Below, one piece after another: positions 1 to 64,000 of a DNA stretch of 64,000 nt. The translations under genes and the position numbers were made by a program. Where the stretch lies: positions 62,001-126,000 of the forward strand of contig CALULH010000002.1 in assembly GCA_944321435.1 (NCBI GenBank). The letters run 5' to 3'. Below the pieces are notes generated by a model. It was not told where the DNA came from. It was given only the letters and a program-made list of their open reading frames with translations, and searched no databases. Within the stretch, counting starts at the first letter, position 1; the number at the start of each line of letters is the position of its first letter. The DNA comes from an uncultured Coriobacteriaceae bacterium. Its GTDB lineage: Bacteria > Actinomycetota > Coriobacteriia > Coriobacteriales > Coriobacteriaceae.

Positions 1-380
1 TTGGAGCCGGAGAGCACCACGTAGTCGGCGGAATCGCGGATGAGCAGCGCCTTGTTGTCGATGATGTCGCGCAGCAAGAAGCGGAAGCCCTCATGCATGC
101 CGCCGTAGACCGTGCCGGGAAGGATGAACAGACCGCCGTTCTTGCGGTCGAGCATCCAGTCGCGGCCGGTGCCCACGTGGTCGAGCAGGCTGCGGTAGTT
201 CTGCGGGACGATGAGGCCGACGGTGCGGATGCCGGCGTTCACCATGTTGGACAGCGGGAAGTCGATGAGACGGTAACGACCGGCGAACGGCAGACCGGCC
301 ATCGGGCGGCGCTTGGACAGGGCGCACGGCACGCTGGTCTTGTAGTTCGCGGTGATAAGTCCGATTGCCTTCTTGTTCAC
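1..380 (-). CDS. glgD: GlgD, glucose-1-phosphate adenylyltransferase-like subunit (partial)
   Basis: N-terminal 126 residues; the rest lies beyond the window. Translation begins VNKKAIGLITAN and carries RRPMAGLPFAGRYRLIDFPLSN, matching the nucleotidyltransferase fold of ADP-glucose pyrophosphorylase. It lacks the GGxGxRL loop seen in the GlgC next door, which is typical of GlgD, the non-catalytic or regulatory partner in GlgC/GlgD enzymes of low-GC Gram-positives and some actinobacteria. The start is GTG at 380 with GGGGAG upstream. A GTG at 386 that overlaps the glgC stop is an alternative. It is the last visible gene of glgB-glgP-glgC-glgD and is probably translationally coupled to glgC. 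Confidence 0.9.
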   Translation of the reverse strand, partial: MNKKAIGLITANYKTSVPCALSKRRPMAGLPFAGRYRLIDFPLSNMVNAGIRTVGLIVPQNYRSLLDHVGTGRDWMLDRKNGGLFILPGTVYGGMHEGFRFLLRDIIDNKALLIRDSADYVVLSGS

Positions 381-382
381 GG

Positions 383-1528
383 TCACTCTCCCCTTCCGAT
401 GACAACGTCGTCACCTGCAAGAGCGGTGTCCTTGGTCGTATCGACGCTGCCGAACTTGACGTTCTCCTCAACCACGGCGCGCTCGCCCAAGATGGCGCGC
501 GCAACATGAGCGCCGTCCTTGACCACGGCGCCGGGCAGCAGTACGGAGTCCTCGACGATGGCGCGCTCGCCCACGTAGGTGTCCGTGGACAGGATGGAGT
601 GGCGCACGGTGCCGAAGACGCGGGCACCGTTGTCGATGAGCGCGTCGTCCACCACGGCGTCGGGGCCCAGGTAGTGCGGCGGGCGCGTGGAGACGTTGCT
701 CATGATGGGGAACTCGTCGGAGTACAGGTCGAACTTGGGGTCGTCGCCCAGGAGGTCCATGCTAGTCTCGTGGTAGCTCGCGACGGTGCCTACGTCACGC
801 CAGAAGTCCTGGAACTCGTAGACGTAGACCGGCTTCTCCTCGGCCAGGAGCTTCGGGATGATGTCGCCGCCGAAGTCATGGCTGGAGTGCGGGTCGAGGG
901 CGTCGGCCTCGAGCTCCTCGAGGAGCAGGTCGGCGTCGAAGATGTAGATGCCCATGGAGGCGAGGTTGCTCTCGGGCTTCTCGGGCTTCTCGTCGAAGCG
1001 GACCACGCGGTCGTCGTCGTCCTTCAGCAGGATGCCGAAGCGCGAGGCGTCCTCCCACGGCACGGGCATGACGGCGATGGTGAGGCCGGCCTTGTGAGCC
1101 TTGTGGGACTCGAGCATCTTCGCATAGTCCATGCGGTAGAGCTGATCGCCGGACAGGATGAGCACCGTCTCGGGATCATGCATCTTGATGAAGTCGATGT
1201 TCTGGTAGATGGCGTCGGCCGTACCGGCGAACTCGCGCATGCCCTCCTGCGTGGCATAGGGGCTGAGCGTGGTCACGCCCGCGCCGGGCTCGTCGAGATC
1301 CCATGCGGCGCCATTGCCGATGTAGGCATGCAGCTGGTAGGGACGGTACTGCGTGAGCACGCCCACCGTGTCGATGCCGGAGTTAACGCAGTTCGACAGC
1401 GGGAAGTCGATGATGCGGAACTTGCCGCCGAACGAAACGGCCGGCTTGGCGTTCTTCTTCGTCAACTCCCTCAGTCTGCTTCCTTGCCCGCCGGCGAGAA
1501 GCATGGCGATGCATTCCTTTTTGCTCAT
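383..1528 (-). CDS. glgC: GlgC, glucose-1-phosphate adenylyltransferase
   Basis: Makes ADP-glucose from ATP and glucose-1-phosphate, the committed step of glycogen synthesis, in the cytoplasm. The protein has 381 residues. It opens with [19 protein letters not shown], whose GGQGSRL is the nucleotide-binding loop, then shows [13 protein letters not shown], a GTADAIYQN segment and a C-terminal left-handed beta-helix region with hexapeptide-like repeats. The ATG at 1528 is chosen because AGGAGAG lies 6 nt upstream; the upstream in-frame TTG has no such site. The stop overlaps or abuts glgD. With GlgD encoded next door, the active enzyme is probably a GlgC/GlgD hetero-oligomer (inference). Confidence 0.96.
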
Positions 1529-1567
1529 CCTGCTCTCCTTCAAAGCCTTTCCTACAGATGTATGGCG

Positions 1568-4015
1568 TTACACATGCCAGATGTCATGTGCATACTCCCG
1601 GATGGTACGGTCGCTCGAGAAGTGCCCGGAGTTGGCCGTGTTCATGAGCGCCATGCGGTTCCACTTGATGGGGTCGCCGTAGGCCTCGATGAGCTCCTCC
1701 CACGCGTTGACGTAGGAGCGGAAGTCCTTGAGCACCAGGTCGTGGTCGTTGTTGTCCATGAGCTCGCGGCGGATGGAGTCGAACGTGCCCGAGAGGCGCG
1801 AGAAGGTGTCGTCGGTAAGCTCGTCCACGCAGCGGCCCAGACGGTCGCGGTCGGCGTTGTACTCGTCCCAGGAGAAGTACTGGCCGCTCTGCTGCAGCGC
1901 CACGACCTCGGGCTCGGTGAGGCCGAAGATCTTGACGTTCTCGCGACCCGCGAGGTCGGCGATCTCGATGTTGGCGCCGTCGAGGGTGCCCAGCGTGATC
2001 GCGCCGTTCATCATGAGCTTCATGTTGGAGGTGCCGGACGCCTCCTGGCCGGCCGTGGAGATCTGCTCGGAGATCTCGGCGGCAGAGTAGATGAGCTGCG
2101 CGTTGGACACGGCGAAGTTCGGGATGAAGGCCACCTTGATGATGTCGTTCACGCGCTCGTCGTTGTTGACCACGTCGGCCACCGAGTTGATGAGCCGGAT
2201 GACCTCCTTGGCGAAGTAGTAGCTCTGCGCGGCCTTGCCGGAGAAGATGAAGGTAGTCGGGCGCACGGTGAAGCTCGGGTCGGAGATGAGGCGGTTGTAG
2301 ACGTCCATCACCTTGAAGATGTTGAGCAGCTGGCGCTTGTAGGCGTGGAAGCGCTTGACCTGGACGTCGAAGACCGAGTCGGGGTTCACGCTCACGCCGG
2401 TGACCTTCTTGATGTAGTTGGCCAGGCGCACCTTGTTCTCGCGCTTGGAGGCCGCCATGGCGGTCAGGAACTCCTCGTCGTCCACGAACTTCTCGAGCTT
2501 CTTGAGCTCAAAGGCGTCGTCGAGCCACTTGTCGCCGATGGCGCTCGTGATGAGCTTGGCGTACGAGGGGTTGGCCTCGGCGAGGAAGCGGCGATGGGTC
2601 ACGCCGTTGGTCTTGTTGTTGAACTTCTCGGGCGTGAGCTCGTAGAACTCCTTGAACACATCGTGCTCGAGGATCTGGGTGTGGAGCTCGGCCACGCCGT
2701 TGACCGAGTGGCTGCAAATGATGGAGAGGTTGGCCATGCGGACCTCGCCGTCCCACAGGATGGCGGTCTTCTGGAACATCTCGCGCCACTGGGGGTTGTC
2801 CGTCGGGAAGCTCTCGCGATAACGGCGGGCGATCTCGTCGATGATCTGGTACAGGCGCGGCAGCAGCGGCTTGAACGTGGTGATGGGCCACTTCTCGAGC
2901 GCCTCGGGCAGCACGGTGTGGTTGGTGAAGGACACGGTCTTGGTGACGATGTCCCACGCGTCCTCCCAGGTGAGGCCCTTGTCGTCCATGAGGACGCGCA
3001 TGAGCTCGGGGCCGCACATGGCCGGATGGGTGTCGTTGGTGTGGATGGCCACGTAATCGGGCAGCTTCTTCCAGTCCTGGCCGTGCTCGTTCTCGAAGGT
3101 GCGCAGGATGGAGTTGATGCCCGCGGCGACGAACAGATACTCCTGCTTGAGGCGCAGGATCTTGCCGTGCTCGCCGGCGTCGGCCGGGTACAGGATGGCG
3201 GAGATGGCCTCGGCCTCGGCGCTGGCGGCGCTGGCGTTGGCGTACTCGCCGCGGTTGAAGGCATCAAGGTCGAAGAGGTCCTCGGCCGGCTCGGCCTTCC
3301 ACACGCGCAGCTTGTTCACGAGCGCGCCGCCGTAGGCGACCACGGGGATGTCGTAGGGAACGGCGAGGATCTTCTGGCCGCCCTCGGTGCGGTACATGGT
3401 GCGGCCGTCCTTCTCGTAAGAGACGGACTTGCCCCCGAAGATGACCTCGACGGCGCTCTCCGGGCGGCGGGCCTCCCAGGGGTAGTCGTGCTTGAGCCAG
3501 TTATCGGCCTTCTCGACCTGGCGGCCGTCCTTGATCTCCTGCTTGAACAGGCCGTACTGGTAGCGCATGCCGTTGCCGTAGAAGGCGATGCCCTCGTGCG
3601 CTGCGGAAGCCAGGAAGCACGCGGCCAGGCGGCCCAGGCCGCCGTTGCCGAGCGCCGCGTCGGGCTCGCGCTCCTCGAGCTCCTCCAGGCTGGTGCCCAT
3701 CTCCTTGAGGGCGTCGGACACCATGTCGCGGATGCCGAAGTTGAGCAGGTAGTTGTCGAGCAGGCGGCCGATCAGGAACTCGAGCGAGAAGTAGTACACG
3801 CGCTTGGTGCCCTTCTTCTCGATCTCCTCCTCGTTCTCGGACGCGATGCGGCGGGCGCGCACGGCGATGAGCTCGGCAAGGGCGTAGAAGCGGTCGTGCG
3901 AACCGCACTGCTCGAAGTCCTTGCCCGTGTTGGCGCGCACCATCGCCTTGTACTGCGCGATGAAGTCCGCCTTGTCCTTGAAGATCTGACGCATGTGACT
4001 GTTAACCTCTTCCAT
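1568..4015 (-). CDS. glgP: GlgP, glycogen/starch/alpha-glucan phosphorylase
   Basis: Releases glucose-1-phosphate from glycogen chain ends using pyridoxal phosphate. At 815 residues it is full length for the family. Visible family features are ALGNGGLGRLAACFLAS near the N-terminus, IHTNDTHPAM, KRFHAYKRQLLN and the PLP region EASGTSNMKLMMNG. The ATG at 4015 overlaps the end of glgB by 14 nt, which suggests coupling; an ATG at 3994 preceded by GGAAGAGG is a plausible alternative start. It sits between glgB and glgC, so synthesis and breakdown enzymes share one transcript. Confidence 0.96.
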   Translation of the reverse strand: MEEVNSHMRQIFKDKADFIAQYKAMVRANTGKDFEQCGSHDRFYALAELIAVRARRIASENEEEIEKKGTKRVYYFSLEFLIGRLLDNYLLNFGIRDMVSDALKEMGTSLEELEEREPDAALGNGGLGRLAACFLASAAHEGIAFYGNGMRYQYGLFKQEIKDGRQVEKADNWLKHDYPWEARRPESAVEVIFGGKSVSYEKDGRTMYRTEGGQKILAVPYDIPVVAYGGALVNKLRVWKAEPAEDLFDLDAFNRGEYANASAASAEAEAISAILYPADAGEHGKILRLKQEYLFVAAGINSILRTFENEHGQDWKKLPDYVAIHTNDTHPAMCGPELMRVLMDDKGLTWEDAWDIVTKTVSFTNHTVLPEALEKWPITTFKPLLPRLYQIIDEIARRYRESFPTDNPQWREMFQKTAILWDGEVRMANLSIICSHSVNGVAELHTQILEHDVFKEFYELTPEKFNNKTNGVTHRRFLAEANPSYAKLITSAIGDKWLDDAFELKKLEKFVDDEEFLTAMAASKRENKVRLANYIKKVTGVSVNPDSVFDVQVKRFHAYKRQLLNIFKVMDVYNRLISDPSFTVRPTTFIFSGKAAQSYYFAKEVIRLINSVADVVNNDERVNDIIKVAFIPNFAVSNAQLIYSAAEISEQISTAGQEASGTSNMKLMMNGAITLGTLDGANIEIADLAGRENVKIFGLTEPEVVALQQSGQYFSWDEYNADRDRLGRCVDELTDDTFSRLSGTFDSIRRELMDNNDHDLVLKDFRSYVNAWEELIEAYGDPIKWNRMALMNTANSGHFSSDRTIREYAHDIWHV

Positions 4016-6158
4016 TTCGCTTGATACGACGACGCGCGCGCTCGGTCTTCCCCGTGGGGACGACCTCCCCGATCAGATCGCGCGCAAGCTTCTCCTTGCG
4101 CGCCTTGTTGACGCGCGGGATGCGCTTTGCGCGGGGCGGCTTGGGCGGCACGTACGAGGACGGGCCGACGCGTTTGAACACCACGCCCGCGAGCGGGGGC
4201 ACCTTAATGGTAATGGAATCGTCCCGTCCGTTCCAACTTTCGGGGCGGCTTGAAACAGTTCCGGTGTTGAGCACGCCGGAGCCGCCGAGCTCGACTGCGT
4301 CGGTGTTGAGGATCTCCACGTAATCGCCCTCGCGCGGCACGCCCACCTTGAACTCCTGGTAGGTCGCCGGATCGAAGTTGATGAGGACCACCAAGTCGTC
4401 ATCGGGGTTCTCGCCCTTGCGGATGAACGAGATGATGGACTGGTCGGCGTCGTCGGCGTCGATCCACTCGAAGCCGTCGGGCGTGTAGGCCCGCTGCCAG
4501 AGCGCCGGGGTGTCCAGGTAGAACCGGTTCATGGCGCGGGTGAAGTCGCGGTAGGTGCGGTGGGTCTCGTACTTGTTGATCAGGAACCACTGCAGGCCCT
4601 CGTAGTAGCGCCACTCGATGAAGGTGGCCAGCTCGTTGCCCATGAAGTTGTGCTTGGCGCCGGGATGGGTCATCTGGTAGAAGTAGAGGGTCCTCAGGCC
4701 CGCGAACTGGCGCCACATGTCGCCGGGCATGCGCGTGATGAGCGAGCACTTGCCGTGCACGACCTCGTCATGGGAGAGCGCCAGCACGAAGTTCTCGTTG
4801 AAGGCGTACATGAGCGAGAAGGTCAGCAGCCGGTGGTTGCCCGGACGCCAGGGGAAGTCGGTCTGCATGTAGTGCAGGGTGTCGTGCATCCAGCCCATGT
4901 CCCACTTGTAGTGGAAGCCCAGGCCGCCCTCCTCCGGCGGGTAGGTTACGAGCGGCCAGGCCGTGGACTCCTCGGCGATCATCATGACGTCGGGATGGTA
5001 CTGCTCGACCGTCTTGTTGACCTCGCGCACGAAGTCGATGGCGGTGAAGTCCTCCTCGGTGCCCTTGCTGTTGAACTTCTTCTTGCTCGGATCGTCGATG
5101 CCGAAGTTCAGGTACAGGATCGAGGTCACGCCGTCCATGCGGATGCCGTCGATGTGGTACAGGTCGAACCAGTACAGCGCGTTGGAGATGAGGAAGGTCC
5201 GCACCTCGCCGCGGTCGAGGTTGAACTTGAGGGTGCCCCAGTCGGGGTGCTCCTCCTTCTCGTAAAGCATGTGGCCGTTGAACGAGGCCAGGCCGTGGGC
5301 GTCCTTGCAGAAGCCGCCGGGCACCCAGTCGAGGATGACGGCGATGCCGGCCTGGTGGCAGGCGTCCACGAAGTGCATGAACTGCTTGGGGTTGCCGTAG
5401 CGGCTGGTGGGAGCGTAGTAGCCCGTCACCTGGTAGCCCCAGGAGCCGTCAAAGGGATGCTCGGAGATGGGCAGCAGCTCGATATGGGTGTAGCCCATGT
5501 CCTTGACGTAGGACACGAGCTCGTCGGAGAGCTCGTCGTAGGTGAGGTAGTCGCCGCCGTTGGCGTCCATCTCGCCTTCCTCGCCCGAAGGATGGCGCTG
5601 CCAAGAGCCTAGGTGCACCTCGTAGATGTTGAGAGGCTCCTTCATGTGGCTGGTCGCGGCGCGGCGCTCCATCCAGCTCTTGTCGCCCCAGCGGTAGCCG
5701 GCGAGCGAGTACAGGCGGCTGGCCGTAGCCGGCGGGCACTCGGCCCAAACGCCGTAGGGGTCGGCCTTGTAGAGCTTGTCGCCCGCCATGGTCTCGACCA
5801 CGTATTTGTAAAGGTCGCCCTCCTTGAGGTCGGGCACGAAGCCCTCCCAGATGCCGCCCGTCTTGGTCTCGGTCAGCGGCGTTGCGGTGGCGTCCCAATC
5901 GTTGAAATCGCCCACGATGTGCACGCTCTTGACTTCGGGCGCCCACACGTTGAACGCCCAACCCTGCTCGCCGTTCAGCACGGCCGGGTGGGCGCCCATC
6001 TTCTCATAGCTCTTGTACCACTTGCCCATACCGTTGAGGTACAGGTCGTCTTTGGTCACAGCCATGCCGGTACCTGCGAGAACCACGCCGACTTCCGTGC
6101 TCTCGTGCACGTCCTCGCCAGCACGCTTCTTCACGCTTTTCTTCTTGGTGGCAGACAT
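4002..6158 (-). CDS. glgB: GlgB, 1,4-alpha-glucan branching enzyme
   Basis: Introduces alpha-1,6 branches into glycogen. The protein has 718 residues with an N-terminal CBM48-type domain (AFNVWAPEVKSVHIVGDFNDW) and a GH13 catalytic barrel. Catalytic-site motifs visible are DGIRMDGV (nucleophile Asp), MIAEEST (acid/base Glu) and ALSHDEVVHGK (third Asp). The C-terminal 45 residues are strongly basic (KPPRAKRIPRVNKARKEK), which is unusual for the family. The start is the ATG at 6158, 6 nt after a GGGGG tract; the TTG two codons earlier is less likely. It is the first gene of the glycogen operon. Confidence 0.95.
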   Translation of the reverse strand: MSATKKKSVKKRAGEDVHESTEVGVVLAGTGMAVTKDDLYLNGMGKWYKSYEKMGAHPAVLNGEQGWAFNVWAPEVKSVHIVGDFNDWDATATPLTETKTGGIWEGFVPDLKEGDLYKYVVETMAGDKLYKADPYGVWAECPPATASRLYSLAGYRWGDKSWMERRAATSHMKEPLNIYEVHLGSWQRHPSGEEGEMDANGGDYLTYDELSDELVSYVKDMGYTHIELLPISEHPFDGSWGYQVTGYYAPTSRYGNPKQFMHFVDACHQAGIAVILDWVPGGFCKDAHGLASFNGHMLYEKEEHPDWGTLKFNLDRGEVRTFLISNALYWFDLYHIDGIRMDGVTSILYLNFGIDDPSKKKFNSKGTEEDFTAIDFVREVNKTVEQYHPDVMMIAEESTAWPLVTYPPEEGGLGFHYKWDMGWMHDTLHYMQTDFPWRPGNHRLLTFSLMYAFNENFVLALSHDEVVHGKCSLITRMPGDMWRQFAGLRTLYFYQMTHPGAKHNFMGNELATFIEWRYYEGLQWFLINKYETHRTYRDFTRAMNRFYLDTPALWQRAYTPDGFEWIDADDADQSIISFIRKGENPDDDLVVLINFDPATYQEFKVGVPREGDYVEILNTDAVELGGSGVLNTGTVSSRPESWNGRDDSITIKVPPLAGVVFKRVGPSSYVPPKPPRAKRIPRVNKARKEKLARDLIGEVVPTGKTERARRRIKRNGRG

Positions 6159-6480
6159 ACTCAACCCCCACTTCCGGTATTACGGGCGCGCAAACAGCCG
6201 GACGTGCGGCGCCCGCGCGGGAACGTTCATGCGGTGCGCACGCACACCGCAGCAGAATCGTGTTTATTGTAGTCAGTTTGGGTTGGGCGCGCGCACACGA
6301 ACCGGGCGGCGGCGCAAGTTGGGGCCCCAATGGTAGGGGCCGATTCGGTGGACGGAACGGACGCCCGGGGCCCGCATGCGGCATACGGGAGTGCCAGCAT
6401 GCCCTGGCGCGTGTTTTATGTCCGCACGGGACCGTATGCTTGGGAACGAATGTTCGGTTCGACGGCAAAGGCGGCGTGCG
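6159..6480. promoter_or_regulatory. Divergent intergenic region upstream of glgB
   Basis: 322 bp between glgB (minus) and a small plus-strand gene. On the minus strand a TGACTACAAT segment gives an extended -10-like box (TACAAT, 6266-6271) about 105 nt upstream of glgB. I see no convincing -35 hexamer. The rest is GC-rich without a clear repeat or terminator. Confidence 0.4.
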
Positions 6481-6741
6481 ATGGAGGCCAACCGGAAGAT
6501 AACCGAGGTGTCGGTGGTGGCGCGGTTCGACCTGGGCGTGATCACGCCCGTGCGGATCATCTGGCGCGACGGGAGGCGCTTTGCCATAGACCGCGTGCTC
6601 GACGTGTGCGAGGCGGCCAGCACGCGCACCGCCATGGCGGGCACGCGCTACCGCGTGCTCATAGCCGGCCATCCGCACGAGCTCTGGCGCGCCACCGACC
6701 GCTGGTACGTTGAGGAGATCACCGCCTACCCGTACGGATGA
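6481..6741 (+). CDS. Small conserved-looking hypothetical protein
   Basis: 86 residues starting MEANRKITEVSVVARFD and ending EEITAYPYG. It is rich in beta-prone segments (RIIWRDGRRFAIDRVL, RYRVLIAGHPHELW, DRWYVEEI), which suggests a small single-domain fold; I see no signal peptide or membrane segment. The ATG at 6481 has only a weak AAAGG ribosome site. The stop lies about 110 bp from the displaced ssrA terminator, and its last codons overlap the read-through tail of the convergent recombinase gene. Function unknown. Coding is supported by codon pattern and clean termination, not by a recognised family. Confidence 0.6.
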   Translation: MEANRKITEVSVVARFDLGVITPVRIIWRDGRRFAIDRVLDVCEAASTRTAMAGTRYRVLIAGHPHELWRATDRWYVEEITAYPYG

Positions 6742-8453
6742 GCGCGGCCCGCGCCGCAAAGGGCGCGCCGCCCGCAGGCTATCCGGCGGGTGCCCCGGCA
6801 AAGGTCCCCGCCCCCGGCAGGGCCTGCCTCTCCGCGGGGCTTGCCGCATGAAAAAAGCAGGTAGGAAGGCTTTCCTACCTGCTTTGGCTTTGTGGTGGAG
6901 CCAAAGGGGAAGCAGTCGAACTTGACGGCTTCCCCTTTAACAAAAGGGTTGCCGTCCTCCCCGTATAGCATGTCCCATGTGACTTCAGTCCTGTCCTCCG
7001 AATACCATGACGTTACCACCAGCCCGTCGTCGGTCAGGTAAATCTTATCGACGAAATACTCCAGCACCTGGTCGCGGGTCTCGGGATTGTCGAAGTCCGC
7101 GTGCAGGAACTTCTCGAAGTACGCCTTGATGGTGTGCTCGTCCTCGCACAACGCGGCGCGGATGTTCTCGGCCTCGATGGCCTCGTTCAGGGCGCGCTTC
7201 TGCTCTTCGAGCTGCACCAGGCGCTCCGTCACCGTCTCGCTGATGAGTCCCGACTCGATAACCTTCACGAGGTTCGCAAGGCTCTTCTCGACCTCACGGC
7301 GCTTGGCCTCCAGGCCGTCCAGGTAGCCCGTGTCGCGGTAGTTCTTCTCGTAGTACGCCGCCGCATCCACGGCCAGCGACATCAGGTTCTCGGAGTCGTG
7401 GAGAATCGACCGGAGAATCATCGTGACAGCATCCTCCAGCTTCTCCTTGCGCACCTTCTTCAGCGTGCACTGCTTGCGGCGCTGGGCGGAGCAATAGTAG
7501 TAGTAATACGTCCGCCCCGTCCCGCTCGTGCCGGACACGCCCTGCAGGGTGTTCCCGCACTTCCCGCAGTAGACCTTGCCGGTCAGCCAATAGCGCGGAG
7601 CGTCGTTCTCGTCCATGCCGCGCGCCCGCTGGGAACCCTTGCGCTTGTTCTCGGCGAACTTCCGCTGCACCTTGTCGAAGGTCTCCTCGTCCACCAGCGC
7701 GGGCATGCCGCCCTCGACCACGATGTCGCCGTGGCGGTACTCGCCGATGTAGGCGCGGTTCTGGAGCATCTTGTTCATCGTCTTCACGCCGAACTTCGCG
7801 CCCCGCGTGGTGCGCAGCCCCTGGGTGTTCAGCTCGTCGCAGATGGTCTGCATCGCCTTGCCCTCGGCGTACTCCGCGAACATCCGCTGCACGAACGGAG
7901 CGGTGTCCGGGTCCACGATGTACCTCTTCGTGGACTTGTCCACCCCGTAGCCGAACAGCTTGTGCCCGTTGTAGAGCGCGTGCTGGGCGTTGTAGTCCAT
8001 GCCTCGCTGGATGTTCTGGGACAGCTGGCGGCTGTAATACTCCGCCATGGCGTCCATCAGCCCCTCGATGAGCACGCCCTCCGGCCCGTCGGTCGGGATG
8101 TTCTCTGCGAGCAGGCGTATCTCGCACCCGGCGTCGCGGATGGTGCGCTTCGCCATCGCCAGCACGTACTTGTCGCGCCCCAGACGGTCGGTCTTCCACA
8201 TGATGAGAACACGGGGACGGATTTTCGCGACCTCCGACAGCATCTGCTGGAACCCCGGTCGGTCCTCCGTGGTGCCGGATATGGCCGCGTCCTCGTACTC
8301 CTTCACGATTTTGAACCCGTGGGCGTCCGCCCACGCATGCGCAAGCTCCCGCTGCTGGTCGATGCTCGCCTCGTTCTGCGAATGGGAGGAGAATCGGTAG
8401 TAGGCGATGGCGAGATTGTTGTCGTTCAGCTCGAACTTCTTCTTGCGTGCCAA
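6726..8453 (-). CDS. Large serine recombinase (integrase of the element)
   Basis: 575 residues as read in the integrated state. The N-terminal resolvase domain shows YRFSSHSQNEASIDQQREL with the catalytic serine, then RPRVLIMWKTDRLGRD. A recombinase domain follows (about 165-275), then a zinc ribbon (CGKCGNTLQG ... CSAQRRKQC) and a coiled coil (about 395-440). The start is TTG at 8453 with GGGAGGGGG upstream. The reading frame crosses the attachment core at residue 518-519, so the last 57 or so residues are encoded by chromosomal flank, including the old ssrA terminator; in a circular form the tail would differ. It probably catalyses integration and excision at ssrA. Confidence 0.93.
   Translation of the reverse strand: MARKKKFELNDNNLAIAYYRFSSHSQNEASIDQQRELAHAWADAHGFKIVKEYEDAAISGTTEDRPGFQQMLSEVAKIRPRVLIMWKTDRLGRDKYVLAMAKRTIRDAGCEIRLLAENIPTDGPEGVLIEGLMDAMAEYYSRQLSQNIQRGMDYNAQHALYNGHKLFGYGVDKSTKRYIVDPDTAPFVQRMFAEYAEGKAMQTICDELNTQGLRTTRGAKFGVKTMNKMLQNRAYIGEYRHGDIVVEGGMPALVDEETFDKVQRKFAENKRKGSQRARGMDENDAPRYWLTGKVYCGKCGNTLQGVSGTSGTGRTYYYYYCSAQRRKQCTLKKVRKEKLEDAVTMILRSILHDSENLMSLAVDAAAYYEKNYRDTGYLDGLEAKRREVEKSLANLVKVIESGLISETVTERLVQLEEQKRALNEAIEAENIRAALCEDEHTIKAYFEKFLHADFDNPETRDQVLEYFVDKIYLTDDGLVVTSWYSEDRTEVTWDMLYGEDGNPFVKGEAVKFDCFPFGSTTKPKQVGKPSYLLFSCGKPRGEAGPAGGGDLCRGTRRIACGRRALCGAGRAHPYG
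6851..6886 (-). terminator. Original ssrA terminator, displaced by the mobile element
   Basis: Perfect 14-bp inverted repeat (6854-6867 and 6872-6885, loop GGCT) followed on the minus strand by a run of Ts. Read on the minus strand it sits 7 nt downstream of a CTCCACCA copy, exactly where a terminator for the minus-strand tmRNA gene would stand before insertion. It now lies inside the 3' part of the recombinase reading frame. Confidence 0.85.
6893..6900. repeat. Left attachment-site core
   Basis: TGGTGGAG, identical to 17984-17991 at the ssrA end. The flanking bases differ apart from a few positions, so the shared core is about 8 bp, as expected for a serine recombinase. The core lies within the recombinase reading frame (codons for Gly-Ser-Thr-Thr). 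Confidence 0.8.
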
Positions 8454-8523
8454 GCTCTTACCCCCTCCCGTAATTTCTGCTTATAGATTTTCATAGTGCT
8501 CTCCTTTGATTAAGTAATTGCTT

Positions 8524-8535
8524 AAATGCATAATT
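8524..8535. promoter_or_regulatory. AAATGCATAATT motif upstream of the recombinase
   Basis: One of three similar AT-rich motifs in the element; related copies in the opposite orientation lie at 9677-9688 and 10333-10344. It stands in the gap between the PD-(D/E)XK gene and the recombinase start. A TGATTAA flank (8508-8514 region) is also shared in inverted form. Possible operator for the ParA/RHH pair (inference). Confidence 0.5.
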
Positions 8536-8540
8536 AGTTG

Positions 8541-9377
8541 TCAGTAGCCGATAACCTCGGTCTCTACCGTTGAGATTACATCCGCAGGAATGTTGTTTAC
8601 ATCGAGTCTGTACACCACATTCATACGCGGATTGTATATGCCGAGATATTTCACATTCCTATACTCGGGATGAACAGAATGAAGCCCCATGCGCCAATAC
8701 ATAAGCAGCTGAAGGGTATACTTGTTTTGGAGCTTCTGCTTTGAAACCTTAAAGTCCCACAACGTGTCATCTGTTAAAAAGTCACCGTCGCCAGTAGCAA
8801 CGTAACCAGTATATCCGCCTTCAAAAGTCAGACCATCCAGCACCTTTGGCCCATATTGCTCAAAGAATCGTAGCGAACGCTCAACCATTACGCGTATGTT
8901 CTTAATCGTATGAGCGTCGGGCACAATATCCTCTACGGGACGATATGCCATGACCCCCGCTCTATATGCTGAATCAAATCCAGACAACTTTACGGCTGCA
9001 TCTATGGAATCGTCATCCAATCCGCTCACATGGGATATCAGCCTCTCGAAAAGACCAAGTTGTTGAACATTAACCGCGCCCATCCGAGAAATCTCAAACG
9101 CCTCTTCCGCCGAGGTCCCAGACATGAACCGCGTAAGATAGTCCACGGCAAGACCGACTAAACCAGGAGATACGTTTTCCTCTGGATATAGGTCATCAAT
9201 ACCGCCTCCGTCGAGCACTGTTTGCTCGAACTCTTTTGGCTTGATATAACCGCCTCTCGGCTGCTTTATCTTGCCAATGCGCTGCGTTACAGAACACATC
9301 CATCCATTTGCAGCGATATCTTGCGGCGTCAGTTCGCCGTTTTTGAGCTTTTCAATTACATCTTCTCGTGTCAACAT
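8541..9377 (-). CDS. PD-(D/E)XK nuclease-fold protein, cargo of unknown role
   Basis: 278 residues. The C-terminal half shows GDGDF (about 196-200), then LWDFKVSK (about 207-213) and QLLMYW (about 223-228), a pattern matching the D...(D/E)xK...Q core of the PD-(D/E)XK superfamily found in RecB-like and Cas4-like nucleases. The N-terminal 150 residues are helical and match nothing I know. Start ATG 9377 with GAGAGGAG upstream, 19 nt after the RHH gene, so the two are co-transcribed. Base composition is clearly lower in GC than the neighbours, a sign of separate ancestry. A defence, anti-restriction or replication role are all possible; I cannot choose. Confidence 0.75.
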   Translation of the reverse strand: MLTREDVIEKLKNGELTPQDIAANGWMCSVTQRIGKIKQPRGGYIKPKEFEQTVLDGGGIDDLYPEENVSPGLVGLAVDYLTRFMSGTSAEEAFEISRMGAVNVQQLGLFERLISHVSGLDDDSIDAAVKLSGFDSAYRAGVMAYRPVEDIVPDAHTIKNIRVMVERSLRFFEQYGPKVLDGLTFEGGYTGYVATGDGDFLTDDTLWDFKVSKQKLQNKYTLQLLMYWRMGLHSVHPEYRNVKYLGIYNPRMNVVYRLDVNNIPADVISTVETEVIGY

Positions 9378-9396
9378 AGCTTCCGCTCCTCTCAAA

Positions 9397-9657
9397 TCAC
9401 TTTTCCAAATGCTCCGCGACCCACTCGTGGATAATCGCGGCAATCGTCGTCTCGCGCTCCACAGCCATCATCTTCAGCGCCTTCTTGTCGCTCACCGTGA
9501 GCGACAGCGAGAGCGTGGTGCGCTTCTCGTCCTCGGCGGGCGCAGCGTCCGCCGAAACCGTTGTCTGCTTCGCAGCCGCCGGTTCGGAAACCGTCTGCTC
9601 TATCTTCTTCTGCTCGGCCTCGCGGTCGGCAGCATACTTCTCGAACATGTTCGCCAT
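9397..9657 (-). CDS. Ribbon-helix-helix-type partition or regulatory protein
   Basis: 86 residues starting MANMFEKYAADREAEQ. A charged, Ala-rich N-terminal linker precedes a C-terminal domain (TTLSLSLTVSDKKALKMM then TTIAAIIHEWVAEHLEK) with the beta-helix-helix pattern of CopG/ParG-like proteins. AGGAGGT lies 6 nt before ATG 9657. It lies downstream of parA, the usual order for a ParA ATPase and its DNA-binding partner, so it probably binds a centromere-like site and represses its own operon (inference). The upstream motif at 9677-9688 is a candidate target. Confidence 0.75.
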   Translation of the reverse strand: MANMFEKYAADREAEQKKIEQTVSEPAAAKQTTVSADAAPAEDEKRTTLSLSLTVSDKKALKMMAVERETTIAAIIHEWVAEHLEK

Positions 9658-9676
9658 AGCTCGACCTCCTTTAATC

Positions 9677-9688
9677 ATTTACGCATTT
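9677..9688. promoter_or_regulatory. ATTTACGCATTT motif upstream of the RHH gene
   Basis: Matches 10 of 12 positions of AATTATGCATTT at 10333-10344, with the same TTAATCA sequence directly before it in both places. The shared context of about 18 bp makes chance unlikely. Candidate operator or partition site. Confidence 0.5.
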
Positions 9689-9747
9689 GTACAATTATAC
9701 ACCTTGTGTCTCGATTTGTCCATACGGAACACGGCTCTGACCTGCGG

Positions 9748-10305
9748 TTATTCCCTCGGGAACCCCGCAGCCTCGCGCACCGTGTCCACCATGGCACGCG
9801 TCGCCCTCGCGGCCTTGCCCCTGCGGTCGAACTCGACCACGGACACGCATGCAGCGCCCGCCTGCACGAACGCCTCGGACTGTGGAAGCGTGACCACCGT
9901 CTGGTCGCCCGCAAGCCCCTCGAACCACTCCATGAAGTCGCGGGACGCCTTGAAGCGGTTCCACCCGTTCATCACGTAGACAATCTTCGCCCGGCTGTGC
10001 TTGAACACCGCCTTGCGCATGCGCATCAGCGGCTCGATGTCCCTCGACGTGGTGCGGGTGGGGATGACCACCACGTCCGCCTCCTTCAGCCATTCCGACA
10101 GCGCCTCCTGGAGCGCCCCCGGCGTGTCCACCACGGCGACCTGCGCGCCGTCCGCCTCGCGCGTGCGGTGCAGGGTGCCGCCCTGAGCGTCCAGGTCGTA
10201 GAAGCTCACGGGGATGCCGGAGCGCTCGAAGGAGAATGCTATCTCGTCGGCGACCAGGGACTTGCCCACGCCGCCCTTCTGGTTGCATACCAGAATCGTC
10301 TTCAT
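9748..10305 (-). CDS. parA: ParA-family partition ATPase
   Basis: 185 residues beginning MKTILVCNQKGGVGKSLVAD; KGGVGKS (about 10-16) is the deviant Walker A motif of ParA/MinD ATPases, with VSFYDLDAQGG and VVDTPGA as Walker A' and B regions. Short ParA of the plasmid type. ATG 10305 follows GAGGTGA. Next downstream gene is the RHH partner. It may stabilise the element while it is excised and replicating. Its upstream gap holds the AATTATGCATTT motif. Confidence 0.92.
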   Translation of the reverse strand: MKTILVCNQKGGVGKSLVADEIAFSFERSGIPVSFYDLDAQGGTLHRTREADGAQVAVVDTPGALQEALSEWLKEADVVVIPTRTTSRDIEPLMRMRKAVFKHSRAKIVYVMNGWNRFKASRDFMEWFEGLAGDQTVVTLPQSEAFVQAGAACVSVVEFDRRGKAARATRAMVDTVREAAGFPRE

Positions 10306-10332
10306 ATCGCTCACCTCGCTATACATTTAATC

Positions 10333-10344
10333 AATTATGCATTT
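10333..10344. promoter_or_regulatory. AATTATGCATTT motif upstream of parA
   Basis: Third member of the motif set (see 8524 and 9677), 28 bp from the parA start, preceded by TTAATCA. AT-rich sequence continues to about 10368, consistent with a promoter for parA on the minus strand. Confidence 0.5.
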
Positions 10345-10633
10345 CCATATTTAATTATAAACCCGAGAAAAGGGCAGTTCAACTGCCACTTTCTGGGCTT
10401 CATCTGGGCTTTTCGTGGTCTCGAAACGGGCTTTCCCGCGTCGCCCGGAACGGCTCGTTTCCCGCATCGCCTCGTAAACGAGCGGATGCCGAAAACCGCC
10501 GTCCTCCGCCCCTTGCGCGTACACCCGTCAAAAGCCCTTCTGCAGGTCTCTTCGCGTGCCGTTAGCGGGCCTGCACCCCTTGAAGGATGCCTTCGGCATC
10601 GGGTGCCCACGTGAAGAGAAAGGAGGTCCGCAC
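10345..10633. other. Intergenic region between parA and two small plus-strand genes
   Basis: Contains a GGCAGTT/AACTGCC inverted repeat near 10374-10389 and a GATGCC/GGCATC hairpin near 10586-10600, plus an AAGGAGG ribosome site at its right end. No open frame looks coding. It may carry promoters in both directions. Confidence 0.4.
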
Positions 10634-10981
10634 ATGAACGAAGGCTGTAAGAGGTTCCACGGCACGGACGAGGAGGTCATGTGGCGCATCCAGGTGCTGA
10701 AGCGCACCTCGCGCCTCTGCGCGGCCAAGGCCAAGGAGCTGGAGCGCATGGCGAAGGCGGACGGCGACATGCCCGCCATGGACCACGCGTCGCTCATGGA
10801 CGTGCTGAAGCGCATCGACAACGTGATGGAGTGGCGGTTCGTGAACGCCCTGGGCGAGGTGGTGCTGGACGCAGACATCCTCGCCGAGAGCATCGACTGC
10901 GAGACCCTGCGCTCCATGCGGCAGTGCGTCGTGAACGCCATCGTGGACATCGAGGAGGCGGAGGAGGGGCGCGATGAGTGA
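10634..10981 (+). CDS. Small hypothetical protein of the element
   Basis: 115 residues starting MNEGCKRFHGTDEEVMWRIQ. Predominantly helical and acidic at the C-terminus (VDIEEAEEGRDE). AAAGGAGG stands 8 nt before ATG 10634. It overlaps the next gene by 8 nt, so the two form a small operon read opposite to the rest of the element. I recognise no family. Cys and His are few and scattered, so I see no metal site. Confidence 0.65.
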   Translation: MNEGCKRFHGTDEEVMWRIQVLKRTSRLCAAKAKELERMAKADGDMPAMDHASLMDVLKRIDNVMEWRFVNALGEVVLDADILAESIDCETLRSMRQCVVNAIVDIEEAEEGRDE

Positions 10982-11252
10982 CTACGGCATCAAGACCTAC
11001 GCCGACCTGGCCGAGACCTGCCGCGGCATGGTGCTCGCCAACGAGATAGCCAGCCGCCCGCTGGAGCCGGTGAGCGGGGACTGGGCACCCTGGGACGAGA
11101 TATTCCAGTGGTACATCGTCCAGGACCCGAGCTTCCTCATGGAGCACACCGACGAGCCGGTGTTCTACGACGCGGAGCTGGGGCTGTACGTCTGGGGGAT
11201 AACCCACTTCGGAACCAGCTGGGACTACGTGCCCGCGCCGGAAATCCACTGA
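10974..11252 (+). CDS. Small hypothetical protein of the element (FYDAELGLYVWGITHFGTSW type)
   Basis: 92 residues, starting MSDYGIKTYADLAETC; the C-terminus contains VFYDAELGLYVWGITHFGTS. From memory, similar tails (YVWGxTHxGTSWDYV) occur in small proteins of Gram-positive mobile elements, but I know no assigned function. Its ATG overlaps the preceding gene by 8 nt. A strong bidirectional terminator follows at 11262. Confidence 0.65.
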   Translation: MSDYGIKTYADLAETCRGMVLANEIASRPLEPVSGDWAPWDEIFQWYIVQDPSFLMEHTDEPVFYDAELGLYVWGITHFGTSWDYVPAPEIH

Positions 11253-11261
11253 CCCACAGGA

Positions 11262-11297
11262 AAGGGAGCAGCATCGCGCTGCTCCCTTATCTTTTTC
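11262..11297. terminator. Bidirectional terminator between small operon and mobA
   Basis: Perfect 11-bp inverted repeat AAGGGAGCAGC/GCTGCTCCCTT (11262-11272, 11278-11288) followed by ATCTTTTTC on the plus strand. It separates the two convergent transcription units of the element. Confidence 0.85.
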
Positions 11298-11299
11298 GG

Positions 11300-12817
11300 C
11301 TACTCGTACTGCTTGTCCGCATCGGCCCCGTACTTCACGCGGCCACCGGCACGCCTTGCCGCCTTGTCCTCGCGTTCCTGCAGGCGCATGCGCTTTGCCT
11401 GCTCCTCGCGCTCGTCCTCGTGGGCAAGGGCCTTCTCGGCTGACTTCAGGCGCTTCTCGGCGTCCCACATGTTCTTGCGGGACTCGTACAGACGCCTCTC
11501 CGCAGCTTCGCGCTCCCGGCGGCGCTGCTCCTCCATGGCCTGCTGAAGCAGCATGCGCATCATCATGGCCGTCATGTCCGCCATCATGCGGGACACGGGG
11601 TCCTTGGCGTCGCGTCCGGCCTTGGCGAACACCCACGCCCCGGCCAGCAGGTTCGGGCACGGGTGGTCGAGCGCGTCGCGGGCCTCCTTGGAGGCGTGGA
11701 ACTCGCGCCTCGCAGCGTCCACCTCGGCTTGCAGCTTCGCCAGCTGCTCCTCGGGGTGGCGCTCCGCCTCCATGAGCTGCCCGTAGCGCTCGCCCGTGAA
11801 CGGCTCGCCGCTCTCGCGGCAGCGGTCGATGTGCGCCCTCTGGAGGTCGCCCGCCATCTGCGCCACGTCGGACTCCTCCACGGCGTACACGTCGAATGAA
11901 GGCTCTGCCGGAGAATCCGGCTGCGGTTCCGCCGTGACGGTTGCCACGGGAACAGGTACCGGCGCGTCTTCCTTCTGGGCCTCCGCCTGCCTCTGCTTCT
12001 CCTCGAAGTAGGCCTCGACGCCTTCCTTGGTCAGGTCGTCGGCGAGGTTGGAGGCGCGGCGCCTTCTCTTGCGCTTGGTCTTGCCCAGCGGGTCATGCGC
12101 CTTGTAGCTCCAGCCCACGGTCTCCTCGCCGGTCTCCTTGTCCACCTTGCGCACCTCGTTCAGCTCCACGCCGCGCAGCCTAAGCTCCTCGCGGAACTCG
12201 TCCATGCTGGACGACGCGTTGCGGGCCTCCTCGACGCGGTTTCCCAGCATGCGCTCGAAAGCGCCCGGCTCGAACTCGCTCTTACGGTCCGCCCATCTCG
12301 TCCTCTGCGCGCCCGGCTGGGGACCCACCACGGAGAAGCCCATCTGTCTGCTCAACTGGTCGTTCTTGCGCTTGACCGTGGCGTGGTCGGTGCCGTGCGC
12401 GATGGCGTTGCCCGTCTCCAAATCGTGGTTCGCAATGGTGGCGTGGACATGCACGCAGCCGCCCTCGCCGTCGGTGTGGACCGTGACCCAGCACGGGGCG
12501 TTGGGTGCCACCTCCTTGCACAGCAGGTAGCCGTACTCGCAGGCGCGCTGGATGTCCTCGGGGTCGTCCTTGGACAGCTCCTCGGGTGCCCACGAGACAC
12601 GCACCTCGAACCCCTCGTTCTCACGCCCCTGGTTCTGCCTCTTCATGGCGGAGCAGAAGCGCACGAACTCCTCGCGGGAGTCACCGTCGCCCATCTGGGC
12701 GGCGATGCGGTTCGTCCCGTTCTGGATGTTCTCGGTGCGCTTCTTTCCCTCGCCGAGTTCCGTGTAGGCCATGCGCCCGTAGACGTTCGGCAGGGGCTGG
12801 ATGTGAGTCGTTGACAT
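11300..12817 (-). CDS. mobA: MobA/VirD2-family relaxase
   Basis: 505 residues. The N-terminal relaxase domain has Tyr residues at 13 and 18 and the metal-binding motif HVHATIAN (H123, H125, N130), matching MOB-P-type nicking enzymes. The C-terminal 200 residues are charged and coiled-coil-like (QQAMEEQRRREREAAERR), as is common in mobilization proteins. It nicks at oriT and leads the strand into the recipient. The start codon overlaps the mobC stop by 1 nt (TGATG), indicating translational coupling. Confidence 0.9.
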   Translation of the reverse strand: MSTTHIQPLPNVYGRMAYTELGEGKKRTENIQNGTNRIAAQMGDGDSREEFVRFCSAMKRQNQGRENEGFEVRVSWAPEELSKDDPEDIQRACEYGYLLCKEVAPNAPCWVTVHTDGEGGCVHVHATIANHDLETGNAIAHGTDHATVKRKNDQLSRQMGFSVVGPQPGAQRTRWADRKSEFEPGAFERMLGNRVEEARNASSSMDEFREELRLRGVELNEVRKVDKETGEETVGWSYKAHDPLGKTKRKRRRRASNLADDLTKEGVEAYFEEKQRQAEAQKEDAPVPVPVATVTAEPQPDSPAEPSFDVYAVEESDVAQMAGDLQRAHIDRCRESGEPFTGERYGQLMEAERHPEEQLAKLQAEVDAARREFHASKEARDALDHPCPNLLAGAWVFAKAGRDAKDPVSRMMADMTAMMMRMLLQQAMEEQRRREREAAERRLYESRKNMWDAEKRLKSAEKALAHEDEREEQAKRMRLQEREDKAARRAGGRVKYGADADKQYE

Positions 12818-13338
12818 CAGGCATCACCTCCCATCCCGAACCAGTAATTGACGAGCCGCCTCAACCTGCCCGGGTCATCCGAGTACATCAGCGCGGAGAA
12901 CATGTCTGACCCGAAATCCTGGCGCAGGGTCTCCACCTCGCGGGCCAGCTTCGACAGCTCGCCGCGCACCTCTTCGAGGCTCTTTTCGCACCCGTCCATG
13001 GTGTCGGAGCGGAGCATGCCCCCGCGCTCTTTCGCCTCGGCGTTCAGCGTCCTCGCAATCTGGTTCACGTTGACGCCTATGCGCCTCGCCTCCATCGCCA
13101 GACGCTCCGCGTCGGCGTTCTTCGTCACCACGTACACTGGGTTGGAGCCAGCGCCCTCGCCGGGCACGGTCCAGCTGCGCAGCACGGCAGAGCGGGTCAT
13201 GCCCGTGCTCTCGCAGACCGCATCCAAAGCAGCAAGCTCCTCGTCCGAGAATCGCACCTGCACGGTACGGTTCTTGCGCTGCTTCTTGGACGCCTGACGG
13301 CGCACGCGGCTGCTTCTCTTTTCGGCACTCACTGCCAT
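12817..13338 (-). CDS. mobC: MobC mobilization accessory protein
   Basis: 173 residues. It has an N-terminal basic stretch, then an RHH-like segment (TVQVRFSDEELAALDAVCES), then the MobC signature region (EARRIGVNVNQIARTLNAEA). MobC proteins bind near oriT and help MobA open the strands. GGGAGGTG precedes ATG 13338. It lies just downstream of the noncoding region that holds the best oriT candidate. Confidence 0.9.
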   Translation of the reverse strand: MAVSAEKRSSRVRRQASKKQRKNRTVQVRFSDEELAALDAVCESTGMTRSAVLRSWTVPGEGAGSNPVYVVTKNADAERLAMEARRIGVNVNQIARTLNAEAKERGGMLRSDTMDGCEKSLEEVRGELSKLAREVETLRQDFGSDMFSALMYSDDPGRLRRLVNYWFGMGGDA

Positions 13339-13659
13339 ATCAACACCTCCCTTTTTTTCTATCAATCGCCCGCGTCTATTCGACGCGATTTCTCGCAAAT
13401 GCTTTCGCAGGGAAAAAGGTAGCGAGCATGGGACTTGTCCCTACAAAACTTCCGGTTTTTTCGCTGCGGCGAAAAATACCTCCGTTTTGTATGTACACGT
13501 CCCGCTCGCGAGGGGGCAGCTTTCGCTGTCCCCTTCGAACCCCCAGGGGTGCCCTGTTCCCAACCGGTTTCAGCCGACGACTCGGCAGAACTCTCCATTC
13601 GGAACGGGGCACGCCGGACACCCCTTGCGGGGTGCCGGATGGAGGCACGACTGCCTCCT
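13339..13659. other. Noncoding region with candidate oriT
   Basis: 321 bp upstream of mobC. It holds a nested inverted repeat: outer TACAAAAC/GTTTTGTA at 13442-13449 and 13484-13491, inner TTTTTCGC/GCGAAAAA at 13457-13464 and 13469-13476. Further hairpins: GGGAC/GTCCC near 13430, ACCCC/GGGGT near 13619 and GGAGGCA/TGCCTCC near 13641. Position next to mobC-mobA and the nested arms fit an origin of transfer; I cannot place the nick. Confidence 0.6.
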
Positions 13660-13977
13660 TTACATGCCCTCGCCGTAGCCCCTCACGGGCATAGGCTCGC
13701 GTGCATCGTGGGCGGAATCGCCGCCCGAATCGGACGCGGCGGGCGCTCCGTTCTGGGCGGTCGCCTTGCCCGCTTCGGCACCCTTCGAAGATGCCTTTTC
13801 GGGCAGGCTGTCGCGCAGGAAGCGCGCGGCCCTGCGCATGTCGGTGACGTTCATGTCGCCCAGCTCGGGGTACTCTTCGAGCATCACCCGACCGACCTGC
13901 TTGTAATACTCCTCGCGCCTCGCCTCGGCCTCCTTGATGGCCTTGTTGATGTCCGAGTAACGCTTCTTAGTTGCCAT
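13660..13977 (-). CDS. Small charged hypothetical protein
   Basis: 105 residues: a helical, charged N-terminal half (MATKKRYSDINKAIKEAEAR) and a low-complexity Ala/Ser/Gly tail ending RGYGEGM. It lies between the zinc-ribbon membrane gene and the oriT candidate, in the same direction as rep and mob genes, with a GGAGG site before ATG 13977. It could be an accessory mobilization or copy-control protein; there is no motif to decide. Confidence 0.6.
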   Translation of the reverse strand: MATKKRYSDINKAIKEAEARREEYYKQVGRVMLEEYPELGDMNVTDMRRAARFLRDSLPEKASSKGAEAGKATAQNGAPAASDSGGDSAHDAREPMPVRGYGEGM

Positions 13978-13991
13978 ATCGGATACCTCCT

Positions 13992-14681
13992 TTAATCAGA
14001 AATCGGCATGTCGCCGTACATCAAAATCGTGCCGTTACCAAGGTCCTCGATGGTCTGCTCGCCACCGCCATCGGTGCCCTGAACATTGCCGCCGTTAGTG
14101 TCTTCGACAGCCGGGATGTCCCATGTCGGCATAGAGCTAAAATCGACGTTCTTCGAAATCATGAACACCGAGAAAATCAGAACGAGCGTAAGACCGATGC
14201 CCATAGCAACGGCCTCAATCGCCTTGCCCCCGTCGTTCACGATTTTCCACTTCGTATCCCGCTCGGCATACCCGCAGCGCTTGCATACGTAATACTTGTG
14301 CGTCACCGAATAATTGCCGCGATAGAACGCCCACATCGGGACAAGCGCGGACACAGTGACAACTATCAGCGCCAGTACGGTGACGAACATGTTGCGCAAC
14401 AGGAACGCCAGCACAAACGCAATGAGCGGAGCGAACATCATCGCAATCACCGTGGCCGGCTTGCGATACGTCACGTCGCTCACAATCTGCGTTGTGATAG
14501 TCGCATGGCCGCAATACGGACAGCAGAGAAGCGTTTCCGTGTCCGCCGGAACGGGCGTCTGAGGAGCGGGCTGCGCCGCAGCCTCATACGCTTCCAATGC
14601 AGCTCTCTCCTCCGCTGTGAGCATCCCGCGCTTGGCCTTCAGGTGCAGCCTCGCGTACTCTTCTTTAGTCAAATTCGTCAT
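13992..14681 (-). CDS. Membrane zinc-ribbon protein of unknown function
   Basis: 229 residues. A helical N-terminus (TKEEYARLHLKAKRGML) is followed by a zinc ribbon split around two membrane helices: CCPYCGH before, then FAPLIAFVLAFLLRNMF and VLALIVVTVSALVPMWAFY, then YVCKRCGY. A third membrane helix follows (AVAMGIGLTLVLIFSVFMI), then a polar tail. AAGGAGGAT precedes ATG 14681. GC content is lower than the surroundings. It stands directly after the primase gene, so it is part of the replication transcript, but its role is unknown. Confidence 0.7.
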   Translation of the reverse strand: MTNLTKEEYARLHLKAKRGMLTAEERAALEAYEAAAQPAPQTPVPADTETLLCCPYCGHATITTQIVSDVTYRKPATVIAMMFAPLIAFVLAFLLRNMFVTVLALIVVTVSALVPMWAFYRGNYSVTHKYYVCKRCGYAERDTKWKIVNDGGKAIEAVAMGIGLTLVLIFSVFMISKNVDFSSMPTWDIPAVEDTNGGNVQGTDGGGEQTIEDLGNGTILMYGDMPISD

Positions 14682-14685
14682 ATCC

Positions 14686-16485
14686 CTAATCCTCCTTGTC
14701 CTCTGAATCTGTATTGTTGCTACCGCCCGAACCAAGAGGCACCGTACGCACGAGACCCCTCACGCGGACGGGCAGGTCGGGCATGCAGACACGGCTCTGG
14801 TCGGAACCGCGGTACGCCTTGTTCATCCACTCGGTCACCTCGTACTCGGCAATCAGCGGCTCGGGCTGCGCCCTCATCTCGTCGGGCACGAACACCGGGT
14901 TGTCGGTGTACGACCACTCATGCCACTCCGGCAGGAGGCGCTTGATGTCAGCGATGAGCGCCTTGCGGCTCTCGGGCCTGCCGGACGGGATGTTCCTCTG
15001 GAACCAGTGGCGGTACAGGTCGTGGACGAACTGCCACGAGAGGATGTCCCAGGATGCCTCCGGCAGCACGTCGCCCGGGAACTGGCGAACGGGGTCGTTG
15101 ACCTCCCGGAACTCGTCCAGAAGCGCGGTGCATGCCTGCGGCTCGTCCAACTCGTAGTAGTCGGTCTCCGCCAGCAGGTGGTACAGCACGTACTCCAGCA
15201 CCTCCTTGCGCTTCAGGTAGTCGTCCTTGATGTACTTGCGCTCGTTGCCCTCGAAACGCTTCTCGAACGGCACGACCAGCAGGCGGCAGTACATGGACTC
15301 CGACCTGTCGCGGAGCCTCGGCAGCTCGTTGACGCACTGGACCATGAACCCCTTGAAAAGGACCGTGCGCGGCTCCTTGAACTTGCGGTTCAGCTGGAAC
15401 GGGTCCCCCGTGATGATGGACTTGAGCGCCGCCGCATCGTCCACGAATGTGCCCGTGTCGTTCTCGTCCGTGATTACGGCGGAAATGCGCATCAGCGGCT
15501 CCAGCATGAACGGGGAAGAGAAGTCCTTCAGCGAGATGGACTCCCAGGAACCGCGCCCCAGCAGGTTGCGCATGAGGGAGCACAGCGTGCCCTTGCCGTT
15601 GTTGCCGGACGTGGAGTAGAACCACGCGCTCTTGTTCCAGCTGACGCCGGGGCGGATGACCGCTCCGACAATCTGCCACAGCAGCCGTACGATGCTCTCG
15701 TCGTCGGACAGCTCGCCCATCCAGGACACGACGTCCCAGTCGGTGCCGTCCTCGTCGTTATGTATCACGGGGTTCGGGGCGTTCTGAACGAAGTCCACGC
15801 GCACCTTGCCGGTGAACACGAACTCCGGGTCGAAACCGAGGAGCATCTTGCTCCCATAATCGTATACGCCGTTGTTCACGGCGATAAGGTCACGGTCGTG
15901 ACAACGCTCGACGTGCGGGCACACGGAACGAAGAACCGCAATCGTCTCGTCGACGCCGCGAATCGTAATCGCGCTGTCGTAGCTGCGGATGAGCCGCGTC
16001 AGACCGTCCTCGGAGACGTCGTAGGTGCCCTCGTTGTCGCCGGACGTCTGGTAGACGCCGATGTCGAAGTTGCCGTCGTCGCCCGCATCCTTCCAGAGGA
16101 TGCCCACCGCGTGATGCAGCTCGCGCACAACCAGCGCAATCTGGTACGGGTCCAGGTGCTTGCGCAGGCGCAGGCGGGCTTCTCCCATCTTCTGGTCGGG
16201 ATAGGCGTCTTTCAATGACGCTCCGACAGGCGCGTTCGGGTCGCGGGGACCCATGTTGTACGCCTCGATGGCGTTGTTGGTCGCCTGCAGAAGCTCCCGC
16301 TCGACATCTTCGGGAGCAGGACGTATGTCCACGTCGATGCCCGCCAGATACTCCTCTGTGACCTTTCTAATCAGCTCGTTCTCGGTCATGTCTTGACCTG
16401 CATAAACGGACGTGCTATTATAATCACAGGTTGAGGCCGTCCCGGAAGCTGTGCAGGCATCGGGGCGGTTTTCTTTTTTGCCCAT
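14686..16485 (-). CDS. P4/D5-type primase-helicase (SF3 ATPase)
   Basis: 599 residues. The C-terminal half has the Walker A motif GNNGKGT (about 294-300), Walker B ISAVITDEND (about 334-343) and VQCVNELPRLRDRSES as the sensor region, typical of superfamily 3 helicases of phage P4 and plasmid primases. The N-terminal part is a D5_N-like region. It probably initiates replication of the excised element at the adjacent repeat-rich region (16990-17660). AGGAGGTG lies before ATG 16485, 17 nt after the small HTH gene. Confidence 0.88.
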   Translation of the reverse strand: MGKKENRPDACTASGTASTCDYNSTSVYAGQDMTENELIRKVTEEYLAGIDVDIRPAPEDVERELLQATNNAIEAYNMGPRDPNAPVGASLKDAYPDQKMGEARLRLRKHLDPYQIALVVRELHHAVGILWKDAGDDGNFDIGVYQTSGDNEGTYDVSEDGLTRLIRSYDSAITIRGVDETIAVLRSVCPHVERCHDRDLIAVNNGVYDYGSKMLLGFDPEFVFTGKVRVDFVQNAPNPVIHNDEDGTDWDVVSWMGELSDDESIVRLLWQIVGAVIRPGVSWNKSAWFYSTSGNNGKGTLCSLMRNLLGRGSWESISLKDFSSPFMLEPLMRISAVITDENDTGTFVDDAAALKSIITGDPFQLNRKFKEPRTVLFKGFMVQCVNELPRLRDRSESMYCRLLVVPFEKRFEGNERKYIKDDYLKRKEVLEYVLYHLLAETDYYELDEPQACTALLDEFREVNDPVRQFPGDVLPEASWDILSWQFVHDLYRHWFQRNIPSGRPESRKALIADIKRLLPEWHEWSYTDNPVFVPDEMRAQPEPLIAEYEVTEWMNKAYRGSDQSRVCMPDLPVRVRGLVRTVPLGSGGSNNTDSEDKED

Positions 16486-16502
16486 AGTTGCACCTCCTTC
16501 CC

Positions 16503-16724
16503 TTAGTCCATCAGCTCGACGCGCCTCACGTTGGCGCTCTTCCACGCCTCAAGGTCATCCACCTTGTAACGGACCGCATTGCCGACCTTGTAGTAACTCG
16601 GGCCTTTGCCTTGACAACGCCAGACGCGGAGCGTCCCGGCGCTCAGGCCGAGCAATTCCGCCGCTTCGTACGTCGTCATGTAACGGGGTTTCGACCCCTT
16701 CGTCTTCTTCTGTTCTTTAGCCAT
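16503..16724 (-). CDS. Small MerR/excisionase-type HTH protein
   Basis: 73 residues: MAKEQKKTKGSKPRYMTTYEAAELLGL, then a helix-turn-helix with wing (SAGTLRVWRCQGKGPSYYKV). This matches the helix_turn_helix_17/excisionase family. GGAGGTGGCTGAT precedes ATG 16724; an in-frame ATG five codons upstream lacks a site. It is the first gene of the rep-mob operon and may act as recombination directionality factor or as the regulator that binds the operator at 16969-16987. Confidence 0.85.
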   Translation of the reverse strand: MAKEQKKTKGSKPRYMTTYEAAELLGLSAGTLRVWRCQGKGPSYYKVGNAVRYKVDDLEAWKSANVRRVELMD

Positions 16725-16763
16725 ATCAGCCACCTCCATGTTCAGAATCCGTTTTGCGAGAAC

Positions 16764-16839
16764 AAAAAAAGCTCCCGTGGAAACCAAAGAAGGACATAGG
16801 CAGAACATGCCTTGTCTATCTTGGTTTCCACGGGAGCTT
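16764..16839 (-). terminator. Leader terminator/attenuator before the HTH-rep operon
   Basis: A perfect 19-bp inverted repeat (16769-16787 and 16821-16839, AAGCTCCCGTGGAAACCAA and its complement) with a 33-nt loop, followed on the minus strand by seven Ts. It lies between the promoter at 16961-16989 and the first gene of the operon, so most transcripts would stop here unless antitermination occurs. The loop itself can form a small AGGCA/TGCCT stem. Confidence 0.8.
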
Positions 16840-16960
16840 CGTGTTCGTTATTTCGCCCGTGACGCACGGCCTATTTGACCGAGCGCTCGGCTCCTATTCC
16901 CGGTAGCAACCCCGCATCAAAGACGGGACGGGTGCTGAGCCATTTATCTATACAACTGGT

Positions 16961-16989
16961 ATTATACAGCGTTAACTCGATTAACGCAA
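16961..16989 (-). promoter_or_regulatory. Promoter with palindromic operator for the rep-mob operon
   Basis: On the minus strand: TTGCGT (16989-16984), 17-nt spacer, TATAAT (16966-16961). A perfect palindrome GCGTTAA-CTCGA-TTAACGC (16969-16987) overlaps the -35 box and fills most of the spacer, an ideal place for a repressor. The transcript would carry a leader of about 230 nt that includes a CCGAGCGCTCGG palindrome (16879-16890) and the attenuator hairpin. Confidence 0.8.
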
Positions 16990-17023
16990 TACCCGATATT
17001 CCGTCTCCGCAGGTCAGAGGCTT

Positions 17024-17182
17024 GTTTCCACTCGTATACGAGCGGAAAACGTCCGAAAAAAAATTTCCGCGCGCTCATGTTCCGCTGCTTCGTTCAAAAA
17101 GTGGAACAAGTGGAACATCCGCCTCTACTCCCCGATAAACACGAGGAATATTACGTTCCACTCTCGGATTGGAAAGTGGAAC
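17024..17182. repeat. Ori-like module with AGTGGAAC repeats
   Basis: AGTGGAAC at 17100 and 17109, the inverse GTTCCACT at 17155 and AGTGGAAC again at 17175; a GTTTCCACT variant is at 17023-17031. Spacings of 9, 46 and 20 bp match the right arm of the neighbouring TGACACACT module (9, 45, 21). A CTCGTATACGAG palindrome lies at 17031-17042. The sequence TACTCCCCGATAAAC sits between the repeats, as in the neighbour. Confidence 0.65.
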
Positions 17183-17240
17183 GAGCCACCAAGAAGCTGA
17201 AAGCAGAAGAAGGACCGTACACGGCAGGGGAGGGAAGCTC

Positions 17241-17653
17241 TGACACACTTTGACACACTTCGAAGTGTGTCAGAGATTTCCCGCATTCATCGGCTTCCCC
17301 GAGCGATTGCCCGTTTTTCTGACACACTTCCATTTTTTGTAGTGTGTCGGTACTTTCGTAGGATTTATCGGCTTCCTCGGACGCTTGACACACTAAACAC
17401 ACTATTTTTCCAACCTACGCGTACAGAGAAATTTTTTCCCTATATATATCTATATACTTATTTTTTCTCTCGCGCGCATTAGTTCAAAAAAAGGTGTGTC
17501 AAGTGTGTCAGATGGTTGTACTCCCCGATGAACACGGGAAAAGTACCGACACACTAAATTTTTCGCAAGTGTGTCAGAAATCGACCACCTTCCCGTACTC
17601 CCCGATAAACTGGGGAAAGTTCTGACACACTATTTTTTCGCGATAGTGTGTCA
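17241..17653. other. Candidate replication origin: mirrored TGACACACT iterons around an AT-rich core
   Basis: Forward TGACACACT copies at 17241, 17251, 17320, 17386, 17547 (first base C) and 17623; inverse AGTGTGTCA copies at 17264, 17341 (last base G), 17493 (first base G), 17502, 17568 and 17645. About an AT-rich centre (17404-17490, with TATATATATC) the order and spacing mirror each other: 45, 21 and 55-56 bp outward on both sides. No gene fits here. Adjacent to the primase-helicase operon, this fits an iteron-controlled origin of the excised element. Confidence 0.7.
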
Positions 17654-17810
17654 GAACCCGAAATCGGACATGCCCGCCCCCTGCTGTACCCAGACTCAAG
17701 ACCCGAACCAGCCGCCCGTAGGGCGGCCAATCCCAGCATCGAGCGAGAGCGAGATGCGCACCTGCATCCGCCTTGCTTCTCTGACGCTCTCAGAGGCGTT
17801 TTAAGGCACG

Positions 17811-17849
17811 AAAAAGCCCGCCAGGGTAACGGAGTACCCCAACGGGCTT
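17811..17849 (-). terminator. Element-borne terminator downstream of ssrA
   Basis: On the minus strand AAGCCCG...CGGGCTTTTT with an internal GGGGTA/TACCC extension, followed by Ts. A second hairpin, GGGAGCGCC/GGCGCTCCC, lies closer to ssrA at 17900-17924. Together they probably replace the terminator that insertion moved to 6851. Confidence 0.75.
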
Positions 17850-17983
17850 AAAACGTCTTAAAACGCAAAATACAGCGTCATATGATTGCAATGCGAAATG
17901 GGAGCGCCCCTATCTGGCGCTCCCAAATCTATACACAAGCGCGAACTCATTCCGAAAGAAGAATAGTTCGACGCTTCCTACTC

Positions 17984-17991
17984 TGGTGGAG
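17984..17991. repeat. Right attachment-site core in the ssrA 3' end
   Basis: TGGTGGAG, complement of the tmRNA 3' CTCCACCA; identical to 6893-6900. Insertion here leaves the tmRNA sequence complete. Confidence 0.8.
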
Positions 17992-18351
17992 GCGCGGAGA
18001 ATCGAACTCCGGTCCGCAACAACCCCCTGAGAGGCATCTCCAGGCTCAGTCACCGATTGGGTTTAAGGCGCGTTGGGCTCGGCAACAAGCCCGCAGCGTC
18101 CGAGTCGGTTCGGTCTTAGCGTGCGCCATACCGGCTACGTGCGCACGAGCGATCCCCTGAAATGACGTCGCCCCGGGAACGGGGATGATCCCCGGTTAGA
18201 CGCGCCTGCTATTTTTAAGCGGCGAGAGCCAGCTGAGGCTCGTAAGAAGAGTTGTTGTCAATTCAATTTGACGGTACCCCTGTTTAACGTGGCGAGGAGA
18301 CCACGGCCTGCTTCCTCTCTCAGAGCTATTACGTCGAAACCAGTCGCCCCC
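17984..18351 (-). ncRNA. ssrA: tmRNA
   Basis: Rescues stalled ribosomes. The 5' end GGGGGCG (18351-18345) pairs with CGCCTCC before the 3' ACCA, and gives the G-U pair at position 3-70 needed for alanine charging. The T arm CGGAG-TTCGATT-CTCCG and the 5' GGTTTCGAC are present. The tag frame 18259-18215 encodes DNNSSYEPQLALAA and then TAA, with the typical hydrophobic ALAA end. Length 368 nt. A TTGACA stands at 18383-18378, 27 nt before the mature 5' end, with only a weak -10. The mobile element abuts the 3' CCA. Confidence 0.95.
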
Positions 18352-18466
18352 GGTTACCCGAGGTCGGTGCCCCGACCTGTCAAGGTGCGCCACACCCGCC
18401 CGAAGGCAGGCGCGGGGAAATATGATACCACAGCGCGCCACGACGGCAGGCGCGGTCGGCGGCTGC

Positions 18467-19702
18467 CTACGACAGCACCATGCCGCCGAGCCAGCCCCAG
18501 CGCGGGGACACCGTGGTGCCGTAGTAGCTGCACCACGAATCAATGCTCTGCGTGTTGATGGAGCCGATGTTCTCCATCACCATGCCGCCGCCGATGTAGA
18601 TGCCCACGTGGCCGTAGATGCGGCCGGCCGAGGTATGGCTGTGCGTGGAGACTGCCACGATCATGCCGACCTGCAGGTTGGATCGGTTGGAGCTCGTGCA
18701 GTAGGCGTTGTACATATCGCACGCGTTGCCGCCCACGAAGCCGAGGCCCGCGTTGCGGAACACGTTGGACACCCACGCGGCGCACAGGCCCCGTCCCGGC
18801 GACGGCGTAGAGTAGCAGGCGTTCACCACGCGCTGCTGCGAGCCGGTGCCGGCAGACGACTGCTCGCCGCCGCCCGAGCTGGACGACGACCCGCCCGAGG
18901 ACGACCCCGAGGACCCGGAGGAGCCGCCCGAGGAGGAACCCGAGGACGCTGCCTGGCGGGCGGCCTCCTCGGCCTGGCGACGGGCCTCGGCCTCTTCCTG
19001 CGCGGCGGCCAGGATCTCCGCATCGCGCTGGGCGATAAGGTCCTGCACCTGCTGGCTCAGGCCCTGGAGGGTCTCGGTGGCCTCCTGCTGCTTGGCACGC
19101 ATCTGCTCGAGCTGGGAGCTCTGCTGCTCGTTCAGGGCCTCGAGCTCCTGCTTCTGCGTCTCGAGCTCGCCCTTCTGGCGGGCCAGCTCCTCGCGCGCGG
19201 CGCGCACCTCGGAGATGAGCTCCTGGTCGCGGTCGTTGACCTTGTTGACGTAATAGAGGTTGGAGGTGAGCTCCTCGAACGAAGACGAGGCCAAAAGCAC
19301 CGACAGCAGGCCCTGGTCCCCGGCCTTGTAGTCATCGGCCAGGCGGGCGGAGAGCTGCTCCTGCTTGGAGGCGAGCTCCTCCTCCTTGTCGTCGATGTCG
19401 GCCTGGATCTCGTCGATCTGGGTGTTGGTGTCCTCGATCTGGTCCAGCGTGTTGGACTGCTGCTCGGACAGGGCCGCGTACTCGTTGCCGATCTGGTCGA
19501 GCTGGGCCTGCACCGCGTCGTACTGCTCCTGGGCGTCGCTCAGGGCATCGAGCGTCTCCTGGGAGGCCTGCGGGTCGCCGAACGCGCGCAGGGGGTTGCC
19601 GAGAAACGCCGCGGCGCTGGCCCCGAAGAAGGCAGTCAGCAACGCGCGGCGGGAAACCGCCGACCCTGCGGACCGAGAAGCGCGGCTGTTTGAATCAGAC
19701 AT
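18467..19702 (-). CDS. Secreted coiled-coil peptidoglycan hydrolase (CHAP/NlpC-like)
   Basis: 411 residues. The N-terminus carries SRRALLTAFFGASAAAFLG, a Tat-like or Sec-type export signal with twin arginines. A long coiled coil follows (about 50-255, rich in Gln/Glu), then a Ser/Gly linker and a C-terminal cysteine-peptidase-like domain with GLCAAWVSNVF (Cys) and YGHVGIYIGGGMVMEN (His). The layout matches PcsB- or RipA-like hydrolases that cut septal peptidoglycan. ATG 19702 has TGGAG 6 nt upstream; an ATG at 19714 is less likely. It lies upstream of ssrA in the same direction. Confidence 0.85.
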   Translation of the reverse strand: MSDSNSRASRSAGSAVSRRALLTAFFGASAAAFLGNPLRAFGDPQASQETLDALSDAQEQYDAVQAQLDQIGNEYAALSEQQSNTLDQIEDTNTQIDEIQADIDDKEEELASKQEQLSARLADDYKAGDQGLLSVLLASSSFEELTSNLYYVNKVNDRDQELISEVRAAREELARQKGELETQKQELEALNEQQSSQLEQMRAKQQEATETLQGLSQQVQDLIAQRDAEILAAAQEEAEARRQAEEAARQAASSGSSSGGSSGSSGSSSGGSSSSSGGGEQSSAGTGSQQRVVNACYSTPSPGRGLCAAWVSNVFRNAGLGFVGGNACDMYNAYCTSSNRSNLQVGMIVAVSTHSHTSAGRIYGHVGIYIGGGMVMENIGSINTQSIDSWCSYYGTTVSPRWGWLGGMVLS

Positions 19703-19929
19703 GGCGTGCTCCATCTAAACTGTGTTCGCCTGCATAGCCTTTCGCTACATGGAATTAGGATAACGCAAACCGGGCCGCCTCGGCCCAATCTCCATGAACC
19801 GCCCAGGCGCCGCCCGGCGGCCGGTCCCCTGCCTTGAAGGGAAAGTTGCCCCGAACCGAATGCCCACAAACCTGACAAGCGGCCGTGAGAGAATAGTCCG
19901 CATGAGAATCCAAGGCGCCAGGAGGCAAG

Positions 19930-20799
19930 ATGGCTAAGGCAAACGGAAAATGCGCGCTCGTCCTGGAAGGGGGCAGCTTCCGCGGGCAGTTCACCGCCGG
20001 CGTGCTCGACGTGCTGCTGGAACAGGGCGTGACCTTCGACGCGTGCTGGGGCGTGTCGGCAGGCGCCCTCAACGGCATGAACTTCAAGTCGCGCCAAATA
20101 GGCCGCGGAAACCGCGTGAACCTGGCCTTCAGGGATGACAAGCGCTACATGAGCCTGTCCTCCCTGGCAAAGACCGGCAGCGTGGTCGGCTACGACTTCT
20201 TGTTCGACGACATTCAGAAGCGCATCGACCCCTTCGACGACGAGGCGTACCGCGCGAACCCCATGCCCTTCTACGCTGTCGTGACCGACCTGCTCTTCGG
20301 CACCGCCGACTACCTCGAGGTGGCCGATCCCGAGCACGACATGGACATGGTGCGCGCCTCGACCTCGCTGCCGCTCATGGCCCCGCCCGTGGAGATCGGC
20401 GGGCACCAGTACCTGGACGGCGGGCTGGCCGACGCGGCGCCGGTCGAGCATGTGCTCGAGGAGGAGGGGTTCGACCGCGCCGTGGTGGTGCTCACCCGCG
20501 AGCGGGGCTTTGAGAAGGCCCCCTACGACGCCAGCTTCCTGACCGCCGCGCAGGCGCGCTACGCCGACTACCCGTACTTTGTGGAGGTGCTCAAAAACCG
20601 CCACCTGCGCTACAACGAGCAGCGCGCGCATATCCGCGCCTACGAGGAAGCCGGGCGCGCCCTGGTGGTGTGCCCGGCCGGCCCGGTCGACGTGGCCCAG
20701 ATAGAGCACAGCGGCGAGAAGCTCCTGGCGCTCTACGTGGAGGGCCGTCGAGAGTGCACCCGGATGCTGGACGAGATCCGCGCGTTTATCGCCCGCTAA
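19930..20799 (+). CDS. Patatin-like phospholipase
   Basis: 289 residues. The N-terminus KCALVLEGGSFRGQFTAGVL holds the oxyanion-hole glycine loop; GVSAGALNG is the nucleophile elbow GxSxG; YLDGGLADA supplies the catalytic Asp in the DG[GA] motif. This is the Ser-Asp dyad of bacterial patatins, probably cytoplasmic since no signal peptide is seen. CAGGAGG precedes ATG 19930. It is followed within 70 bp by two ABC exporter genes on the same strand, so a link to lipid or lipid-linked export is possible (inference). Confidence 0.92.
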   Translation: MAKANGKCALVLEGGSFRGQFTAGVLDVLLEQGVTFDACWGVSAGALNGMNFKSRQIGRGNRVNLAFRDDKRYMSLSSLAKTGSVVGYDFLFDDIQKRIDPFDDEAYRANPMPFYAVVTDLLFGTADYLEVADPEHDMDMVRASTSLPLMAPPVEIGGHQYLDGGLADAAPVEHVLEEEGFDRAVVVLTRERGFEKAPYDASFLTAAQARYADYPYFVEVLKNRHLRYNEQRAHIRAYEEAGRALVVCPAGPVDVAQIEHSGEKLLALYVEGRRECTRMLDEIRAFIAR

Positions 20800-20868
20800 A
20801 GCCGCCCTGCCGGGCCCGCCATGAGCGCGCGGGCCCGCGCAAGCGCCCCCGACGACCGAAGGACCCGT

Positions 20869-22824
20869 ATGGCCGAGAAGCGAAAAAGCCTTTCCACCCT
20901 GCGATATCTGCGCGAATACGCGTTGGAGAGCGCGCTGGGACCCTTGTTCAAGCTGGCCGAGGCCGGCCTGGAGCTCATCGTCCCCCTGGTCATAGCCGGG
21001 GTGGTGGATACCGGCATCGGCGCGCACGACGGCGGCGCGGTCGTTACCGCCGGGCTCCAGCTGGTGGCGCTGGCCGCCATCGGGCTCGCCTGCTCGGTCA
21101 CGGCGCAGTACTTTGCGGCCAGGGCCTCGGTGGGGCTCGCCACGGCGCTGCGCCGCGACCTCTTCGCCCATGTGCAGCGCCTCTCCTGGGCGGACCTGGA
21201 CCGCGTGGGCACCTCCACGCTCATCACCCGCCTCACCAGCGACGTCAACCAGATTCAAACCGGCGTCAACCTGGCGCTGCGCCTGTACCTGCGCGCCCCC
21301 GTGGTGGTGTTCGGGTCCATGATCATGGCCTTCACCATCGACGTGCCCGCCGCCCTGATCTTCACCGTGGTGATCCCGGCGCTCGCCGCGGTGGTGTTCG
21401 GCATCATGCTGGCGAGCATCCCGCTGTACCGCCGCGTGCAGGAGCGGCTGGACCGGGTAACGCTGCTCACCCGCGAGAACCTGGCCGGCGTGCGCGTGAT
21501 CCGCGCCTTCGGCCGCGAGCGGCAGGAGCGCGCCTCCTTTGAGCGGGCCACCGGCGCGCTGCGGTCCGCGCAGCTTTTCGTAGGGCGCATCTCGGCGCTT
21601 ATGAACCCGCTGACCTACGTCATCATCAACGCCGGCGTGGTGGCGCTCCTGTGGACCGGCGCCGTGCGCGTGGACGCGGGCGGCCTCACCCAGGGCGCCG
21701 TGGTGGCGCTCGTGAACTACCTGACGCAGATCCTGGTAGAACTCGTGAAGCTCGCCGACCTGATCATCACCACCACCAAGGCCGTGGCCTGCAACAGGCG
21801 CGTGAAGGCGGTGCTCGCCATCGAGCCCGCGCTGGAGCAGGCCCAGGGCGAGAAGGACCGTGCGCAGGGCCTCCGGGGTTATCGTCCCGCGCGCAGTTCT
21901 GCAGCCGAAGGAAGCGCCGTTTCCGGCGCTTCCTTCTCGGCGAAGCTGTTTGAGCACGGGATGATAACCCCGGAGGCCCCCGGCGAACCGTCCCAGCATC
22001 CAGACACCGCCCCCGCGGTGGAGTTCGACCACGTGTCCCTCACCTACCCCGCCGGGCAAGCGCCGGCCCTTGAGGATATCTGCATGCGCCTCATGCCCGG
22101 TCAGACGCTGGGCATCATCGGCGGCACGGGATCGGGCAAGAGCTCGCTGGTGAACTTGGTCCCGCGCTTCTACGACGCAACCGGCGGGCAGGTGCGCGTG
22201 CTGGGGCGCCCCGTTAAAGACTACGACCTGCCCGAGCTGCGCGCGAAGGTGGGCGTGGTGCCGCAGCGCGCCGTGCTCTTCCGCGGCACGCTGGCTGACA
22301 ACCTGCGCTGGGGCAACCCCCAGGCCACCGAGGCCGATCTTTGGCACGCGCTCGATCTGGCCCAGGCGCGCGACTTCGTGGAGAAGCTGCCCGCCAAGCT
22401 GGAGGCGCCGGTGAGCGCCGGAGGGTCCAATTTCTCGGGCGGGCAACGGCAGCGCCTGTGCATAGCCCGCGCGCTCGTGCGCAAGCCCGCCATCCTCATC
22501 TTGGACGACTCGGCGAGCGCGCTCGACTACGCCACCGATGCGCGGTTGCGCGCCGCGCTCCGCACGCTCCCCGCCGACACGAGCGTCATCGTGATCAGCC
22601 AGCGCACCGCGAGCGTACGGCACGCCGACCTCATCGCCGTCATGGAAAACGGCCGCACGGTGGGGCTCGGGACGCACGACGAGCTGCTGCGCACGTGCCC
22701 CGTGTACCAGGAGATCCACGCCTCGCAGTTCGGCGACGCCGGACAGGGCGGGAAAAACGAGCGCGCGTCAGCCGCGACCCGCGACGGCGCGCGCAAGAAG
22801 GAGGCCGCCGATGTCCGCCCGTAA
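20869..22824 (+). CDS. ABC exporter half-transporter, degenerate-site partner
   Basis: 651 residues: six-helix membrane domain (about 1-300), linker, ATPase domain (about 385-615) with Walker A GGTGSGKSS, signature FSGGQRQ and Walker B ILILDDSAS. The Asp after the Walker B Asp replaces the catalytic Glu, typical of one half of heterodimeric exporters. ATG 20869 is chosen for GAAGGA upstream. The linker is unusually long (about 40 extra residues) because a 113-bp palindromic sequence is embedded in it (21867-21979). It overlaps the next gene by 14 nt. Confidence 0.92.
   Translation: MAEKRKSLSTLRYLREYALESALGPLFKLAEAGLELIVPLVIAGVVDTGIGAHDGGAVVTAGLQLVALAAIGLACSVTAQYFAARASVGLATALRRDLFAHVQRLSWADLDRVGTSTLITRLTSDVNQIQTGVNLALRLYLRAPVVVFGSMIMAFTIDVPAALIFTVVIPALAAVVFGIMLASIPLYRRVQERLDRVTLLTRENLAGVRVIRAFGRERQERASFERATGALRSAQLFVGRISALMNPLTYVIINAGVVALLWTGAVRVDAGGLTQGAVVALVNYLTQILVELVKLADLIITTTKAVACNRRVKAVLAIEPALEQAQGEKDRAQGLRGYRPARSSAAEGSAVSGASFSAKLFEHGMITPEAPGEPSQHPDTAPAVEFDHVSLTYPAGQAPALEDICMRLMPGQTLGIIGGTGSGKSSLVNLVPRFYDATGGQVRVLGRPVKDYDLPELRAKVGVVPQRAVLFRGTLADNLRWGNPQATEADLWHALDLAQARDFVEKLPAKLEAPVSAGGSNFSGGQRQRLCIARALVRKPAILILDDSASALDYATDARLRAALRTLPADTSVIVISQRTASVRHADLIAVMENGRTVGLGTHDELLRTCPVYQEIHASQFGDAGQGGKNERASAATRDGARKKEAADVRP
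21867..21979. repeat. 113-bp palindromic insertion inside the ABC gene
   Basis: Outer arms of 23 bp (21867-21889 and 21957-21979, GGGCCTCCGGGGTTATC then TCCCG) match with one mismatch. Inside is a perfect 13-bp hairpin GAAGGAAGCGCCG/CGGCGCTTCCTTC with loop TTTC (21907-21936). The frame stays open through it, adding a stretch such as SAAEGSAVSGASFSAK to the inter-domain linker. Confidence 0.85.
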
Positions 22825-24580
22825 CGCGCGCCCTGCGGCGCAGGGCCGCACCGCAGGCGTCGCCCGCAAGCTCCTGCGCGCGCTCGCCCCCTCGTGGCCG
22901 CTCATGCTCTGCTCGCTTGCCTGCGCCGCCGCCACGACGGCGCTCACGCTCTACCTTCCCGTTCTCATAGGCCAGGCAACCGACTGCATCGTGGGGGCGG
23001 GCCAGGTGGACTTCGCCTCGCTGCGCGGCATCCTCGTGCGCATGGGCACGACCATCGCGCTCACCGCGCTCACGCAGTGGCTTATGAACCTGTCCAACAA
23101 CCAGCTGGTCTACGGCGTGTCGCGCGCCTTGCGCAACCGCGCCTTCGCCAACCTGGAGCAGCTGCCGCTCGCCACCATCGACGCGCAGGCGCAGGGCGAC
23201 ACGGTGAGCCGCATGGTGGCCGACGTGGACCAGTTCACCGACGGCCTGCTCATGGTCTTCACGCAGTTCTTCACCGGCGTCATGACCATAGCGGGCACGC
23301 TCGTGCTCATGTTCGCCACCAACTCCGGAGTCGCCGCGGCCGTGGTGGTAATGACCCCGCTGTCCTTCGTGGTGGCGCGGTTCATAGCCCGGCGGACGTT
23401 CTCGTTCTTCCGCCTGCAGTCCGAAACGCGCGGCGAGATCACCGCGCTCATCAACGAGATGGTGGGCAACGAGCGCGTGGTCCAGGCCTTCTCGCGCGAG
23501 GCGGCGGCACAGGCGTCCTTCGACGAGATCAACGGCCGCCTGCAGGACACGAGCCTCAAGGCAACGTTCTTCTCGTCCCTGGTGAACCCCTGCACGCGCT
23601 GCGTGAACTCCCTGGTCTACGCGGCGGTAGCGGTCATCGGCGCGCTGGCCGCCATCGGCGGCGGCATCACGGTGGGCGGCCTCACGGCCATGCTGGCGTA
23701 CGCCAACCAGTACACCAAGCCGTTCAACGAGATTTCCGGCGTGGTGACCGAGCTGCAGAACTCGCTGGCATGCGCCGCGCGCGTCTTCGAGCTTATCGAG
23801 GAGCGGCCGCAGGACCCCGACCCGGCCGACGCCGTGGTGCTGGACCGGCCCGCCGGCCATGTGCGCCTTGACCGCGTGGCCTTCTCGTACCGACCGGACC
23901 AGGAGCTGATCCGCGACCTCACGCTGGACGTGGCGCCGGGGCAGCGCATCGCCATCGTGGGGCCCACGGGATGCGGCAAGACCACCCTCATCAACCTGCT
24001 CATGCGGTTCTACGAGGTCAACGACGGCGCCATCTACGTGGACGAGGTCGACACGCGGCGCATGACGCGGTCGAGCCTGCGCGGGTCCTTTGGCATGGTG
24101 CTGCAGGACACCTGGCTCAAAAGCGGCACCGTTCGCGAGAACATCGCCTTTGCGCGGCCGGACGCCACGCTGGACGAGGTGCGCTCCGCCGCGCGGGCCG
24201 CGTGCGCCGACGCCTTCATCAGCCGCCTGCCGCAGGGCTACGACACGCTTGTCGCCGAGAACGGCGAGAACTTCTCGGCCGGGCAACGCCAGCTGCTGTG
24301 CATCGCGCGCGTCATGCTGGCACTGCCGCCCATGCTCATCTTGGACGAGGCCACGAGCTCCATCGACACGCGCACCGAGCTTTTGATCCAGCGGGCGTTC
24401 AACGCCATGATGGAGGGGCGCACGAGCTTTGTGGTCGCGCACCGCCTCTCGACCGTGCAGACGGCCGACATGATCCTGGTGATGCATGACGGCCACATTG
24501 TTGAGCAGGGCAGCCACGACGAGCTGCTTGAGCGCGGCGGCTTCTACGCCGAGCTTTTCCGCGCCCAGTTTGCGCAGTAG
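22811..24580 (+). CDS. ABC exporter half-transporter, catalytic partner
   Basis: 589 residues: membrane domain (about 1-330) and ATPase domain with Walker A GPTGCGKTT, signature FSAGQRQLL, Walker B MLILDEATSS with the catalytic Glu, and HRLST as the switch His. With the preceding gene it forms a heterodimer: this subunit keeps the catalytic Glu, the other has Asp. The signature has Ala in place of the first Gly of LSGGQ, common in this subfamily. AGGAGG lies 6 nt before ATG 22811. Substrate unknown; drug or lipid export is the usual family role. Confidence 0.93.
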   Translation: MSARNARPAAQGRTAGVARKLLRALAPSWPLMLCSLACAAATTALTLYLPVLIGQATDCIVGAGQVDFASLRGILVRMGTTIALTALTQWLMNLSNNQLVYGVSRALRNRAFANLEQLPLATIDAQAQGDTVSRMVADVDQFTDGLLMVFTQFFTGVMTIAGTLVLMFATNSGVAAAVVVMTPLSFVVARFIARRTFSFFRLQSETRGEITALINEMVGNERVVQAFSREAAAQASFDEINGRLQDTSLKATFFSSLVNPCTRCVNSLVYAAVAVIGALAAIGGGITVGGLTAMLAYANQYTKPFNEISGVVTELQNSLACAARVFELIEERPQDPDPADAVVLDRPAGHVRLDRVAFSYRPDQELIRDLTLDVAPGQRIAIVGPTGCGKTTLINLLMRFYEVNDGAIYVDEVDTRRMTRSSLRGSFGMVLQDTWLKSGTVRENIAFARPDATLDEVRSAARAACADAFISRLPQGYDTLVAENGENFSAGQRQLLCIARVMLALPPMLILDEATSSIDTRTELLIQRAFNAMMEGRTSFVVAHRLSTVQTADMILVMHDGHIVEQGSHDELLERGGFYAELFRAQFAQ

Positions 24581-24599
24581 CGGCCCCAAAAGGGCCCAG

Positions 24600-24730
24600 T
24601 GCATTTTGTGAGACGTTTGAGCGGGTCCTTCCCCGTAGACCGGCCGCGGCACGCAAAGAACCCCCAGGTAGAAAGCGCGCCGTTTTTCGGTCTACTTTGG
24701 AAGGCCCTTCAAAACGTCTCACAATATGCA
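24600..24730. repeat. 131-bp MITE-like inverted repeat
   Basis: Starts TGCATTTTGTGAGACGTTT and ends with the complement of TGCATATTGTGAGACGTTTT. The arms continue through CCTTCC and GTAGACCG, giving about 45 bp of imperfect complementarity, around a GC-rich centre. It lies between the ABC operon stop and a terminator and holds no reading frame. Possibly a non-autonomous transposable element or a large structured 3' UTR. Confidence 0.75.
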
Positions 24731-24763
24731 GGGGTGCCCAAAGCGCCCCTGCCGCGCCCATGA

Positions 24764-24805
24764 AAAACGCCCCCTGCCCAACGTATCGGAGGGCAGGGGG
24801 CGTTT
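24764..24805. terminator. Bidirectional terminator between ABC genes and rubredoxin
   Basis: AAAACGCCCCCTGCCC (24764-24779) pairs with GGGCAGGGGGCGTTT (24791-24805). A run of As on the left and Ts on the right lets it serve the plus-strand ABC genes and the minus-strand rubredoxin gene. Confidence 0.85.
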
Positions 24806-24846
24806 CGCTGGCATGGGAATGCCGTGCGAGAAGTGCGGGAGCGTTT

Positions 24847-24984
24847 CTACTCCTCGACCAGCTCAAACTGATCGGGGCCCACGCCGCACACGGGGCAGAC
24901 GTAATCCTCGGGCAGCTCGGGGGTGTCGACCTCGACCTCGTAGCCGCACACAACGCAAACGAACTTGTACTTCTTGTCAGCCAT
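24847..24984 (-). CDS. Rubredoxin
   Basis: 45 residues, [20 protein letters not shown] onward, with the two iron-binding knuckles CVVCGY (Cys10, Cys13) and CPVCGV (Cys30, Cys33), plus PEDYVCP typical of rubredoxins. One Fe(Cys)4 site; it carries electrons, often to oxygen- or peroxide-detoxifying enzymes in anaerobes. AAGGGA stands 7 nt before ATG 24984. Monocistronic, with the terminator at 24764-24805 downstream. Slightly short (family about 52) but complete. Confidence 0.93.
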
Positions 24985-25109
24985 GATGGAATCCCTTCGT
25001 TGTTCCAACGGGTACCCACAGTATAGCCATCTGGGGCGATTTCATTCACCCGCTGGCAAGTTGGTTGAAAACGCAGACGCGCACGGGGCGGGCAAGGCAT
25101 GCCGCGCGC

Positions 25110-27218
25110 TTACGCCACGTCCCTGACTTCCTCTACGTAGCTGGGCTTCTCGCCGATAAGCCCCCGTGCCTTCTCCAACGCGTCGGCCAACCACTTGGCG
25201 CGCAGCAGGTACTGCTGCAGCACGTAGCGCACGTCCTCCTCCTGAAACCGGTCGAGCAGGTCCTCCGCCGGCCCCATGCGCTTGTCGTAGGCAAACGGCT
25301 GGCAGCAGTCCGACGCGATGCGCTCGAAAAGCTCCAGGTTGGCGTATTCGGCCTCGTCGATATCGCCCATGCGCACCAACAGCTCGAGCTGCTCCAACTC
25401 GCAGATGAGCTCCCACAAGCAGAAGAGCACGTGCTGCGTAGCCAGCTTGTAGCCGCGCTCCTGCTCGGTGGAAACGGGAAGCCCCTCAATATAGTGCGCC
25501 GCCTGGGTGTGCACCATTTGGAAGTGCAGCAGCGCCTCGCAGGGGGCGGCCGCGTCCATGCGCTCGTGCAGGCTTTTGCGTATGAGCTCCCAGTACCGCT
25601 CCACCATACCGAAGAGCTGGCGCACGTTGGCCAGGAACAGCGTCCGATCGCTCGTGGGGACCACCAGGCGGTTCACGCCTATCACCAGAATGCCGGCGGC
25701 GGCCAGGCAGATCAGGCGCATGCCGATGGCGTAGCGGTCGCCAATGGAGAAGGACGCCAGCGACAGCGCGTACGTGGTGGCGAAGAACGCCAGCACCGAG
25801 CTGCCCGGCGTGGACGAGTACAGGCAGGTGATGAGGACCATGCCCAGCACCATAACCCCTTCGTACGGCAAGTTGAGCAGCCCCAGCAGGTACACGGCCA
25901 CGCTGCCCAGCACCGTGCCCACGGTGCGGGTGTAGGTGCGGTGGATGCTCTCGGTGGCAAAGGGCTGCAGCAGCAGGAACGCCGTAAGCGGGAACCAGTA
26001 CAGATGGTCCACCGGCAGCGCCAGGCTCGCGCCGCAGGACACCGCCAGCACCACGCCGCAGCGGATGGAGAAGCGCATCTCGAACGAATCCAGGCTGGGG
26101 TGCTTGCGGAAGTAGCTCACGCGCAGCTGGTTGGAGGTGGAGAGGCGCCAGCGCACCTGGTGCGGATCCTCGGCGTCGCGCAGGATAAGGATGAGCATGC
26201 GCAGGTAGCTGCGGTAGAACAGGCGGAAGCGGTCGTTTGCCACGGCGTCCGCGTCGGCGAGCAGCGCCTCCGCGCGGCGCGTGAGGATGCGGTTGTCGCG
26301 CGTGTTGATGATGCGGTCCACGTCGCGCGTGAGGTCGGCGAGCTCCCGCAGGTACGGGGCGTTGGCGCACTGGTCGCCCGTCTGCCAGTTGAGGCGGCCC
26401 ACCAGGTAGGCCGTGCGCTGCGCCAAGGCGGCGAACATGTCGAAGAGGTTGGAGAGCAGGTCGGGAGCGCTGGAGTCCTCGCGCGCAGCGTAGGCCAGCT
26501 CCGAGAAGTCCGCGCGCAGCTTGAGCAGCTCAGGCCGGGTTCCCTGGTCGATGCCGTTGTCGGCCATGTACTGCAGGGCGCCGGCTAGGCGGCGGATGTT
26601 CTGATGCAGGCGGTTGACGCTCTCGTCCGCCTTGCGCAGCACTACGCCGGCGATGAGCAGGGCGACCGTCAGCACGGCGCAGTTAAAGAGCAGCGCCGCT
26701 GCCTGCAGGCCCAGGTTGTCGAGAAGCTCGGGGCGCAGCTGCAGGAACATGAAGAGCATCATGTACGGGAAGTAGCGCCGCGGGTTGAGCTGGGAGGAGC
26801 GCATGAACACGAAGACGAACGGCATGGCCAGGTTCACGGCGATGCACAGCGGCAGGTTGAGGGTGGCCGCACGGGCCGCGGCAAGCGCCAGAAGCGTTAC
26901 GAGGAAGAAGCGCAGGTACTGCGACGGCGCGTTGTACTTGCGGCAGCGCACGTTGAACAACGTGGTGTAGCACGACACGGCCATCACGTGGTCCATGCCA
27001 AACAAGATGACCGTAAGCCAGAACAGCGCGATGAAGAACGCCGATGTGGGGGCGGCGTTCTTGAACTGGTCGGGCAGCTTGGGAAGAGTCTCCTCGCGCC
27101 AGGTGACGAGCGCGTCGCGCAGGCGCCGGCCCGCAGAAGACCTTGCCTTGTCCGACGATTCCGCTGTCCGCTGCGCTGAGATACCCAAAAGTGCCGCCCG
27201 CCTGCCGCTTGCCCGCAC
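25110..27218 (-). CDS. FUSC-family membrane protein
   Basis: 702 residues. Two blocks of membrane helices (about 60-205 and 385-530) are separated by a soluble helical region and followed by a cytoplasmic helical C-terminus. The second block has FPLTAFLLLQPFATESIHRTYTR followed by GTVLGSV, the conserved motif of the FUSC/YccS/aromatic-acid exporter family (full form split here by my residue limit: FPLTAFLLLQPF, then TRTVGTVLGS). Likely an inner-membrane exporter; substrate unknown. The GTG at 27218 is used as start; a ribosome site is weak (GTAGGT). It is followed by rubredoxin but separated by about 125 bp. Confidence 0.8.
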   Translation of the reverse strand: MRASGRRAALLGISAQRTAESSDKARSSAGRRLRDALVTWREETLPKLPDQFKNAAPTSAFFIALFWLTVILFGMDHVMAVSCYTTLFNVRCRKYNAPSQYLRFFLVTLLALAAARAATLNLPLCIAVNLAMPFVFVFMRSSQLNPRRYFPYMMLFMFLQLRPELLDNLGLQAAALLFNCAVLTVALLIAGVVLRKADESVNRLHQNIRRLAGALQYMADNGIDQGTRPELLKLRADFSELAYAAREDSSAPDLLSNLFDMFAALAQRTAYLVGRLNWQTGDQCANAPYLRELADLTRDVDRIINTRDNRILTRRAEALLADADAVANDRFRLFYRSYLRMLILILRDAEDPHQVRWRLSTSNQLRVSYFRKHPSLDSFEMRFSIRCGVVLAVSCGASLALPVDHLYWFPLTAFLLLQPFATESIHRTYTRTVGTVLGSVAVYLLGLLNLPYEGVMVLGMVLITCLYSSTPGSSVLAFFATTYALSLASFSIGDRYAIGMRLICLAAAGILVIGVNRLVVPTSDRTLFLANVRQLFGMVERYWELIRKSLHERMDAAAPCEALLHFQMVHTQAAHYIEGLPVSTEQERGYKLATQHVLFCLWELICELEQLELLVRMGDIDEAEYANLELFERIASDCCQPFAYDKRMGPAEDLLDRFQEEDVRYVLQQYLLRAKWLADALEKARGLIGEKPSYVEEVRDVA

Positions 27219-27386
27219 CTACGATACCCCCGCGCGCAAGCCGTCGCAAGGGCCGGCGCGCATGATTGGGCAAACGGACGGGAAACGCTCCCCCGCCCGC
27301 CGCGCGGGGCCGCGGACGGCCTTCTGAGCCCAGGCGCTCGGACATCCGGGCCCCGAGTGAAGGCGCTCGGCGCGGGGCCGCAGGGG

Positions 27387-28790
27387 CTAGTTGCAGTAGC
27401 GCCAGCGCCTGTCGGTCAGGATGCGCGCGGCGATAAGGCCGATGGGCAGGAAGAGCACGATCATGAGCGCCTGGGTCCCCCAGGACAGGGCATCCAGGAT
27501 CTCGAGGGTTCCCAAGCAGTACACGGCGCGGTAGAGGTAAAGACCCGGCACCATGATGACGATGGACGGGACGGTCAGCGAAATGCGGGGGAAATCCAGC
27601 TTGTGGCGCACCGCGGTGGAGAGCAGGCCGGCGATAAGCGCGCCGACGAACGCCGCGAAGGCGGCGGGCATGCCGACAAACCCCACCAGCTCGAGACGCG
27701 CGGTGTTGGCGACGGCGCCGATGACGCCCGCCGTGGCCGCCATGGCGGGCGGGCTGTTGAAGAGCATGGAGAAGCCGTAAACGCCCACGAAGCTCGCCAC
27801 CGCGCGCAGGATCAGGAGCGCGACGGGGTTGAGCCCCAGGTCGCTGAAGTCGTCCGGGTAGAGCTGCACGAGCTCGGCCACCATGAGGGCCACGAGCGTG
27901 GCGACGGCGATGACGGTAACCGCGTAGACGGCGCGCTCGATGCCGGAGCGCAGATCCAGCTTGGCGATGTCGAAACCGCTCGTGATGAGCGGGAACCCGG
28001 GAATGACGAAGAGCATGGCGCCGATGTACCCCGCCTCGTGCTCGAGGGCGCCCGGAATGGCCAGCGCCAGGGCGTGCAGCACGCCCAAGTACGCAAGGCA
28101 CGCGGCCGCCACGCCGACGCCGATGCAGGCGAACTGCGTCAGGTGCTTGTCGATCATGAGGCGCCGCACGAAGTTGCCCACGCCGGCCCCCACGAAGGCG
28201 CAGAGCATCTCGATGGGACCCCCGCCCAGGAGGAACACGAAGGCCGCGCAGGCAAAGGCCGCCGCAAGCCCCACCTGCCAGGGCGCGTAGTTGCCGGGAG
28301 TGTGCTCGACGGCGTCCATGCGGCGGTGGAACTCGTCCACGCTCCACGCGCCGCCCTTCTCGCACGCCTCCTGCGCAAAACGGACCATGAGGGCTATGCG
28401 CTCGGTGTTGACGCCCGTGGTGGCGAGGGTCACGACCTCCGAGTAGGTCTCATGCCCGTCTATGCAGGTGCACTCCAGCGTGATGAGGCCCAGGTCGACC
28501 ACGCAGCTGATGCCTAGGGCGTCGGCGATGGCGTTCATGAGCTCGCGCACGCGGTAGCCGCCCGTGCCGCCCGACAGCATGAGGAGCCCGGCCCGGCACA
28601 CGATAGACGACTTGTCGGCCAGGCTGGCCTCGCGCGCGGGGGTCTCGGCATCCTCGACGAGCTCATGCCATTTGACGGCCGTGTGGCTGACGCGCCTGCT
28701 GGAGCCGATGCTCACAGCGCGGTGCAAGTGCCCGTGCACCGCCTCGTAGCTCAGCCGCGTGGGCCTGTGGGATCGCTGATTGTCCGGCAT
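27387..28790 (-). CDS. ThrE-type threonine/serine exporter
   Basis: 467 residues. The N-terminal cytoplasmic region has LLMLSGGTGGYRVRELMNAI, the ThrE/DUF1212 signature; the two membrane halves (about 180-320 and 325-465) match the ThrE (YjjP) and ThrE_2 (YjjB) domains fused in one chain, as in Corynebacterium ThrE. It exports threonine and serine in that species; the substrate here is inferred from family only. ATG 28790 has AGGGGAGGGG upstream. It stands alone, downstream of the rpsJ terminator. Confidence 0.85.
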   Translation of the reverse strand: MPDNQRSHRPTRLSYEAVHGHLHRAVSIGSSRRVSHTAVKWHELVEDAETPAREASLADKSSIVCRAGLLMLSGGTGGYRVRELMNAIADALGISCVVDLGLITLECTCIDGHETYSEVVTLATTGVNTERIALMVRFAQEACEKGGAWSVDEFHRRMDAVEHTPGNYAPWQVGLAAAFACAAFVFLLGGGPIEMLCAFVGAGVGNFVRRLMIDKHLTQFACIGVGVAAACLAYLGVLHALALAIPGALEHEAGYIGAMLFVIPGFPLITSGFDIAKLDLRSGIERAVYAVTVIAVATLVALMVAELVQLYPDDFSDLGLNPVALLILRAVASFVGVYGFSMLFNSPPAMAATAGVIGAVANTARLELVGFVGMPAAFAAFVGALIAGLLSTAVRHKLDFPRISLTVPSIVIMVPGLYLYRAVYCLGTLEILDALSWGTQALMIVLFLPIGLIAARILTDRRWRYCN

Positions 28791-28868
28791 GGAGCCCCTC
28801 CCCTTCTGCGGGCGCACCTTCTGCTTGCGTACGGTCTCCATTATGCGCGCTCCGGTCCGCACGTTGTC

Positions 28869-28904
28869 AAAAAAAGCGCCCCGAGGCTCGCGGCCTCGGG
28901 GCGC
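28869..28904 (-). terminator. Terminator after rpsJ
   Basis: GCGCCCCGAGGC/GCCTCGGGGCGC stem (28876-28887, 28893-28904) followed on the minus strand by seven Ts. It ends the rpsL-rpsG-fusA-rpsJ transcript. Confidence 0.92.
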
Positions 28905-28930
28905 ATAGGGCGCTTATCGCACGGATCAGC

Positions 28931-29239
28931 TTAGAGCTTGATCTCGATGTCGACGCCGGCGGGGAGATCGAGACGCATCAGCGAATCGACGGTGCCGCTG
29001 GTGGGGTCGAGAATGTCGATGAGGCGCTTGTGGGTGCGCATCTCGAACTGCTCGCGGCTGTCCTTGTCCACGTGGGGCGAGCGGATGACCGTGTACAGGC
29101 TGCGCTCGGTGGGCAGCGGGATGGGGCCGGACACGCGGGCACCGGTCTTCTGAGCGGTGTCAACGATGAGCTTGGCGGACTGATCGACAACCTCGTGGTC
29201 GTAGCCCTTGAGGCGGATCCGGATCTTCTGGCTAGACAA
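28931..29239 (-). CDS. rpsJ: Ribosomal protein S10
   Basis: 102 residues, (M)[20 protein letters not shown] onward, full length for S10/NusE. The start is TTG at 29239, five nt after GGAGG; no ATG or GTG is near. It lies 47 bp after fusA and is followed by a strong terminator, so here rpsJ ends the str operon and is not the first gene of the S10 operon (no rplC follows). Confidence 0.96.
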
Positions 29240-29286
29240 TGGTACCTCCAACGTAATACGAGGGCTCTCCTCGCAGGTTACTGACT

Positions 29287-31410
29287 TTACGCGTTGCCGC
29301 CGTTCTTAGCGACAACCTCGTCGCACACGCTCTTGGGCGCCGGCTCATAGCAGTCGAACTGCATGGTGTAGGACGCACGGCCCTGCGTCTGGGAGCGGAG
29401 GTCGGTAGCGTAGCCGAACATCTCGCCCAGCGGCACCTTGGCGCGGATGACCTTGTTGCCGGAACGGTCGTCCATGCCCTCGATCTTGCCGCGGCGGCCG
29501 GACAGGTTGCCCATGACGTCGCCCATGTACTGCTCGGGGGTCTCGACCTCGACGGACATGACGGGCTCGAGCAGGATGGGCTGGGACTTCTTGAGGGCGT
29601 CCTTGATGGCCATGGAGCCGGCGATCTTGAACGCAGCCTCGGAGGAGTCGACCTCGTGGTAGGAGCCGTCGAAGAGGGTCACCTTGACGTCGACCACCGG
29701 GAAGCCGGCGATGACGCCGGTCTGCAGCGCCTCCTGGATGCCCTTGTCGATGGACGGGATGTACTCCTTGGGCACGACGCCGCCGACGATGCCGTTGACG
29801 AACTCGTAGCCAAAGCCCTCCTCCATCTTCTCGAGCTTGATGACGGCGTGGCCGTACTGGCCGCGGCCGCCCGACTGGCGCACGAACTTGCCCTCGGCGC
29901 GGTCAACGTCATGACCCGGGGCCTCGCGGTAGGCAACCTGGGGCTTACCGACGTTGGCCTCGACCTTGAACTCGCGGAGCAGGCGGTCGATGATGATCTC
30001 GAGGTGCAGCTCGCCCATGCCGGCGATGATGGTCTGGCCGGTCTCGTGGTTGGTGCGCACCTGGAAGGTCGGGTCCTCCTCGGCGAGCTTGGCAAGAGCC
30101 ATGGACATCTTGTCCTGCTCGGCCTTGGTCTTGGGCTCGACGGCGACGTCGATAACCGGGTCCGGGAACTCCATGGACTCGAGGATGATCTCCTTGCCCT
30201 CGGTGCACAGGGTGTCACCGGTGGTGGTGTTCTTGAGGCCCACGGCGGCCAGGATGTCGCCGGTGGAGGCGCCGTCGACGTCGACGCGGTCGTTGGCGTT
30301 CATCTCGAGGATGCGGCCGAAGCGCTCGCGCTGGCCGTTGGTGGCGTTGACCACGTAGGAGCCGGCGTCCACGTGACCGGAGTACACGCGGAAGAAGGTC
30401 AGCTTGCCGACATAGGGGTCCGTGGCGATCTTGAAGGCGAGCGCGGCGAAGGGCTCGTCGTCAGAGGCCTTGCGGCTGTCGGTCTCACCGGACTTGGGGT
30501 TGGTGCCCTCCACCGGCGGGACGTCGAGCGGGCTGGGCAGGTAGTCGACGACGGCGTCGAGCAGCTCCTGCACGCCCTTGTTCTTGTAAGCGGAGCCCAC
30601 GAGGACCGGGTTGAGCTCGTTGGCCAGCACGCCCTTGCGGATGGCGGCCTTGAGCTGCTCGACCGGGATCTCCTCGTCCTCGAGGATCATCATCATGAGG
30701 TCGTCGTCGTAGTTGGCGGCGGCGTCGAGGAGCTCCTCGCGCTTCTCGTTGGCGATGTCAACGAACTCGTCCGGGATGGCGTCCATGGCCTCGGGATAGG
30801 TCATGCCCTTGTCGTCGGCCTTGAAGTCCCAGGCGGTCATGGTCACCAGGTCGATGATGCCCCAGAACTGGTCCTCGGCACCCATGGGGACCTGAATGGC
30901 CACGGCGTTGGCGTGCAGGCGCTCCTTCATGGTGTCGATGGCGTGCCAGAAGTCGGCGCCCACGCGGTCGTACTTGTTGATGAAGGCGATGCGCGGGACG
31001 TTGAAGTTGCGGGCCTGACGCCACACGGTCTCGGACTGCGGCTGCACACCGGCAACGGCGTCGAAAACGGCCACAGCGCCGTCGAGAACGCGGAGCGAAC
31101 GCTCGACCTCGGCCGTGAAGTCCACGTGGCCGGGGGTGTCGATGATCTGGATGCGGTAGGCCGGGCCGTTCTTCACGTCGCCGCCCTTGTGCCAGAAGCA
31201 CGTGGTGGCAGCGGAGGTGATGGTCACGCCGCGCTCCTGCTCCTGGACCATCCAGTCCATGGTAGCGGCGCCCTCGTGGACCTCGCCGATCTTGTGGGTC
31301 TTACCGGTGTAGTACAGGATACGCTCGGTCGTGGTGGTCTTGCCGGCATCGATGTGGGCCATAATGCCGATGTTGCGGGTGTCGGCAAGGTTGTACTTCT
31401 TCTTCGCCAC
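29287..31410 (-). CDS. fusA: Elongation factor G
   Basis: 707 residues, the usual length. GTP-binding motifs are [14 protein letters not shown] (G1), RGVTITSA (G2), DTPGHVDF (G3) and NKYDRVG (G4). G4 reads NKYD where most EF-Gs have NKMD, a minor variation. It drives translocation and, with RRF, ribosome recycling. It sits between rpsG (17 bp) and rpsJ with a GGAGG site. tuf, often next, is absent. Confidence 0.97.
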
Positions 31411-31427
31411 TTCAATACCTCCTAGGA

Positions 31428-31901
31428 CTACCAGCGGTAGTGCGAGAACGCACGGTTAGCCTCGGCCATCTTGAAGACGTCCTCGCGACGCTTCACAGAA
31501 GCGCCCACGCCGTTGGAGGCGTCGAGGATCTCGTTGGCCAGGCGCTCGGCCATGGTCTTCTCCTTGCGGGCGCGGGAGAAGTTCACCATCCAGCGGATAG
31601 CCAGCTGGGTGGAACGACGGGAGTTGACCTCCATCGGGACCTGGTAGGTGGCGCCGCCCACGCGCTTGGGCTTGCACTCCAGGGTCGGGCGGACGTTGTC
31701 CATGGCCTTCTTGAAAACGGCCAGGGCGTCGCCGTCGCTCTTCTTGGCGACCATGTCGAACGCATCGTAGACAATGCGCTCGGCGGTGGACTTCTTGCCG
31801 TCCAGGAGGACCTTGTTGATAAGCTGCGTCACGAGACGGTTGTTATACACGGAATCCGGCATAACCTCGCGACGGTGATTCTTGGATGCACGACGCGGCA
31901 T
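31428..31901 (-). CDS. rpsG: Ribosomal protein S7
   Basis: 157 residues, [20 protein letters not shown] onward and ending FSHYRW, full length for S7. It nucleates the 30S head by binding 16S rRNA. Second gene of the str operon; the 152-bp gap before it holds a CGCGCAT/ATGCGCG hairpin (near 32010-32034), possibly an S7 feedback site (inference). Confidence 0.97.
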
Positions 31902-32053
31902 GTGTTTCTCCTCTTAACTAAGATCGCAGTGCGGCGCCTGAGAAGCGCGCGGACCTCACGGGAGCCGGGGTCATGGCCTCGCTCGTAGGTGCCGCTCTTC
32001 TCGCCCGCGCGCATACGCTGATGCGCGGGACGCGGCGCTGGGATAGGGTCGGG

Positions 32054-32425
32054 TTACTTCGGGCGCTTGGCACCGTAGCGGGAACGAGCCTGCTTGCGGT
32101 TCTGCACGGCAGCGCAGTCGTAGGCGCCGCGGATGATCTTGTAGCGCACACCAGGCAGGTCGCGCACACGGCCGCCGCGGACGGCGACGATGGAGTGCTC
32201 CTGCAGGTTGTGACCCTCGCCGGGGATGTAAGCCGTGACCTCGATGCCGTTCACGAGACGGACACGGGCGACCTTGCGGAGAGCCGAGTTCGGCTTCTTG
32301 GGGGTGGTGGTGAACACGCGGGTGCACACGCCGCGCTTCTGGGGGTTGCGCTGGAGGGCCGGGTTCTTGGACTTCTTGACGGCCTTGGTGCGACCCTTGC
32401 GCACGAGCTGGTTGATTGTAGGCAA
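32054..32425 (-). CDS. rpsL: Ribosomal protein S12
   Basis: 123 residues, (M)[15 protein letters not shown] onward, with [15 protein letters not shown]; the Lys in PKKPNSA is the wild-type residue at the streptomycin-sensitivity position. Start is TTG at 32425 with AAGGAG 6 nt upstream. First gene of rpsL-rpsG-fusA-rpsJ, about 90 nt after a consensus promoter. Confidence 0.96.
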
Positions 32426-32519
32426 AGCTTTCTCCTTCTCAAAAAACGTCCAGCTTATGATGAGAGGTGCAACGGCTAGCCTCGGGGCGTCAGCATCCAC
32501 CCGCGAAACAGCAGGTGAT

Positions 32520-32548
32520 ACTTTAGGACCGGCAGAAAGGGGTGTCAA
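32520..32548 (-). promoter_or_regulatory. str operon promoter
   Basis: TTGACA (32548-32543), exact 17-nt spacer, TAAAGT (32525-32520) on the minus strand, placing the start of transcription near 32513 and giving an 88-nt leader before rpsL. Confidence 0.85.
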
Positions 32549-32669
32549 CAGACCACGCTGCCGGGCGTTTCCCAATTTTGGTATGAATGCGGAAAGTCTC
32601 CACATTTGAGTGCGATAAGCACAGCCGGCGGTGGCGCTTGCGGGCCGCCTTTTTGGACCGCGCCGCGCG

Positions 32670-32966
32670 CTAAGCGTCGGCGCGGATGCGGAACCGGCGG
32701 CCGATGGGGAGGATCTCCCCTCCTGCAAGCTCGACGGCGGTGGCGGTGCGGGCGCGCACCCAGGCTTCGTTCACCACGTAGCAGCGGTGGTTCCGCGTGA
32801 AGCCCTTGCCCTGCAGGCGCCGCGCGTAGGCCGATATCCTTTCGCGCAGGCGAAACGTGCCGCACACGGCGTGGATCACCAGGTAATGCCGCGCCAGCAT
32901 CCCCAGCGCCGCGAACACCGCAACGCTCACCGGGACGCGCAGCCACGGCAGGCCCATACCGTCCAT
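32670..32966 (-). pseudogene. LytTR DNA-binding domain remnant
   Basis: 98-residue frame. The C-terminal 75 residues (TFRLRERISAYARRLQGKGF, then [13 protein letters not shown] and [12 protein letters not shown]) match the LytTR domain of response regulators, with the conserved FxRxHRxYxVN pattern. No receiver domain precedes it and no ribosome site is near the first ATG; the upstream 200 bp are filled by short repeats. It is probably the tail of a decayed regulator, though a stand-alone LytTR protein cannot be excluded. Confidence 0.6.
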
Positions 32967-33039
32967 GGCACGAACGACCGGCGGGAGGCTGCGCCGACCG
33001 GAACGTTCGGGACGGGCCGCGCTTGCTCGCAGGCGCGGT

Positions 33040-33169
33040 GAGAAACGGGGACGGGATGAGGCGATCCCGTCCCCGTGCGTCCATAGGGGAAGAGGCGATC
33101 CCGTCCCCCATTATCCAAACGTACCCGTCCCCAATGGCAGCGTCCAAATGAACCCGTCCCCAATGGCAG
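33040..33169. repeat. Cluster of GTCCCC-type short repeats
   Basis: An inverted repeat CGGGGACGGGAT/ATCCCGTCCCCG (33049-33078 region), another GCGATCCCGTCCCC at about 33091-33104, and two copies of ACCCGTCCCCAATGGCAG (33123-33140 and 33151-33168). The same ACCCGTCCCCAATGGCAG unit recurs in the palindrome at 42666-42733. Confidence 0.75.
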
Positions 33170-33173
33170 TCCG

Positions 33174-36100
33174 CTATTCGACGCTCTTGAGCGCCTGGAG
33201 CATGTCCACGTCGCGCAGGCGGCGGTGGACCACCAGGCCCAGCACCGCGGTGATCGCGCTCACGATCACAAGCGGGATGGCGAAGACGTACGGCGCGAAG
33301 CTCGGGTCGAACATGACGTTGTCGGGCGGCACCACCGTGATGATGTAGTTGCGGAACCACACGCCCATGACCCAGCCGACCACGATGCCGATGAGCGTGA
33401 GCAGGATCGTCTCGCGATAAATATAGAGGGTGACCTCCTTATCGAAGAAGCCCAGCACCTTGATCGTGGACAGCTCGCGGATGCGCTCGGACACGTTGAT
33501 GGTGGTGAGGTTGTACAGGATCACAATCGCCAGCATGCTCGCCACGATGATGAGCACCACCATGATCATGTTGAGCGAGTCCACAATGGTGGCGATCATG
33601 GTGATGAGCGAGGTGTTCTGCTGGATGCCCTCCACGCCGGGCAGCTCCATAAACGAGCTGGCCATGTGGTTGACGTTGTCCAGGCTGCCGTCTGCAAGCG
33701 TCACCAAGTGCGCGTTCTGCGCGTAAGGCGCGCCAAATGCCTCCTGGTAGGCCGCCTTGCCGACGAACAGGAAGTGCCCCATGTACATCTCGGCCACACC
33801 CGTGCACGTGAGCGTGCGCTCCATGCCGCCGGCGTCGGTCACCGTGAACGTATCGCCCACGCCGACGCCCATAAGATCGGCAATGCGCTCGGAGAGCACC
33901 GCCGCATCGTCGTCAAAGGCGATCGGCGCGCCGGACACGCGCTCCTGCAGCGTGATGTAGCCCGCCAGCTCGTCGGGGTCGTCGGGCACGATGACCGTGA
34001 TGTCCTGCTCGTCCCCCCGGGCACCGGCCGCACACGTCACGTTCTCGTAGTACACCGGCAGCGTGCGCGTCACCTCATCGGACGCCAGCAGGCCCGCCAC
34101 CTCCTCCTTCTCCGCATCCGTAGCCGTAGCGGACTCCGCCACGATCATGTCGTAGTTCACCAACCGCCCGAACTGCTCGTCGGAGATGCCCGAGATGGAG
34201 TACTGCGTGCCAAAGCCCGCCACCAGCAGCACTACGGCGCCGGCCACGCCGAAGATGGTCATGAGCATGCGCTTCTTGTAGCGGAAGATGTTGCGCGCCG
34301 TGACCTTGTGCGTAAAGCTCAGGCGGCTCCAAACGGGCGTGATGCGCTCCAACAGGATCTTTGACCCGTCGGCCGGAGGCTTGGGCAGCAAGAGATCCGC
34401 CGGACGGGCGAGAAGCTCGCGCTTGGCCGAGAGGTAGGCCGGCAGCACGGCCGACGCATAGCCCAGGGCCAGCGCGATCGCGGACACCGCAGGATCGAAG
34501 GTGAGCGCGATGGCCGGGAGCGAGAACTTGGCCCCGTAGGCGGCGTACACGATAAGCGGCAGCACCGTATGCCCGGCGATGATGCCCGCCAGACTTCCCA
34601 GCGTGCTGGCCGCAAAGCCGTAGACGAGAAACACGCGCATGACCTCTGCGTCGCCGTAGCCCAGCGCCTTGAGCGTCCCGGTGTTGATGCGCTCCTCGTC
34701 CACCATGCGCGTCATGGTGGTGAACGTCACCAGCGCCGCCACGAAGTACAAAAAGATGGGGAACACGTTGGCCAGCGCGTCGACGATCTCGGAGACGGTC
34801 TGGTAGATGGCGTACCCGTCGCCGCCGGGAACCTCGCGGCGGCCGTAGAGGGAGTAGGAGGGCTGCGCCATCTTGGCGAGCTTCTCGCGAGCCTCCGCCA
34901 GGTCCGCCTCGGCACGGGCAATGTCCTCCTCCGCGCCCGGGGCTTCCCGGTTGTAAGCGTCAAGGGCCTCCTGGTAGGCCTTTTCTTGTTGAGCCAGCTC
35001 GGCGCGGGCGGCGTCCAGCTGCTCCTCGTAAGAGGCGCTGGTAGCGGCGTAGGCCTGGTACCCCGCCGCCAGCTCGGCCTCCTTTTGGGCGAGAAGATCG
35101 GCGGCGGAGGCGGCCTGCGCGCGCGCCGCCTCGAGCTGAGCCGCACCGTCCTGCGCCTGCAGGCGCGCTTGGGAAAGCCGCTGGCCCGATGCGGCCAGCG
35201 TGGCGCGGCCATCCGTCAGCTGCGCGGCGGCATCCTCAAGCTGACCCTGCACGGCGGCGAGCTGCGCGCGGCCCTGGTCGAGCGCGTCAGCGGCCGCGGC
35301 AAGCTGGGACTCCTTGGCCGCCAGCTCGTCCTTTGACGCGGCGAGCCGGGCAGCCGCGGCATCCAGCTGCTCCTGGCCGGCGGCGATCTGCGCGGCGCCG
35401 GGATTGTACGTGTCCTCCAGATAAGCCTCGTAGGCGGCCTGCGCCTGCGCGCAGGCGGCCTCGGCCTGCTCCTGCGCTTGCCGGGCGGCGTCGAGGTCCG
35501 CCGCGAGCTGCGCCGCCTGGTTTTCCAGCTGGGCGCGCTCATCGTCCGCCAGGCCCTCCTGCGCGAGCTGCGCTTGGACCTCGGCGATCTGGTCCTCGAG
35601 CGCGCTCACGCGTGCCGCGGCGCCATCGGCCGCCGCGGCGCTCTGGGACGCAGCGTCCGCGTAGCCGCTCTTGCCCGCTTCGAGCTGCTGGCTCTTGGCG
35701 TCAAGGTCGGCCTGCTGGTCGGCTAGGTCCTTCTCGCCCGCCGCTATCTGGGAGCGGGCCTCCTCCGCCTGCGCGCAGCCCTGGCTGTATTGCTCCTCCT
35801 GGGACGCCAGCGTGCAAGCCGCCGCCTCCGCTGCGGCCACGCCCTCGTCGTAGACGCGCTGCTGGGCGGCGAGCTCCGCCGCGCCGTTGTCGTAGGCCTG
35901 CTGGCCCGCGTTGATCTGCGCCCAGGCGGCATCCAGCTGGGCGCTCTTGTCGGCAAGCTGTTGGCGGGCATCGGCCAGCTCGGCCTTTCCCGCGGTTATC
36001 TGCGCCTGGCCGGACGCAAGCTCGCCGCGCGCGGCCGCCAGGGCATCCGCCAAGGTGCCCTCCGCCTGCGTGATCCGGGCGGCGCCGTCGTCCAATTGCG

Positions 36101-37154
36101 CGCGGGCGTCCGCCAGCTGGTCCCGCGCGTCGGCAAGCTCCTGCTTGCCGCTGTCGACCTCGCGCTGGCCCTCGTCGATCGTCTGCTGGCCGTCGGCCCT
36201 GACTTCGGCCAGGCGGACGCTGCCCCGGCCGGCAAGCAGGTCCTGCAGCTGCGCGCGATGCGCGTGGACGGCGTCGTCGTAGGCATCGGAGTAAGGATCC
36301 AGGTCCGCCGTGTCGTCGAAGGTGAGGCGCGCGGTCATGTACACGTCGGAGTCGAAGGCGCTCTTGTCAACCACCGCGTAGCCGTCGAGCTCGCCAGAGC
36401 CCGCCGTGGATTCTCCACGCGTGACCTGGGAGACGATCTCCGCAGAGTTAACGAAGCCCACCACCGTGAAGGAGTCCCGCTTGAGCACGGTATTGCCCCG
36501 CGCGTCCGCCTTCTCCGTCAGCGCGACGGTATCCCCCAGCGCGTAGTCGTCCTCCCACGCGCTGTCCAAGGCGATCTCGTCGGCGGCCTCGGGCATGCGG
36601 CCGGACGCGACCTCGTACCGCGACACCTCCTCGGGCGCGGACTGCACGCGCACGCTGGCGTTGGTGCCGCCGATCACGACGTCTTTCAGGTAGCCGTACT
36701 CAACCTGGCGCAAACCGGAGACCTGCTCGATAAGCGCCGCGTCCTCGTCGGTCAGGCCGTAGTCGCCGATTACCGTGATGTCGGCGGCGTTGAGGTCGTT
36801 GAAGTAGGCGCTCCCCGCCGCGCGCATATCCGGGCCGGCAACCTTAAGGCCCACCAGCGCAAACGAGCCGAGCGCCATGAGGCCCACGATGGAGAGGAAG
36901 CGCCCCTTGGACCCCTTGACGGTGCGCCAGATCATGCGCCGCAGCATGCGGAGCCTGCCCGTGCGGCGCGGGGACGGGGTTCGGGGCTCCGGCGATGCGC
37001 CGCGCGCGGGCACGGCGGCCGGCGCCTCTCGCCTATGCGACCCGTGGCCGGCATGCCCTTCTCGCCCCGCAGCTCCCGCCGTCGCGGCGGCCGGTGCTTC
37101 TCGCCCGCCTGCCGCCTGGGACTGCTCGGGCCTATCTGCGTTCAGCGCTGCCAT
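33174..37154 (-). CDS. FtsX/MacB-type ABC permease with giant coiled coil
   Basis: 1326 residues. After an Ala/Pro-rich N-terminus comes a membrane helix (FLSIVGLMALGSFALVGL), an extracellular segment, then about 540 residues of Ala/Gln/Glu-rich coiled coil (about 320-860; units such as QQTIDEGQREVDSGKQELAD), three membrane helices, a MacB-like periplasmic domain and a last helix block (IVASMLAIVILYNLTTINVS). The family exists in Firmicutes and Coriobacteria, and the coiled coil resembles YhgE/Pip-type proteins. ATG 37154 with GGGGAGG upstream, 11 bp after the ATPase gene. It probably moves or shears a substrate outside the membrane; substrate unknown. Confidence 0.85.
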   Translation of the reverse strand: MAALNADRPEQSQAAGGREAPAAATAGAAGREGHAGHGSHRREAPAAVPARGASPEPRTPSPRRTGRLRMLRRMIWRTVKGSKGRFLSIVGLMALGSFALVGLKVAGPDMRAAGSAYFNDLNAADITVIGDYGLTDEDAALIEQVSGLRQVEYGYLKDVVIGGTNASVRVQSAPEEVSRYEVASGRMPEAADEIALDSAWEDDYALGDTVALTEKADARGNTVLKRDSFTVVGFVNSAEIVSQVTRGESTAGSGELDGYAVVDKSAFDSDVYMTARLTFDDTADLDPYSDAYDDAVHAHRAQLQDLLAGRGSVRLAEVRADGQQTIDEGQREVDSGKQELADARDQLADARAQLDDGAARITQAEGTLADALAAARGELASGQAQITAGKAELADARQQLADKSAQLDAAWAQINAGQQAYDNGAAELAAQQRVYDEGVAAAEAAACTLASQEEQYSQGCAQAEEARSQIAAGEKDLADQQADLDAKSQQLEAGKSGYADAASQSAAAADGAAARVSALEDQIAEVQAQLAQEGLADDERAQLENQAAQLAADLDAARQAQEQAEAACAQAQAAYEAYLEDTYNPGAAQIAAGQEQLDAAAARLAASKDELAAKESQLAAAADALDQGRAQLAAVQGQLEDAAAQLTDGRATLAASGQRLSQARLQAQDGAAQLEAARAQAASAADLLAQKEAELAAGYQAYAATSASYEEQLDAARAELAQQEKAYQEALDAYNREAPGAEEDIARAEADLAEAREKLAKMAQPSYSLYGRREVPGGDGYAIYQTVSEIVDALANVFPIFLYFVAALVTFTTMTRMVDEERINTGTLKALGYGDAEVMRVFLVYGFAASTLGSLAGIIAGHTVLPLIVYAAYGAKFSLPAIALTFDPAVSAIALALGYASAVLPAYLSAKRELLARPADLLLPKPPADGSKILLERITPVWSRLSFTHKVTARNIFRYKKRMLMTIFGVAGAVVLLVAGFGTQYSISGISDEQFGRLVNYDMIVAESATATDAEKEEVAGLLASDEVTRTLPVYYENVTCAAGARGDEQDITVIVPDDPDELAGYITLQERVSGAPIAFDDDAAVLSERIADLMGVGVGDTFTVTDAGGMERTLTCTGVAEMYMGHFLFVGKAAYQEAFGAPYAQNAHLVTLADGSLDNVNHMASSFMELPGVEGIQQNTSLITMIATIVDSLNMIMVVLIIVASMLAIVILYNLTTINVSERIRELSTIKVLGFFDKEVTLYIYRETILLTLIGIVVGWVMGVWFRNYIITVVPPDNVMFDPSFAPYVFAIPLVIVSAITAVLGLVVHRRLRDVDMLQALKSVE

Positions 37155-37165
37155 AACCGCCTCCC

Positions 37166-37867
37166 CTACCATTCGATGGAGGCGATATCCGCCGGGCTGG
37201 GATTGCGTTCGATGCCGACCACGTGGGCGTCGCGCATGCGGATCACGCGGTCCCCGATGGGGGCCAGCGCGGCGTTGTGCGTCACGATGAGGGTGGTGGC
37301 GCCGTGCACGCGGCACATGTCCTGCAGGATCTGCAGCACCTGCTTGCCGGTAGCGTAGTCCAGCGCGCCTGTGGGCTCGTCGCACAGCAGGATCTTGGGG
37401 TTCTTGGCAACGGCGCGGGCAATGGCCACGCGTTGCTGCTCGCCGCCGGAAAGCTGCGCGGGGAAGTTGTTGATGCGGTGGGAGAGCCCCACGAGCCTGA
37501 GCACCTCCGCGGGGTCCTGTGCATCGCGCACGATCTCGCTTGCCAGCTCGACGTTTTCCTTGGCGGTGAGGTTGCCCACCAAGTTGTAGAACTGGAAGAC
37601 GAACCCCACGTCCGTGCGGCGGTACGCGGTGAGCTCGCGGCGGCTCATGCGCGCGATGTCGCGGCCGTCAACCACTACGCGGCCCTCGTCGGGACTGTCC
37701 ATGCCGCCCAGGATGTTGAGGAGCGTGGACTTGCCCGCTCCGGACGCGCCCAGGATGATCACGAGCTCGCCCCTCTCAACCGAGAACGTCACGTCGTTGT
37801 TGGCGATGATCTCGGTACCGCCCGTATGGTACCGGCGGTACATGTGCTCCACGTCTATGTAGGCCAT
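37166..37867 (-). CDS. MacB/LolD-type ABC transporter ATPase
   Basis: 233 residues with Walker [11 protein letters not shown]-loop FVFQFYNL, signature [14 protein letters not shown], Walker [13 protein letters not shown] and switch HNAAL. It energises the large permease encoded 11 bp downstream. The gene is divergent from a tetR gene, and a 29-bp palindrome between them (37968-37996) is the likely operator. Confidence 0.95.
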
Positions 37868-37967
37868 GCAAGCCCCTTTCTTTCCCGCGGCGCCGCGCAG
37901 CCCCGCTCGGAGCGGGTGCCGGCGCCGCGTGCGCCCAGCGGCGCTGTTACGCTGATTCCCGTTTTAG

Positions 37968-37996
37968 GCTTAAATAAACAACATGTTGATTTAAGC
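37968..37996. promoter_or_regulatory. Palindromic operator between ABC and tetR genes
   Basis: GCTTAAAT...CAACATGTTG...ATTTAAGC: an imperfect 29-bp palindrome centred on CAACATGTTG, in an AT-rich island within GC-rich DNA. Position between divergent genes and the symmetry fit a TetR dimer-pair site. The rest of 37868-38201 holds no coding frame that I trust. Confidence 0.75.
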
Positions 37997-38201
37997 GTGG
38001 CGCTATTCTAGAGTTGAGGCAGGGGCGGTTCAATAAACAGAATGCGTCAAAGCGTCGAGATAGCCATATCTGCGCCACAGAGCTGAAAACGCCGTGCTGC
38101 GCGAGCACGACGCACGAGCGCGGTGGCCAGATCGCTTGCGCGGCAAGCGGCGCGCCTGCGCCGCAGACGCGCCGCCGCTCCGTAGACGGAAGGGGAAGAG
38201 C

Positions 38202-38954
38202 ATGGCCGAGAAGCGCAACACCGCCACGCGCGGCAACATCAAGCGTGCGTTCACCGAGCTTATGGCCGAAAAGGGGCTCGACGCGCTTTCGATCAGCGAC
38301 ATCGCACGGCGGGCGGGCATCAACCGCGGCACGGTCTACTTGCATTTCACCGACAAGTACGACCTCATGCGCCAGCTTGAGGACGACGCGTTGGCGCACT
38401 TGGGCGAGCTGATCTTCCCCGCCAACGAAACGCAGGGAGGCAGCGGCGATGGGGCGGGCGGGGAAACCGGGGACGAGCCCGACGAGGCCCGTGCCGGAGC
38501 CGACGGCGGGGCCGCCGAGGAAAAGGCCCCTGCCCCGGAAAGCAAGCGCGGCGAAGCGAGCGCAGAGGACCGCGCGGACGGACGCGGCGCGCCGCCTGCG
38601 TCCGAGGAGCCCGACAAGTTCGTATCCGACACGGCGATCCTGCGGGGGCTTCGCTCTATTCAGGAGGATCGGGCGTTTTTCACGGCGCTGGTCGGCCCCG
38701 GCGGCGACGCGCAGTTCGCCGAGAAGTTCAAGCAGGTGATGGGCGAGCGCCTTCTGGCCGAAGTGCAGCGGTCCGACACGCTCACGGTCAATACGCACGG
38801 CATCCCCGCGGAATACGCACGGGAGATCGCCTTGGGCAGCATCATGGCCGTGGTTCTGCTCTGGCTCAAGAAGGGGGCTGAGGAGCCCTGCGAGCTTATC
38901 GCCAGCATGATCGGCAAGGCCAAGCGCCTGTCGCCCTACGACCTGCTGGGCTAA
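38202..38954 (+). CDS. TetR-family regulator with a low-complexity insertion
   Basis: 250 residues. The N-terminal HTH (about 8-55) contains LSISDIARRAGINRGTVYLH, typical of TetR. A 65-residue Gly/Ala/Glu/Asp-rich segment follows (about 70-135; for example GGSGDGAGGETGDEPDEARA), then a helical ligand-type domain. The insert is unusual for TetR. GGAAGGGGAAG precedes ATG 38202. It is divergent from the ABC pair and probably represses it and itself at 37968-37996. Confidence 0.88.
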   Translation: MAEKRNTATRGNIKRAFTELMAEKGLDALSISDIARRAGINRGTVYLHFTDKYDLMRQLEDDALAHLGELIFPANETQGGSGDGAGGETGDEPDEARAGADGGAAEEKAPAPESKRGEASAEDRADGRGAPPASEEPDKFVSDTAILRGLRSIQEDRAFFTALVGPGGDAQFAEKFKQVMGERLLAEVQRSDTLTVNTHGIPAEYAREIALGSIMAVVLLWLKKGAEEPCELIASMIGKAKRLSPYDLLG

Positions 38955-38971
38955 GAAGGCGCGGCGAGGCG

Positions 38972-39295
38972 CTAGTGCGCGCGGGCGTCGAGCTCGCCGG
39001 CGAGCTCGTCTAAGGTGACGCCGCTGGCATGACACACCACCAGCAGGTGGTAGATGAGGTCGGCGGCCTCGTAGCGAACATGGTCGTGGTCCTGGTCCTT
39101 GACGGCGAGCGCGACCTCGCAGGCCTCCTCCACGACCTTCTTCAGGCGGTAATCCTCCGGCCCCTTGAGCAGGCGCGCGGTGTAGCTCTCCTCAGGGCTG
39201 ATGCCCGAGGCGTCGCGCTGGGCGATAACCTCCGCCAGCTTGGCGAGCGTGGCCCCGATATTGCCGGGCTTGACGTTTGCCGTTCTCTCTCCCAT
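38972..39295 (-). CDS. hisE: HisE, phosphoribosyl-ATP pyrophosphatase
   Basis: 107 residues, with the MazG-like core EESYTARLLKGPEDYRLKKV, EEACEVALA and YEAADLIYHLLV holding the Glu/Asp metal ligands. It hydrolyses PR-ATP to PR-AMP, step 2 of histidine synthesis. ATG 39295 with AAAGGAGA upstream. Last gene of the his operon; the convergent tetR ends 17 bp away and I see no clear terminator between. Confidence 0.95.
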   Translation of the reverse strand: MGERTANVKPGNIGATLAKLAEVIAQRDASGISPEESYTARLLKGPEDYRLKKVVEEACEVALAVKDQDHDHVRYEAADLIYHLLVVCHASGVTLDELAGELDARAH

Positions 39296-39412
39296 ACGAT
39301 TCTCCTTTGAAACAAAATGACGGGTTGCACGGAAAACAAGGACGCACGGGATCAGGTGGGCAAGAAGAACGCAGCTTCGACCGCAAACCCTCCGCGCGAT
39401 CATCCTCCGGCG

Positions 39413-39733
39413 CTAGCCGTCCAAGCGGTTGAAGAAGCAGGTGCGGTTACCCGTGTGGCAGGCCGGGCCCGGAGAGTCGACTTTCACCAGGAGCGTATCG
39501 GCGTCGCAGTCGGCCCAAAGCTCCTTGACGTGCTGCATGTTGCCGCTGGTGGCGCCCTTGTTCCAATACTCCTGGCGGCTGCGGCTCCAAAACCACGTGG
39601 TGCCCGACTCGAGCGTCCGGCGGATGGACTCCGCGTTCATCCACGCGACCATGAGCACCTCGCCGGTATCGCACTGCTGCACCACGCACGGAATGAGTCC
39701 CTGCGCATCGTACTTGAGGTTTTCGATATCCAT
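39413..39733 (-). CDS. hisI: HisI, phosphoribosyl-AMP cyclohydrolase
   Basis: 106 residues, [20 protein letters not shown] onward, with VAWMNAES, the metal-binding DCDADT, and zinc Cys residues in [15 protein letters not shown]. Opens the purine ring of PR-AMP, step 3. ATG 39733 has AAGGGTT upstream. Separate from hisE, while many bacteria fuse the two. Confidence 0.95.
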
Positions 39734-39917
39734 GCCAACCCTTTCTCTGCCGTGCGCCTTGGGAACAGAACCGCCCGCGCCGCGCGAGCATGCGGAGCCG
39801 CCCGGGCAACGAAACCGCCTTTCGCCATGCAAGCGCGTGCGGGACGGCGCCGCTTTATGCCCCGTGCGTCCTAAGCGGGCTCCACGGCGCCAAACGACCC
39901 CGCCCAAATGCAGCCGC

Positions 39918-40783
<866 letters not shown>

Positions 40784-40790
<7 letters not shown>

Positions 40791-41578
40791 GCGCGCTCCT
40801 TTCCCGCATCGGCGGCGCCGGCAGAGGGCCCGTCCGGCTCGGCGCCCTGCGCCGCGGCCAGCGCCTCGGCCAGGGTGAAGTTGCCCTCGTAAAGCGCGCG
40901 GCCGGTAATGGCTCCCTCGATAACCTCAGGGCCCGCCGCGGCCAGCGCGCGAATATCGTCCAGCGTCGAGATGCCGCCCGAGGCAACCACGGGAAAGCCC
41001 GCCAGATCGGCCACGCGGCGGTAAGCGTCCACGTCGATGCCGGTCTGCATGCCGTCGCGCGCGATGTCGGTGAACACCAGGTGCCTGAACCCCAGCTCGG
41101 ACAGGTGGCCCACCACCTCGGCCAGGCTCGGGGCCACCGCGTCGCGCCAGCCGTTGACCCTGACCTGCCCGTTCTGCGCGGCGACGTCGGCCACCAGCAA
41201 ATCCCCGAAGGCCCGCGCCGCAACCTCGGCAAAACCCGGCTCCAGCACCAGCACGGTGCCCAGCGCAATGCGCTTGCAGCCCAGCCCGGCCAGCTCGTCA
41301 ATGCGCGCGAGCGACCTTACGCCGCCGCCCACATCGATGGACAGGCCCGGCACCTGGCAGATGCTGCGGATGGCGGCCGCGTTGGCGGCGCGCGCCGCCT
41401 CGTCCTCCTCAAGCGTGGACGACAAGTCCACCACGTGCAGCCACGTGGCCCCCTGGCGCGCAAAATCCTGCGCCACGGCCACGGGGTCCTCGGAGTACAC
41501 CGTCATGCGGCTGCGGTCCCCGCGCTCCAGGCGCACCACCTTGCCGCCGATAAGGTCAATTGCGGGAAAGAGGATCAC
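40784..41578 (-). CDS. hisA: HisA, ProFAR isomerase
   Basis: 264 residues, [20 protein letters not shown] onward, barrel fold with the catalytic Asp8 in AIDL and FTDIARDGM (second Asp), plus ASGGIST. Step 4 of the pathway. A C-terminal Ala/Gly tail of 20 residues is extra. hisF overlaps its end by 7 nt. Confidence 0.95.
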
Positions 41579-41652
41579 TGCCTCGCTCCTTTCCTTCCGC
41601 GCGCTCCACCCGGCCGCAGCCCCAAGGCGCCGCAGGGCGGGGCGCGTGCGCG

Positions 41653-42498
41653 CTAGCGCCGGCCCGCCACCAGCCGCACGAAGTTCGCCAAGATCTCATG
41701 CCCCTGGGCCGAGGACTTCTCGGGATGAAACTGGCACCCGTACAGGTTGCCGCGGTGCACCACCGACCCAAACGTGCGTGCGTAAAACGTCTGCGCCGCC
41801 ACGTCGGCGGGGACAACGTCGTCCCCTAGCGCGTACGAATGCGTGAAGTACATGTTGGCGCCCTCGGCAAAACCCGCGAGCAGCGGGCACGCGCGCCCGT
41901 GATCGGTCAGGTGCACCTGGTCCCAGCCCACGTGCGGCACCTTCAGGCGGTCGGCGGGCAGCCGCGTGCACGACCCCCGCAGCAGCCCCAGGCCCCGCAC
42001 CCAGCGGTGCCCCGCGGCGCTGAAGACCGTGCCCGGCTCCAGCCCCGCGCCAAGCTCGTCGCGCGGCGGGACCGCAGGGCAAGGGGCGCCGGCGGGCGCC
42101 GGGGATCCGTCGGCCGGGTGGGCGCCGTACGTGCCGCCCTTATCGCCCGCGGAAGACGCGGCGAACCCGGGGCCGCCGTCCGCCTCGACCGCATCCGGAA
42201 CGCCTTCGTCGCCACGGTCGAACAGCAGCTGGAGCCCCAGGCAAATGCCCAGAAACGGCGTGCCGTGCCCGCCCGCGACCACCTCTATGACGGCCTGGTC
42301 CTGGCCGCTTGCGCGCATGAAGGCAATGGCGTCGTAAAACGACCCCACGCCCGGCAGCACCAACCCGTCGGCCGCGCGGATGGCCGCCGGATCGTCGGTC
42401 ACCGTTGCGCGGGCGCCGGCACGCGCCAGGCCGCGCGCCACACTGGAGAGGTTTCCCTTGTGGTAGTCGATAACCGCGATGGTGGGTTGTGCAGCCAT
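41653..42498 (-). CDS. hisH: HisH, imidazole glycerol phosphate synthase glutaminase subunit
   Basis: 281 residues; class I glutaminase with the nucleophile in FLGICLGLQLLF and the His-Glu pair in YGCQFHPEKSS. The family is about 200-210 residues; here about 65 residues of Gly/Ala/Pro-rich sequence are inserted after the nucleophile elbow (about 100-165; AHPADGSPAPAGAPCPAVPP). It supplies ammonia to HisF. ATG 42498, GAAAGGAAG upstream. Confidence 0.93.
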   Translation of the reverse strand: MAAQPTIAVIDYHKGNLSSVARGLARAGARATVTDDPAAIRAADGLVLPGVGSFYDAIAFMRASGQDQAVIEVVAGGHGTPFLGICLGLQLLFDRGDEGVPDAVEADGGPGFAASSAGDKGGTYGAHPADGSPAPAGAPCPAVPPRDELGAGLEPGTVFSAAGHRWVRGLGLLRGSCTRLPADRLKVPHVGWDQVHLTDHGRACPLLAGFAEGANMYFTHSYALGDDVVPADVAAQTFYARTFGSVVHRGNLYGCQFHPEKSSAQGHEILANFVRLVAGRR

Positions 42499-42802
42499 GC
42501 GCGCTTCCTTTCGTGCGAGAAGAGCCCGTGAGGACCGTTGCGAACCGCTCCATTGTCAACGCCGCGGCATGCCGCGCGCAACCGGTTGCGCGAGGATGTA
42601 ACAATTGCCCGACGCAAAGCGAGCACGTCGCCCGCCCTTGGGGGCTTGCCAGGGGCCTGCCATTGCCTGCCATTGGGGACGGGTACCGTTGGCAGACGTC
42701 TGTCTGCCAACGGTACCCGTCCCCAATGGCAGGCGGCACCCATCCCCAATGGCAGACCGTGGCGCGGGCGGCGGGGCGGCCGGGCAAAACGGGCGGCCCG
42801 CT
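42499..42802. other. Gap between hisB and hisH
   Basis: 304 bp without a credible gene. It contains the 68-bp perfect palindrome at 42666-42733, an extra CCTGCCATT copy before it and a degenerate CACCCATCCCCAATGGCAG after it. If the his genes are one transcript, this hairpin lies inside it. Confidence 0.7.
42666..42733. repeat. Perfect 32-bp inverted repeat
   Basis: Arms 42666-42697 and 42702-42733 are perfectly complementary with loop GTCT. The outer part is the ACCCGTCCCCAATGGCAG unit seen at 33123 and 33151; the inner part contains GTACCGTTGGCAGAC. There is no T-run, so it is not a classic terminator. Confidence 0.9.
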
Positions 42803-44329
42803 TTAGAGCGAGCCCTTGGTCGAGGGGATGCCCGTCACGCGGGGGTCGAGCTCGCAGGCGCGCCGCATGGCGCGGCCCGCGGCCTTGAACGCCGCTTCGA
42901 TGATGTGGTGGCTGTTGGCGCCGGCCAGCTCGCGCACATGCAGGGTGGCCCGGGCGTCGCGCGCAAAGGCGTAGAAGAACTCCACCGCCAGCTCGGTGTC
43001 GAAAGTGCCCACGCGCTCGGTGGGCAGCGGCAGCGTGCAGTATGCCTGGCCGCGGCCGGACAGGTCGACCACGGCCTGAACCAGGGCCTCGTCCAATGGC
43101 ACGGCAACGTCGGCAAAGCGCGTAACGCCGCGCTTGTCGCCCAGCGCCTCCGCAAAGGCCTGGCCCAGCACGATGCCCGTGTCCTCCACGGTGTGGTGCG
43201 CGTCCACCTCGACGTCGCCGGTGGCCTCGACGGTCAGGTCAAAGAGGCCGTGGCGGCAGAAGGCATCCAGCATGTGGTCGAAGAACGGCACGCCCGTGGA
43301 GATCTGCGCGGTGCCGGAGCCGTCCAGATCGAGCTCGATCCGGATGTCGGTCTCGCCCGTGGCGCGCTGCACGCTGGCCGTGCGATGCGGGGCGGGCTCG
43401 GCATCCTTCTTGGGGCGGCGGCTACGCGTGCGGCGGGCGGGCTTTTTCTTGGGAGCGTCCTTCTCGCCCGCGCGGGCAAGCTCGTCGGTAGGCTCGGGCT
43501 CGGGCGAGAAGAGCGCCGGCGTGGTCCCCACCGGCGTGTCGTCCGTGAGCTCGGGCGCGGCGGGAGCGGCGACATCCTCATCCGCGGCGGAAACGGAGCT
43601 GTCCTCCGCATCGGCCTCGGCGGGCGCGGGCTCCACCGTGCTGCTCGGGACGGCGTCCGCTGCGCCAGCGGCAGGCGCGGGCGCAGCCTCGCCGGCATCC
43701 GCGCCCAGCGGCACGCCGTCGGTAGACTCAACCGTCACGTCCGTGAGCTCGATGGAGGCCTCGGCGGAGACGGGCGGCTCGGCGCCCAACGCGCGGGACG
43801 CCTCCTCGACGGCGCCCAGAAAATCCGTCGGGGCCGGTTCGGCAACGGCGCTCGCCTCAGACGCGCGGAAGTCGGACACACCCGGCACCTCGCCAAACGC
43901 GGGCAGCGCGGACGGCGCCGCGTCAAAGTCCGCCGACGAGCCGTCATACGCGGCAAGATCCGCCGGAGCAGCGGGGGCGGCAAAATCCGTGACGCCCGGC
44001 ATCTCAACCGGAGCCGGCGCAGGTTCCTCCAACGCAGCCGGCGCCACCGAAGCCGACGCGCCGTACCCCGCCAGGGCAGCGTCATCGTACGCAGGATCCT
44101 CCGGCATGATCACGCCGCCGGCAAAGACGCCGTTCTCACCCGGAGCGTACTGCCCGCCATACGGATCCGCCGCGTGCGCATCGTACTGGTCGGCTGCGTA
44201 AGCGTCCAGCATGTCGTCGGCGGTGAGCGCGCTGGCCACGGGCTCAGGCGCGGGCGCGGCCGACGGCGCCGCTCCGTACACCGAACGGCCGCGCGGGGCC
44301 TCCTTGCGCTGCTTGCGGTAAATAGTCAT
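42803..44329 (-). CDS. hisB: HisB, imidazoleglycerol-phosphate dehydratase with a 310-residue N-terminal extension
   Basis: 508 residues against about 195-200 for the enzyme. The catalytic domain starts near residue 314 and is complete, with FFDHMLDAF, DAHHTVEDTGI and NSHHIIEAAFKA metal-binding motifs. The first 310 residues are Ala/Pro/Glu/Asp-rich, without transmembrane or recognisable domains, ending in a basic KKKPARRTRSRRPKK stretch. The ATG at 44329 has a GGAAGGAG site, and no good internal start with a strong site is evident, so the extension is probably translated. It performs step 6; there is no phosphatase domain. Confidence 0.92.
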   Translation of the reverse strand: MTIYRKQRKEAPRGRSVYGAAPSAAPAPEPVASALTADDMLDAYAADQYDAHAADPYGGQYAPGENGVFAGGVIMPEDPAYDDAALAGYGASASVAPAALEEPAPAPVEMPGVTDFAAPAAPADLAAYDGSSADFDAAPSALPAFGEVPGVSDFRASEASAVAEPAPTDFLGAVEEASRALGAEPPVSAEASIELTDVTVESTDGVPLGADAGEAAPAPAAGAADAVPSSTVEPAPAEADAEDSSVSAADEDVAAPAAPELTDDTPVGTTPALFSPEPEPTDELARAGEKDAPKKKPARRTRSRRPKKDAEPAPHRTASVQRATGETDIRIELDLDGSGTAQISTGVPFFDHMLDAFCRHGLFDLTVEATGDVEVDAHHTVEDTGIVLGQAFAEALGDKRGVTRFADVAVPLDEALVQAVVDLSGRGQAYCTLPLPTERVGTFDTELAVEFFYAFARDARATLHVRELAGANSHHIIEAAFKAAGRAMRRACELDPRVTGIPSTKGSL

Positions 44330-44359
44330 CGGGGCTCCTTCCCTGCCGCGCCCGCCATG

Positions 44360-45463
44360 CTACGCCTCGCTCAAAACCAGCACCCTGAGCGCTGCCAGCA
44401 GCGCGTCGTTCTCCATCGGGGTGCCCACGGTCAGGCGCAGGCAGTCGGCCAGGCCCGGCGCATATGAAAAGTCGCGCACCAGTATAGAGTACTCGTCGCG
44501 CAGGCGCTCGCGCACCCGGCTGGCGCCCGGCATGCGCACAAGCAGGAAGTTGCCCTGGCTCGGCCAGACAACGAGCCCCGCCTGCGCGAACTCGCGGCGG
44601 CTCAGGCGTCGGAACAGGCGCTCGCGCTCGGAGCGGATGAGCTCCACCACCGGCCCAAACGCCGCGCGGGACCGCATCGCCGCCAGCGCGGCGACCTGCG
44701 TGAGAACGTTCACCGAGTAGATCTGGCGGATGGCGCCGAAGGCGTCGATCACATCGGGCGCGGCCAAGACGTAACCGCAGCGGATGCCGGCCTCCCCAAA
44801 CGCCTTGGACAGCGTGTGCAGGATCACCAGGTTGGGGCAGTCGGCCAGCAACGGCTCCGCCGAGGCATCCTTCTCGGCAAACTCCCCGTATGCCTCGTCG
44901 ATCATCACCAAGCCCGGGCAGGCCTCGCACACTTGGCGCACCAGGTCGGCGGGCAGCACGTCGCCGGTCGGGTTGTTGGGCGAGGTCAAGATGACCAGCT
45001 GCGACGCCCGCGCCGCGTCAACCAGCGCCGCGGCGTCCGGCAGGAAGGTCTCCGGGTCGCGCCAGACGCGCGCCAGGTCGGTCTGCACCAACGAGGCGAA
45101 GAACGCGTACTCGCTGAAGTCGGGCGGGCAGGTCAGAAGCGTGCGCCCCGGGCCGCCAAACGCCAGCAGGAAGTTGTAGAGCAGCTCGTCGCCGCCGTTG
45201 CCCACGCAGACGTTCTCGCGCGCCACGCCGTGCCACGCGGCCAGCTCGTCGCGCAGCTCGTTGGACATGGGGTCCGGGTAGCGGTTGAGCGGCACGCAGG
45301 ACAGCGCCGCGTTGATCTCGGCGCGGACCTCGTGCGGCATGGGGTAGGTGTTCTCATTGGCCGAAAGGTTGATGCGCGTGGGCGTGAAGTTGGGGTCGTA
45401 GGGCTCGATGCCCGCCAGGTGCGGCTGCACCAGCGCGCGCATGCGCTCCGAAAGCTCCGCCAT
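44360..45463 (-). CDS. hisC: HisC, histidinol-phosphate aminotransferase
   Basis: 367 residues; PLP class I/II fold with NLSANENTYPMP, TSPNNPTGD, DEAYGEF and the PLP lysine in TLSKAFGEAGIRCGY. Transfers an amino group from glutamate to imidazole acetol phosphate. Its ATG overlaps the hisD stop by 1 nt (TAATG), indicating coupling. Confidence 0.95.
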   Translation of the reverse strand: MAELSERMRALVQPHLAGIEPYDPNFTPTRINLSANENTYPMPHEVRAEINAALSCVPLNRYPDPMSNELRDELAAWHGVARENVCVGNGGDELLYNFLLAFGGPGRTLLTCPPDFSEYAFFASLVQTDLARVWRDPETFLPDAAALVDAARASQLVILTSPNNPTGDVLPADLVRQVCEACPGLVMIDEAYGEFAEKDASAEPLLADCPNLVILHTLSKAFGEAGIRCGYVLAAPDVIDAFGAIRQIYSVNVLTQVAALAAMRSRAAFGPVVELIRSERERLFRRLSRREFAQAGLVVWPSQGNFLLVRMPGASRVRERLRDEYSILVRDFSYAPGLADCLRLTVGTPMENDALLAALRVLVLSEA

Positions 45464-46947
45464 TACGCGCCCTCCCCGGCTCGCGCGCCCGCCGAAGGCG
45501 CCGATCCGGCAGGTGCGGGGGCCGGCGCATCGCCCTTGGGCGAGAAGCTCGCGCCGTCCGCCACCACGGCGGGCGCGTCCTCGGGCCAGGCGACCGCCGT
45601 CAGGTCGGCCGCGGCCAGCGCATCCGGCGCAACGCTGTTCTCGCCCTGCTCGATCATGCGGCGACGCAGGCCCGCGGACAGGGCGTGCGCCCACAGCCCC
45701 TCGGCCTGGGCCAGGCGCTGGGTTGCCGGCGCGTCGGCCATGAGGCCCTCGGGCGTGTAGCAGATGACCGAGGACCGCTTGACGAAGTCCTCGACGGAAA
45801 GCGGGTTGGAGAACAGCGCGGTTCCGCCCGTGGGCAGGGTGTGGTTGGGACCGGCTACGTAGTCCCCCAGCGGCTCGGAGCTCCAAGCGCCCACGAAGAT
45901 GGCCCCCGCGTTGCGAATGCGGCCGAGCAGGCCCAGGGCGTCGGCGCAGTGCAGCTCCAGGTGCTCGGGGGCGATGGTGTTCACCGCCTCTACGGCGGCC
46001 GCAACGTCGGCGGCCACGATGATCTGGCCCTCGTTGGCAAGCGAGGCGCCCGTGATGTCGGCGCGCGGAGTCTGCGCCATGATGAGGTCGACGCAGCGCT
46101 CAACCTCGGCAGCAAAGGCAGCGTCGCAGGTTACCAGGTAGCAGGCCGCCAACGGATCGTGCTCGGCTTGGGCCATGAGATCGGCCGCTACCACGGCGGG
46201 CTGGGCCGTTGCATCGGCCAGCACGCAGACTTCGCTGGGTCCGGCCACCATGTCTATGCCAACGTCGCCCGATACCAGCTGCTTGGCGGCCGCCACGTAG
46301 GCGTTGCCCGGGCCGGTGATCTTATCGACCCGCGGAATGGACTCGGTGCCGTAGGCCAGCGCGGCAACGGCCTGCGCGCCGCCCACGGTGTAGATCTCGT
46401 CCACTCCGGCGAGCTTTGCGGCGGCCAAGGTGTAGGGCGAGATGGGCGCGCTGCCCGGCGCGGCGTCCTTTTGCGGCGGCGTGACCATGACCACGCGCTC
46501 GACGCCGGCCACTTTGGCGGGGATGGCGTTCATGAGCACGGTCGAGGGGTACTGCGCGCGGCCGCCCGGCACGTAAATGCCCGCGGCGGCAACGGGCGTT
46601 ACCTTGACGCCCAGCATAGTGCCATCCGCGCGGGTAGTGAACCAGCTTTGGGTAACCTCGCGCTGATGGAACGCGCGGATCTGCGCAGCGGCCTTCTCGA
46701 GCGCAGCCAGGAAGGCGGGGTCCAGGCCTTCGAGCGCGGCGTCGATCTGCTCCTGCGGCAGGCGGAACTGCGCAAGATCCACGCCGTCAAAGTCGCGGCA
46801 GTAGCGGCGGACGGCGGCGTCGCCTTCGGCGCGCACCGTCGCCACGATGTCGCGCGCGGAATCCACGATCTGCTGCGGCAGCACGCCCTTGCGTGTGAGC
46901 TGCCCGGGGTTAAGGCGCTCGCCCGGCGCCAAGGTGATGGTTCTCAT
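45463..46947 (-). CDS. hisD: HisD, histidinol dehydrogenase
   Basis: 494 residues, MRTITLAPGERLNPGQL onward; motifs IYVPGGRAQYPSTVLMNAIP, GPGNAYVAAAKQ, AGPSEV, QAEHDP and the C-terminal PLGDYVAGPNHTLPT. Last two oxidation steps of histidine synthesis, zinc- and NAD-dependent. The C-terminal 45 residues are Ala/Pro-rich and extra. ATG 46947 chosen for GGAGA 10 nt upstream; ATG 46953 is too close to it. First gene of the his operon. Confidence 0.96.
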   Translation of the reverse strand: MRTITLAPGERLNPGQLTRKGVLPQQIVDSARDIVATVRAEGDAAVRRYCRDFDGVDLAQFRLPQEQIDAALEGLDPAFLAALEKAAAQIRAFHQREVTQSWFTTRADGTMLGVKVTPVAAAGIYVPGGRAQYPSTVLMNAIPAKVAGVERVVMVTPPQKDAAPGSAPISPYTLAAAKLAGVDEIYTVGGAQAVAALAYGTESIPRVDKITGPGNAYVAAAKQLVSGDVGIDMVAGPSEVCVLADATAQPAVVAADLMAQAEHDPLAACYLVTCDAAFAAEVERCVDLIMAQTPRADITGASLANEGQIIVAADVAAAVEAVNTIAPEHLELHCADALGLLGRIRNAGAIFVGAWSSEPLGDYVAGPNHTLPTGGTALFSNPLSVEDFVKRSSVICYTPEGLMADAPATQRLAQAEGLWAHALSAGLRRRMIEQGENSVAPDALAAADLTAVAWPEDAPAVVADGASFSPKGDAPAPAPAGSAPSAGARAGEGA

Positions 46948-47216
46948 GGGCATCGTCTCCTTGCGGTCATCCTAGCGCAGCGCGGGGGCGGGGCAAGGGC
47001 GGCAGCCGCTGGGCGGTTCCAGAGCAGCGGCCCTGGGATGGCACCCCCGAGCACAGCCCCGCTCCAAAGCGCCGCCCCGACGCAGACGGGCGCATAGCCC
47101 CTCCGCCCACAGCGAGCGTAAGCCTCCCGCATGCCCGCGTACGAGCTAGGAAAAGCGGAAACGCGCCTTTAGCCGCAAAGAAGCGGCCGCGGGCGCGGGT
47201 CATACGGTAATCGTAG

Positions 47217-47234
47217 ACTTTACCATGGTAAAGT
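47217..47234. promoter_or_regulatory. 18-bp palindrome upstream of hisD
   Basis: ACTTTACCATGGTAAAGT, perfectly palindromic, 270 bp upstream of hisD. The near-identical ACTTTACCATACTAAAGT stands about 96 bp upstream of hisZG (56928-56945). The only two his loci share it, so it is a good candidate operator for a histidine regulator. The 46948-47216 leader shows no T-box signature or gene that I trust. Confidence 0.75.
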
Positions 47235-47317
47235 TATCCGCTCAAACCGCAGGACACCTTGGTAACGCATCGGTTACGCAAGCGGTCGGAAACGGGATGG
47301 GCGCGCCCCGCCACCCG

Positions 47318-47512
47318 TTTGGTGTGGCCCTCTCCTATTTGGTGTGCTTCCCTTCCTAATTGGTGTGCTCCCCGTTCTGTTTGGTGTGCTTCCCCGTGGG
47401 CGATAAGAGCAGAATCCTGGGCTTTTATCCCGAACAACCACACCAAACAGAAAGTAGGCCACACCCAATGGAAATCGGGCCACACCAAACAGAAAGCAGG
47501 CCACACGCAGGA
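47318..47512. repeat. Family A repeat array, locus A1
   Basis: Left arm: TTTGGTGTG-type motifs with GGTGTG at 47321, 47341, 47362, 47383. Right arm, inverted: CACACC at 47439, 47460, 47481 and CACACG at 47502. Period 20-21 bp; the two innermost motifs are 56 bp apart around a core with AATCCTGGGCTTTT (47413-47426). Lies between the his operator and the sortase stop. No CRISPR-like spacers or cas genes. Confidence 0.9.
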
Positions 47513-47535
47513 AGCCCCTTCCAACGGGAACCCGC

Positions 47536-48801
47536 CTAGCCTTTAAAGTGCAGCCCCGCCGACGAGCCCTCGTCCAGACCGCCCGCGCGCCCGCCATCCG
47601 GCCCCGTCGCCGTCGCAGATGCTGCGGCACGCCTGCGGCGGCGCACGGAATCAACCACCAGAAACACTCCGGTTGCCAGCAAAATGCCCAGGCCGACAAG
47701 CCTCAGCGCGTCCTCGAGCGCCAGCAACGGCGAGTCCGAAGCGCTCCCCGGTAGAATCTGGGCAACTGCGGCGTCCAGCGGGCTGGGAGCCGCCTGAGCC
47801 TGGCTGCTGTCCACGCGATCGCAAAACACCAGCATGCGATGGCGCGACGGATGCTCGCCGTAAGGGTGGCAGGTCAGGAGCGTCACCAAATCGCGCCCCT
47901 GCTGGATGCCCACCGAGGCCGTGTCGTCGGGCGAGACGATCTTGAACTCACTCACGCGGTAGGTGAGCTCGTCCCACGGCGTTGTGACGGTCACCGTATC
48001 GCCCACCTGCAAATCCTCGATATCACGGAACATGGGCAGGCCAAAGTACCCGCCGCGATGCGCCGCTATAACCGTGTTGGAGGTCTCCTCGCCCAGAGGC
48101 ATGGACGTACCCGCTACAATGCCGGCGCCGTACACCATGTTGTCCGCCGTTGCGTCCAAATACAGCGGGATGTCCACGCCCATGGCCGGAATGGAGACGC
48201 TGCCGATAATGCCGTCCGGCAACCCGAGCTCGGCAAGGTCGTCGCCGTCAAAGGCAAACGGATCGTTGATCTGGCCGCCCTCGCCTTCCAAGATACGCGC
48301 GTTGTACTGCACGAGCTGATCGTAAGTGGCGTCGCCCTCCTTGGCGCGGAACGCCTGGCCAGCGTCCCCCGCGGTCTCGGAAGCCGACTGGCCAACGGCA
48401 ACCTCGCCGTGGGCGACAAGAGCGTCCGCGTCGCTTGCCGCGTCTTCGGCACGCGCATCCACCGTGCCATCGGCGCCCACGGCCCCCGAACGCCACGCCG
48501 CCAAAGCCTCGTCGACGTCGCGCTGCGCCACAGCGGCCGTCGCCGCCGGGTACAGCAGCAGGCCCAAGCCCACGAGCAGCATGGCGATACCGACGATAAG
48601 CGACAGCCGCCCTTTGCCGCGGCTGCGTCTGCGTCCGCTAACTTGCCCGTCGCGCCCGCCCGTCCCGTAGGACGTACCGTCAGACTTCTTTTTCACGCTG
48701 TGCTGTCCAACACGATGGACCGTGCCACCGCGCATATCTTCCGCGCTATCGCGACGAACGTGCCTGCCGCCCGCACCCGGGGATGCGTTGCGCCCTCTCA
48801 T
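47536..48801 (-). CDS. Class C sortase
   Basis: 421 residues. An N-terminal basic tail and membrane helix (LSLIVGIAMLLVGLGLLLYP) precede the sortase barrel with the catalytic His in VIAAHRGG, Cys in LVTLLTCHPYG and Arg in SRHRML; TLLTCHPYG is typical of pilus-type class C enzymes. A second C-terminal helix (LVGLGILLATGVFLVVD) and basic tail follow. It would polymerise pilins or anchor LPxTG proteins, but no pilin gene is in view. Start 48801 with GAGGGG upstream; start choice is moderate. Confidence 0.88.
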   Translation of the reverse strand: MRGRNASPGAGGRHVRRDSAEDMRGGTVHRVGQHSVKKKSDGTSYGTGGRDGQVSGRRRSRGKGRLSLIVGIAMLLVGLGLLLYPAATAAVAQRDVDEALAAWRSGAVGADGTVDARAEDAASDADALVAHGEVAVGQSASETAGDAGQAFRAKEGDATYDQLVQYNARILEGEGGQINDPFAFDGDDLAELGLPDGIIGSVSIPAMGVDIPLYLDATADNMVYGAGIVAGTSMPLGEETSNTVIAAHRGGYFGLPMFRDIEDLQVGDTVTVTTPWDELTYRVSEFKIVSPDDTASVGIQQGRDLVTLLTCHPYGEHPSRHRMLVFCDRVDSSQAQAAPSPLDAAVAQILPGSASDSPLLALEDALRLVGLGILLATGVFLVVDSVRRRRRAAASATATGPDGGRAGGLDEGSSAGLHFKG

Positions 48802-48978
48802 GCCGAGCCCCTCTTCTTCCGCATGCCGCAGCTACCCCGCCACAACCCACGGTTCGGAACATCGTATGTGTTTGAAGCGCACGCCCCGTCGCGCGCCGTG
48901 CGATCTATTATCCCGCATTCGCACTGCCGCGGTCCACCTTTTTAGGCCTGCAAACCACCGGCAAACACGACGAAACCG

Positions 48979-50061
48979 CTACAGCACCCCCATTTCGACC
49001 AAGGCCGAAATGGCCTTCTTGTCACCTGCAACGGCGGCCTTGCGGTACCACGATATCGCCTGCTGCTCGTCCTTGGTTATGCCCCAGCCATACCGGCAAC
49101 GCTCCGCCACATCGATCTGAGCCCCCACGTCACCTTGGCGGGCGCGCTCCAAAATGTCCGCAAAGGAAAGCCGCATATCGGATGCCTTCGATGGACCTTC
49201 CTCCGGAGGAGCAGTATGAGAATCATGGGCCGAGGAGAGAACGCGAAGACGTTTTGCCGCGTACCTATCCCCTCCTTCCGACCCTTTTTGATACCAGCTA
49301 CGCGCTGATGCAAGGTTACACGCAGCGCCTGTACCGGTTTCATAACACCAGCCGACCCAGGCACACGCCAAAGCGTCACCCTCATCGGCCGCCTGGATAA
49401 ACGCAGAAAGGGCCGCCGACCCGTCCTTATCTCCGCCGACCCCCTCGGCGCACATAATGCCATAATGCACCAGAGCCCATCGCTGCCCCGCCTCGGAAGC
49501 CTTCTTAACCCACGAGCGAGCAACGCCGGCATCCTGAGCAACGCCCCGCCCGTTCTCGTAGCACCAGCCCAACCAGCTCATCGCTTGGCCCTCGCCTTGC
49601 TCCGCCGCCTTACGAAGCAGCGAAACAGCCGCTTTCTCATCTTGCTTGACGCCGTTTCCATGCAAATATGCCAGGCCGAGCGACCTCTGCCCTTTGGCAT
49701 TTCCCTGGTCGGCAGCCTTCTTAAACCAACGCGCCGCGTGGGAAAGATCTTTTGCGACCGCCTGGCCGTCACGATACGCCAGGCCCATGTAATACTGCGC
49801 CGTTGCGTTTCCCTGATCCGCCGCAAGCAAATACCAGCGCACGGCCTCCAAGTCGCTCTGATCAACACCGCGGCCGCGCTCGTACATAATCCCCAAGTTG
49901 CATTGCCCCGTTGCATTGCCCATCTCGGCGGCTTCACGGAACAGCTCAGCCGCACGCGTATAATCGCAAGCCACCCCTTCGCCGTTGTAAAAACGCATGC
50001 CCTCCCGCACCAGCTCGCGAGCCTTCGCTTGCACGTTGTCCTGCGTTCCCGTCGCCGCCAT
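48979..50061 (-). CDS. Sel1-repeat (TPR-like) protein
   Basis: 360 residues made of about eight Sel1-like repeats of about 36 residues (A..LG.MYE.GRGV..D...A..WY..AA..GNA), for example AQYYMGLAYRDGQAVAKDLS. Such solenoids bind partner proteins. No signal peptide or membrane helix is seen. ATG 50061 preceded by GAGAGG. Role unknown; adjacent to an IS element, in a variable region. Confidence 0.88.
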   Translation of the reverse strand: MAATGTQDNVQAKARELVREGMRFYNGEGVACDYTRAAELFREAAEMGNATGQCNLGIMYERGRGVDQSDLEAVRWYLLAADQGNATAQYYMGLAYRDGQAVAKDLSHAARWFKKAADQGNAKGQRSLGLAYLHGNGVKQDEKAAVSLLRKAAEQGEGQAMSWLGWCYENGRGVAQDAGVARSWVKKASEAGQRWALVHYGIMCAEGVGGDKDGSAALSAFIQAADEGDALACAWVGWCYETGTGAACNLASARSWYQKGSEGGDRYAAKRLRVLSSAHDSHTAPPEEGPSKASDMRLSFADILERARQGDVGAQIDVAERCRYGWGITKDEQQAISWYRKAAVAGDKKAISALVEMGVL

Positions 50062-50219
50062 GGCAAGTCCTCTCATTCCCAGGCAAACATGCTTTTGCCA
50101 CCCGTTTTCATTATGGCCGGCAAGAGATGCTGCGTTGCAAATTCGTCCGCGTAACGGTTCGTTTGCCCTGCCGAACGTTGCTCAGCAGGTGCGCCGAGCA
50201 GACAAATGGCCCCGGTAAC

Positions 50220-51549
50220 GTACAATTTCTTGCGCACTTTGACAGCGGAATAGCGTCCAGGTAAGGAAGGAGGGCACGGCCCGCCCCGGTATGATTCGAG
50301 TTGTCGAGACAAGAAGCATATTGGAGGAAGGCCATGCCCGAGCCCATCGTAACACTGAACGAGGAGTCCCTGAGGTCCGACCTGCGCGAGCTGGTGAGGA
50401 GGACGGTCGAGGAGATGCTCAACGGCCTTCTGGACGAGGAGGCCGGAGACCTCGTGGGCGCCGAGCGCTACGAGCGCACCGCCGACCGCGAGGCCTACCG
50501 CGCGGGCCACTACGAGCGGAAGCTCGCGACGACGTCCGGCGAGGTGACGATCCGCATGCCCAAGCTCAAGGGGATGAGGTTCACGACCGCGATCATCGAG
50601 CGCTACCGGCGCCGCGAGACGAGCGTCGAGGAGGCCATGATAGAGATGTACCTGGCGGGCGTGTCCACCAGGCGGATCGAGGACGTGAGCGAGATACTCT
50701 GGGGCTCCAGCGTCTCGGCCGCCACCGTCTCGAACCTGAACGAGAGGGCCTTCGAGGCCGTCGAGGAGTGGCGCAACAGGCCGCTCGAGCGCGCCTACCC
50801 CTACGCCTGCGTCGACGGCATCTACCTGAAGCGCAGCTGGGGCGGCAGCTACGAGAACGCCGCCGCGATGGTCGCCACAGGCGCCGACGACGACGGCTGC
50901 CGCGAGGTCATCGGCGCCGCGGAGGGGCTCACGGAGTCGGCCGAGTGCTGGCGCGAGTTCCTCTCTTGGCTGAGGTCGCGGGGGCTGCGCGGCGTGCGCA
51001 TGTTCACCGGAGACAAGGCCGCCGGGATGGTCGGCGCGATCGCCGAGGTCTTCCCGGAGGCCGCCTACCAGCGCTGCACCGTGCACTTCTACCGCAACGT
51101 GCTGGCCAGGGTCCCCAAGTCCAGGCGCCCCACGGTCGCCGCCATGCTCAAGGCCATACACGCCATGGAGTCGCGCGAGGCCTCCGAGGCCAAGGCCCTC
51201 GAGGTCGCCGGGGAGCTCGAGCGCATGAGGCTCGGGAAGGCCGCGAGGGTCGTGCGGGAGGGCTTCACCGAGACCCTGACGTACACCAGGTTCCCCCGCG
51301 AGCACTGGCGGCGCATACGCACCAACAACGCCATCGAGCGGCTCAACCGCGAGATCCGCAGGCGGACCCGCGTGGTCGGCGCCTTCCCCGACGGCAGGTC
51401 GGCCCTCATGCTCGCGACGGCCCGGCTCAAGTACGTCGCCGAGAGCGAGTGGGGCTCGAGGCGGTACCTGGACGTGACGCTGCTGGAGGAGTAGCCGCAC
51501 CGGATGGCGGGCCTAGGGGCTGTCGGAAAGTGCGCAAGAATCTTGACAC
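50220..51549. mobile_element. IS256-family insertion sequence
   Basis: About 1.33 kb. Imperfect terminal inverted repeats share TTCTTGCGCACTTT then GACAGC (left 50227-50246, right 51519-51544 on the complement; the right one has two extra Cs). It encodes one Mutator-type transposase. I cannot find a matching target duplication at the two ends, so an adjacent deletion or divergence is likely. The right end truncates a resolvase gene. Confidence 0.85.
50334..51494 (+). CDS. IS256-family (Mutator-type) transposase
   Basis: 386 residues. DDE residues are visible in CVDGIYLKRSW (Asp), MFTGDKAAGM (Asp) and NNAIERLNREIRRRT (Glu), with the CTVHFYRN segment typical of the family (CxxHxxRN). ATG 50334 follows AGGAAGG; an ATG at 50301 is possible. 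Full length and apparently intact. Confidence 0.95.
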   Translation: MPEPIVTLNEESLRSDLRELVRRTVEEMLNGLLDEEAGDLVGAERYERTADREAYRAGHYERKLATTSGEVTIRMPKLKGMRFTTAIIERYRRRETSVEEAMIEMYLAGVSTRRIEDVSEILWGSSVSAATVSNLNERAFEAVEEWRNRPLERAYPYACVDGIYLKRSWGGSYENAAAMVATGADDDGCREVIGAAEGLTESAECWREFLSWLRSRGLRGVRMFTGDKAAGMVGAIAEVFPEAAYQRCTVHFYRNVLARVPKSRRPTVAAMLKAIHAMESREASEAKALEVAGELERMRLGKAARVVREGFTETLTYTRFPREHWRRIRTNNAIERLNREIRRRTRVVGAFPDGRSALMLATARLKYVAESEWGSRRYLDVTLLEE

Positions 51550-52176
51550 TACCTCGACCGCCTCGTTCTCCCGATCCGCACGCAGCCACTTCTCAAACGT
51601 CGCGCGACACACGCCGAGCTTCTCGCCTGCCCGAGCCGCCGTAATCTCCCGCCGCTCAAACTGCGCTTTGACTTCCGCGTAATGCGCCGGACGCGCAATG
51701 CGCGGGCGGCCAAACCGGGCGCCGCGACTCTTGGCGGCGGCGATGCCCTCGGCCTGGCGCTGGCGGATGTTATCGCGCTCCACCTGGGCAACATAGCTCA
51801 GCAGCTGCAGCACGATATCCGCTATCAGCCGGCCGGTCAGGCTTTCGTTGCCCGATCCCTGGCCGTTGCCGCGCGTATCAAGCAGCGGCATGTCCAACAC
51901 CACAATGTCCACTCGGCGCTGCTGGGTAAGCGTGCGCCATTGCTCCAAGATCTCGGCGTAGTTGCGTCCCAGACGGTCGATGCTTTTGATGACCAGCACG
52001 TCTCCGGGACGGAGGCGGCGCATCAGCCGATGGTAGGCAGGTCGTCTGAAGCTGGCGCCCGTGCACTGATCGGCGTAAATGCGGCGCAGCGGAATGGAGC
52101 TGGCGGCAAACACGTCCAGCTGACGGTTGAGGTTTTGATCGCAGGTTGATACGCGGGCGTAGCCGTAGCATGCCAT
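51427..52176 (-). pseudogene. Resolvase/invertase-type serine recombinase, 3' end replaced by the IS
   Basis: Starts MACYGYARVSTCDQNLNRQL with the catalytic Ser in ARVST, then IKSIDRLGRNYAEI and a C-terminal HTH region (ITAARAGEKLGVCRATFEKW). After residue 210 or so the frame runs into the IS right end (VSRFLRTFRQPL is encoded by the terminal repeat) and ends within the IS, so the native tail is lost. Catalytic and DNA-binding regions seem complete, so some activity may remain. ATG 52176 with GAGGTG upstream. Paralogue at 54033. Confidence 0.8.
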
Positions 52177-52441
52177 GAGCACCTCGCTTTTGCGGCGCGC
52201 GGGCATGCGGGCGTAAGGATAGCGTAACGCGGGGCCCGGCCAACTGGAGTAGCAACGCGCGAGGTACGCAAGGTGGAAGTTGAGCTTGTCGTTATGCGGG
52301 TTGGCTGAGCTTTCTTGCTGCTTGTGTGATTGCGCGGCTGTATGGGGCGCGGGGATGTCCGACGCGCGGTGTCGTGGTGGGGGCATGGGGACGCCCTACA
52401 CACGGTGTCGTGGTGGAGGCGTTGCGGCTTCCGCTGGGTTT

Positions 52442-52798
52442 GGCCCGTTTGGCATGGCCTGCGCGCTGTTTGGCGCCTTGCGCCCCTGCCTGACGTGCCT
52501 TGCTGAGTATGGCTTGCACTCTATCTGGTGTGGCCTGCATCCCGTCTGGTGTTCCGTGCGGCCCGTTTGGTGTGGTCTACTTTAGGCAACGCAGGTGGAA
52601 TCCTGGGCTTTTGTTCTTATCGCCCACACCAAACAGAAAATGAAGCACACCAAACGGAGCGTTACGCACACCCAATAGCGAGCCGACCACACCAAACGGA
52701 AAACCGACCACACCAGGCGGTAGGCCCACCCCACCAGACGACGAACCGGCCACACCAAACAATAGGCCGGCTACAGCAAGCGACAGACCGGCCACGCT
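52442..52798. repeat. Family A repeat array, locus A2
   Basis: Right arm: nine units with start points exactly 21 bp apart: 52625, 52646, 52667, 52688, 52709, 52730, 52751, 52772, 52793 (CACACC in six; degenerate at 52730, 52772 and 52793). Left arm, inverted: GGTGTG/GGTGTT at 52527, 52548, 52569 and weaker GGCATG/GGCGCC at 52451 and 52472. The inner pair is 56 bp apart and the core AATCCTGGGCTTTT starts 30 bp after the inner left motif, both identical to A1. The wider gap 52177-52824 holds no gene. Confidence 0.92.
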
Positions 52799-52824
52799 AA
52801 GCCCGGCTTGCCAGAGCCATCGCG

Positions 52825-53583
52825 TCACATGAGACGCATGGCTCCCGCCCACGTCATAACGCTCTCGCTTTGGAGAAAGGTAAGGAAGGGATCGAGATCC
52901 CCTTCGCCGTGAAACGCGTCGAGCGCACCGTAATATGACATGCGATCCCCTTCACGAATGGCAATAGGCGGAGCCGTCATTGCCATGAGCACCATGTTCA
53001 TAAGCAAACGCGCAACGCGGCCATTACCGTCGGCAAAGGGATGTATTTCGACAAGTTTGGCGTGGAGGTACCCCGCAACGGTTAGGGCGTTTTTCTCGTC
53101 ATCAAGATGTGGGTTGACCTCGTCAAGGAGCTCGGCAACCGCAGCGGGGACTTCCTCCGCGTCGCATCCGATGGCGTTCACGCCCACCACGTAGTCGCCG
53201 CGCTTATAGGATCCGGGGCGCTCGCCGTTCTCCCAACGCGCCGTATCGTACGTGCCAAACGTAAGGAGCTCGTGAGCACGCAACACCAGCCGCTCGGTAA
53301 ACCTGAGGCCAGGCACCGCAAGGGGCCGTGCCCACTCCCAAGATGCCTTAAGGTTTTGAATCTCAAAGAGCGTGCGGACATCGCCGGTATACGCAATTAC
53401 GCGGCCGTTCTCAAACACCTCGTGCGTTTCGTGGTAGGTGATCTGGTCGTTTTCGATCTTGCCCGAATGATATGCGTAGCTCAGGGCAAACGAGCCAATA
53501 CGGCGGTCTCGTTCTTCTTGGGAAAGGGACAACCAGGTCGACACCAGCTTCTGGTACTGCCGATCTATGATCTCATGTGCCAT
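52825..53583 (-). CDS. Fic-domain protein (probable AMP-transferase)
   Basis: 252 residues. The Fic motif HPFADGNGRVAR is at 181-192, complete with catalytic His and the phosphate-binding GNGR. An N-terminal SGKIEN (40-45) fits the inhibitory [S/T]xxxE[G/N] motif, so this is a class II, self-inhibited Fic. Such enzymes transfer AMP from ATP to protein hydroxyls. It lies 12 bp after a 67-residue gene, likely one operon. The array A2 begins just past its stop. Confidence 0.92.
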   Translation of the reverse strand: MAHEIIDRQYQKLVSTWLSLSQEERDRRIGSFALSYAYHSGKIENDQITYHETHEVFENGRVIAYTGDVRTLFEIQNLKASWEWARPLAVPGLRFTERLVLRAHELLTFGTYDTARWENGERPGSYKRGDYVVGVNAIGCDAEEVPAAVAELLDEVNPHLDDEKNALTVAGYLHAKLVEIHPFADGNGRVARLLMNMVLMAMTAPPIAIREGDRMSYYGALDAFHGEGDLDPFLTFLQSESVMTWAGAMRLM

Positions 53584-53595
53584 GACGCCCTCACT

Positions 53596-53799
53596 CTAAG
53601 AAAGGTAATCGACTAGGCGGCGTTCTTTAGGGTTCTTGCCAGCCGCTTTGGCCGGAAAGCAGTCATGATGACCCGTATCTGCCAGCAACTTGAAATCACC
53701 GGACTTTAGGGCCTCGGATAGGCTGCCGTGCGCAGCAATGTAAGCCAACAGGCGCTGGTCATCTACCATGTCGCCTTTTGGATCAAGCCAAAACCGCAT
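53596..53799 (-). CDS. Small protein upstream of Fic, possible partner
   Basis: 67 residues, MRFWLDPKGDMVDDQRLLAY onward, ending RRLVDYLS. Acidic/basic mixed, helical, no known family. AGGA stands 5 nt before ATG 53799. The 12-bp gap to fic suggests coupling. It could be a Fic regulator or target, but class II Fic proteins do not need a separate antitoxin, so this is only a suggestion from position. Confidence 0.65.
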   Translation of the reverse strand: MRFWLDPKGDMVDDQRLLAYIAAHGSLSEALKSGDFKLLADTGHHDCFPAKAAGKNPKERRLVDYLS

Positions 53800-54032
53800 A
53801 GGCTTCCTACCTAGAACGTCGTGCCGGTTTCCCAACCCGCTGTGGTTTATTATGTATAGCCATGGTAGCACGGGCAGCATGCGCTTTCTGAAGCGGATCG
53901 CGCTCCGCGCCGTGATGCTTCTTCCCGTGCCTTTGCCCACGCGTCGGCGCAGAAGCTCGGAAGGCGAAAGCCGCACTCATACGACCGGCGCGGGCAGAAA
54001 GCGCACTCATACGAGGGAGCCAGCAAGTGGCG

Positions 54033-54648
54033 TTACGCCACGCCCCGGAGCGCGCAATCGCGGTCATGGCGGAGCCACTTTTCAAACGTTGCGCGGCAAA
54101 CGCCGAGCTTCTCGCCCGCCTGGGCAGCGGTGATCTTGTGCTGGCAGAACTCCCCTTTGACCTCTTCGTAATGCTCCGGCCGCTCAATGCGGGGCCTGCC
54201 GAAGCGCGCACCACGCTCCCGCGCGGCGGCTATGCCCTCGGCTTGGCGTTGGCGGATGTTCTCGCGCTCCACTTGGGCAACGTAGCTCAGCAATTGCAGC
54301 ACAACGTCCGCGATGAAGGTGCCGGTGAGATCCCCGCGTGCGCTGCGCGTGTCCAGCAACGGCATGTCCAGCACCACGATGGCAACCCCGCGTTCCTGCG
54401 TGAGCGCGCGCCATTGGGCAAGAATCTCGGCGTAATTGCGCCCCAGCCGGTCAATGCTTTTGATCACCAGCACGTCGCCCTTGCGCAGGCGGCGCAGCAG
54501 GCGTTGGTGCGCGGGACGCTTAAAATCCGCCCCGGTATAGTGGTATATATATGTTGCGCTCCGGAACGGGAAAAGCCGCAAGGGCATCCATCTGGCGGTT
54601 GACGTTCTGCTCGCGCGTGGAAACACGCACGTAGCCATAGATTGCCAT
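54033..54648 (-). pseudogene. Resolvase with frameshift in an (AT)n tract
   Basis: Begins MAIYGYVRVSTREQNVNRQM at 54648, then at about 54540-54550 an ATATATATA tract breaks the frame; the rest continues in another frame as YTGADFKRPAHQRLLRRLRK through the HTH region (AGEKLGVCRATFEKWLRHDR). It is a close relative of the gene at 51427-52176. Slippage in the AT tract could restore the frame, so phase variation is possible; simple decay is equally likely. Confidence 0.8.
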
Positions 54649-55086
54649 GCGCATCCTCTCTACGGCGTCATGTACTCATTTATATTTTAGCAGAGATGGA
54701 ACCATATCACGTACATGCGTTCGGTGTTACTTTGGGGCTATCAGACCTGGTTTGACTCAAAACAGGCAACGACGCGGTCAAACAGGGCGTCGGCAGAGCA
54801 GTCGGGTCAGGTCGCCCTGCCTCACTATCTGAAGCTCGCCCGTCTTTGCATCATCCCTGTTGTTTCAGCGTCCCTTCTCACGTAGAGACGAACCGCAAAG
54901 AAACGTTTCCGCAGGTCATCTAATTGCTACAAACCAGGCATACTTAGCTAAGGCGTCAAAAACAACAGGGACGATGAAACGGGCGGCCTCAACAGCCGTA
55001 GACGCGCCAACATAACGAGAGCATTGCGCCGGAATCCCCTCAAAGGCGCATCAGAACAGGATTGGTCGGCCGCCCGCCCCTCCTCG
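54649..55086. other. AT-richer intergenic stretch with inverted repeats
   Basis: 438 bp without a trusted gene. An imperfect inverted repeat TCATC..CCCTGTTGTTT is at about 54850-54867 and 54958-54975, about 125 bp in total. GC content is lower than in the flanks. It may be a remnant of a mobile sequence. Confidence 0.5.
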
Positions 55087-56832
55087 TTAGCGCTTGCGCA
55101 CTGCGGCAGCGAGCTTTTCGCCCAGCTCGCGCACGCGCGGATCAAGGCGCGCGCGGCCCGGATGCACAAAGAACCGCGCCGTGCACTCAAGGATATCGCC
55201 GGTAATGACCAGGTTGTTCTCGCGCAGCGTAGTGCCCGTGGCCGTAATGTCCACAATGCGGTCGGTCATGCCCACAATGGGTCCCAGCTCAATGTTGCCG
55301 TGCAGCTGCACAATGTCGGCCTGAATGCCGCGGCTCTCGTAGTACGCCTGCGCGATCTTGGGGTACTTGGTGGCCACGCGCAGGGTACCGCGCCGCGCAT
55401 ACGCGCGCTCGGCCTCGCCCGCGCGATCGGCCGGCTCGGCCTCTATAAAGCGACAGCCGCCAAACTGCAGGTCCTCCAGCTGAAGCAATCCCAGGTCAGC
55501 CTCGATGAGCGAGTCGCGCCCGCAGATGCCGCAGTCGGCACCGCCGCAGCTCACAAATGCCGGCGCATCGGACGCGCGCACGATGACAAACGCCACGTCC
55601 TCCCCGCCGGGCACGATGAGGTGCCGTCCGGGGTTGCGCAACTTGCCCACGTCGAGCCCGGCAGCTTCCAAGAGGTCCACCGCATCGGAGAAAAGCGATC
55701 CCTTGGGAACGGCAATGCGCAACGGGCGTGAAGAGCACGAGGCGCCGCCGGGGGTCCCGGAAGACGCGCGCGTGCCATCAGAGTGGCTCTTCTTGCCCGC
55801 CGCAGCAGAAGCCAAGGCCGACGAGGCCGCCGTAGCCGCAACCGCGGCCCCGGCGTCATCCGGCAGCGCCGTCTCGATGCGCTCGAGCGAGAAGGCAAAG
55901 CCGGCTGCCGGCAGGGGCTCACCACCCGCGTCGAAAGACGAATCGTAGCGGCCGCCGGAGCACACGCACTCGGTCTGATCGGCCGCGTAGACCTTGAAGA
56001 GCAGGCCCGTGTAGTAATCGAACGAGTTCATGATGGAGAAGTCAAAGCGCAGGCGGTCGGCCTGGCCGCGCTCGGCAAAAGCGGCGGTCAGGGCGCGCAG
56101 GTCCTCGGTGGCCGAGGCCAAGATGCCCGCCGCCGCGATGAGCGTGTCCACCTGGTCGAGCGCATCCGCGCCGCCATGCACGCGCGGGATACCGCGCAGC
56201 GCGGCGGCTATCTCGGGCGTGACGGCGCCCGCCTGCTCGGCGGCGCTGACGGCCGTGTCCAGATCCACCAGGTTGTTCTCGTGCACGTAGTCGATAACCG
56301 CCGCGGCGAGCGCGGGGTCGGGCACGCGGTCGAGCACGGCGCGCAAGGGACGCACGCTGCCGCAGACCACCAGCCAGCCGGGCAGCGCCAGGGCCTCGGC
56401 CGCGTCGGCAGCAAGACCCACGACCTCGGCGTCGGCCTGCGCCCCGCCCGCGCCGATCAGCTCGACGCCCAGCTGGGTGAACTGGCGCTCTCGGCCCGCC
56501 AAGCGCGGCTGCTCGCGCACCACGGTGCCCTGATAGCGCACGCGAAGCGGAAAGCTCAGCGCGCCACGGCGCGCCGACACCATGCGAATGATGGGCAAGG
56601 TGAGCTCGGAGCGGACAACCATAAGGCGGCCGTCGTCGTCAAAGAGCTGGAAGGGGGTATCGGCAATGCGGCCGCCCGCCTCCAGCACGCCGCGGTTCTC
56701 AAGCACCGGCGTTTCAATGGGCAGGTAGCTATGGTCTTGGAAGCAATCTTGCACGGTGCGGGCAATGCGCTCGCGCACCAGCGCCTCCTCGGGCAGGATA
56801 TCGCGGAACCCCCACGGTGTAGCTGCGATCAT
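55087..56832 (-). CDS. hisZG: HisZ-HisG fusion, ATP phosphoribosyltransferase
   Basis: 581 residues. The N-terminal part (1 to about 325) is HisZ, a HisRS-like regulatory subunit (ETPVLENRG, GVELIGAGGA, FDFSIMNSFDYYTGLLFKVY). An Ala/Ser-rich linker (about 328-370) leads to the short-form catalytic HisG (about 372-581; LRIAVPKGSLFSDAVDLLEA, GICGRDSLIE, IVDITATGTTLRENNL). Short HisG normally needs a separate HisZ; here both are one chain. It performs step 1 of histidine synthesis. ATG 56832 with AGAGG upstream. It is 8 kb from the other his genes but shares their 18-bp palindrome. Confidence 0.93.
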   Translation of the reverse strand: MIAATPWGFRDILPEEALVRERIARTVQDCFQDHSYLPIETPVLENRGVLEAGGRIADTPFQLFDDDGRLMVVRSELTLPIIRMVSARRGALSFPLRVRYQGTVVREQPRLAGRERQFTQLGVELIGAGGAQADAEVVGLAADAAEALALPGWLVVCGSVRPLRAVLDRVPDPALAAAVIDYVHENNLVDLDTAVSAAEQAGAVTPEIAAALRGIPRVHGGADALDQVDTLIAAAGILASATEDLRALTAAFAERGQADRLRFDFSIMNSFDYYTGLLFKVYAADQTECVCSGGRYDSSFDAGGEPLPAAGFAFSLERIETALPDDAGAAVAATAASSALASAAAGKKSHSDGTRASSGTPGGASCSSRPLRIAVPKGSLFSDAVDLLEAAGLDVGKLRNPGRHLIVPGGEDVAFVIVRASDAPAFVSCGGADCGICGRDSLIEADLGLLQLEDLQFGGCRFIEAEPADRAGEAERAYARRGTLRVATKYPKIAQAYYESRGIQADIVQLHGNIELGPIVGMTDRIVDITATGTTLRENNLVITGDILECTARFFVHPGRARLDPRVRELGEKLAAAVRKR

Positions 56833-56927
56833 GGTAGGCCTCTTTCTTATATATATGCGCGTGCGGTGCAACGCGGGCGCCCGGGGCACCGCATCGTTCC
56901 GCCACCGTTAGCGATCGGTCTCACGGT

Positions 56928-56945
56928 ACTTTACCATACTAAAGT
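56928..56945. promoter_or_regulatory. 18-bp palindrome upstream of hisZG
   Basis: ACTTTACCATACTAAAGT, matching the hisD-upstream ACTTTACCATGGTAAAGT at 16 of 18 positions, both with ACTTTA/TAAAGT ends. Candidate shared his operator. Confidence 0.7.
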
Positions 56946-57124
56946 GACCGAGGCCCTTCCTTTGCGCTTGCTAACGGATTCGTTACATCGCGCTGACGCG
57001 TCGAAGCATTTAGGCAACCCTCATCAACAGAAAGGCTATGTTGGCGTGGCCGTTCCGCCGGCTGGGCCGCTGCTGGCGGGGCCGCCTCGCCGACCAGGGC
57101 TGCCTCGTCAACTGGAGCCGTCCC

Positions 57125-57425
57125 GCATGCAAAGCTGTTCACCAAGAAACTCCGCATGCATTCCTTATCGTCTAGAAGCCAAAATCGGTCTCCAGCCGAT
57201 AAGGAATGCATGCGGAGTTCCCAGCTGATAAGAAATGCATGCAGAACAATCCGGCTGATAGAAACTGCATGCAAAAAAGACCGCAGCTGCCAAGGGGCAC
57301 ATGCGGGAACGCCCAAGCAACAAGCAACGCAGTCAGAAGCTGCCCCATCCCAACCGGAAAACGCGTGCAGGGTCCTCGCCTGGTAGAAAATACATGCGGA
57401 ACCCTGGCTGCTAAAGAGCGCATGC
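57125..57425. repeat. Family B repeat array, locus B1
   Basis: GCATGC at 57125 and 57154 (left arm), then 57208, 57237, 57267 and degenerate copies near 57299, 57328, 57363, 57392 and 57420 (right arm). Step is 28-30 bp for most. Right units resemble GCTGATAAGAAATGCATGCA. The inner pair is 54 bp apart, with GCCAAAATCGG starting 24 bp after the inner left motif. Located between hisZG and the RarA-C-like gene. Confidence 0.88.
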
Positions 57426-57995
57426 AAAAACCCGCGCGGCGCCGCCCGCACGCACGACGACCGCAAGCGCAAGGTCCGCCGACCCCCGCGTCCATCACTC
57501 GCCCCTGTTCAACCGCGCATTTTTACCAATAGATAAGGTAAGTTTGCGCACGTTGCCCATTTTTGGCGTATAGTATGCATCGGGCATCACAAAACCGCGC
57601 AATGCACACAGATCCCTCGCGACTGCAGCACCAGCCGGCATAAGCAGCCCACTTTTGGCGCATGCCGCGCCTTATGTGGTCACTTATGCAGGCGGGTGCT
57701 TTTTCGTTCGCGCAAGCGTGCGGACGTGAGGCGCCAGGAGCCACCGGTTCGCAACCTGCCTGCTCCGCAGCACATCTTGCGGTCGCAGGCGCCGTCGCCG
57801 GCCGCGCGCAACGAGCCCGCGCATGCCTGCCGGGCATGCGCGCAGCCGCGCACGCACCCGGCGCCGCACGCGACGCCCGGCACTCGCAATCGCCGGGCCC
57901 GCGCTTCTCGCCCGCTCGCATTGCCGGCCGCCGCCCACCCGCCTCATAAAGCGCGCGCCGCACCATGCGACGCGCCTGAGCAGATAGGAGTACCT
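57426..57995. other. Intergenic region before the RarA-C-like gene
   Basis: 570 bp. CCCAYTTTTGGCG followed by YATG occurs twice (57558 and 57645 regions). A TATAGT near 57571 is a possible -10 with TTGCGC 19 bp upstream (weak). Overlapping frames on both strands here are GC-rich shadows. Confidence 0.4.
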
Positions 57996-58685
57996 ATGGC
58001 AGAAGAGCACGTCAACGCCGCGCCCGAGCCCGCCGGCCCAAACGCGCAGCACGCGGAGGGCACGGCGCCGCAGCCAGCGCCCTTCATCGAGGACCCGTGG
58101 GCCCGCTCCAAGACCCGCAACGGCCTGCCCGGCGACGAGGTCATCTCGGCTCTGCAGAAGAGCATCCGGCGCGGCAACGAGCGCGCCGCCTGTGAGTTTG
58201 CCTACGAGATGTACATCACCTCGCCGGCTTGGGAGGAGAAGCTCTGGCGCCGGCTGCTGGCTATTTCGGTCGAAGACATCGGCATGGGCAATCCGCAGGC
58301 CGCCGTGCTGGTCAACGCGCTCAACCAGATGCGCCAGACCTTCCAGTACAACGAATCCGACCGCGCCATGTTCTTCTTCCACGCCATCCGCTACCTGTGC
58401 GAGTCCGAGAAGGACCGCTCGACGGACTTCCTCAAGAACATCGTGATCAAGAACTTCGCCATGGGCTACGTGCCCGAGATCCCGGACTATGCGCTGGACA
58501 AGCACACCGTGCGCGGTCAGCAGATGGGCCGCGATTCCGAGCATTTCTTCAACGTTGCGTGCAAGGTCACCCCGCAAGCCGAGGTGGACAACACCTACCG
58601 CGAGGAGTACGGCGAGCTCCTGGAGCACTATAGCCCGGACAAGGTCATTCCCTCGGCATTCAAGTTCAGCGCCATCCAGGTGTAG
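57996..58685 (+). CDS. Stand-alone RarA/MgsA C-terminal-domain-like protein
   Basis: 229 residues. After an Ala/Pro-rich N-terminus the segment DEVISALQKSIRRGNERAAC, then LWRRLLAISVEDIGMGNPQA, resembles the C-terminal tetramerisation domain of RarA/MgsA-type clamp-loader relatives (ASEDVGLADP region). No Walker motifs, so no AAA+ module. TAGGAG precedes ATG 57996. It is followed by a PTS permease 98 bp away; link unclear. Role unknown. Confidence 0.75.
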   Translation: MAEEHVNAAPEPAGPNAQHAEGTAPQPAPFIEDPWARSKTRNGLPGDEVISALQKSIRRGNERAACEFAYEMYITSPAWEEKLWRRLLAISVEDIGMGNPQAAVLVNALNQMRQTFQYNESDRAMFFFHAIRYLCESEKDRSTDFLKNIVIKNFAMGYVPEIPDYALDKHTVRGQQMGRDSEHFFNVACKVTPQAEVDNTYREEYGELLEHYSPDKVIPSAFKFSAIQV

Positions 58686-58688
58686 AAC

Positions 58689-58723
58689 GGCAGTGCGGAA
58701 ACGCCCGTCGTTCCCGCACTGCC
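58689..58723. terminator. Hairpin between RarA-C-like gene and PTS gene
   Basis: GGCAGTGCGG/CCGCACTGCC stem at 58689-58698 and 58714-58723 without a T-run. Possible partial terminator or mRNA-stability element. Confidence 0.5.
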
Positions 58724-58783
58724 GGCAGCACCTCGGGGCAACCGCCCCGTTCCACCCCTTCGACAAGAAAAGGCGGCTTCTTC

Positions 58784-60100
58784 ATGAGCAACACCTCTCT
58801 TCTCGACCGCTTGAACGACAAGATCCAGCCCGTTGCCGAGAAGATCGGCGGCGAGCGCCATCTGCAGGCCATTTCCGACGGCATGTTCCTCAGCCTGCCG
58901 TTCATGGTCATCGGCGCGTTCTTCCTTATTGCGGCCAACCCGCCCATCAACCTTGACCAGTACGACCCCGCAACGGCCAACGTGTTCATGCAGGCGCTGG
59001 CCGCGTGGAAGAACTGGGCCGTGGCCAACTACGACGCCATCACCACGCCGTACAACCTGACCTTTGGCCTGGTTGGCCTGATCTCGGCCTTCGGCATTGC
59101 CTACTCGCTGGCCGGCGAGTACCGCCTGGCCCAGGCCAACAGCGGCATCATCTCGCTGGTGACCTTCCTCATGGTGGCCACCCCCGTGGCCGAGGGCACC
59201 ATCCAGACGCAGTACCTGGGCGCGGACGGCCTCTTTGTGGCTATCATCATCGGCCTGCTGTCCGTCGAGGTCACGCACTTCATGGACAAGCACAACATGC
59301 GCCTCAACCTGCCGCCCAGCATTCCGCCGGCCGTTGCCACCTTCATGAGCTCGCTGATGCCCCTGCTGGCCAACATCGTGCTGTTCTACGGCATTAACCT
59401 GGGCTTCATCGCGGGACTGGGCACGAGCTTCCCCGCCGCCGTCATGCAGGCGCTGACGCCCGGCCTGGACGTTGCCAACAGCCTGCCGGGCTTCCTGCTG
59501 GTGGTTACGCTCGGGCAGATCCTGTGGCTCTTCGGCGTCAACGGATCGTCCATCATCTTCCCCATCGTGTTTACGCTCGGCGTGGCGCAGACCGGCCTCA
59601 ACGCCGATCAGTTTGCCGCCGGCGAGGCGCTGACGCACGTCATGAACCTGCAGATGTACCGCATCTCGGTCATGGGCGGAGCGGGCAACACGCTCGGCCT
59701 CATCATCCTCATGATCCTCTCGCGCGTTCCCGAGAACCGCACGCTGGGCAAGCTGGCGCTCATCCCCGGCATCTGCGGCATCAACGAGCCGGTCATCTTC
59801 GGCCTGCCCATCGTGTTCAACCCCATCATCGCCATCCCGTTTGTGCTGACGCCCATCGTGACGCTCACGCTCACCTACCTGGCCCAGTCCCTCGGGCTTA
59901 TCGGCATGGGCTACATTGTGGACCCGTCGTTCACGCCGTTCTTTGCGCAGGCGTTCCTGTCCAGCATGGACTGGCGCAACGTGGTGTTCACACTGCTGCT
60001 GATTCCGCTGACCGTGGTCATCTACTACCCCTTCTTCAAGGTGTACGAGAGAAGCCAGATCAAGCGCGACCAGGAGGCTGCCACCGCCAAGACGGCGTAA
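58784..60100 (+). CDS. PTS EIIC permease, lactose/cellobiose family
   Basis: 438 residues with about ten membrane helices. It starts MSNTSLLDRLNDKIQPVAEK and carries GICGINEPVIFGLPIVFNP, the conserved substrate-pore motif of CelB/LicC-type EIIC. It would import beta-glucosides or related sugars with phosphorylation, but no EIIA or EIIB gene is next to it, so those must be encoded elsewhere. AAGGCGG-type site before ATG 58784. Confidence 0.92.
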   Translation: MSNTSLLDRLNDKIQPVAEKIGGERHLQAISDGMFLSLPFMVIGAFFLIAANPPINLDQYDPATANVFMQALAAWKNWAVANYDAITTPYNLTFGLVGLISAFGIAYSLAGEYRLAQANSGIISLVTFLMVATPVAEGTIQTQYLGADGLFVAIIIGLLSVEVTHFMDKHNMRLNLPPSIPPAVATFMSSLMPLLANIVLFYGINLGFIAGLGTSFPAAVMQALTPGLDVANSLPGFLLVVTLGQILWLFGVNGSSIIFPIVFTLGVAQTGLNADQFAAGEALTHVMNLQMYRISVMGGAGNTLGLIILMILSRVPENRTLGKLALIPGICGINEPVIFGLPIVFNPIIAIPFVLTPIVTLTLTYLAQSLGLIGMGYIVDPSFTPFFAQAFLSSMDWRNVVFTLLLIPLTVVIYYPFFKVYERSQIKRDQEAATAKTA

Positions 60101-60475
60101 AAGGCCTCACCGGGCCTTGCTGACAGGCCCCTCTTCCCGGCGCTGCAGGCGGAGCGCGTGTCTCAACCGCGCTTCCGTACGCATAGTCGCCTTCTTCCCG
60201 GCGCTGCGGGCGGAGCGCATTATGCACCGCCCCGCCCGCAGCGCGCTTTACCCGGCGGTTTTACGGCAGGGCCTCGGTACGCCGAGGCGGCCCCGCGCCA
60301 CAGTAAGCGCGGCCTAAATGAGCCCAAACGGGTCCAAACGGGCACACGCCCCGCGAAACCCCCGGGTAAAGCGCGCACGGCCCGACGGCGCCCCCTGGCG
60401 CCTGGCTGCCCGGCACATCCCGCATGGCGCGCCCCATCGGCGCGCCGCTTCCGTGAGCCTGTGAAAGGAACCGCC
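60101..60475. repeat. Intergenic region with a 61-bp-spaced direct repeat
   Basis: TTCCCGGCGCTGC then RGGCGGAGCGC occurs at about 60134 and 60195. No reading frame looks coding. The region separates the PTS gene and guanine deaminase and probably holds the promoter of the latter. Confidence 0.6.
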
Positions 60476-61756
60476 ATGATCCTCAGGGGAACCGTCATCT
60501 GGACGCCCGCGCTCGGACGCGCCGAGGTGCGCGAGCGCGCCTACCTGGTGGCCGACGGCCCGACCGTCCGCGGCGTATTCGACCAGCTGCCCGCAGACTG
60601 CGCCGACAAGCCCGTAACCGACTACGGCGACGCGCTGATCATCCCCGCGTTCGTGGATGCGCACGTGCACGCGCCGCAATTCCTCAACGCCGGCATCGGC
60701 ATGGACGACGAACTGCTCCCCTGGCTCAACCGCCGCACCTTTCCGCTGGAGGCGCGCTTTGCCGACCCCGCTTTTGCCGACCGCGCCTACCGGGCCTTTC
60801 TGAACGCGCTGTGGGAGGCGGGCACCCTGCGGTTCTGCGCCTTCGCCACCGTGCACGCCCGGGCCACGTGGCACCTGATGCAGCTGGCCGAGTCCGCCGG
60901 GTTCTCGGGCCTGGTGGGCAAGGTCAACATGGACCGCAACGCGCCGGAGGCGCTGACCGAGGACACCGCCGCGTCGCTGGCTCAAACCGAGGAGCTGGCC
61001 TTGCGCGCTCGCTCCGAGCTGCGCAACATCGGCTTTATCGTCACACCGCGCTTTGTGCCGTCCACCACGCCCGCGCTCATGGAGGGCCTAGGCGCTTTGG
61101 TCGAGAAGCACCAGCTGCCCGTTCAGAGCCATGTTGATGAGAACCGCGGCGAGGTGGCCCTGGTACGCGAGCTGCATCCGGAGGCCCGCAGTTACGCGCA
61201 CGTATACGACGACTTCGGCCTTATGCCAACGGGGCGCACTGTTTTGGCGCATGCCATCTGGCTCACAGATCCCGAGGTAGAGCTTTTGCGCGAGAAGCGC
61301 GTGCTGGTAGCGCACTCGCCGCAGAGCAACGCCAACCTCACGAGCGGCATCATGCCCGCACGGCGCTGGCTGAGCGCCGGGCTGAGCTGCGCGGTGGCCA
61401 GCGACCTTGCAGCCGGCTCCGATGCGTGCCTGGCCCGGCACGCCGCCTGCGCGGTGCAGGTCTCCAAGCTCAACCAGGTGTCCCATGCGGAAGAGACGGC
61501 GCTGCATGTGCCCGAGGCGCTGTACCTGGTCACCAAGGGCCCCGGCTGCTTTGCGGGCTTTGCCCAGCCGTCCGGCAGCTTTGAGCCGGGGTTCCGAGCC
61601 GACGCGCTGGTCGTTGGCGGCGAGCGCGCTGCCGCGCTGGACGAGCTTCTCCCCCGCACCCCGCTTGAGCGCCTGGAGCGCTTCCTGTACGCCGGCGACT
61701 CCCGCGACATTTGCGCTCGCTACGCCGCCGGCGCCCTCATGGAGCGCCCGTTCTAG
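60476..61756 (+). CDS. guaD: Guanine deaminase
   Basis: 426 residues; amidohydrolase with the metal-binding DAHVHAPQFLNAG, the catalytic region QSHVDENRGE, VLAHAIWL and the Asp of AVASDLAAGSD. PQFLNAGIGMDDELLPWLNR is typical of guanine deaminases. It converts guanine to xanthine and ammonia. GAAAGGAA precedes ATG 60476. Monocistronic. Confidence 0.92.
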   Translation: MILRGTVIWTPALGRAEVRERAYLVADGPTVRGVFDQLPADCADKPVTDYGDALIIPAFVDAHVHAPQFLNAGIGMDDELLPWLNRRTFPLEARFADPAFADRAYRAFLNALWEAGTLRFCAFATVHARATWHLMQLAESAGFSGLVGKVNMDRNAPEALTEDTAASLAQTEELALRARSELRNIGFIVTPRFVPSTTPALMEGLGALVEKHQLPVQSHVDENRGEVALVRELHPEARSYAHVYDDFGLMPTGRTVLAHAIWLTDPEVELLREKRVLVAHSPQSNANLTSGIMPARRWLSAGLSCAVASDLAAGSDACLARHAACAVQVSKLNQVSHAEETALHVPEALYLVTKGPGCFAGFAQPSGSFEPGFRADALVVGGERAAALDELLPRTPLERLERFLYAGDSRDICARYAAGALMERPF

Positions 61757-61895
61757 GCAGCCCCTCCGGCAGCCGCAATCCGGCGACGCAATCTGCCTGC
61801 TGTGACCGGCTGGCGACGCGCAACTGACGGCTACGGGCTACCGGCCATACGCCACCAGCCATGCGTTGCTGGCCGCGCGTTGCTGGCCGCTCGTT

Positions 61896-62013
61896 GCATG
61901 CAGTTCTTATCGCCTGGAAATTCTGCATGCAGCTTCGTTTGCCTAGAGGCCAAAAATGGCCCGCAGGCGAACGAAAGTGCATGCGGAGTTTCTTCCCGAA
62001 CGAAAATGCACGC
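61896..62013. repeat. Family B repeat array, locus B2
   Basis: GCATGC at 61896 and 61925 (left), 61979 and GCACGC at 62008 (right): spacings 29-54-29. The core folds as CTTCGTTTGCCT/AGGCGAACGAAAG with an inner GGCCAAAAATGGCC; GCC begins 24 bp after the inner left motif. It lies directly past the stop of the DUF559-like gene. Confidence 0.9.
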
Positions 62014-62054
62014 AGAATCGAACAAAGCCGACCTTCTGGTAAGAGCGCGCGCCG

Positions 62055-63110
62055 TTAAGAACGGGCACGGGGGATCCCGAATGCCTGCAGCGTGCGAGCA
62101 ACGTACCCCGGTTCCCTGACCTTGGAAAACTGAAAGCGCATCACCGGCATGCCCAGCGCCGTAATGCGCGACTCGCGCTGCCTTTCGTCGAGAAGCACAC
62201 CCATCACCGTGCGTCCGGCGCGCATCCCCTCGTTGACGTACTTCTCGGCTCCGTCCAGCTCGCCCACAATGCGGCGCCCATCCGGCAAGGACCACAGCAA
62301 GTCGGCACGGAAGGTGCGACGTGGATCCGTCACATCGGGTAGCTTCACCTGCAGATCGGTTGGCGGCAAGTAGCCCTCCTCTATGATGGTTCCACGCAAA
62401 ATCGATTCCCCGCCGCTTTCAGCGCGCCCGTCAGCCAGTGCGGCGACTTGCAGGGCACCCCGGATGCCGTGCCGGCGCTTGCCGTGGTCCGCCATAAAAG
62501 CGATAAGCTCATCCCGGTCGATTCCGTATATTCTCAGGGCCGAATCCGCCATCGCCAGCGCATCCGGCAACTGCGCCGCTATCAGGCAGTCCAGTAGCGT
62601 TTGCTTAAGCGAGGTTACCGGCACGCCCTGGACAATGCCCGTCTGGTCCTCCTGCGATCGCGTGCAATGTCGACATACCTGCTTGCTGCTGCGCGAACGC
62701 GCGGCCCGTTTTGTTTGTATATGCACTTGCTCGAGCAAGCGGTAGGAGACGCTCAGGCCGTAGACGAGCGCTGCGGAATAATGGCAGAACGTCCAGCGCT
62801 CGTGGAGCTCGTGCGCGCCGCGGATGACGCACAGCGCCTGTGCGCCGGGCCGCAGATCATCCCAGAACGCACGGCGCGCATACAGCCCTGGGAACGGGTT
62901 GAGCGCCGTTTTGGCGCGCACGCGCCGCCGCATGATTTGGTAATGCCTGCCTCCGGGGCGCATTGCGACACAGTGCCCCTTGCGCTCCGCCCGATCGAAG
63001 ATCGCCTCGAGCTCCCGCGTCCCCGCGGTCATACGCGCGTTTTTCTCGCCCTGCTCCCTTGCTGGCGTTGCGTCCGCGCCAGATTGGACATTATTGAAAC
63101 CATCTGCCAT
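62055..63110 (-). CDS. AbiEi-like/DUF559-type protein
   Basis: 351 residues. The N-terminal half resembles the wing-helix plus AbiEi-like region seen in many actinobacterial proteins (FCHYSAALVYGLSVSYRLLE, then PVTSLKQTLLDCLI). The C-terminal part has GGESILRGTIIEEGYLPPTD, FRADLLWSLPDGRRIVGELDG and ITALGMPVMRF, matching the vsr-like/DUF559 PD-(D/E)XK fold (E...D...ExDG). AGGGGC lies before ATG 63110. It is flanked on both sides by family B arrays (B2 and B3). Function unknown; defence or toxin-antitoxin roles are often proposed for such proteins. Confidence 0.78.
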   Translation of the reverse strand: MADGFNNVQSGADATPAREQGEKNARMTAGTRELEAIFDRAERKGHCVAMRPGGRHYQIMRRRVRAKTALNPFPGLYARRAFWDDLRPGAQALCVIRGAHELHERWTFCHYSAALVYGLSVSYRLLEQVHIQTKRAARSRSSKQVCRHCTRSQEDQTGIVQGVPVTSLKQTLLDCLIAAQLPDALAMADSALRIYGIDRDELIAFMADHGKRRHGIRGALQVAALADGRAESGGESILRGTIIEEGYLPPTDLQVKLPDVTDPRRTFRADLLWSLPDGRRIVGELDGAEKYVNEGMRAGRTVMGVLLDERQRESRITALGMPVMRFQFSKVREPGYVARTLQAFGIPRARS

Positions 63111-63407
63111 AGAGCGCCCCTTCCCGACACCGGGAACCGTGATTCAGCGGCCCCTCTCAAACGCAGTGCCGCCTACGGCGCAACCCTAGCAGACGATTCT
63201 TGCCGGAATCTTCCCCCAGTCCAACTGCGCACCATGCGCAATCTAGCTGCGCATCCCTGCCCGGCCTTTCTTCTTGCAGGTGCGAAGCCGCGCCGTCAGG
63301 GATCGGACGGGCAGATTGGCGCGCCAGCTGCGCGAATTCTCCGCCCTTTCTCCATACGGAGCTGGCGATCGTTCACCTTGCCCACATAACTGTAGCCGCT
63401 GGGCGTT

Positions 63408-63525
63408 GCATGCATTTTCTTTCGCCAGAAAGTTCTGCGTGCATTTCCGTTCGCGAGGACGCCGAAAACGGTCTCTAGGCGAATCAAAATGCATGCAACG
63501 CCGCCAGGCGATAGGAAGTGCATGC
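63408..63525. repeat. Family B repeat array, locus B3
   Basis: GCATGC at 63408, GCGTGC at 63437, GCATGC at 63491 and 63520: spacings 29-54-29, identical to B2. Core GCCGAAAACGG starts 24 bp after the inner left motif. The stretch 63111-63407 before it shows nothing else that I recognise. Confidence 0.9.
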
Positions 63526-63572
63526 AAAGGCGCTCCTCGCCCCCTCCCCGTGCGCGCAACGACCCCAAAGAA

Positions 63573-63611
63573 AAGAGCCTCCCGCGAAGAAAAACTTCGC
63601 GGGAGGCTCTT
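63573..63611 (-). terminator. Terminator of the gene at the window edge
   Basis: Perfect 17-bp stem (63573-63589, 63595-63611) with an A-rich loop, followed on the minus strand by TTCTTT. It closes the transcript of the helix-hairpin-helix protein. Confidence 0.9.
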
Positions 63612-63641
63612 TGAGGTCAACCGTAACAGCGGGAGGCGGGT

Positions 63642-64000
63642 TTAATCCTCCTGCTCCTCGGGGTGCTGGTCGTCAGAGTCGACCAGCTGATTGAGCAGCT
63701 CGTCCAGCGAGGCCATGTCCTCGTTGATGACGCCGGGCTTGCTCTCGGTGGTCTCGGCCGGAGCGCCGATCATCTCCTCGTCCTCGTAGTGACGCGGAGC
63801 GCTGGTGCCCAGCAGGATGTCGTCCGGACCATCCGGGCTGAAGACCATCTGCAACAGCTGGGACAGGTCCTCCTCGTCGGCCACATCCTCGTTGTTGTCG
63901 AGGATGTAGAGCAGGCCGCGAGCCTCGAGGCCGTCGCGGAGCTCCTCGATGGCCTTGGCGCCGATACCGTCGATGCGGAGCAGGTCCTCCTCGGACTTGC
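63642..64000 (-). CDS. C-terminus of a helix-hairpin-helix protein (partial)
   Basis: 119 residues visible, running off the window edge. SEEDLLRIDGIGAKAIEELR is a helix-hairpin-helix resembling the RNA polymerase alpha C-terminal domain or NusA-type HhH units; an acidic tail follows (NEDVADEEDLSQLLQMVF ... DSDDQHPEEQED). The terminator right after it argues against rpoA (rplQ would follow) and against nusA in its usual operon. I cannot name it without the N-terminus. Confidence 0.75.
   Translation of the reverse strand, partial: KSEEDLLRIDGIGAKAIEELRDGLEARGLLYILDNNEDVADEEDLSQLLQMVFSPDGPDDILLGTSAPRHYEDEEMIGAPAETTESKPGVINEDMASLDELLNQLVDSDDQHPEEQED

Follow-up and report, generated by a model that had tools for sequence, protein, structure and literature searches.

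The window, a 64,000-nt stretch of DNA from an uncultured Coriobacteriaceae bacterium, holds within its last 7 kb three copies of one palindromic array (B1, B2 and B3), and two of these lie on either side of a gene for a predicted nuclease. Two arrays of another type (family A) are found at lower coordinates. The features are as follows.

47318..47506, no strand: family A array of 21-nt units, palindromic, a dispersed copy of the array type found on both sides of the second nuclease-gene homologue in this genome
52524..52795, no strand: second family A array of the window
57121..57246, no strand: B1 array, four-unit palindrome, dispersed copy of the family; boxes at 57124, 57153, 57207 and 57236
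61892..62017, no strand: B2 array, four-unit palindrome, downstream of the gene; boxes at 61895, 61924, 61978 and 62007
62055..63110, minus strand: nuclease gene, 351 aa, ATG start; AbiEi-type DNA-binding part plus Vsr/homing-type nuclease (predicted)
62064..62423, minus strand: Vsr/I-Bth0305I-like nuclease region, residues 230-349, with E235, D270, E284, D286, K290, R312 and R325
62424..63026, minus strand: AbiEi-like region, residues 29-229, faster-evolving
63404..63529, no strand: B3 array, four-unit palindrome, upstream of the gene; boxes at 63407, 63436, 63490 and 63519

By array we mean four units of one palindrome, without CRISPR-like spacers. Each B array is 126 bp long and carries four TGCATGCA boxes (scanned with at most one mismatch) at offsets 0/29/83/112, so that the 29-54-29 spacing which an earlier note on this DNA had described as identical in B2 and B3 was borne out and holds for B1 too. 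The note's coordinates for the arrays were correct to within a few bases, and we confirmed both that B2 and B3 bracket the 62055-63110 gene and that the three B loci lie close together. An array consists of two direct units, a center of about 22 nt and two inverted units, and because of this arrangement the whole 126 bp is palindromic; beyond B1, additional inverted units continue up to about 57430. The window has the four-box register three times, whereas 300 simulated windows whose average dinucleotide make-up equaled that of the real one never showed it, and folding as single-stranded DNA gave z-scores of -8.4, -5.5 and -4.9 for B1, B2 and B3, respectively. Rfam gave no match in 54000-64000, and a known RNA family was rejected for the arrays on that basis.

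The stop codon of the bracketed gene is 37 nt from B2 and its start codon 293 nt from B3. Its 351-residue product is predicted to join an AbiEi-type DNA-binding part to a Vsr/homing-type nuclease whose active site is conserved. Among 84 homologues, E235, S236, R239, G246, G287, R312 and R325 are invariant and D270, E284, D286 and K290 are 98-99% conserved; the acidic site of the Vsr-like fold, as placed by the predicted model, is conserved. The AbiEi-like half is more divergent than the nuclease (mean identity 0.32 versus 0.43, with the same ranking in 3293 of 3486 pairs). PADLOC models of AbiEi match the query (best 5.3e-9), and the top one matches 16 members of a 36-member homologue set. The earlier note had called the gene DUF559-like. 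Pfam gave no family for the protein at E <= 1, and no DUF559 match for it or for any of the 36 homologues, so that the name did not hold; a family without an alignment-based match was not taken as absent. The assignment as a nuclease is based on the predicted fold and the conserved residues. The best PDB match by sequence profile (E 0.066) was to flagellins, which we regard as chance.

The gene's two neighbors encode an amidohydrolase and RpoC, and neither is an AbiEii-type nucleotidyltransferase toxin; a toxin-antitoxin operon with a neighbor was rejected accordingly. Phage or plasmid cargo was also rejected, the protein having no match in the phage collection and just two in the plasmid collection (37% and 31% identity, one of them on a 0.9-Mb record). 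At its C terminus, the rpoC product (L009 8646-13139, beside B3) matches the CTD domain of the alpha subunit (PF03118, E 1.2e-8).

Array families and gene lineages

A blastn search with B2 gave 20 matches in its own genome (G000). Thirteen stretches were fetched, a box scan of these gave 15 rows, and the dropping of one row that was the shadow of a neighbor left 14 arrays. The genome has at least these 14, with partial two-unit copies left out of the count; all four boxes are in register in 12, and the other two lack one outer box. By a crude screen 13 of the 14 lie outside ORFs, and most of the dispersed arrays stand without a nuclease gene. The arms of the 12 gapless copies covary: 46 cells were changed on both sides, compared to 28.1 +/- 3.9 after shuffling, with none of 500 shuffles reaching the observed number, and 84.4% of the cells are paired, compared to only 32-45% in slid controls. 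We therefore conclude that the symmetry itself was maintained while the sequences drifted. The B consensus matches three of 98 genomes, which are the window's own, that of the closest relative compared (G002), and G096 with one 42-bp stretch. G002 also has an array at the place corresponding to B1. At the G002 counterparts of two other B array sites (C5:93484 and C3:90260 of G000) there is no palindrome; the surrounding intergenic DNA is altered there too, and thus a clean array insertion cannot be claimed.

Is bracketing by like repeats a property of the gene family? Homologues occur in 61 of the 98 genomes, the window's own included, at one to six per genome. In a first set of loci from these genomes, the left and right flanks matched each other in 55 of 89 loci at a threshold set by the 99th percentile of mismatched flanks (90 loci were examined and one was excluded for short flanks; L023 and L071 are one gene, and L022 is the window's own locus). 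As a sham control, 55 1-kb segments of the window were compared and four passed, two of which look like repeated transporter coding DNA and two like resolvase-region DNA; a resolvase was confirmed at 54033-54635. A second set consisted of the best 80 of 392 relatives found by a protein search of genome contigs with an alignment as query, a single-query protein search of the genome contigs having confirmed no relative. Judging from the record titles, these are mostly Coriobacteriia (Collinsella, Olsenella, Enorma, Gordonibacter, Paraeggerthella, Raoultibacter, Atopobium and others), with one Bifidobacterium. In this set of the best 80 of 392 the flanks match in 62 of 79 loci, one locus having been excluded for short flanks, compared to seven of 474 mismatched pairs. 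With 700-nt windows, 55 of 73 of its loci match, whereas only three of 146 sham segments taken from these contigs do. Sixty-one loci score above 25, and at 55 of them none of 10 shuffles of the left repeat is as palindromic as the repeat itself. The two sets share some genomes and are not independent. The form of the repeat varies by lineage, from long single hairpins through stacked B-like pairs to tandem units.

The repeats go with the gene lineage. Among the 1,225 pairs of the 50 loci with clear flank repeats, these repeats match in all six pairs with protein identity of at least 70% and in none of the 1,219 below it, and at 70% or above the match owes something to common descent of the entire locus as well. 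For instance, G002 is the sole other genome of the 98 with homologues more than 50% identical to the window's protein, and its gene at the window's site (62% identical) is flanked by arrays with GCTAGC-type boxes, not GCATGC. Similarly, one array type (L024) is found in G001 and G003 only, of the 98 genomes, and the genes that it flanks there are 88% identical to each other; another (L027) is found at eight places in G005 and one in G001 (98 genomes). The window's own genome has two homologues and two array families, its second homologue (C2:172346-173359) being flanked by 21-nt CCACACCAAAC units, that is, family A, with which the family A arrays of the window align at scores of 34-67 in the better orientation. 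Near a 57%-identical homologue in G002 (contig C7) lies yet another palindromic repeat (L072 2677-2824), which is unlike the B type and has no matching partner on the homologue's other side.

Gene presence and absence beside a xanthine dehydrogenase gene

A different array family of the relatives (L100) allows the filled and the empty form of one site to be compared. It occurs in 20 of the 98 genomes, all of one genus, 10 with its gene and 10 without a gene of that subfamily. In 10 species array, gene and array stand beside one xanthine dehydrogenase gene, and the ATPase gene on the opposite flank matches in seven of the 10 filled genomes, with no match in G031, G041 and G045. In six gene-less genomes (G035, G036, G037, G038, G056 and G052) both flanks, 93-97% identical among them, meet at one array. 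L100 coordinates 1502-3355 are absent from G035, G036, G037, G038 and G056, and the junction falls within the array units. Genomes with one flank matched (G032, G033 and G039) or none (G054) were counted as neither filled nor empty. At this site the gene lies between array units, and the arrays on both sides are still palindromic.

None of the 10 filled-site genes has an internal stop, and their median dN/dS is 0.18 over 45 pairs. Filled and empty sites are found among very close relatives, G055 (filled), G056 and G035 (both empty) forming a well-supported clade with branches of 0.0017-0.0053. The flank tree is poorly resolved overall; parsimony places seven changes of gene presence on it, only two of which are forced by well-supported branches, and the gene-presence label is no more clustered than when shuffled. 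Because the parsimony count equals the shuffled mean of 7.0, we claim only patchiness and not a direction of change. At one other site (L203) a dispersed array of the L100 family has none or one to five units among 17 species, numbers that are counts of half-unit ends only; the unit pattern itself matched none.

The earlier note had suggested a mobile or recombining cassette, to be checked by looking for relatives without the gene but with one array. Such relatives are the six single-array species at the xanthine dehydrogenase site, which stand beside the 10 filled ones, and the suggestion is upheld for the relatives. It is not for the window's own locus: G002 has the gene at the same site, and therefore no gene-less allele of that locus was seen. 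Against its suggestion the note had set the prospect of arrays at many loci without such a gene, together with a gene that is neither gained nor lost between them. Arrays at many gene-less loci are indeed what we found, but the gene has been gained or lost between arrays in relatives.

A probable element of gene and arrays, and other explanations

The arrays, their dispersal, the pairing of one array type with one gene lineage and the existence of species that differ by the gene between the arrays can be read from the genome sequences themselves. Because the bracketing recurs in relatives, the repeats are lineage-specific and there are gene-less sites with one array, gene and arrays are likely one element, of an apparently undescribed mobile or self-propagating kind. 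The conserved residues of the predicted nuclease, the low dN/dS and lack of internal stops, the faster divergence of the AbiEi-like half and the covariation of the array arms also speak for this reading. We think it probable, by a modest degree, that the protein binds its own arrays and cuts or nicks them, and that recombination between arrays moves, copies or deletes the gene and scatters the arrays. Binding of the array units would be through the AbiEi-type domain, which we infer because AbiEi-family proteins bind 23-bp inverted repeats, and the predicted fold and conserved residues suggest that the protein may cut or nick DNA there. Spread could then proceed through the repair of breaks or through gene conversion from one array to another, and loss of the gene would leave a single array, much as a retrovirus-like element leaves a solo LTR behind. 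The suggestion of the earlier note that the protein may act on the arrays is thus favored indirectly, by the lineage-array pairing and by the predicted AbiEi and nuclease parts.

Could the protein instead be a DNA-binding regulator or chromosome organizer, with the arrays as its operators, a nuclease fold that serves some other substrate and flanking repeats that result from autoregulation? The promoters of AbiEi-family antitoxins are described as having 23-bp inverted repeats, in pairs or groups of four, to which the antitoxins themselves bind (PMC7319586), B3 is upstream of the gene, the near-complete restriction of the arrays of the own genome to DNA outside ORFs (13 of 14, crude screen) suits operators, and a dN/dS of 0.18 fits a host function equally well. 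However, matching repeats are on both sides of the gene, not upstream alone, in 62 of 79 loci (best 80 of 392 relatives), of the eight fully invariant residues seven belong to the nuclease part and gene presence is patchy among close species, and we consider a regulator unlikely. Patchy presence is typical of defense genes, and the PADLOC matches of the query and of other members of the 36-member set also point toward a nuclease of defense or conflict, for which the arrays would be landing or recombination sites for the swapping of defense genes, or decoys, and would not be spread by the protein. We find this quite improbable, given that no AbiEii-type partner adjoins the gene between amidohydrolase and rpoC and that the dispersed arrays are private to a gene lineage and mostly have no such gene nearby.

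The arrays might also be ordinary REP/REPIN repeats of a Y1 (RAYT) transposase, with the nuclease gene between two of them by coincidence. The own genome does have one Y1_Tnp match, and the architecture and covariation of the arrays resemble those described for REPINs (PMC3116915). Yet the 6 kb surrounding that Y1 gene lack both four-box arrays and strong palindromes (a single lone box and a single weak palindrome were seen), G001 and G003 have L024 arrays but no Y1_Tnp match, and bracketing tracks the nuclease family. We therefore rejected a RAYT as owner of the arrays, and hold such an origin to be very improbable. Stable intergenic hairpins would likewise be expected of transcription terminators or RNA stability elements that bracket the gene by chance, an explanation with hardly any probability left: the four-box register is held across copies, there is the lack of an Rfam match in 54000-64000 noted above, and a like repeat is found on both sides of the family's genes in a way that few sham segments reproduce (three of 146). 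Chance bracketing by terminators is contradicted by the mismatched-flank and sham controls.

The probable element of nuclease gene and arrays can be set beside several known systems. REPs and REPINs are described as dispersed extragenic palindromes in inverted pairs with compensatory changes, and RAYT genes as flanked by their own repeat type, with several enzyme-repeat pairs per genome (PMC3116915, PMC3686654); REPs have a conserved terminal tetranucleotide, GT(A/G)G (PMC3686654). Here too the gene for an enzyme stands between palindromic repeats of its own type that are also dispersed, the inverted pairs have compensatory changes (0 of 500 shuffles; 12 of the 14 copies) and there are several enzyme-repeat pairs in one genome. 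In contrast, the enzyme is a predicted AbiEi-Vsr fusion without any Pfam family and not an HUH/Y1 transposase, the repeat units have a greater length and occur as stacked pairs or tandem runs, and two genomes have arrays without a Y1_Tnp match. Since repeats, dispersal and bracketing agree but the enzyme does not, we call the system REPIN-like and not a member of the REPIN/RAYT systems; likely, this is an element of REPIN/RAYT-like character with an unrelated nuclease as its enzyme, which would recognize, cut and spread its own arrays.

The predicted Vsr-like fold with its conserved acidic site is shared with the Vsr-like homing endonucleases such as I-Bth0305I, for which EDxHD is the family name, but here the gene is free-standing between intact arrays on both sides, and there are an AbiEi-like targeting part and many dispersed arrays per genome. 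With the AbiEi antitoxins of type IV toxin-antitoxin systems (S. agalactiae AbiEi, 6y8q; Rv2827c, 1zel) the protein shares an AbiEi-type fold, judging from profile matches and the predicted model, and differs in its extra nuclease domain, in having no adjacent toxin gene and in repeats that are on both sides of the gene and dispersed. AbiEi and Rv2827c are described as binding 23-bp inverted repeats, Rv2827c four of them (PMC7319586). Finally, the gene and its arrays may be likened to LTR retroelements. A retroelement is bracketed by two like repeats, one of which is left as a solo LTR upon loss, and by analogy the element here would lie between two like repeats and leave one; unlike the LTR elements, it encodes a predicted nuclease and not a reverse transcriptase, and its repeats are palindromic.

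Would such an element be a new class of selfish DNA? In it, a Vsr nuclease of the homing type, directed to its target by an AbiEi domain, would spread both its gene and the palindromic arrays that belong to it, with no transposase involved, and array recombination would insert or remove the gene. The DNA-binding half and the array box would change together, and each lineage would consequently found a repeat family private to it, so that one genome could have up to several such families. We put this forward tentatively, with belief and doubt nearly in balance and doubt slightly ahead. Among the papers listed from the literature searched, with bioRxiv preprints and most subscription papers beyond its coverage, there was no account of the gene-array pairing.

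To our knowledge, the spread of short palindromic repeats in bacterial genomes has so far been explained mainly by RAYT transposases, with which PMC3116915 deals. Here, an unrelated family of predicted nucleases is tied, lineage by lineage, to palindromic repeats of its own in Collinsella, Olsenella, Enorma, Gordonibacter and other relatives, mostly gut bacteria. This offers an explanation for many unexplained intergenic palindromes of these genomes, dozens of natural protein-DNA pairs in which to study joint change in a DNA-binding domain and its target, and possibly new sequence-specific nucleases.

Two minor observations concern other repeated DNA of the window. The 446 nt at 51581-52026 align (score 204) with DNA about 2 kb on (53301-54500) that overlaps the resolvase gene (PF00239), suggesting that between the A arrays and B1 recombinase DNA may have been duplicated. 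There is also a third family of palindromes, CATTGGGGACGGGTACCGTTGGCAGAC, at 42665-42734 and at L011 9690-9773, with a tandem copy at 33114-33169; it somewhat resembles the hairpin by the Y1 transposase gene of G002 (L347 3093-3166) and possibly represents true RAYT repeats, a contrast case to the arrays described here.
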